From: a virus
Reading direction: 5' to 3' (one strand)
DNA: 20,985 nt
IMG/VR virus record: IMGVR_UViG_3300037322_000166
Location: 1-20,985 of that record
The translations under genes and the position numbers were made by a program. The notes below the pieces were generated by a model, which saw only the letters and a program-made list of their open reading frames with translations, was not told the origin of the DNA and ran no database searches. Below are positions 1 to 20,985 of the stretch, piece after piece. Position 1 is the stretch's first letter, and each line of letters starts with the position of its first letter.

Positions 1-249
1 CTGCTTGATGACGGTATTAAATTCCTGATCATAAAATTCATGATTTCCGCAAACACGCAGCACATACTTAAAGTGTTTACATACTTCTTCGATAAATTCG
101 TGATCCATGGTAGCCACGTCGATGTCACCGGCAAGTAACAGTACAGTGTCTTTATTACTTCCGGCGGTCTCTCTAATCGTATCAAAAATATGATCAAAGA
201 GATGCTCCCTCCATTCGAGATGTAAATCCGACCATAATCGTATTTTCAT
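1..249 (-). CDS. Calcineurin-like metallophosphoesterase, N-terminal part (cut by window edge)
   Basis: The first 83 codons of a gene that continues past the left edge. The translation shows the metal-binding signature of calcineurin-like phosphoesterases in order: SDLHLEW (Asp8, His10), LAGDID (Asp42) and CGNHEFYD (Asn69, His70). Enzymes of this family use two metal ions to cleave phosphomono- or phosphodiesters; the substrate cannot be told from this part. The ATG at 249-247 overlaps the stop of the upstream gene as ATGA, so the two are translationally coupled. T4-like phages often carry a phosphoesterase of this type. The family call is secure; the specific role is unknown. Confidence 0.85.
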   Translation of the reverse strand, partial: MKIRLWSDLHLEWREHLFDHIFDTIRETAGSNKDTVLLLAGDIDVATMDHEFIEEVCKHFKYVLRVCGNHEFYDQEFNTVIKQ

Positions 250-698
250 TCTATTAATCCTTTGCGTCTTCTTCTATTAATTTCCCATTTATACTGTTTA
301 GGGGAAAATCTTTCACCGGCGATCCAGTATTCTTTAGGACCTGCAACATCTACGACAGCCGGGCCGTCAAGTCGGCTTAATTTACCATCTGTATACCATA
401 TGGAGTTTTGCTTGTACACTACTGCAGGTCCACTGTCTCTGTGCAATATACCGTGTTTAAACCACATTTCGCACTTGATGCAACCACTCTGATATGCTGG
501 CCCGGCAAGTCTATGAATTTTACCTTCTTGGTCGTAAAAAAATATATCAGTTTTATTTTTATTTTTCCTATGAGACCAGGTCCACATACTGTGGTACCAA
601 CGATTGTACTCTCTGCCTTGCCACGGCGGTCCAACACCAACTTTCGTCTGCCGATCAAGCATAAGTTCGTCATAGAGTAAATCGAGCTCGTCAGTCAT
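246..698 (-). CDS. Unknown protein with repeated HRxxGPA units
   Basis: A 150-aa protein of unknown function. Its middle and C-terminal parts are built from about three imperfect repeats of roughly 20-25 residues with the pattern (D/E)GK-(I/L)-xRLxGPA followed by an aromatic YW(I/F)xxG unit: KIHRLAGPAY, ILHRDSGPAVV and KLSRLDGPAVV. This resembles the short aromatic/glycine strand repeats of MORN-like proteins in phages and large DNA viruses (recognised from memory). There is no signal peptide or membrane segment. The N-terminal 45 residues are Trp/Tyr-rich. A sigma70-like promoter ends 5 bases before its ATG and there is no Shine-Dalgarno sequence, so the mRNA is probably leaderless. It is coupled by ATGA to the phosphoesterase gene downstream. 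Confidence 0.8.
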   Translation of the reverse strand: MTDELDLLYDELMLDRQTKVGVGPPWQGREYNRWYHSMWTWSHRKNKNKTDIFFYDQEGKIHRLAGPAYQSGCIKCEMWFKHGILHRDSGPAVVYKQNSIWYTDGKLSRLDGPAVVDVAGPKEYWIAGERFSPKQYKWEINRRRRKGLIE

Positions 699-703
699 AC
701 TAC

Positions 704-731
704 ATTATAGCATAGTAACTTAATCAGTCAA
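704..731 (-). promoter_or_regulatory. Sigma70-like promoter for the HRxxGPA-repeat gene
   Basis: Read on the minus strand: -35 TTGACT (731-726), 16-base spacer, extended -10 TGCTATAAT with the hexamer TATAAT at 709-704. Five bases separate the -10 from the ATG at 698. The -35 overlaps the stop codon of the upstream gene. The expected transcription start falls within a base or two of the ATG. Confidence 0.75.
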
Positions 732-1065
732 GTGAAGAATACGTTTCTAGAAATCCTTCTATACCACCGTGTAATTTTATTATCATCGCATCCATTTCCG
801 AAAATAGTATAAGCCTCGACCCCGTTAGGAAGTATGGATATTCCATCTTTGACATTGCTTGCCGATGTCGTGATTTCATATCTTTCGGAATCTTAAAACT
901 GTATGCAGTAAATAGTTTCTTTACTAGAATAAACCCCGTCAGCGAAAGTCTTAGACTATCGGACCAATGAAAATTTACAAGATTCATCTCATCGTCATTC
1001 ATGGGCCCCATCTCTTCGTCCTGTTTACGGAGTTCTGTAAATAGTAATCTTTTGATAGGATGCAT
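724..1065 (-). CDS. Hypothetical protein, 113 aa
   Basis: I do not recognise this protein. It is soluble, with a charged N-terminus (LRKQDEEMGPMNDDEMNL) and a mixed, probably helical body with basic patches (KDMKSRHRQAMSKMEYPYF). The ATG at 1065 is chosen because a perfect TATAAATA late-type promoter lies 6 bases upstream; no Shine-Dalgarno sequence is present. This predicts late expression from a near-leaderless transcript. The stop codon overlaps the -35 box of the next gene's promoter. Late timing could mean a virion or assembly role, but nothing in the protein itself shows this. Confidence 0.75.
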   Translation of the reverse strand: MHPIKRLLFTELRKQDEEMGPMNDDEMNLVNFHWSDSLRLSLTGFILVKKLFTAYSFKIPKDMKSRHRQAMSKMEYPYFLTGSRLILFSEMDAMIIKLHGGIEGFLETYSSLD

Positions 1066-1071
1066 ACTTTC

Positions 1072-1079
1072 TATTTATA
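1072..1079 (-). promoter_or_regulatory. T4-type late promoter TATAAATA
   Basis: The minus strand reads TATAAATA, the exact T4 late-promoter octamer, 6 bases before the ATG at 1065. It overlaps the end of the upstream membrane-protein gene. In T4 this motif is recognised by gp55 with gp33 and the clamp. Confidence 0.75.
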
Positions 1080-1299
1080 ACAACCACTGCGTAATACCAA
1101 TGCAATTTATTACTAGAAAAAAGAATATTTGATAATAAATTACCTTTGGTGTAGTGGTACCTTTAATTATGTGCAAGGACGCAACATTCGATGATAAAAA
1201 AAGAATGTATGCCCATCCACTAATTGGTATATTTAGTGCCAGTAGTAATGATGCAATTACGGCCCCCCAAAAAGAAATCTGTTCAACTAGTGTTCGCAT
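1075..1299 (-). CDS. Small integral membrane protein, 74 aa
   Basis: The protein begins MRTLVEQISFWGAV and is almost entirely hydrophobic, with three likely membrane helices: residues about 8-26, 28-42 and 52-72. The pattern LALNIPISGWAYILFLSSN resembles small transporter-like proteins of the YgjV/PnuC kind, but it is too short for a full transporter and I do not assign transport. The frame stays open up to a TTG at 1401, but that extension is antisense to the HELVH gene, so ATG 1299 is preferred. The start lies only 13 bases from the start of the divergent plus-strand gene, and I see no clear Shine-Dalgarno sequence or promoter for it. Confidence 0.6.
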   Translation of the reverse strand: MRTLVEQISFWGAVIASLLLALNIPISGWAYILFLSSNVASLHIIKGTTTPKVIYYQIFFFLVINCIGITQWLL

Positions 1300-1307
1300 G
1301 ATAAATA
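1300..1307 (+). promoter_or_regulatory. Late-type promoter GATAAATA for the metallopeptidase gene
   Basis: Plus strand GATAAATA, one base from the T4 consensus TATAAATA, 5 bases before the ATG at 1313. It has the same octamer and spacing as the only other plus-strand gene (5449-5456). It occupies most of the 13-base gap between two divergent start codons. Confidence 0.65.
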
Positions 1308-1312
1308 GTAAT

Positions 1313-1678
1313 ATGAAATTAAAAGAAGTAGTTAGCGAACACATGATAACACACTTGTTACAGTTATGTAAACGCGAATTAGGTTTATCCGAGGTTCCCA
1401 ATATTATGCTGCTTGATACTCCAACCGTCGAGGGCGGAACATCGTTTGGTCAATTCGACGGTGATTCTATTCAGGTTGTGGTTAAAAATAGACACCCCGT
1501 CGATATTATGAGGACTCTTGCACACGAATTAGTTCATTGGGCGCAGAGCAGCGCTGGCATGGAACTTGATGGGTCGGATGGTAGCAGTATAGAAAACCAG
1601 GCAAATGCAATAGCCGGGGTTATAATGAGGAAATTTGGTAAAATGTATCCACAGTATTTTATGGATACAATGCCTTAA
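1313..1678 (+). CDS. Small HELVH zinc metallopeptidase-like protein
   Basis: A 121-aa protein with a gluzincin-type zinc site: LAHELVHWAQ (HExxH at residues 71-75) and, about 20 residues later, IENQANAIAG, where Glu94 is a likely third ligand. This layout is familiar from small putative metallopeptidases of T4-like phages; the substrate is unknown. The frame is open upstream to 1154, but that part is antisense to the membrane-protein gene. ATG 1313 is chosen because a GATAAATA late promoter sits 5 bases before it. No Shine-Dalgarno sequence is present, so the mRNA is predicted leaderless. It is one of only two plus-strand genes here, and its stop overlaps the convergent gene's stop (shared TTAA). 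Confidence 0.8.
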   Translation: MKLKEVVSEHMITHLLQLCKRELGLSEVPNIMLLDTPTVEGGTSFGQFDGDSIQVVVKNRHPVDIMRTLAHELVHWAQSSAGMELDGSDGSSIENQANAIAGVIMRKFGKMYPQYFMDTMP

Positions 1679-1968
1679 TTTTCTTCAGTACAAAGAATTC
1701 CATTTGTAAGCTTAAATACAGAAAAGTCTGTAGTCTTGAATATTTTGTTTAGCCGTTCTGCTAAATTAAAGGCATGTCCTGAATTTGAAAAACTCACCTT
1801 TTTATACTTAGGACCTGGATAGGATACTAAGTGACTCAATGTACGTAGATTAATAGGTTTCCCTTTAAAGAATACTGCATAGATTGCATCTGCATTTAGT
1901 ACCTGTTCTGCCTTGTATGATTTTGGGTGAACATTTTCTAATAAAATCTCTGGTTTAGGTCTTGCCAT
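1675..1968 (-). CDS. Hypothetical protein, 97 aa
   Basis: Begins MARPKPEILLENVHPKS. I do not recognise it. It is a basic soluble protein; the C-terminal half (KKVSFSNSGHAFNLAERLNKIF, ending FSVFKLTNG) looks like an alternating helix/strand fold. Earlier in-frame starts exist at 1995 (ATG) and 2007 (TTG). The 1968 ATG is preferred because GGAG lies at the right distance and the late promoter at 1997-2004 would give a leader of about 20-25 bases. Its stop overlaps the stop of the convergent HELVH gene. Confidence 0.7.
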   Translation of the reverse strand: MARPKPEILLENVHPKSYKAEQVLNADAIYAVFFKGKPINLRTLSHLVSYPGPKYKKVSFSNSGHAFNLAERLNKIFKTTDFSVFKLTNGILCTEEN

Positions 1969-1996
1969 TTCTGATACTCCAATAAAACTATACATA

Positions 1997-2004
1997 TATT
2001 TATC
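1997..2004 (-). promoter_or_regulatory. Late-type promoter GATAAATA
   Basis: The minus strand reads GATAAATA upstream of the 97-aa gene. The expected start point is near 1990, giving a short leader that contains GGAG before the ATG at 1968. If the ATG at 1995 were used instead, the promoter would almost touch the start codon. Confidence 0.6.
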
Positions 2005-2039
2005 CAAATATGCAATTTTATTGGGTATTGAAAATACAA

Positions 2040-2240
2040 CTAGAAGTTGCCGCCATCCATTATTTTAGTAGGAAGAGATGGAGCGAGAACAAACACTTCT
2101 CGCGGTTTTTCTTCTAGTTTTTTTTCTAATTGGTCTATTTCCTTAACCAGTGCCTTTGCCTCGTTGACAGACATTCTATATTCGGCAACACCTTTTTCCA
2201 CGTTCTTAAGCCGCTGTCTAAGTTTTTTAATCTCGCTCAT
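2040..2240 (-). CDS. Small coiled-coil protein, 66 aa
   Basis: Residues 1-46 are rich in Lys, Glu and Leu with heptad-like spacing (MSEIKKLRQRLKNVEKGV, then VKEIDQLEKKLEEK), which suggests a single amphipathic helix or coiled coil. A proline-containing tail follows and ends MDGGNF. No enzyme motif is present. It lies 19 bases after the 162-aa gene and is probably cotranscribed with it. Its Shine-Dalgarno sequence is weak. Function unknown; a small oligomerising or adaptor protein is possible. Confidence 0.65.
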   Translation of the reverse strand: MSEIKKLRQRLKNVEKGVAEYRMSVNEAKALVKEIDQLEKKLEEKPREVFVLAPSLPTKIMDGGNF

Positions 2241-2259
2241 CCCGCAGCATTCCCAGATA

Positions 2260-2748
2260 TCATTTTTTTTCTTTACGCAGCTTTGTTAGCGCAGTCTTCA
2301 TTTCCAGCTCGGTTTTAAATGGCCCTGCAAATTCGTATGTTCCTAACGTTGACAGCTTAGGGCAATAAGCCGGCATCCAATTTTTTGGAAAATTTAGGCA
2401 ATAGTAACCCGCACTGTAGTAAACATCGCTTGTAGACTTTTTACTGAAGAGTGGTAAGATGTTACCCTTTAGTATAACTTCGCTGGGATTATCAAACTCT
2501 ACCGGGTAACCATTAATGTAATAATCTTTTTTTGCTGCGGAAACTGTTTCCTCGGTAACAATATTGTTAAATACATCTTCATTGAAAAACTTGTTAACTT
2601 CTTTGCGATTTAAGAATTGTTGCTTTACACCCTTTGCCATTAGGACATATTGATTGCGTATTTCTGTCAGTAACCCAATACGAGTTTCTTCGGTATCCCC
2701 CAATACTAACCAGCTTGTTCCTGTAATCGATTTTAGTTTTACTGTCAT
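2260..2748 (-). CDS. Conserved phage hypothetical protein, 162 aa
   Basis: Begins MTVKLKSITGTSWLVLGDTE. I recognise this general sequence as one common in T4-like marine phages, but no function is known to me. It has mixed alpha/beta character with a Tyr-rich centre (DVYYSAGYYCLNFPKNWMPAYCP) and a Lys-rich C-terminus (LTKLRKEKK). There is no membrane segment and no catalytic motif I can name. The start overlaps the upstream gene's stop as ATGA, so it is translationally coupled to the small membrane-protein gene. Confidence 0.75.
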   Translation of the reverse strand: MTVKLKSITGTSWLVLGDTEETRIGLLTEIRNQYVLMAKGVKQQFLNRKEVNKFFNEDVFNNIVTEETVSAAKKDYYINGYPVEFDNPSEVILKGNILPLFSKKSTSDVYYSAGYYCLNFPKNWMPAYCPKLSTLGTYEFAGPFKTELEMKTALTKLRKEKK

Positions 2749-2972
2749 GGTATTTTTATTATTTCCTGTTTAATGCATCGTTTTTCTTCATTCTGCTTTT
2801 CATAAAGCATTCCGCCCTTTGCTTCGCACAAATACTCGTATCTCAATGTTTCTTCTACATACGGATTATGAATTTCAAATATAAAAAAGATGGAAAATGT
2901 TATTGTTAGTGAGAAGATCACTATTTTTGCAATTTCTGCAAAGTCGTTCTCAGGTATCTTTGGGTTCCGCAT
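2745..2972 (-). CDS. Small single-pass membrane protein, 75 aa
   Basis: One clear membrane helix covers residues about 14-33 (IAKIVIFSLTITFSIFFIF), followed by a charged tail of about 40 residues with two cysteines (LCEAKGGMLYEKQ and KRCIKQ). The two cysteines could form a disulfide if the tail faces the periplasm. Function unknown; small membrane proteins of this form are common in T4-like phages. The ATG lies inside the 3' end of the RNase H gene (23-base overlap), with AGG nearby as ribosome-binding site, and its stop is ATGA-coupled to the next gene. Confidence 0.7.
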   Translation of the reverse strand: MRNPKIPENDFAEIAKIVIFSLTITFSIFFIFEIHNPYVEETLRYEYLCEAKGGMLYEKQNEEKRCIKQEIIKIP

Positions 2973-3996
2973 ACTTAGCCTTTAGCATTGGCATGAAATC
3001 TTTTGCATTATCTCCAATTCGTTTTAGGGCCCATTTGCCGCAAAATTTCATGAATCCGACACCAATTTCGACTGCTGGCACATTTTTCCGCTCGACTGCT
3101 TCTGCAATGATTTCCAAACTACTTATTTTTATGTCGACCGGGATCTGTGATAGGTCAATTAATTTCTTATTAAACTCGTATTTTTCTTTAACACGCTGCT
3201 CTACTTCGTTGTGATCGACCCATTTTTGCAGCATAAAATTGTTCCAGGCAAAACCTTTACCTATATCCCGATATGCTTCTCTAATACCTACAGTAGCCTT
3301 TGACCCCTTTTCTCTCACACCCGGGTATGCACTAAAAATATTATCAGTTTTATCGCCGCGTACACATTTTAGGAAAAGTGCATACTCGTACCATTTCTCT
3401 TCCGGAAAGAAGGTGGGATTCTGTTTACCTACTTTAATCTTTGCAGTCGATTCTAATTTAAATTCGATTCGATTGCCTTTATCGTCAAAAATTCCGTTCT
3501 GCTCAATGATAATATTCTTGATAGGATCGTATATTGTAACATTAGGAAAACGTAATAACTGAAAGAAGTCCGAGTCCGAGCTGATAAGAACGTGGTTGTC
3601 GTCGGGGTGGGACTCGATAAAGATTGCAATCATGTCGTCAGCCTCGGCTCTGGGATTCTGCAACACTGTTATATTAGTTTTTTGGTCTAGGTACTCAACA
3701 AGACTGTCAAACGCCTCGACAAGAATTTTGTGATTTTCTTGCTCTTTTTCAGTCTGTTGTGCAAAAGCAACTTTACGGTTGGCTTTGTACTGAGGATATA
3801 CATCCTTACGCCAGCTGCGACCCTCTAGAAAGAATACTGTATGGGTTCCGTTCCATTTGTTATACTCTTTCTTCATGCTATAAAGAATGAGATGGAGTGC
3901 CATTCCTATCATGCTATCAATGCCGAGGGCGGGATTGGTCATGTTGATTTGGCGATGGAACAAGTTATACCCATCAGTTAAGATATATGTCTGCAT
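2950..3996 (-). CDS. rnh: RNase H / 5'-3' exonuclease of the FEN family (T4 Rnh-like)
   Basis: A 348-aa FEN-family nuclease. In T4 this enzyme removes RNA primers and adjacent DNA from lagging-strand fragments. Acidic metal-site motifs appear in order: LTDGYNLFHR (Asp8), the basic arch-like segment RSWRKDVYPQYKANR, AEADDM (118-122), SSDSDFF (139-145) and the helix-3-turn-helix signature RGDKTDNI (213-220). It is longer than T4 Rnh (about 305 aa); the extra length is mainly in the C-terminal half, where T4 Rnh contacts the single-strand-binding protein. A textbook sigma70 promoter ends 5 bases before the ATG with no Shine-Dalgarno sequence, so the transcript is probably leaderless. The 3' end overlaps the next gene by 23 bases. 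Confidence 0.88.
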   Translation of the reverse strand: MQTYILTDGYNLFHRQINMTNPALGIDSMIGMALHLILYSMKKEYNKWNGTHTVFFLEGRSWRKDVYPQYKANRKVAFAQQTEKEQENHKILVEAFDSLVEYLDQKTNITVLQNPRAEADDMIAIFIESHPDDNHVLISSDSDFFQLLRFPNVTIYDPIKNIIIEQNGIFDDKGNRIEFKLESTAKIKVGKQNPTFFPEEKWYEYALFLKCVRGDKTDNIFSAYPGVREKGSKATVGIREAYRDIGKGFAWNNFMLQKWVDHNEVEQRVKEKYEFNKKLIDLSQIPVDIKISSLEIIAEAVERKNVPAVEIGVGFMKFCGKWALKRIGDNAKDFMPMLKAKYAEPKDT

Positions 3997-4001
3997 GATT
4001 A

Positions 4002-4030
4002 ATTATACTTTATTTGGTGGTAGTTGTCAA
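4002..4030 (-). promoter_or_regulatory. Consensus sigma70 promoter for rnh
   Basis: Minus strand: TTGACA (4030-4025), a 17-base spacer, then TATAAT (4007-4002), a perfect match to the bacterial housekeeping consensus. Only five bases (TAATC) separate the -10 from the ATG at 3996, so transcription should start at or next to the start codon. Confidence 0.85.
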
Positions 4031-4046
4031 CAGGTGTAGGACCTGT
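4030..4046 (-). terminator. Short inverted repeat after the 80-aa gene (weak terminator candidate)
   Basis: ACAGGT and ACCTGT form a 6-bp stem around a 5-base loop between the stop at 4069 and the rnh promoter. No T-run follows on the minus strand, so it is not a standard intrinsic terminator. It could be an operator or a chance palindrome touching the -35 box. Confidence 0.25.
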
Positions 4047-4068
4047 GCTAAACAGATCGAGCGGGCAG

Positions 4069-4311
4069 TTACTTTACCGCGTTCTGGATGTGTTCCCACT
4101 CTGCCGGATGTGTACGCCAATAGATAAGACACGCCTTTTTATCCAGCTTGTGGTAATGTTCAAAAAGGATTCTGGCTCTTCGAGTTCCAATTAAGATGGC
4201 ATGCATTTTGCAGCCAGGAGTAGGATACCATTTAAATAGGAGCTTTTCTCGTTGAGTAAATTGCACGCCACCGAGTCTGGATTTCATTGCATAGTACGTT
4301 GATGTTATCAC
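4069..4311 (-). CDS. Hypothetical protein, 80 aa
   Basis: A basic soluble protein that I do not recognise. It contains aromatic and basic stretches (KLLFKWYPTPGCKMHAILIGTRRARILFEHYHKL) and ends with a Trp/His-rich helix (IYWRTHPAEWEHIQNAVK). The proposed start is GTG at 4311-4309: it overlaps the upstream stop as GTGA and has AAAAGG at a suitable distance. The ATG at 4287 is an alternative that would remove 8 residues. It is the last gene before the rnh promoter. Confidence 0.65.
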   Translation of the reverse strand: MITSTYYAMKSRLGGVQFTQREKLLFKWYPTPGCKMHAILIGTRRARILFEHYHKLDKKACLIYWRTHPAEWEHIQNAVK

Positions 4312-4946
4312 ATATAGCCTTTTCTATCCTTCTCAAAGGATTCCGATTGTGAGCTCCAACGTTTCATGGCATCTAAATTGGCTTCCGAATCTGCAGTAAA
4401 GTCTCCAGTGCCGTCGAACTCCTCCATTGCAATATTTCTACAGAGTTCCATAAACCACTGGTTTACTACATTGTCGGGAGTGGGTCCTGTATATCCCTCG
4501 GCATTCAGTTTCTCGACGAATTGTTCGTTCCAGTCCAGTTCGAAACTACCTTCGAGGGATGTTTTCTTGGTGAAGTCCATCTTTACTATGTTGACCCACG
4601 GCTCATCCTTGAGTGTTGCTAACTTCTTTTCGTAGGCTAGACCAACTATCACACCATCACGATTATCGAGTTCAAGTTCTGCAAGTGCTCTTTGCGTGTC
4701 ATCGGATATTAGTGAAACAATGTCACGCTGGTACTGGCTTGTTGTAATTTTAGAATACTTTAATTTTATGTCGAGTAGTTTTTTAGCATAGTCGGTTGCA
4801 TTATCATCGGAACTGAGAATATCTAAAATTTTAACTTTTAACTCAAATCCGTCTAACTCATATTCGGCCTGTGCTATTTCTCTTGTAGTACCTTTAAGGC
4901 CCCACGATGCCGGTAACAGGTTAAACGGTATTAATTTCTTAGACAT
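4308..4946 (-). CDS. Conserved T4-like phage hypothetical protein, 212 aa
   Basis: The N-terminus MSKKLIPFNLLPASWGLKG followed by TREIAQAEYELDG matches a pattern I recall from hypothetical proteins of T4-like marine phages; function unknown. The protein is acidic and mostly helical, with repeated Asp/Glu-rich segments. The C-terminal half (NVVNQWFMELCRNIAMEEFDG) is a likely amphipathic helix. An alternative ATG 12 bases upstream (4958) lacks a ribosome-binding sequence, so 4946 is preferred, with GGA about 8 bases ahead. The start lies inside the end of the upstream 71-aa gene, so the two are coupled, and the stop overlaps the next gene's GTG. Confidence 0.75.
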   Translation of the reverse strand: MSKKLIPFNLLPASWGLKGTTREIAQAEYELDGFELKVKILDILSSDDNATDYAKKLLDIKLKYSKITTSQYQRDIVSLISDDTQRALAELELDNRDGVIVGLAYEKKLATLKDEPWVNIVKMDFTKKTSLEGSFELDWNEQFVEKLNAEGYTGPTPDNVVNQWFMELCRNIAMEEFDGTGDFTADSEANLDAMKRWSSQSESFEKDRKGYM

Positions 4947-5154
4947 AATTTTTTCCATATTTTAGTGTAAATGCAAGACAATCCTCTTGCGTCTCAAAGA
5001 CAATAACAACAACTGCGCGACCAGATTCGTATATAACATCTATCTCAGAGTCTGGGGCAATTTCCCTAATCTGGTTTATAGATCTAGCCGAGCTACTTAG
5101 GCCACTTAATTTGGTTTTGAAAACTCGGTTAACGAATTCTACAGGAATATTCAT
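4939..5154 (-). CDS. Small protein with an FExxxDxxxF C-terminal motif, 71 aa
   Basis: Alternating strands and one helix: a strand pair around DSEIDVIYESGRAVVVIVF, then TQEDCLAFTLKYGKNYV. The C-terminal pattern FETQEDCLAFTLKYG resembles FEDSGDAVVFKMLHG in the adjacent gene and FENLDDALFFKIKF in the gene at 8718-8966, suggesting a family of small paralogues. Function unknown. A late-type promoter lies about 20 bases upstream and AGG precedes the ATG at close range. Confidence 0.7.
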   Translation of the reverse strand: MNIPVEFVNRVFKTKLSGLSSSARSINQIREIAPDSEIDVIYESGRAVVVIVFETQEDCLAFTLKYGKNYV

Positions 5155-5174
5155 CAGGCCTATCTTTATATATG

Positions 5175-5182
5175 TATTTATC
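5175..5182 (-). promoter_or_regulatory. Late-type promoter GATAAATA
   Basis: GATAAATA on the minus strand overlaps the stop codon of the 74-aa gene and lies 20 bases before the ATG at 5154, giving a predicted leader of about 13-15 bases with AGG inside it. Confidence 0.55.
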
Positions 5183-5402
5183 CATGCAGCATTTTAAAAA
5201 CAACAGCATCACCACTGTCTTCAAATAGCCACTCAGTTTTAAAACCATCATTGTTTTTAAAGTATGCAGTGTAGAAGAATCTTCCAGAACTTTCGTCTCG
5301 CTGGCACCACAATTTTAAGCCCCGGGTTCCTAAAATTGTTGGTCCTACTATAACCGAGTACCAGTTCTTTCTACTGTTTTTTCTTTTGTTCCAATATTTC
5401 AT
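5178..5402 (-). CDS. Small protein with an FExxxDAxxF C-terminal motif, 74 aa
   Basis: A very basic N-terminus (MKYWNKRKNSRKNWYS) is followed by a beta-rich body (YSVIVGPTILGTRGLKLWC, FFYTAYFKNNDG) and the ending WLFEDSGDAVVFKMLHG. The ending matches the form seen in two other small proteins of this window. Function unknown. No Shine-Dalgarno sequence or promoter is visible in the 59 bases upstream, which are shared with the divergent HNH gene. This gene may have been transcribed from the queE side before the HNH gene arrived. Confidence 0.7.
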   Translation of the reverse strand: MKYWNKRKNSRKNWYSVIVGPTILGTRGLKLWCQRDESSGRFFYTAYFKNNDGFKTEWLFEDSGDAVVFKMLHG

Positions 5403-5448
5403 GATGCAAGGCTGGCGTTCGGGCTCGGTTCCCAGAAGCTGATACTGA

Positions 5449-5456
5449 GATAAATA
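5449..5456 (+). promoter_or_regulatory. Late-type promoter GATAAATA for the HNH gene
   Basis: Plus-strand GATAAATA, 5 bases before the ATG at 5462, with no Shine-Dalgarno sequence. Octamer and spacing are identical to the plus-strand metallopeptidase gene at 1313. Confidence 0.65.
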
Positions 5457-5461
5457 ATACT

Positions 5462-6118
5462 ATGAATCATCTAATATTCCTTGATAATAAATACACACGA
5501 TGTTATTATAACATTATTTTAAATATAAAGCAAGAAAATCGTAAACCTTTGAGTCGCGAATCTCTGGAATTTGTTTATTATGAAAAACATCATATAGAAC
5601 CAAAATCGTTAGGAGGTAGCAATCTCCCTGAAAATCTTGTGTTACTTACTGCCAGAGAGCATTTTATTTGCCACTTACTTCTTACTAAAATGACTTCTGG
5701 AGACAGTAAACGAAAAATGTCATATGCATTTTGGGGGTTAAATAATCAGGCAAACAAACATCAACATAGAAAAACATCAAGCAGATTTTACGATTATTCA
5801 AAAAGTATTATGCAAGAGTCTATGTCTGCAGATCGAAAAAATAAATCATTTGAAGATCTATATGGCAAAGAAAAATCCGATAAAATCAAAGAAAATATGA
5901 AATATCGAAAGACCAGAGGGCCTAATACACCGGAGGAGTCTTTAGCAGCATCTAACCGTATGAAAGAAAGACATCGGGAAAATCCATGGAAGAGATTCAT
6001 GCAGACGGTCGGTAAACTTCCACGAAAAGAGTGCCCACATTGTAACAAGATTATGGATGTGGGTAATTACGGAAGATACCACGGGGATAAGTGCAAATTA
6101 CGCCAGGTTTGCGAATAA
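5462..6118 (+). CDS. HNH endonuclease, free-standing homing type
   Basis: A 218-aa protein with an HNH core at about residues 41-75: YEKHHIEPKSLGG (the His pair), then LPENLVLLTAREHFICHLLL (central Asn and final His). A basic, helical middle follows with a segment typical of phage homing endonucleases (EESLAASNRMKERHRENPW). The C-terminus has a zinc-ribbon-like module, ECPHCNKIMDVGNYGRYHGDKC (CxxC, then HxxxC), often used for DNA binding. Such enzymes cut DNA site-specifically and spread themselves. It lies on the strand opposite to its neighbours, between queE and the 74-aa gene, overlaps the end of queE by 21 bases, and is AT-rich. Start chosen by the late promoter at 5449. Confidence 0.85.
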   Translation: MNHLIFLDNKYTRCYYNIILNIKQENRKPLSRESLEFVYYEKHHIEPKSLGGSNLPENLVLLTAREHFICHLLLTKMTSGDSKRKMSYAFWGLNNQANKHQHRKTSSRFYDYSKSIMQESMSADRKNKSFEDLYGKEKSDKIKENMKYRKTRGPNTPEESLAASNRMKERHRENPWKRFMQTVGKLPRKECPHCNKIMDVGNYGRYHGDKCKLRQVCE

Positions 6119-6970
6119 GTGCATTTGCATGTTCATTTTAAAACCGTGTTTCATACAATAGTTGCCGACATATTCGTGGTTTCGGGCAATAGCTGCCATG
6201 TCGAGTAATCCAGGTTCAAAGAAATTAATCTTCTCATCAACAGTGCTTCGCTCTGCCATAGTAATGTTACCCTTTTCGGCGCGCAGTAGTTTAATCTTTT
6301 GCGGGAAAGAGTTGTAAATATTCATTGGGCTACAGTAGATTTCTTTACCGGTTGTTCTTTTCCAGTCATGTGCCCAGTCCGGTACCTCATTGTACGGACT
6401 ATCAATATCTGAGCTCATTACAAACTTAAGGCAGTCTGCTCGTTCAAGGATAGTCTTGGATGGCTTAAAGTATTTTGTTGCCTTACCATCTTTCTCTGCA
6501 CACTTTGGCGAACATACAAGCGTAACACCTTCTGGAACGTCTGTATCGGGAATACCATTCGATTCAACCTGTACTTCTTTATAATCACCGAGTTGACGAC
6601 TCATGAACTCGCTTATATTGTCTTGCAGTAAAGGTTCGCCACCTGTCATTACAAGCACAACACCGGGATGTGTTGGACCACCCCTATCAGAGATAGCCCA
6701 GGTGGGTGCAGTGGAGTCTTTCCAGTAATCGGTAATAGTACTGATTGCCTTTGCTTCAATCTCCTGATATGTCATCCAGTCACCATCATCGAAGAATGTG
6801 TCACAGAAACTACACGTAAGATTGCACTTTGCTAGCCTAATAAACACTGCCGGCAAGCCAGCATAGGGGCCTTCCCCCTGGAGTGTAAAGAACATGCTTG
6901 TAACAAACAAACTGTCGACAGGGGCATCTTTGAAAAACTTCTTACCAGTCAGCTGATTTGTTCCGAACAT
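6098..6970 (-). CDS. queE: 7-carboxy-7-deazaguanine synthase (radical SAM)
   Basis: A 290-aa radical SAM enzyme of the QueE family, which converts carboxy-tetrahydropterin to 7-carboxy-7-deazaguanine on the route to preQ0. The N-terminus has FFTLQGEGPYAGLPAVFIRLAK split by GEGP (residues 32-35). The iron-sulfur CxxxCxxC motif is CNLTCSFCDTFF (Cys49, 53, 56). TGGEPLLQ (109-116), ESNG (136-139) and CSPK (153-156) follow as in known QueE. It is longer than E. coli QueE (223 aa), mostly by an internal insertion. AAGGA precedes the ATG. With the QueD-like and DpdA-like genes in this window it suggests phage DNA modification by 7-deazaguanine rather than only tRNA queuosine supply. Its 3' end overlaps the convergent HNH gene. 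Confidence 0.9.
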   Translation of the reverse strand: MFGTNQLTGKKFFKDAPVDSLFVTSMFFTLQGEGPYAGLPAVFIRLAKCNLTCSFCDTFFDDGDWMTYQEIEAKAISTITDYWKDSTAPTWAISDRGGPTHPGVVLVMTGGEPLLQDNISEFMSRQLGDYKEVQVESNGIPDTDVPEGVTLVCSPKCAEKDGKATKYFKPSKTILERADCLKFVMSSDIDSPYNEVPDWAHDWKRTTGKEIYCSPMNIYNSFPQKIKLLRAEKGNITMAERSTVDEKINFFEPGLLDMAAIARNHEYVGNYCMKHGFKMNMQMHLFANLA

Positions 6971-6971
6971 A

Positions 6972-7475
6972 TTATTCCTTAGGACCTTTTAACTTTTCCA
7001 CTATTTTAGACGCTTGTAGGAGATATGTCAAGTCTTCTGCAGTTAGCGAACCTTTATCTTTCGCAATTTCTATTAAGTCTTCAAACACACTGTCTCTCAT
7101 TCTTAGCTTTGTTGCAGTGGTTATATTCGCTGACATCTCGACACCAGCTTGGATAGCTGTTGCAAATGCTTTGGCAGCGGCGTCCACATTTATTCCATTG
7201 CCCCAAACCACTGTTCCGTTTCGCTCAAGTGTTACAATATTTTTATAATTTTCGTCTTTAAAAGAAATGATGTGATCGTACAATCCTACTGAAATACGAG
7301 GATTATAAGTAGGGTTACTTATGTGTACATTATTAATAGCACTAGTCAGATTAGTCAGTATAGTACCGGCACCGCCGGTAGTTACGTTAGCACCAGTAAT
7401 GGTGTTAGCACTATTGGTACCTGGATGTGTATATGTAGTGACAATGTTTGCAAAAGTACCTGTAGTCTTACTCAT
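6972..7475 (-). CDS. Unknown protein, Thr/Asn-rich N-terminus, helical C-terminus
   Basis: A 167-aa protein. Residues 1-55 are rich in Thr, Asn and Gly (e.g. HPGTNSANTITGANVTTGG), as in flexible or beta-structured virion proteins. Residues 56-95 look like short beta strands, including LERNGTVVWGNG. Residues about 96-167 are helical (DAAAKAFATAIQAGVEM, then DLTYLLQASKIVEKLKG). I recall similar C-termini in uncharacterised proteins of T4-like phages. It sits between mazG and queE. Its ATG lies within the end of the mazG-like gene, with a GGGAG Shine-Dalgarno sequence. Function unknown; a structural role is only a guess from composition. Confidence 0.7.
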   Translation of the reverse strand: MSKTTGTFANIVTTYTHPGTNSANTITGANVTTGGAGTILTNLTSAINNVHISNPTYNPRISVGLYDHIISFKDENYKNIVTLERNGTVVWGNGINVDAAAKAFATAIQAGVEMSANITTATKLRMRDSVFEDLIEIAKDKGSLTAEDLTYLLQASKIVEKLKGPKE

Positions 7476-7785
7476 CTCTTTTCTCCCAAGTATGCATAAA
7501 CTTAGATAATCTTTGCATTTTATTCTGTTTTGCCTTTTCCAGGCCCTCGGTAGTTATACCCATTGAATCCTTAACCATGTCGACTAATGCGAGCACATCA
7601 CCTAATTCCATTTCCAGGCTTTCTAAATTTGTTAGAGTTGTATTTAGCGGTTTTCCCACTACACCGAATCTTTTTATTTTAGACGCTGCTTGAATTACTT
7701 CAGCGCACTCTTCCTGCAGAATGTTTAAACATTCTTCCTGGTGTTCATTTACTTGCTTCAAATTTTTGCTCCCAAACCCATGCAT
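7468..7785 (-). CDS. MazG-like nucleotide pyrophosphohydrolase
   Basis: A 105-aa all-helical protein of the MazG/dUTPase-like superfamily, which hydrolyses nucleoside triphosphates (or ppGpp-related nucleotides) to monophosphates. Metal-binding motifs are EECAE (residues 25-29, ExxE) and ELGD (60-63, ExxD), with LVDMVKDSMGI following. Marine T4-like phages commonly carry such genes, thought to adjust nucleotide pools. The start is uncertain: the ATG at 7785 overlaps galE by 41 bases and lacks a ribosome-binding site, while a TTG at 7761 has GGGAG seven bases upstream and would remove 8 residues. The substrate cannot be told from sequence. Confidence 0.8.
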   Translation of the reverse strand: MHGFGSKNLKQVNEHQEECLNILQEECAEVIQAASKIKRFGVVGKPLNTTLTNLESLEMELGDVLALVDMVKDSMGITTEGLEKAKQNKMQRLSKFMHTWEKRDE

Positions 7786-8710
7786 GTTTTATAATATCGT
7801 GTACACCGTATGTCGGCTCCCATTTCAGAATTTCTTTCGCCTTGTTGATATTGGCAACCAATTCTGCAGGATCGCCTGCGCGCCTTGCACCAAACACAAC
7901 TTTTGCTTCCTTGCCGACAATCTTTGATGCGTATTTACACAATTCTTTTACACTAATTCCATCGCTTCCGCCGCCGATGTTAAACGCCTGGTTAGCTAAG
8001 TCGGTATCTAATATGTCAAGTGCTAAGAGGTGAGCTCTGGCCAAATCGGCAACATGAACATAATCTCTTATGCAGGTGCCGTCCTTAGTGTGGTAATCGC
8101 TACCACAAATAGTAAACAAGTCATCGTTGAATATCTTGTTACAGAGTATAGGGATAACGTGTGTTGCAGGCCGCTGTGTGTATCCAAACCTTGCTTCGGG
8201 GTCGGCGCCAGCAGCATTAAAGTATCTGAATGTTACAAACTTTATCCCGTAGGCCCTAGCATAATCCTTAATTAGTAATTCTCCGGCCACTTTACTCGAG
8301 GCATAGGGATTTTCGGGATCGTAGTATAATCCCTCTTCTTTAAGTGGCCCTGCCAGGCCCTGGCGGCCATAAGTGTTGCCGCTAGAACTAAAGATAATAT
8401 TTTTAATGCCGGCAGCAAGCATACATTCAAGCATACCCTTCATTTTTATCACGTTATTTGTGTAATATTTCTCTGGTTCGGCGACGCTTTGTTCTACTAG
8501 ATGTTCAGCAGCCAGGTGAACTACAGTGTCATAATTTACAGTATTTTCTTTAAAGAAGTCTAGATAGTCTGCTACCTTATATATCCCAGGCGGGAAGTGA
8601 ACAGGGGGTTCTCTATCCACAATAGTGACATCGTGCCCGGCTTCGTGTAAACACCAGCCCACTTGCGTACCTATAAACCCGCCGCCACCTGTAATTATTA
8701 TTTTGCTCAT
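7745..8710 (-). CDS. galE: UDP-glucose 4-epimerase-like protein
   Basis: A 321-aa extended short-chain dehydrogenase of the GalE type, which interconverts UDP-glucose and UDP-galactose (or the N-acetyl forms) using bound NAD. Seen in order: the Rossmann motif ITGGGGFIG (residues 6-14), LAAEHLVEQS, the catalytic Ser region IFSSSGNTYG, YASSK (Tyr136, Lys140), and FRYFNAAGADPEARFG for substrate binding. Full length is slightly shorter than E. coli GalE (338 aa). An AGG ribosome-binding sequence precedes the ATG. It lies in the same run as a glycosyltransferase (10568-11749), so it may supply the sugar donor. The exact epimer specificity is not visible. Confidence 0.87.
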   Translation of the reverse strand: MSKIIITGGGGFIGTQVGWCLHEAGHDVTIVDREPPVHFPPGIYKVADYLDFFKENTVNYDTVVHLAAEHLVEQSVAEPEKYYTNNVIKMKGMLECMLAAGIKNIIFSSSGNTYGRQGLAGPLKEEGLYYDPENPYASSKVAGELLIKDYARAYGIKFVTFRYFNAAGADPEARFGYTQRPATHVIPILCNKIFNDDLFTICGSDYHTKDGTCIRDYVHVADLARAHLLALDILDTDLANQAFNIGGGSDGISVKELCKYASKIVGKEAKVVFGARRAGDPAELVANINKAKEILKWEPTYGVHDIIKHAWVWEQKFEASK

Positions 8711-8717
8711 TGAACCT

Positions 8718-8966
8718 TTATACCATAAATTTTATTTTGAAGAACAGTGCATCATCTAAATTTTCAAAACCCACAAACATGTAGGCTTTGGAAGCGCCGT
8801 CGAGAAATTTTATAGACACAAGTCCGTTGCTATTAGATTCCACCCAATCAATCATGAGAGGGAAATCAGGAGGAGTCTCAAACTTTAGGACAGTTTTGTA
8901 TTTTCTATCAAACACAACAGCCGAATCAGTTAGGCTGCTGTACTCCGTACTCAAGTATTGCACCAT
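8718..8966 (-). CDS. Small protein with an FExxDDAxxF C-terminal motif, 82 aa
   Basis: Begins MVQYLSTEYSSLTDS. A beta-rich body (YKTVLKFETPP, MIDWVESNSNGLVSIKF) ends with FVGFENLDDALFFKIKFMV, the ending shared with the two small proteins at 4939 and 5178. Function unknown. The frame extends upstream to 9032, but the ATG at 8966 is preferred for its GGAG only three bases ahead; it still overlaps the QueD-like gene by 41 bases. Confidence 0.65.
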   Translation of the reverse strand: MVQYLSTEYSSLTDSAVVFDRKYKTVLKFETPPDFPLMIDWVESNSNGLVSIKFLDGASKAYMFVGFENLDDALFFKIKFMV

Positions 8967-9285
8967 TTTCTCCGTCTTCACTGACTTCGACTGAAATTTT
9001 CCTACCAGGATATTTTTTAGATACGTAATCAATTAAATCCTCTGCAAGCATTTCGCAGCTTTTGTAATCCACTTGTAAAGTTGCTTCTGCGTAAAGAGCC
9101 TCAAGTTCTCTCTTGAATAAAATAAACTCGATATCTCGGTCATTATGGAAAACATCAATTTCAACCCTAAAGTGAAAAATGTGCCTATGCGGGTGAGCTA
9201 AAAATTCTACACCTACTGGTGCGTTTGGGTAGCGATGAATTCCTTCTTTACAAAATGTTATAAAGATTTTTCTGCTGCTAATCAT
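8926..9285 (-). CDS. QueD / 6-pyruvoyl-tetrahydropterin synthase-like protein
   Basis: A 119-aa protein that aligns by eye along its length with E. coli QueD. GIHRYP matches AAHRLP (zinc His17), HPHRHIFHFRVEI matches the HGH zinc pair (His33, His35), DIEFILFKRELEALY matches the IIDFAELK helix, SCEMLAEDLIDYV matches TSEVLAKWIW, and ISVEVSED matches the VMVKET strand. QueD makes carboxy-tetrahydropterin, the substrate of QueE. Two differences stand out: the usual catalytic Cys before the HGH is replaced (Leu29 region), and the Asp-His dyad is not evident. It is therefore a QueD-family relative whose activity is uncertain. A very good AAGGAG precedes the ATG. Confidence 0.65.
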   Translation of the reverse strand: MISSRKIFITFCKEGIHRYPNAPVGVEFLAHPHRHIFHFRVEIDVFHNDRDIEFILFKRELEALYAEATLQVDYKSCEMLAEDLIDYVSKKYPGRKISVEVSEDGENGAILEYGVQQPN

Positions 9286-10083
9286 TTATTCTCCTTTGGC
9301 CTTTTTTGCCGGCTTAACTGGTTTACTTAACGGGTCTTCTGTGGCGCCCTCTGCATATGCAGTGGCTGCATCAACCGGTTCTGTAACCTTTGCTATAGCT
9401 TCTTCTGGATCAGGTTTCAGCTTTGATACGGAAGTGGCATCAAGCCCGGCATCAACATCGTTCTTTAAGTCGGCTAGTTTACTGTCCGCTGCCCGAACAA
9501 TCGGTTCTACAGCACTAACAATTACATCCTCAACCGATTGTACAACTGGTGCAACAATTTTTTCTACCTTACTGATAATTTCGTCAGACTCGTATTCGAG
9601 CCAGCCAGTAAACCTGTTACTATCAGTTACCTCGTGAAAATGCATACACCATACTCCTGGATTAGTTGCGTTAAAGTCTACATCATCAATTTTTACTGTA
9701 AGGTTTGGACTCGATGTCTCGATATGGGGAATTCGTACACTTAGCAGTGGTACAAAAATTCGAGATTGCCAAATTCCCACATTTAACATTTTCAGTACTA
9801 TTTCGTGCTGATGAGCAGGATAATCTAGTGATACCCAAATACCGCTATCTAACAATGCTGTAATTGTCTTATCCCAGTAATTATCAGCAGCCGAACCCTG
9901 TGCATCAAAAGAATGATTAGCACCCATAAAAATGTGATGCACCCCGTTATCCTTCGCTTGTTTCGTAATTTCGGCAAGTGCTGGTTTGCCAACAACAAAC
10001 AGCGTCTTCTTTGAGAAGGCAGGGGTGTGTTCTACTTCTGGTCCAATAAAAAATACTGTGTTTTCGTGTCCGTCTCTATTCAT
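9286..10083 (-). CDS. Conserved phage protein of unknown function with low-complexity tail, 265 aa
   Basis: I recognise the general sequence (ENTVFFIGPEVEHTPAF, then HHIFMGANHSFD, IWVSLDYPAHQHE, FVPLLSVRIPHIE, NPGVWCMHFHEV) from uncharacterised proteins of T4-like marine phages. Residues 1-180 look like an alpha/beta fold with several His and Asp residues that could bind metal, but no known motif is complete. Residues about 185-265 are a low-complexity Ala/Val/Glu/Asp stretch ending in a Pro/Lys-rich tail (KPVKPAKKAKGE). The ATG has AAGGA upstream. Its stop abuts the start region of the QueD-like gene (TAAATG), so the two are tightly linked, which suggests but does not prove a related role. 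Confidence 0.75.
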   Translation of the reverse strand: MNRDGHENTVFFIGPEVEHTPAFSKKTLFVVGKPALAEITKQAKDNGVHHIFMGANHSFDAQGSAADNYWDKTITALLDSGIWVSLDYPAHQHEIVLKMLNVGIWQSRIFVPLLSVRIPHIETSSPNLTVKIDDVDFNATNPGVWCMHFHEVTDSNRFTGWLEYESDEIISKVEKIVAPVVQSVEDVIVSAVEPIVRAADSKLADLKNDVDAGLDATSVSKLKPDPEEAIAKVTEPVDAATAYAEGATEDPLSKPVKPAKKAKGE

Positions 10084-10107
10084 ATTTAATCCTTGTTATA
10101 AACTGTT

Positions 10108-10566
10108 TTATCCTAATTCTTCTATCATCATTCCAGAAAATTCTATATTAAAGTCCGGTATATCAACCGGTAGATTTTTTTTAAAATTCTTTGCCACGGT
10201 GATATGCGCTCTATATTCCGGAAAATCACTAGTTGCGCCGTATTGTTCTTTAAAAATATTCTGTAACCTCTTTGCGTCTGGGCAATATATCTCGAGAACC
10301 AAAGTATCTTTTTCTTTACCAAACAGTGCGAATCCTCTTGGGATAGCGTTAAACGGTAGATTGAAGTTTTCTTTAGAAATATCTGGACACTCGGATTTAC
10401 TGTAAATTAGTGTACAGTGATATTCGTCCTTATCTTCGAGATTGTCAATCTCGAGTGACTGCATATAAGCAAACAACATACTGGCTGACTGCCTACTAGG
10501 GATTACAGCCGAATATGTACCTCCTGGATGGGTACTATTTTTCAGTGATTCTAATAACTTTTTCAT
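10108..10566 (-). CDS. 2H phosphoesterase, Acb1-like (possible anti-CBASS protein)
   Basis: A 152-aa protein with the two HxT motifs of the 2H phosphoesterase superfamily: EYHCTLIYSK (His50, Thr52) and YRAHITVAKN (His121, Thr123), 71 residues apart. T4 Acb1 (gp57B) is, from memory, about the same length, has nearly the same spacing, and cleaves the cyclic nucleotides that activate CBASS defence. A C-terminal acidic residue in FNIEFSG (Glu142) could match the Acb1 substrate-binding Glu. Other 2H enzymes (2'-5' RNA ligase or cyclic phosphodiesterase types) remain possible. It sits between the glycosyltransferase and the 265-aa gene. The superfamily is secure; Acb1 function is inferred. Confidence 0.7.
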   Translation of the reverse strand: MKKLLESLKNSTHPGGTYSAVIPSRQSASMLFAYMQSLEIDNLEDKDEYHCTLIYSKSECPDISKENFNLPFNAIPRGFALFGKEKDTLVLEIYCPDAKRLQNIFKEQYGATSDFPEYRAHITVAKNFKKNLPVDIPDFNIEFSGMMIEELG

Positions 10567-10567
10567 C

Positions 10568-11749
10568 TTAGTATTTTGCTTTTGCTACGTATTTTCTATA
10601 GTCGTTGCCGTTTCTGGCCCATTGCTCGCCCTTGCCTTCGAGTACATCGACTGTTCTATCGATGGTGCCATCTTGCCAATTGCTTACTGCACCTGTTATA
10701 TATTCATCTGGCCGGGTCATCATTGTTTCTAGCCGATTAGCAGCGTGATTGATGCTCCACGGGATATACATGTTTCTCTCGTTGTTTGCAAATACTTCAG
10801 GGAAGCTTCGATAAGCCGGGTAAAGGGTAAGTGTGCCAAACGTGTCGGCTTCGCTTACTGTGTTACTTACCCAGTCTTGTAATGCACAGTTAAATAAAAC
10901 GGTGCTGTCTGCAAGCAAGTTGTAATAGTCATTTTTCTTAAGACCAGTATAGATATTGAAGTTTGCTTTGTTGCTGTTCACTAGCGACATTGCACGATCT
11001 ACATACTTTTGATTATTACTCTTTAGTTCTGGGTGTCCACAGAATATAGCAAACTCAACATCAGTGCTCCTATTTGCATAGTATTCTTCGGCAAGATCCA
11101 TGTAAAAATCTGGTTGCTTTTCGTCGTCCCATCGCGCTGCAAACCCAACACGCTTTACTCTTTCTCCAATAGGCTTTACTACAGGTACTCTACTCTTAAC
11201 TTCTTCTTTACCAAACGGTAATCCGGTCACGTAGATAGGTGCACTAAACCCTGCTATCCTTAGATTTGCTACCATTTCTTCACTTGCTACTAAGATGCCA
11301 TCGACAAAGCTATCAATCATTCTCTCATAATGCTTCATCCATGTGCCCATACCTTCTCTGTTTACGAAATCGTCGGGGTCGATACTCTGAGCAAGGCACC
11401 TGACGTAAACACGCGGCCTATATTCGTGGGGTACTTGATCCATGATATACGGCAAGCTCTCAATTCCTGGAGTATACATGTCCTCGTAGAAGATTACATC
11501 TTCGCTTGTTACATTGCCTTCTTTCATTAGTTTAATAAGGTTGGCAGTCTGCATCATACTGTAATAAGTACGACCGTGTGCATCGAGCACACTTCCGGTG
11601 ACAATCCTTTTGTCTGTTGTCAACTCCGAACCAGTGACTAGATCGTAGTCAACTCCTCGGCGTTTGAAGACGCGTTCGTTCCAGTCGCTAAGTTGCAAAG
11701 AATACCTTGCCTCGTACTGCTCGAGCCCCATGTAAATTAGTTTTCTCAT
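10568..11749 (-). CDS. GT-B fold glycosyltransferase
   Basis: A 393-aa protein with the features of GT4-like glycosyltransferases: a connecting region VTGLPFG (175-181), the strand-loop VGFAARWDDEKQPDFYMDL (201-219), FAIFCGHPEL, IYTGLKKNDYYNLLADSTVLF (the usual segment before the donor site), and SEADTFGTLTLYPAYRSFPEVF (299-320), equivalent to the donor-phosphate and sugar-binding motif. These enzymes transfer a sugar from an activated nucleotide donor. The acceptor is unknown: phage DNA, a virion protein or a host component are all possible. GalE about 2 kb downstream in the same direction could feed it. AAAGGA precedes the ATG, which overlaps the 60-aa gene's stop. Confidence 0.82.
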   Translation of the reverse strand: MRKLIYMGLEQYEARYSLQLSDWNERVFKRRGVDYDLVTGSELTTDKRIVTGSVLDAHGRTYYSMMQTANLIKLMKEGNVTSEDVIFYEDMYTPGIESLPYIMDQVPHEYRPRVYVRCLAQSIDPDDFVNREGMGTWMKHYERMIDSFVDGILVASEEMVANLRIAGFSAPIYVTGLPFGKEEVKSRVPVVKPIGERVKRVGFAARWDDEKQPDFYMDLAEEYYANRSTDVEFAIFCGHPELKSNNQKYVDRAMSLVNSNKANFNIYTGLKKNDYYNLLADSTVLFNCALQDWVSNTVSEADTFGTLTLYPAYRSFPEVFANNERNMYIPWSINHAANRLETMMTRPDEYITGAVSNWQDGTIDRTVDVLEGKGEQWARNGNDYRKYVAKAKY

Positions 11750-11928
11750 TTCTTGTCCTTTAACAAATCGATTATTTCTTGCATATTCTTGTATTTAGGA
11801 GAGTTCGGATTAAGTATATACTCCATATCTCTGCGTATGTACTGTAACATCTCGTAATCTACCGGCGTGAACGATAATTTATCGAATATATCTTGTTCGG
11901 ACCGATTATTTTCTGTATCGTTCTTCAT
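11746..11928 (-). CDS. Small hypothetical protein, 60 aa
   Basis: A highly polar N-terminus (KNDTENNRSEQDIFDKL) is followed by predicted helices (YEMLQYIRRDMEYIL, then MQEIIDLLKDKK). No motif is recognised. It overlaps genes on both sides (23 bases with the upstream gene and ATGA with the glycosyltransferase), which supports it being real and translationally coupled. Confidence 0.6.
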   Translation of the reverse strand: MKNDTENNRSEQDIFDKLSFTPVDYEMLQYIRRDMEYILNPNSPKYKNMQEIIDLLKDKK

Positions 11929-12205
11929 TGTTTATTAGTTCTTTTATTAGTTCTTTATCTATTTCTTCTTGTATTAGATCGGCCATCTGTTGGTCGAACT
12001 GTGTATATTCTTCCTGTTTAACAGGGTGGGTAGCTAAACGCCTAACAACCTCATCCTGTTTCTCTTCCTCAGTCATATCTTTGACTGGTTTTGTCTTAGC
12101 AATATGTAAAGATTGCATCAGCTCGACAGTCCACTCAGCTCTCAACTGTCGAGTTTTTCCTTCGACACGTTGCTTCACTGAATCTATTTTTATCTTATCA
12201 CTCAT
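11906..12205 (-). CDS. Small protein with a T4 gp23-like segment, 99 aa
   Basis: Starting at ATG 12205 gives a 99-aa helical protein. Residues 14-33, VEGKTRQLRAEWTVELMQSL, read like the segment of T4-type major capsid protein gp23 with pattern VExKxRxLKAxYxIELAQDL. Residues 72-91 (MADLIQEEIDKELIKEL) resemble the helix that follows it in gp23 (AELxxxLxxEIxxEINREV). Between them is VKDMTEEEKQDEVVRRL, which recurs in the gene just upstream. It is far too short to be a capsid protein. Possibilities are a degenerate copy, a capsid-interacting decoy, or an independent short helix family. The frame stays open further upstream, but ATG 12205 fits the coupling with the upstream stop. Confidence 0.65.
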   Translation of the reverse strand: MSDKIKIDSVKQRVEGKTRQLRAEWTVELMQSLHIAKTKPVKDMTEEEKQDEVVRRLATHPVKQEEYTQFDQQMADLIQEEIDKELIKELINNEERYRK

Positions 12206-12413
12206 AATCAAACCGCTGTTGCTCCTCAAGCATTTCTCTTTGTGCTTCAAAGTAGGATATTGATTTTTTCCAGGCCAGTTCGTCAAGGATGACGAAGTAA
12301 GCGTCGGACCTTCTGGGTTGAGTTTTTAGTCTCCAAATGACTTCATCCTCTTTTTCTGCATCACTCATGTCTTTGACTAACTTTACAGAATTTCTTTCTT
12401 TTAGTAGTTCCAT
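12198..12413 (-). CDS. Small helical protein, paralogue of its downstream neighbour, 71 aa
   Basis: Contains KLVKDMSDAEKEDEVIWRL (residues 11-29), nearly the same as KPVKDMTEEEKQDEVVRRL in the next gene; the remainder (ILDELAWKKSISYFEAQREMLEEQQRF) is a charged helix. The two were probably made by duplication. It lacks the gp23-like segment. Function unknown. It overlaps the downstream start by 8 bases. Its ribosome-binding site is weak. Confidence 0.65.
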   Translation of the reverse strand: MELLKERNSVKLVKDMSDAEKEDEVIWRLKTQPRRSDAYFVILDELAWKKSISYFEAQREMLEEQQRFDYE

Positions 12414-12415
12414 GA

Positions 12416-12664
12416 CTAGTTCTTTGTAAGTATATAAGCTAACACATCGGGTCCATCCACCACAACTGACTGCTTAGGGTATGCCAGGAATCCCGATCCG
12501 CCCCTGCCATTATTTTTCGCAATTATTGATTCAACGCGAATCATCTTATCTGTCATTTTAATAATGCTGCAGATAACCAGCGAGTTATGCCGTGCTACAG
12601 CCAGCTTCGACGATTCGGTTATTAAGTTACCTAATATGTCTGTATGCTCTACTTTACTTGTCAT
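12416..12664 (-). CDS. Hypothetical protein, 82 aa
   Basis: A compact alpha/beta protein that I do not recognise: TDILGNLITESSKLAVAR, VICSIIKMTDKMIRVESII and SVVVDGPDVLAYIL suggest beta strands with one helix. A GRGGSGFLAYPK loop sits in the middle. It overlaps the upstream gene by 11 bases and ends two bases before the next gene's ATG, as expected of a coupled operon gene. Confidence 0.65.
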   Translation of the reverse strand: MTSKVEHTDILGNLITESSKLAVARHNSLVICSIIKMTDKMIRVESIIAKNNGRGGSGFLAYPKQSVVVDGPDVLAYILTKN

Positions 12665-12950
12665 AGTTGATTGTTCTTATTAACTTGTCACCCATCCAGT
12701 AGGAAGACATCTCTTCTTTATCGGTTTCGAGATTCTTTAGAAGCCCGTCGAATTCTAACTTTGTAATCTCTCTTCCGTCGGAAATTGTTTCGCCTAAGTA
12801 ACGCTGAGTTACTTCCGGGAAACTGTCACCGTCTGCGCCCGAGTCTTTCATAGTGACTTCGTCATATGCATGTTCTAAGCTCTCAGCTTCGATTACATAT
12901 TTGTGACGGAAAGACGCAATAGTATCTACTACAAACAATTTCTTAGACAT
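12654..12950 (-). CDS. Hypothetical protein, 98 aa
   Basis: Begins MSKKLFVVDTIASFRHKYVIEAES. The first 45 residues resemble the small strand-helix-strand domains common in phage proteins that begin with a short beta strand and an 'EAxSLEHAYDEV' helix. The rest is acidic, with a C-terminal basic strand (GDKLIRTINYDK). Function unknown. AGGA lies 8 bases upstream of the ATG, so the start is supported; the TATAAATA in that spacer is discussed among rejected items. Confidence 0.7.
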   Translation of the reverse strand: MSKKLFVVDTIASFRHKYVIEAESLEHAYDEVTMKDSGADGDSFPEVTQRYLGETISDGREITKLEFDGLLKNLETDKEEMSSYWMGDKLIRTINYDK

Positions 12951-12952
12951 AT

Positions 12953-13378
12953 TTATATTCCTGATAGTTTATTAAGTACAGCCTCTTGCTCAGCCCATTT
13001 AAGTTCTTGATCAATACGTATTCTATAGTATTCCCTGATGACATTGCGATTATTCCAGATAAAATCTTCGTACCTCCTAAGGCCGTTACAAGGGCAACCG
13101 TCGACAAATGTATTGCCGTCGATCTCAGAGTAGTGAATAAAATCACTTTCGTAATCTATTACGACACCGTCGGGGTTAGCTTCCTGCTCTGCTTCGCAAC
13201 TATCTACCATAGATTGATAGTCCTCCGGCTCGTCACTATCTTGCAAATTACTCGGCGCATAATGATCTCTGCCACAATTGCAATGAACACTAGATCCTCC
13301 GCCACCATGCGCAGATCTAATAAACATCCTTGACGGTTGTTTTGAATTACTTGCGTAAGTATCTTTGCTCGAACTCAT
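12953..13378 (-). CDS. Cysteine-containing hypothetical protein, possible zinc binder, 141 aa
   Basis: Two short cysteine clusters stand out: VHCNCGRDHY (residues about 31-40) and GCPCNGLRRYE (about 94-104). Together they could form a four-Cys metal site. The N-terminus is polar and Ser-rich, the middle acidic (DSDEPEDYQSMVDSCEAEQE), and the C-terminus a charged helix (NRNVIREYYRIRIDQELKW). I recall similar CxCGR proteins in T4-like phages, without known function. It is coupled to the DHH gene by overlapping start and stop (ATGA). The metal-binding idea is inference. Confidence 0.7.
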   Translation of the reverse strand: MSSSKDTYASNSKQPSRMFIRSAHGGGGSSVHCNCGRDHYAPSNLQDSDEPEDYQSMVDSCEAEQEANPDGVVIDYESDFIHYSEIDGNTFVDGCPCNGLRRYEDFIWNNRNVIREYYRIRIDQELKWAEQEAVLNKLSGI

Positions 13379-14202
13379 AGTTCAAATTGTGCAAGTTGGT
13401 CATACGGCACTCTAAATCCGGCTGCGTGGAAATGTCCACCACCGCCGTACTTTACTGCAATTGCAGAAACATCTATTCCCTCGGTTGACGACCGTAAGCT
13501 ATATTCTCTGCCGGCCGGCTTATCATAATAACATGCCGCAAACGGTTCGTCAACCGCCATAATGTGCCCAGCCTCAGAGCTCATTGTGTAAGGAAGGTTA
13601 CAGACAGGTACATTATGTCCATCGATTACTTGCCGTTTCTTTAGCACACCGATTAATTCTCTAATGTCTCTTAGGTGTTTTCTATCAATTACCTTGCCTT
13701 CTGTAATTAACGTGTCTACATCGGCGCTCATTAACATGTCCCAATTTTCAAAAGTGTAATCGTAACTGAAAATTGATGCCTGAATCTCCTTAGTGTACGG
13801 AATCTTAAACTGCCACCGATCCCTGTCATCGACATGTTTAATAATCTGCGGAACATCCTCGTCGGGGAAGAAGAACATCCAGGTTAACATAGCACCACTT
13901 GCTGTGTTTTCTGGGCTGTATAAAACAGTCATATGTTTTTCTAAACCCGCACAATCAGCAATAGCTGTTGCGTGGTGGTCAATGTGTGTAACACTTGCTG
14001 CTTTAGCAATGATTTCTTCCATAACCGGACGCTTATACGCAAAATCTACAATGTATACATCTGCGCCGGTAACGTCCGGTGGCGGAGTTTGATAAACCCC
14101 TGGTACGAATTCGACATCCTCCCCCAGCGCTCGCCTAACCACCCACGCTGCGGTAAATCCATCTGCACAGTTTCCGTGATAGATACAAATTTTCTTATTC
14201 AT
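13375..14202 (-). CDS. DHH-family phosphoesterase
   Basis: A 275-aa DHH/DHHA1 protein. Motifs in order: YHGNCADGFTAAWVV (residues 8-22; the metal-binding Asp is in CADG), IVDFAYK (51-57), VTHIDHHAT (71-79; the DHH motif), VDDRDRW (about 128-134), and the C-terminal DHHA1 signature YGGGGHFHAAGFRV. Family members include RecJ, nanoRNases and cyclic-dinucleotide phosphodiesterases. The short length and layout fit the nanoRNase/oligonucleotide-phosphodiesterase side rather than RecJ. Roles in nucleotide recycling or in removing cyclic nucleotide signals are possible but not shown. A good AGAGAG precedes the ATG. Confidence 0.85.
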   Translation of the reverse strand: MNKKICIYHGNCADGFTAAWVVRRALGEDVEFVPGVYQTPPPDVTGADVYIVDFAYKRPVMEEIIAKAASVTHIDHHATAIADCAGLEKHMTVLYSPENTASGAMLTWMFFFPDEDVPQIIKHVDDRDRWQFKIPYTKEIQASIFSYDYTFENWDMLMSADVDTLITEGKVIDRKHLRDIRELIGVLKKRQVIDGHNVPVCNLPYTMSSEAGHIMAVDEPFAACYYDKPAGREYSLRSSTEGIDVSAIAVKYGGGGHFHAAGFRVPYDQLAQFEL

Positions 14203-14435
14203 TTAACTCTCTTTGTCTCAATTTTATTTTTGTGTCGTATATTTCCAACGCGACGCTTTATTGCCCTGGAAAGATACACAGGACTCTGATTTGCAAACAT
14301 TGCATGAGCACATATTAGCCCATTGAGCATCCCGTGCATGTATTGCACACTACTATCGCCGGCAATCACAGAATCCTCCTGAATTGCAATTAATTGCTCG
14401 AGACTAGATAGTTTTTTTTGCAAATCCTCATTCAT
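14199..14435 (-). CDS. Conserved phage hypothetical protein, 78 aa
   Basis: A helical protein with the segment LEQLIAIQEDSVIAGDSSVQYMHGMLNGLICAHAMF, which I recall as a conserved pattern in small T4-like phage proteins of unknown function. The C-terminus is strongly basic (SRAIKRRVGNIRHKNKIETKRVK), so nucleic-acid contact is possible. The ATG lies within the last codons of the DpdA-like gene and its own stop overlaps the DHH start. Confidence 0.7.
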   Translation of the reverse strand: MNEDLQKKLSSLEQLIAIQEDSVIAGDSSVQYMHGMLNGLICAHAMFANQSPVYLSRAIKRRVGNIRHKNKIETKRVK

Positions 14436-15984
14436 CGATGTCGGGGTCTTCCATATCGTACATATCCGCCATATCTTCCCCAGTAGGTGCTTTCTTGCTG
14501 TCTGTGACGTTTACATCGAAGTGCTCATTGAACATATCATTTTTCTTCTTACCAAAACTAATGCTTTCCAGACAGTCCGCATAATCCTGTAACATCTTAT
14601 AAGGATCGGGATTAGACGGATCTAACAATTCCTCCACAAAACTCTTAAAGAATAGAATTCTATTAGGAATATGATCGCTAATCATGTGTTTTGCCTTAGC
14701 TAAGTTCTTTGGCCAATCACTGTGGTGGAACTTCTTTCTATTATATTCGATGTCAGCTAAACGGTTTACTTCCTGAATTGCCTGAATATGGTTGTATACG
14801 TTGTGTGCCATTACTAGCGCGTATGAAGTAGTATCCCAGCTTGTCTTACCTTCTTTGCCATGTTTGTTAAGATCTCCGTGGCCCATTGGACACATATCAC
14901 CCGTGGTAAGTCTTTCCATAATTGGCCCCTGGAAAGGCATTCTGTGTGTTGTTCCCTTTAAGTTCTTGTCATCAATGCCTTTGCCCATTGCATATGTTAA
15001 CTGATCTGGCTTGAAGTAATTATAATTATAAGACAATGCATACCCACCGGCTGCCACAAAGGGGCTAGCAGCATCAAAGCTAATGTTGATGTTGGGATTG
15101 TCGTATTTCCTTAGTAATCGCTCAATGGCTGTTAAGTAGCAGGCCCAATCAAGTCTGCCAATGCCCAGAAAGTGAATCCAGTCTTTTGTAGCAAGTAGAT
15201 TATCTTTTCTAAGATCTAGAATACGCTCGAGCACAGTTCTCATATGGCGCATGTTGATACCAGCAAACGCCCAACCTTCGAACGCACGGTCTTTACCGTA
15301 GCCAAGCTCTTCGGTTACTTCCGGCATGCTGTAAGGCGTTACACGGTCGTACCATGTTTTAGAGTTTTCGCTGCTACTACCAGACAACACATTAAGAAAC
15401 TTTGTTGCACCGGGAACCCTATTAGTAATAAAATACTTTAGGTTGTGCTCTGTGATATCCAGAGTGTCCATGAAGTCATTAAGTCCTGTCTTCTGTGACA
15501 ATGGAAATTCCGCAGCAAACGCAGGAACATCAAGAGTCATGGACCAGTCTGATGTGTGCTCTAAGTACCTAAGAATCTCTTCTCTAAGCTTATCGCCTTC
15601 TGGGCCCTTAACTGTGGTCCAGTCAAGTTTAATTACACCGGTGGCAATCTGAAAACCGCCCGAGTCACCAATAAGGATTGTATTTTCTCGATCACGTTTA
15701 TGAATCATAGGTTCTCTATCATCGCAACGATCCAGTTTTCTTTCTGCATGTCCTGCAGAATACAGGCCAAATTTATAGTTGAAGTAACTCTCCTCTGGCT
15801 TAAGAAAATCTAGGCCCTGTAGCCCATACTCAAACTCGGCCGGAACACGACTCTCCGGCACAAAGTCAGGGTTGGATAACGCTTTACCAAGGTGAGTAGT
15901 ATAGAAACCACTAATAGCCGGCAAATACTTTGCCCAGCCACCCTCAATATGTCGTTCTGTAAAGTTAACTCTATTTTTATTCAT
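14428..15984 (-). CDS. dpdA: DpdA-like DNA transglycosylase (tRNA-guanine transglycosylase family)
   Basis: A 518-aa protein with the marks of the TGT superfamily, whose members swap guanine for a 7-deazaguanine. ILIGDSGGFQIATG (Asp107) matches the TGT active-site DSGGFQ. EGWAFAGIN and WIHFLGIGRLDW match the two glycine loops of the barrel. INISFDAASPF (Asp304) lies where the TGT nucleophile Asp sits. CPMGHGDLN, followed by YALVMAHNVYNHI (His394), resembles a remnant of the zinc-binding C-terminal part. It is longer than bacterial TGT (about 375 aa), as DpdA proteins are, and ends in an acidic tail. With QueE and the QueD-like protein it points to 7-deazaguanine insertion into phage DNA. A tRNA target is the less likely alternative. 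Confidence 0.78.
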   Translation of the reverse strand: MNKNRVNFTERHIEGGWAKYLPAISGFYTTHLGKALSNPDFVPESRVPAEFEYGLQGLDFLKPEESYFNYKFGLYSAGHAERKLDRCDDREPMIHKRDRENTILIGDSGGFQIATGVIKLDWTTVKGPEGDKLREEILRYLEHTSDWSMTLDVPAFAAEFPLSQKTGLNDFMDTLDITEHNLKYFITNRVPGATKFLNVLSGSSSENSKTWYDRVTPYSMPEVTEELGYGKDRAFEGWAFAGINMRHMRTVLERILDLRKDNLLATKDWIHFLGIGRLDWACYLTAIERLLRKYDNPNINISFDAASPFVAAGGYALSYNYNYFKPDQLTYAMGKGIDDKNLKGTTHRMPFQGPIMERLTTGDMCPMGHGDLNKHGKEGKTSWDTTSYALVMAHNVYNHIQAIQEVNRLADIEYNRKKFHHSDWPKNLAKAKHMISDHIPNRILFFKSFVEELLDPSNPDPYKMLQDYADCLESISFGKKKNDMFNEHFDVNVTDSKKAPTGEDMADMYDMEDPDIDE

Positions 15985-15995
15985 AGTCTCGATTC

Positions 15996-16226
15996 TTATT
16001 TTCTGCTAGATTCTCTATTGTCTAATTCTTTGTTAAAGTCTTCTATAGTCCAATTGTTATCTAAGACTATTTGGTGAAACGCCTCGCTGACTTGCCATTT
16101 ACCCACCGGATTCATTCTGATAAAAGTAAGAGACCTGTGAGGGTTAGCTGCATATATCAGGTCTCGCACATATCCGAACGACGGTCTTTTCAATCGATTA
16201 AATGTTGCATCTTCGTTTGTATGCAT
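15996..16226 (-). CDS. Hypothetical protein, 76 aa
   Basis: Lies between the clamp and DpdA-like genes. The sequence is basic in the first half (NRLKRPSFGYVRDLIYAANPHRSLTFIRMNPVGKW) and helical and acidic in the second (IEDFNKELDNRESSRK). I do not recognise it. Spacing of 9 bases after the clamp stop and 11 before the DpdA-like ATG fits one operon. The ribosome-binding site is weak. Confidence 0.65.
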   Translation of the reverse strand: MHTNEDATFNRLKRPSFGYVRDLIYAANPHRSLTFIRMNPVGKWQVSEAFHQIVLDNNWTIEDFNKELDNRESSRK

Positions 16227-16235
16227 ATTTAGATC

Positions 16236-16982
16236 TTAAGCCTTGCCTGCTGGCAGAATATAAGAGTATTTGCCAATACCGCTATCAATGTCAATCTTCA
16301 GTGCACCCATATCAGAGAAATACATTGTTGTCGTAGACGCAGTCTCGCTTAATTTAAGGATACCAAGTACCTGTGTTAAAGGCCATGACCACTGGTGCTT
16401 TAATGTTCCAGTGACATTGTCGGCAAACGGAACAGTTGTTCTGTCTGTGGGACCTGTACCTACGTTAAAGTTCAGTGTGCCTTTATCAACGCTAACTACA
16501 AATCGCTTTTCAAACCCGCCGAGCACACCCTGGAAGTAGGATAGCTCAGTAATCTTCTTTTTCTCTGGAACAATTGTCAAGTTCCATGTTGCACCTTTAA
16601 ACGGCGGAACCTTGATCTGTTCATTGATCATGGACTCGCTCATAAAGCGATAGTTCGATAAGTGACCGCTACCACTGTCGAACTTAATTTCTGTGGGTAC
16701 ATTGTCGGCTCCACGCATCTCTTTAACAATGCTTACGTCTGACTTTCCACCAGAGAATAGCGGAAAGTCGATATAGCCCTTCAACACGCCAATGCGCGAG
16801 AGTCCCACTGTCGTGTCGATGTCTGCAATAGGTTGGTACATATCTCCAAAGATAACAACAGTCTTATCTGCGTCAATTGCCTCAATCTTGGCATCGGATG
16901 CTGTACCTACAATCTTAACCATATCGATAAAGCCTAAGTTGCTTGTGTGCTTTACAATATCTTTCAATGAATCTAATAACAT
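16236..16982 (-). CDS. 45: Sliding clamp, gp45-like DNA polymerase processivity factor
   Basis: A 248-aa protein placed immediately downstream of gp43, close to T4 gp45 in length (228 aa). It shows the clamp pattern of repeated beta strands with two half-domains: IDTTVGLSRIGVLKGYIDFPLF corresponds to the gp45 segment with DLNGFLGILSL, and the second half ends WSWPLTQVLGILKLSE then MYFSDMGALKIDIDSG. The clamp rings DNA, tethers gp43 and, in T4, activates late transcription through gp55/gp33. It has its own sigma70-like promoter just after the gp43 stop, a leader of about 40 bases, and AAAGGA before the ATG. The identification rests on pattern and position, not on a strong motif. Confidence 0.75.
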   Translation of the reverse strand: MLLDSLKDIVKHTSNLGFIDMVKIVGTASDAKIEAIDADKTVVIFGDMYQPIADIDTTVGLSRIGVLKGYIDFPLFSGGKSDVSIVKEMRGADNVPTEIKFDSGSGHLSNYRFMSESMINEQIKVPPFKGATWNLTIVPEKKKITELSYFQGVLGGFEKRFVVSVDKGTLNFNVGTGPTDRTTVPFADNVTGTLKHQWSWPLTQVLGILKLSETASTTTMYFSDMGALKIDIDSGIGKYSYILPAGKA

Positions 16983-17028
16983 TTTTGTTCCTTTAATATT
17001 TGTGTAACGTGACCGTTCTCATCTTATA

Positions 17029-17057
17029 AGTATACGCGAAAAGGTAACGAAAGTCAA
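17029..17057 (-). promoter_or_regulatory. Sigma70-like promoter for the sliding clamp gene
   Basis: Minus strand: TTGACT (17057-17052), 17-base spacer, TATACT (17034-17029). It lies just past the gp43 stop. The expected start near 17022 gives a leader of about 40 bases containing AAAGGA. The bases after the -35 (TTCGT) match those of the dsbA/gp43 promoter. Confidence 0.8.
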
Positions 17058-17061
17058 CTGT

Positions 17062-20013
17062 TCACATCTTACTGAAATCAAATAAGGTCTCCAAGTGAGC
17101 ATGTTCCTTGTTTGTCCTACTTAGATCCCATTTTAGCACACCCAGTAAGTTTTCTACTTTCTTGTCGACAATACCTGCCATCATCATATCAGTATCAAAC
17201 GGCAGACTTAGGAACCACTCCGGTAAATGTACTTCATCTACAGGATAGGCAATACTTGTCAGCACATTCTCTGATGTCTCTTTTAGCTTACACACAATAA
17301 TTTTTTGTCCGTCAATAATACGCATTGCGTGTTGATCTTGATTTATCTCTTTTAGTATATTCCATGCAAGGCTCGCAGTAACGTGCCCCGGTACGTGCAG
17401 ATTACCTACCTCGATACCTTTAAGCTTTTTACGCCCGGCGTCCTCGAGCTTTTCTCTATAATGAGTTAGTTTATTGACAGCTCTAGGAGTACCTTGTTTC
17501 CACGGCTTCATGTCTTCAAACTTCTCTTTAAAGAGCCTAATCTTCTCAATCACTGCATTCTCACCTTTACCCGTAAGTGTATCAAGTAGTATCTCAGATA
17601 AGAAAGTTTGTACAAATTTTGGAGTATCTGCACGCTTCAAATCGAGTCCCATTGCCTTAACCTTTCCTGGCTTTCCGTCGTTGTCTAACCTGATGCCGTC
17701 TTTGTCATACATCATAATTGCATAACGCTTCTTGACCATCCATATACCAGATTCGGAAATGGTCTCTCTTGAACTTGCAATAACACCTGTTGACCGTTTG
17801 ACTGGTACATTAAGTTTAGATTTCAAGAATTCCGGGAAGGTGCCGGACACCGCTGTCGCAAGTGAATTATATGTATCAATGATACTTTCTTTAGTCCACT
17901 CGACTTCTCCTCGATCAATCTCTTCTCTAAGGATCGGGTAAGCAGAAAAATAACAAGAGTCGGTATCACCATATACGATTGACTTGCCATAATGATCGTA
18001 TTCTCCTGTAATCATTTCGTTTGTCTTTGCAGCCATGTGCTTAGTAATTGTTCTTCCCGATAATGTAGTAGACTGCCCCAGCCGTTGGTCGAAGAATCTG
18101 CTGCCAGCGTTTAGTAACGCACCATATGCAGAGTTAAGGTTAATTTTCTTAACCAATTGCCGCTTATCCCAGAATCCGATGATCTGTTTTAAGCTACGCT
18201 GGTTGCGATGAACAGCCTTACCATCCTTAACTGTTAGGTTGTGCTGATTCATGTATTGAACAACACGTTTCTTATGACCCTCGTTGATTAAGTCGATTAA
18301 CTTTTTTGGCCTGTATGCTTCGGTCTCGACATATTCGTTTGCCTTTATTTCAACGTCACTAATGTCGTTAACAGTAAATAGGTCAGTCGGTACTTTAACA
18401 CCCGCAATCTTAGGATTATCCTCTACATCCTGATAATTGGTCATTATACCCTGTAGTGTTTTACGCTCGCTGTACCAGCGAGTTAAAAGTGCAGGAATAA
18501 CACCATCTACGTCTGTCTTAAATATGGTCCCGTTTGCACTGATACACCAGGGTTGACCACTTTGGAAGATTAAGTCGCTTAGTTCTTTTCCAGTAACTTC
18601 AAACGACGAACCGTCTTCCATATCTAATGTAAGTTTATTGCCAATGTCCTCGTTATAGAAATCATCCATCTCGAGTACGTTGAACCTATCATTCCACCAG
18701 GATGCAAATGTGTATTTTCCGCCCTTCTTTTCCCAGGCCTCGATTGCAGCATTAGTTCTGTCAAGTCTAATCTGACCTACAATCATTTCAGGACTCATAT
18801 TGAACGATCTAATAACAGATGGGTATAGCGACTTCATGTCGGTTGATGCTATCCATCTGTGAAAACCTTTGCGCGGCGTCGCAACCCAACCGCCTGCAGC
18901 ACGACTGGCTATATCATCCCTGTTTCGTTTCTTATCTGGGCACACTTGATTCTTGCTGTGTGCCTCCATCAGCACGTTTTGATCTGTAACTGCTACCGCT
19001 CCCATTACTGTGGGTAATAATACACAACTTGAATGGGCAATAGAATTTGCAAGCTCAATAAAATCTAGTTTCTTATCTAGCCTATCTAGGAGACGAGTAT
19101 CCTGAATGTTGTATTCTAAGAATGTTTTAAAGTCGTCGTTGTACAATTCGTCTAGTGTACCGTCATACTGTATTTTGTTTTCGCCAAGCTCAATTTCAGC
19201 AATTGCATTCAGCGCGTAACTGTGTCTTTCTTCATAATTATATTTTTTGTATAATTGGAGATAGTCTATATGGACTCGGCCAATTAGGTCGTACGTTGGT
19301 TGGGTTTTCCCTCCACGATCAAATTCTCTCACACGAGGCTCCTGCTCCCATAGACACAACTTCCTTGCCTCATGTTTGCCAAGAACCTTCTTAATTCTGT
19401 TTACCACATAAGGTATATCATATGCCTCGCTATTCCATCCACTTAGAACATCAGCATCCTCAATTACCTGCATAAAGGATTCTAGCATTTCTCCTTCGGT
19501 TTTAAATAATACAACATTACCGACACCTTCAGCAATCACTTGTGCTTCGTCCCAAGATAATGTCTCTGGTGGCAAAGCTAAACAGATAATCTCGTCTATC
19601 CATTGTAAATGCACAGAGATGGAAGTAATATAATTGTTAGCGTCTCCAGCTTCCGACCAGCCTAATTCTTTATCAAAACTGGTTTCGATGTCAAAGAAAG
19701 CAATATTGAGTTTAGGAGATTCTACGTGCTGGTAGTTGTTTTCGAGACATCGAAAGATTGGATCAACATCTGTTTCCCATTTCTTTACGTTACCCGACAT
19801 TGTCTTAACGAGTTTTTGTTTCTCCGAAAACGACCGTGGTACAATTTTCTTAACTGTGTCACCGTAGATAGATTTGTGTGACCCCTTTGGGTCCGAGAGG
19901 AAGAAGTGATAATCCGGTTGAAATTCACGATAAACACGTTTACCGTTTACTCTTTCAACAATACGAATAATTTCACTTTCTCCACCGCGACGAAAAAGCG
20001 CGTCAATATACAC
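17062..20013 (-). CDS. 43: DNA polymerase, family B (T4 gp43-like)
   Basis: A 983-aa replicative polymerase with 3'-5' proofreading. Exonuclease motifs: FFDIET (107-111), SGWNSEAYDIPY (191-202) and YNIQDTRLLDRL (301-312). Polymerase motifs: A, TDMKSLYPSV (391-400); B, INLNSAYGALLNAGSRFFD (about 624-642); C, YGDTDSCYF (681-689). All catalytic acids are present. It is longer than T4 gp43 (898 aa), with extra sequence mainly between motifs A and B. The C-terminus ends ETLFDFSKM, resembling the short T4 C-terminal peptide that binds the clamp. It begins directly after the dsbA-like stop and shares its promoter; no ribosome-binding site is obvious, so it is probably translated by coupling. Confidence 0.95.
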   Translation of the reverse strand: MYIDALFRRGGESEIIRIVERVNGKRVYREFQPDYHFFLSDPKGSHKSIYGDTVKKIVPRSFSEKQKLVKTMSGNVKKWETDVDPIFRCLENNYQHVESPKLNIAFFDIETSFDKELGWSEAGDANNYITSISVHLQWIDEIICLALPPETLSWDEAQVIAEGVGNVVLFKTEGEMLESFMQVIEDADVLSGWNSEAYDIPYVVNRIKKVLGKHEARKLCLWEQEPRVREFDRGGKTQPTYDLIGRVHIDYLQLYKKYNYEERHSYALNAIAEIELGENKIQYDGTLDELYNDDFKTFLEYNIQDTRLLDRLDKKLDFIELANSIAHSSCVLLPTVMGAVAVTDQNVLMEAHSKNQVCPDKKRNRDDIASRAAGGWVATPRKGFHRWIASTDMKSLYPSVIRSFNMSPEMIVGQIRLDRTNAAIEAWEKKGGKYTFASWWNDRFNVLEMDDFYNEDIGNKLTLDMEDGSSFEVTGKELSDLIFQSGQPWCISANGTIFKTDVDGVIPALLTRWYSERKTLQGIMTNYQDVEDNPKIAGVKVPTDLFTVNDISDVEIKANEYVETEAYRPKKLIDLINEGHKKRVVQYMNQHNLTVKDGKAVHRNQRSLKQIIGFWDKRQLVKKINLNSAYGALLNAGSRFFDQRLGQSTTLSGRTITKHMAAKTNEMITGEYDHYGKSIVYGDTDSCYFSAYPILREEIDRGEVEWTKESIIDTYNSLATAVSGTFPEFLKSKLNVPVKRSTGVIASSRETISESGIWMVKKRYAIMMYDKDGIRLDNDGKPGKVKAMGLDLKRADTPKFVQTFLSEILLDTLTGKGENAVIEKIRLFKEKFEDMKPWKQGTPRAVNKLTHYREKLEDAGRKKLKGIEVGNLHVPGHVTASLAWNILKEINQDQHAMRIIDGQKIIVCKLKETSENVLTSIAYPVDEVHLPEWFLSLPFDTDMMMAGIVDKKVENLLGVLKWDLSRTNKEHAHLETLFDFSKM

Positions 20014-20265
20014 TTAACCAAGCCCTCCGGCTTTGTATAACTCTTCCAGTTCGTCGAACGCTTCTCTATTATCGTTCATAGAACCTTTGTGTACAACTTT
20101 GATGAGTTTGTTGAGCTGGGCCGGCTTTACCTCGAGCTCTTCTGCAATGGCTTTTACTGTGTCGCTAAGTCCCTCTTTTAGGTCTTCGCATTCCTGTAGT
20201 ACCTGTACCCCGTCTGCGACTAATTGTTTTAGTCGCGCAATATTTTCTGCTGATAAATTCGCCAT
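20014..20265 (-). CDS. dsbA: DsbA-like late-transcription dsDNA-binding protein
   Basis: An 83-aa, all-helical, acidic protein. Its second half (VKAIAEELEVKPAQLNKLIKVVHKG, then NREAFDELEELYKA) matches the T4 DsbA pattern (RAKDELGVDGKMFNRLLALYHKDNRDVF), including the Asn-Arg-(Asp/Glu) turn and the length (T4 DsbA, 89 aa). In T4, DsbA binds double-stranded DNA near late promoters and supports late transcription. The window's late promoters fit its presence. It is the first gene after a strong promoter, has AGGGAG before the ATG, and its stop abuts the gp43 ATG. Confidence 0.75.
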   Translation of the reverse strand: MANLSAENIARLKQLVADGVQVLQECEDLKEGLSDTVKAIAEELEVKPAQLNKLIKVVHKGSMNDNREAFDELEELYKAGGLG

Positions 20266-20309
20266 ATAACTCCCTGAACATTGTTAGCACTATACTTATA
20301 GATGTTCTT

Positions 20310-20338
20310 AGTATACTGCCTTTGTTCACGAAAATCAA
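20310..20338 (-). promoter_or_regulatory. Sigma70-like promoter for dsbA-gp43
   Basis: Minus strand: TTGATT (20338-20333), 17-base spacer, TATACT (20315-20310). The expected start near 20303 gives a leader of about 38 bases with AGGGAG. The -35 overlaps the stop of the acetyltransferase gene. An inverted copy of TATACT lies at 20291-20296. Confidence 0.78.
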
Positions 20339-20841
20339 CGATGGAACAGTGTCATGAATAAATTTCTAAGATATTCGAGAATTGTTATTTGGGGTAGCAT
20401 CACCTGTGCAGTGATATCACATCCGTCTCTATAAACAACCTTTAGATTATGTTTTCTAGCTAGATGTTGAATTTTCTTATTTTCGTTTATGCAGTGCATG
20501 AACATACTCTTGATATGTTTGGTTTTTGCCCAACGTATTGTATATGCCATTAGCTGGTCAGCTATACCCTTGCCCTGTTGGTCCGAATTGACACTTACTG
20601 CCAATTCCCGCGAACCGTCGGCCTCTAGTGCGAGGTGTGTAAATCCCACAATTTTATTGTCTACCATTGCAGTAAACAAGTGATGCTGTTCCGGGTGATA
20701 CACCATTGATAAAATAAGCTTATCAATTGCGCATTCGCCTACTGTAAAACCGAATCGTGTATAACGGTCGTTTATTGGTAACTCTTTAAGGTGGTTACCA
20801 TATTCCTTTAGGTACTTTGTACCTGTGTGTCGTATATTCAT
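20335..20841 (-). CDS. GNAT-family N-acetyltransferase
   Basis: A 168-aa protein with the GNAT fold. The acetyl-CoA-binding motif A is clear in ELAVSVNSDQQGKGIADQLM (residues about 79-98), with the QxxGxG/A phosphate loop QQGKGIA. A preceding strand KIVGFTHLALEADG and a following segment IKSMFMHCINENKKIQHLARKHNL match the usual fold order. It transfers acetyl from acetyl-CoA to an amine; the substrate (host protein, antibiotic-like molecule or polyamine) is unknown. The ATG lies three bases after the IscU-like stop, so they probably share a transcript. The ribosome-binding site is weak. Confidence 0.85.
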   Translation of the reverse strand: MNIRHTGTKYLKEYGNHLKELPINDRYTRFGFTVGECAIDKLILSMVYHPEQHHLFTAMVDNKIVGFTHLALEADGSRELAVSVNSDQQGKGIADQLMAYTIRWAKTKHIKSMFMHCINENKKIQHLARKHNLKVVYRDGCDITAQVMLPQITILEYLRNLFMTLFHR

Positions 20842-20844
20842 TTT

Positions 20845-20985
20845 TTACTTACATAAACAACGAGCTTCTTCTTTTCCCATATAATCCGAGATTGCTGCTT
20901 TCACAGCGTCTTCTGCCAATATTGAACAGTGAATTTTAACAGGTGGGAGGGCAAGCTCGTCGGCAATTTGAGAATTACTGATTGT
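20845..20985 (-). CDS. iscU: IscU-type Fe-S cluster scaffold, C-terminal part (cut by window edge)
   Basis: Only the last 46 residues are in the window. QIADELALPPVKIHCSILAED followed by AVKAAISDY is nearly identical to the C-terminus of bacterial IscU, including the third cluster-ligand cysteine (in HCS) and the LPPVK segment recognised by the HscA chaperone. IscU is the scaffold on which iron-sulfur clusters are built before transfer to target proteins. The end differs from E. coli IscU: YMGKEEARCLCK adds two cysteines. A phage-borne copy is unusual to me and could support Fe-S enzymes such as QueE here, or the host. The family is secure; the rest of the gene lies outside the window. Confidence 0.88.
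   Translation of the reverse strand, partial: TISNSQIADELALPPVKIHCSILAEDAVKAAISDYMGKEEARCLCK

Follow-up and report, generated by a model that had tools for sequence, protein, structure and literature searches.

A phage replication block encoding a DpdA-like guanine transglycosylase and a linked glycosyltransferase: a probable 7-deazaguanine DNA modification system

Organization of the gene block

The window analyzed here comprises the entire virus record IMGVR_UViG_3300037322_000166 (20,985 bases), and the search for genes within the virus's own genome was confined to that fragment. The window is a replication block in which nearly all genes are located on the minus strand, including those for a family B polymerase and a clamp-like protein. 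The principal features are as follows.

6098–6970, minus strand: QueE (CDG synthase) with the radical SAM motif CX3CX2C; phrog_2076, E 4.6e-47
7745–8710, minus strand: UDP-glucose 4-epimerase (GalE), possible supplier of a sugar donor; TIGR01179, 285.8 bits against a cut-off of 262.3
8926–9285, minus strand: QueD-like T-fold protein of 119 aa, candidate DpdL; zinc residues His17, His33 and His35 present, QueD Cys and Asp-His dyad absent
9286–10083, minus strand: unknown family (FFIGPEVEHTPA...; FFIGPEVEHTPAFSKKTLFVVG...) directly upstream of the QueD-like gene, noted for its co-occurrence across loci
10568–11749, minus strand: GT-B glycosyltransferase of 393 aa, possibly performing an extra step on the modified base; weak match to Pfam Glycos_transf_1
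14428–15984, minus strand: DpdA-like guanine transglycosylase of 518 aa with an ATG start, Asp107 (DSGGFQ) and Asp304 (SFDAAS); ~38 C-terminal residues are disordered
16236–16982, minus strand: sliding-clamp-like protein; phrog_12062 (function unknown), adjoining the polymerase as does the annotated clamp of phage Phosso
17062–20013, minus strand: family B DNA polymerase; PF00136, E 1.5e-25; phrog_262, E 6.8e-190

An earlier sequence-only reading of this DNA placed QueE at 6098–6970, which was confirmed by the match to phrog_2076 and by the sequence CNLTCSFC that conforms to CX3CX2C. The protein also matched TIGR03963 (E 2.6e-21), a score below the cut-off for that model. The same reading viewed the modification genes as spread through the genome rather than clustered. 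This description was not borne out: the genes form a block on one strand that recurs in relatives, with the DpdA-like gene located in the polymerase-clamp operon. Phages Paride, PA5oct and Callisto (Wroclawvirus) possess genes for the polymerase, clamp-like protein, DpdA-like protein, glycosyltransferase, QueD-like protein and QueE in the same order as the window, and encode FolE and QueD at other genomic sites. These phages differ from the window in that the DpdA-like proteins are 52% identical and the glycosyltransferases only 22%, and the proteins other than QueE are annotated as hypothetical. Comparison of the whole window with phages by megablast produced no match, and no Rfam families were found in the window.

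The family encoded at 9286–10083 was present in 79 of 100 TGT-like loci and in 42 of 80 QueD-like loci. Among phage isolates it was detected only in the Pseudomonas PA5oct group and in ACP17, both of which possess the QueD-like gene. Comparison with QueE, QueD and DpdA2 profiles revealed no kinship. The family possibly is an uncharacterized partner in the pathway. Between this gene and that for the glycosyltransferase is an Acb1-type anti-CBASS 2H phosphodiesterase gene (10108–10566, minus strand; PF23474, E 1.9e-14) which, by this match, is a second counter-defence gene within the same block. An HNH-type endonuclease gene (5462–6118, plus strand; PF01844) adjoins queE on the opposite strand. 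A DHH phosphoesterase gene (13375–14202, minus strand; phrog_4771, E 5.7e-99) is situated just downstream of a small open reading frame that follows the transglycosylase gene, and was present in only some relatives in the locus scan.

Fold and kinship of the transglycosylase

The DpdA-like protein possesses 22 close homologs in IMG/VR with 54–75% identity, and a profile query recovered relatives on >590 virus contigs. Matches among isolates comprised 13 records. Eleven are from Pseudomonas jumbo phages in the PA5oct/Paride group, with 52% identity to the window protein, and the remaining two are from Sinorhizobium phage Phosso and from Vibrio phage 2.275.O, with 28–29% identity to it. Codon comparisons revealed differences of 0.57–0.59 at third positions versus 0.15–0.18 at second positions, and the gene is under purifying selection. 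Searches of the protein against Pfam, PHROGs, NCBIfam and PADLOC (Pfam and NCBIfam at E 0.01), and against PDB sequences with both the single sequence and a profile, yielded no match. The protein is a member of a widespread DpdA-like subfamily that is missed by sequence models.

Assignment of the protein to the TGT superfamily had been proposed from the DSGGFQ motif with Asp107, two glycine loops and Asp304, and was upheld by the structural data. Asp107 and Asp304 were 100% conserved across 56 sequences. An AlphaFold2 model for which 56 diverse sequences were the input (pLDDT 88, pTM 0.89) placed the glycine-bearing segments EGWAFAG and WIHFLGIG in predicted strands in the correct order. The best PDB matches to the model in Foldseek were TGTs (4gcx, E 4.7e-5), and a second structural aligner produced a Z-score of 20.2 with the Thermotoga TGT (2ash; rmsd 4.3, 293 aligned residues), the best 50 matches all being TGT or arcTGT structures. 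The sequence-only reading had suggested comparison of a predicted structure with DpdA as well as with TGT: among viral models, Foldseek matched nt-1 DpdA2 with an E-value of 1.1e-9. A 259-aa protein of Cellulophaga phage phiST also was recovered (1.6e-3). This hypothetical protein (L058:12807-13586), which by length apparently is M4SLA5, is encoded two genes from a QueD-like gene and, on the basis of the model comparison, is possibly a minimal DpdA.

In profile-profile comparison the DpdA-like family aligned with the DpdA2 family with an E-value of 3.7e-7 and a probability of 93, and both Asp residues were aligned. The DpdA-like family did not match nt-1 or X1 DpdA2 by BLAST or HMM, and hhalign comparisons of its profile with the single 9g and nt-1 DpdA sequences were insignificant. 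On the profile evidence, the enzyme appears to be related to DpdA2 as a different subfamily, and probably also stands apart from 9g DpdA. Features in common with nt-1 DpdA2 (YP_008125322; PMC6884629) include the TGT fold, profile-aligned DSGG and S-[FY]-D motifs, a large myovirus as the carrier and nearby 7-deazaguanine genes. However, BLAST-type and profile HMM searches of the nt-1 genome did not recover the window family, and nt-1 possesses QueC but neither the QueD-like gene nor the glycosyltransferase. The homolog in phage 2.275.O (AUS03049, annotated as hypothetical) belongs to the same family as the window protein, with 28% identity in tblastn (E 9e-21) and a family match of E 4.6e-155 using a profile that includes the 2.275.O sequence itself. 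This gene adjoins a 7-deazaguanine cluster (QueF, YhhQ, QueC and FolE, with QueE and QueD further on). Phage 2.275.O differs from the window in the presence of QueC, QueF, YhhQ and an amidoligase-like gene, and in the absence of the QueD-like protein and glycosyltransferase.

The QueD-like protein and the CDG branch

The protein encoded at 8926–9285 had been described as a relative of QueD. This description held for the fold, but not for QueD activity. Alignment of the family with phage QueD by hhalign was weak (probability 57%) and the families therefore were compared by structure; a PDB profile search with the QueD-like family returned only noise. The structure nearest to an AlphaFold2 model of the protein (pLDDT 92) was E. 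coli QueD (4ntk; Foldseek E 8e-7; Z 11.8, 28% identity), with which it shares the T-fold, three zinc histidines and a conserved C-terminal Glu. Residues H17, H33 and H35 were invariant in 48 sequences. In contrast to E. coli QueD, neither the window protein nor any of four relatives has the Asp-His dyad or the catalytic Cys that precedes the HxH pair by four residues, whereas these residues are present in phage QueDs. Moreover, a separate QueD coexists with the QueD-like protein in Paride, ACP17, phiST and others; Paride encodes the QueD-like protein plus two PTPS genes near FolE. The missing catalytic residues and the separate PTPS genes in Paride indicate that the QueD-like protein performs a different step and is not the QueD of the pathway.

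All 11 isolate lineages that carry the QueD-like gene possessed QueE and also FolE, the latter either nearby or elsewhere in the genome. FolE and PTPS genes also were present on long contigs of three relatives (G001, G003 and G005), as in Paride, and each of these had QueE. Canonical full-length QueC was not found in any of the 11 isolate lineages (Paride, Phosso and nine others) in whole-genome Pfam searches in which the QueC model was positive for all 14 control genomes as well as for nt-1, 9g and 2.275.O. The latter three QueC phages lack the QueD-like gene. Among 180 metagenomic loci, 80 selected via the QueD-like gene and 100 via the TGT-like gene, FolE was identified in 52 and 38, respectively, and QueE in 27 and 35. 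QueC was found in none with a model built from three sequences, the whole-genome tests having used Pfam. As the loci were selected by these genes and many are related, the counts are not independent, and the isolate lineages offer a fairer basis for comparison.

QueC and the QueD-like gene thus appear to substitute for one another where the pathway branches at CDG, a pattern most simply read as action of the QueD-like protein on CDG. Together with the absence of canonical QueC, this leads to 7-deazaguanine or CDG as the predicted base. A preQ0 base, as implied by the sequence-only reading, accordingly was not supported, in view of the distribution of QueC and the loss of QueD catalytic residues. 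The QueD-like protein probably processes CDG and is perhaps a candidate for the CDG decarboxylase DpdL. Cui and colleagues reportedly gave the name DpdL to a CDG decarboxylase in 2023, with dDG and dCDG said to occur in phages. The occurrence of QueD-like homologs in the isolates ACP17 and phiST would be in keeping with that account. A full-text literature search for DpdL as a CDG decarboxylase returned no match.

Weak QueC matches in X1 and in relative G007 proved to be NAD-synthase-like when the sequences were read singly, and a weak match in G005 was to an asparagine-synthase-like PP-loop protein. Divergent PP-loop ATPases with a C-terminal cysteine cluster and weak QueC scores were noted in G003, G005 and D479 (L033, L036 and L152). 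These proteins leave small room for a QueC-like step.

A linked glycosyltransferase and the proposed modification

The glycosyltransferase gene is located between those for the transglycosylase and the QueD-like protein. Across loci the median distance to the QueD-like gene was ~240–610 bp on the same strand. Relatives, all mutually homologous, are positioned near the QueD-like gene in Paride, Phosso, ACP17, X1 and BUCT-ZZ01. Like the window relatives, Acidovorax phage ACP17, Xanthomonas phage X1 and Synechococcus phage BUCT-ZZ01 possess FolE, QueE, the QueD-like protein and a related glycosyltransferase together, and canonical QueC was not found in them, but a DpdA2-type transglycosylase is present instead of the window type. 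When 50,697 phage records were searched, the glycosyltransferase family was recovered in 11 records with a window-type query and in 20 with a Phosso-type query. The 20 records represent approximately six independent lineages. A QueD-like gene is present in 16 of them, leaving PhiXhv-12, PhiXhv-15, PhiXhv-16 and Ep032. The glycosyltransferase is ≤2 genes from Gat-QueC in PhiXhv-12 and Ep032, and a QueC match is ~1 kb from it in PhiXhv-15; PhiXhv-16 was counted with the 7-deazaguanine phages by relatedness. GalE accompanied the window-type glycosyltransferase in 56 of 74 loci, compared with 0 of 50 loci that lack the glycosyltransferase.

The family appears to be essentially confined to 7-deazaguanine phages, a link that is new here; the sequence-only reading had not drawn the neighboring glycosyltransferase and GalE genes into its account. 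It was the least expected result of the analysis and suggests that a sugar is placed on the modified base. In role, the protein may be likened to the DNA glucosyltransferases of phage T4 as a phage glycosyltransferase in a DNA-modifying phage. The acceptor for the T4 enzymes is hydroxymethylcytosine. In Xanthomonas phage PhiXhv-12 (L235:9618-13704), a Gat-QueC gene annotated as L-glutamine-D-fructose-6-phosphate aminotransferase is followed by genes for a PIG-L deacetylase, the glycosyltransferase and a GFO/IDH oxidoreductase. From its gene content this cassette looks like a system for amino-sugar addition in a 7-deazaguanine phage.

The scheme that we favor, and consider reasonably probable as a whole, is a phage DNA-modification block that employs a CDG branch, DpdA-like base exchange and restriction evasion, with possible glycosylation. 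FolE and QueD, which would be encoded beyond the window as judged from relatives, and QueE within it would produce 7-carboxy-7-deazaguanine (CDG), with the pathway stopping short of preQ0. The QueD-like zinc protein would then process CDG, most likely by decarboxylation to 7-deazaguanine (DG). The DpdA-like transglycosylase would swap guanine in phage DNA for 7-deazaguanine by a TGT-like reaction involving Asp107 and Asp304, such that some guanines in the phage DNA probably are replaced by the 7-deaza form. The modified base would mask recognition sites for restriction enzymes. Decoration of the product by the linked glycosyltransferase using a UDP-sugar supplied by GalE is possible. The folds, the catalytic residues, the gene content and linkage and the lack of canonical QueC among relatives are observed, whereas a substrate of DNA and not tRNA, the decarboxylation, the resistance to restriction and any glycosylation are inferred. 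Unsubstituted DG would provide no obvious acceptor for this glycosyltransferase, which is a point against the scheme.

The assignment of a DNA substrate was weighed against the alternative that the protein is a tRNA-acting TGT used by the phage to alter host or phage tRNAs. The fold is shared with tRNA TGTs and arcTGT and cannot itself distinguish a DNA from a tRNA substrate. The Zymomonas and Thermotoga tRNA TGTs have this fold and the Asp pair in common with the window protein, but the latter has a longer chain, 13–16% identity and no zinc-cysteine site: the bacterial CXCXXC...H signature was not found and C365 is the sole conserved Cys after Asp304. By profile DpdA2 is closer. At the second Asp the window protein reads SFDAAS (motif D-[SA]-[SA]-S), which is similar by eye to SCDSSS in 9g and SYDSST in nt-1. 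The clamp-like gene was found in 98 and the polymerase gene in 96 of 100 DpdA-like loci, and no tRNA genes were found in the window. Considering the missing zinc site, the DpdA2 profile match, the second-Asp motif, the neighboring 7-deazaguanine genes in 2.275.O and the linkage to the polymerase and clamp, we infer that the enzyme acts on DNA and judge a tRNA-directed role very unlikely. The kinship with the DpdA group put forward in the sequence-only reading thus is sustained by the profile match, the lack of the tRNA-TGT zinc site and the 7-deazaguanine company, and the proposal of 7-deazaguanine in the phage DNA stands as probable in light of the accompanying 7-deazaguanine genes. A DNA-acting enzyme could instead insert preQ0 (or preQ1/G+). 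In that case the QueC step would come from the host or from a divergent phage PP-loop protein, and the role of the QueD-like protein would be confined to raising precursor supply. Host genomes generally encode QueC, and preQ0 could come from this source. Moreover, the 2.275.O member of the same TGT-like family is accompanied by QueC and QueF, and divergent QueC-like proteins occur in G003 and G005. The DNA of nt-1, a DpdA2 phage, contains dPreQ0, and both nt-1 and 9g use preQ0/G+ (PMC6884629). Nevertheless, this reading is improbable given the absence of canonical QueC from the 11 lineages and 180 loci, the absence of the QueD-like gene from the QueC phages nt-1, 9g and 2.275.O, and a QueD-like protein that is devoid of QueD catalytic residues in phages which have a separate QueD.

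More plausible than either, although still doubtful, is a glycosylated 7-deazaguanine: a CDG-derived base, formed without passing through preQ0, would be inserted by the new DpdA subfamily, and the GT-B enzyme would add a sugar from a UDP-sugar supplied by GalE. This reading extends the favored scheme more than it opposes it, and the QueD-like protein may not decarboxylate its substrate. Restriction of the glycosyltransferase to 20 of 50,697 records, of which 16 have the QueD-like gene and three more have QueC or Gat-QueC within approximately two genes, argues for glycosylation, as do the short same-strand spacing, the tracking of the window-type enzyme by GalE and the PIG-L deacetylase between Gat-QueC and the glycosyltransferase in PhiXhv-12. 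However, the glycosyltransferase was not matched in the QueD-like lineages phiST, RHph_I1_18, Bakedbeans, D479, Ahp1 and MA9V-3, the linked loci share descent, and another base or a protein could be the target. As unsubstituted DG lacks an obvious acceptor, either the QueD-like protein is not a decarboxylase or the glycosyltransferase has a different target.

The favored DNA-modification scheme is of a known kind, from which it would differ in its DpdA-like subfamily, in the use of a CDG branch by jumbo phages and in the glycosyltransferase tied to it. The scheme provides a chemical prediction for the cultured Paride/PA5oct jumbo phages, which are studied for therapy and for killing of dormant cells. 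The Paride paper nowhere mentions DNA modification or queuosine, and no report on the DNA chemistry of Paride/PA5oct phages was found in the literature examined. The uncharacterized glycosyltransferase family is tied to 7-deazaguanine pathways and, if it acts on the base, would establish a novel class of DNA hypermodification and offer another means of restriction evasion. A glycosylated 7-deazaguanine, if true, would be the DNA counterpart of the glycosylated queuosine of tRNA. In phage 2.275.O, the amidoligase-like protein (L026:16633-17745; weak PF12224) is encoded between the DpdA-like gene and QueF, and could add an amino acid to the 7-deazaguanine base.
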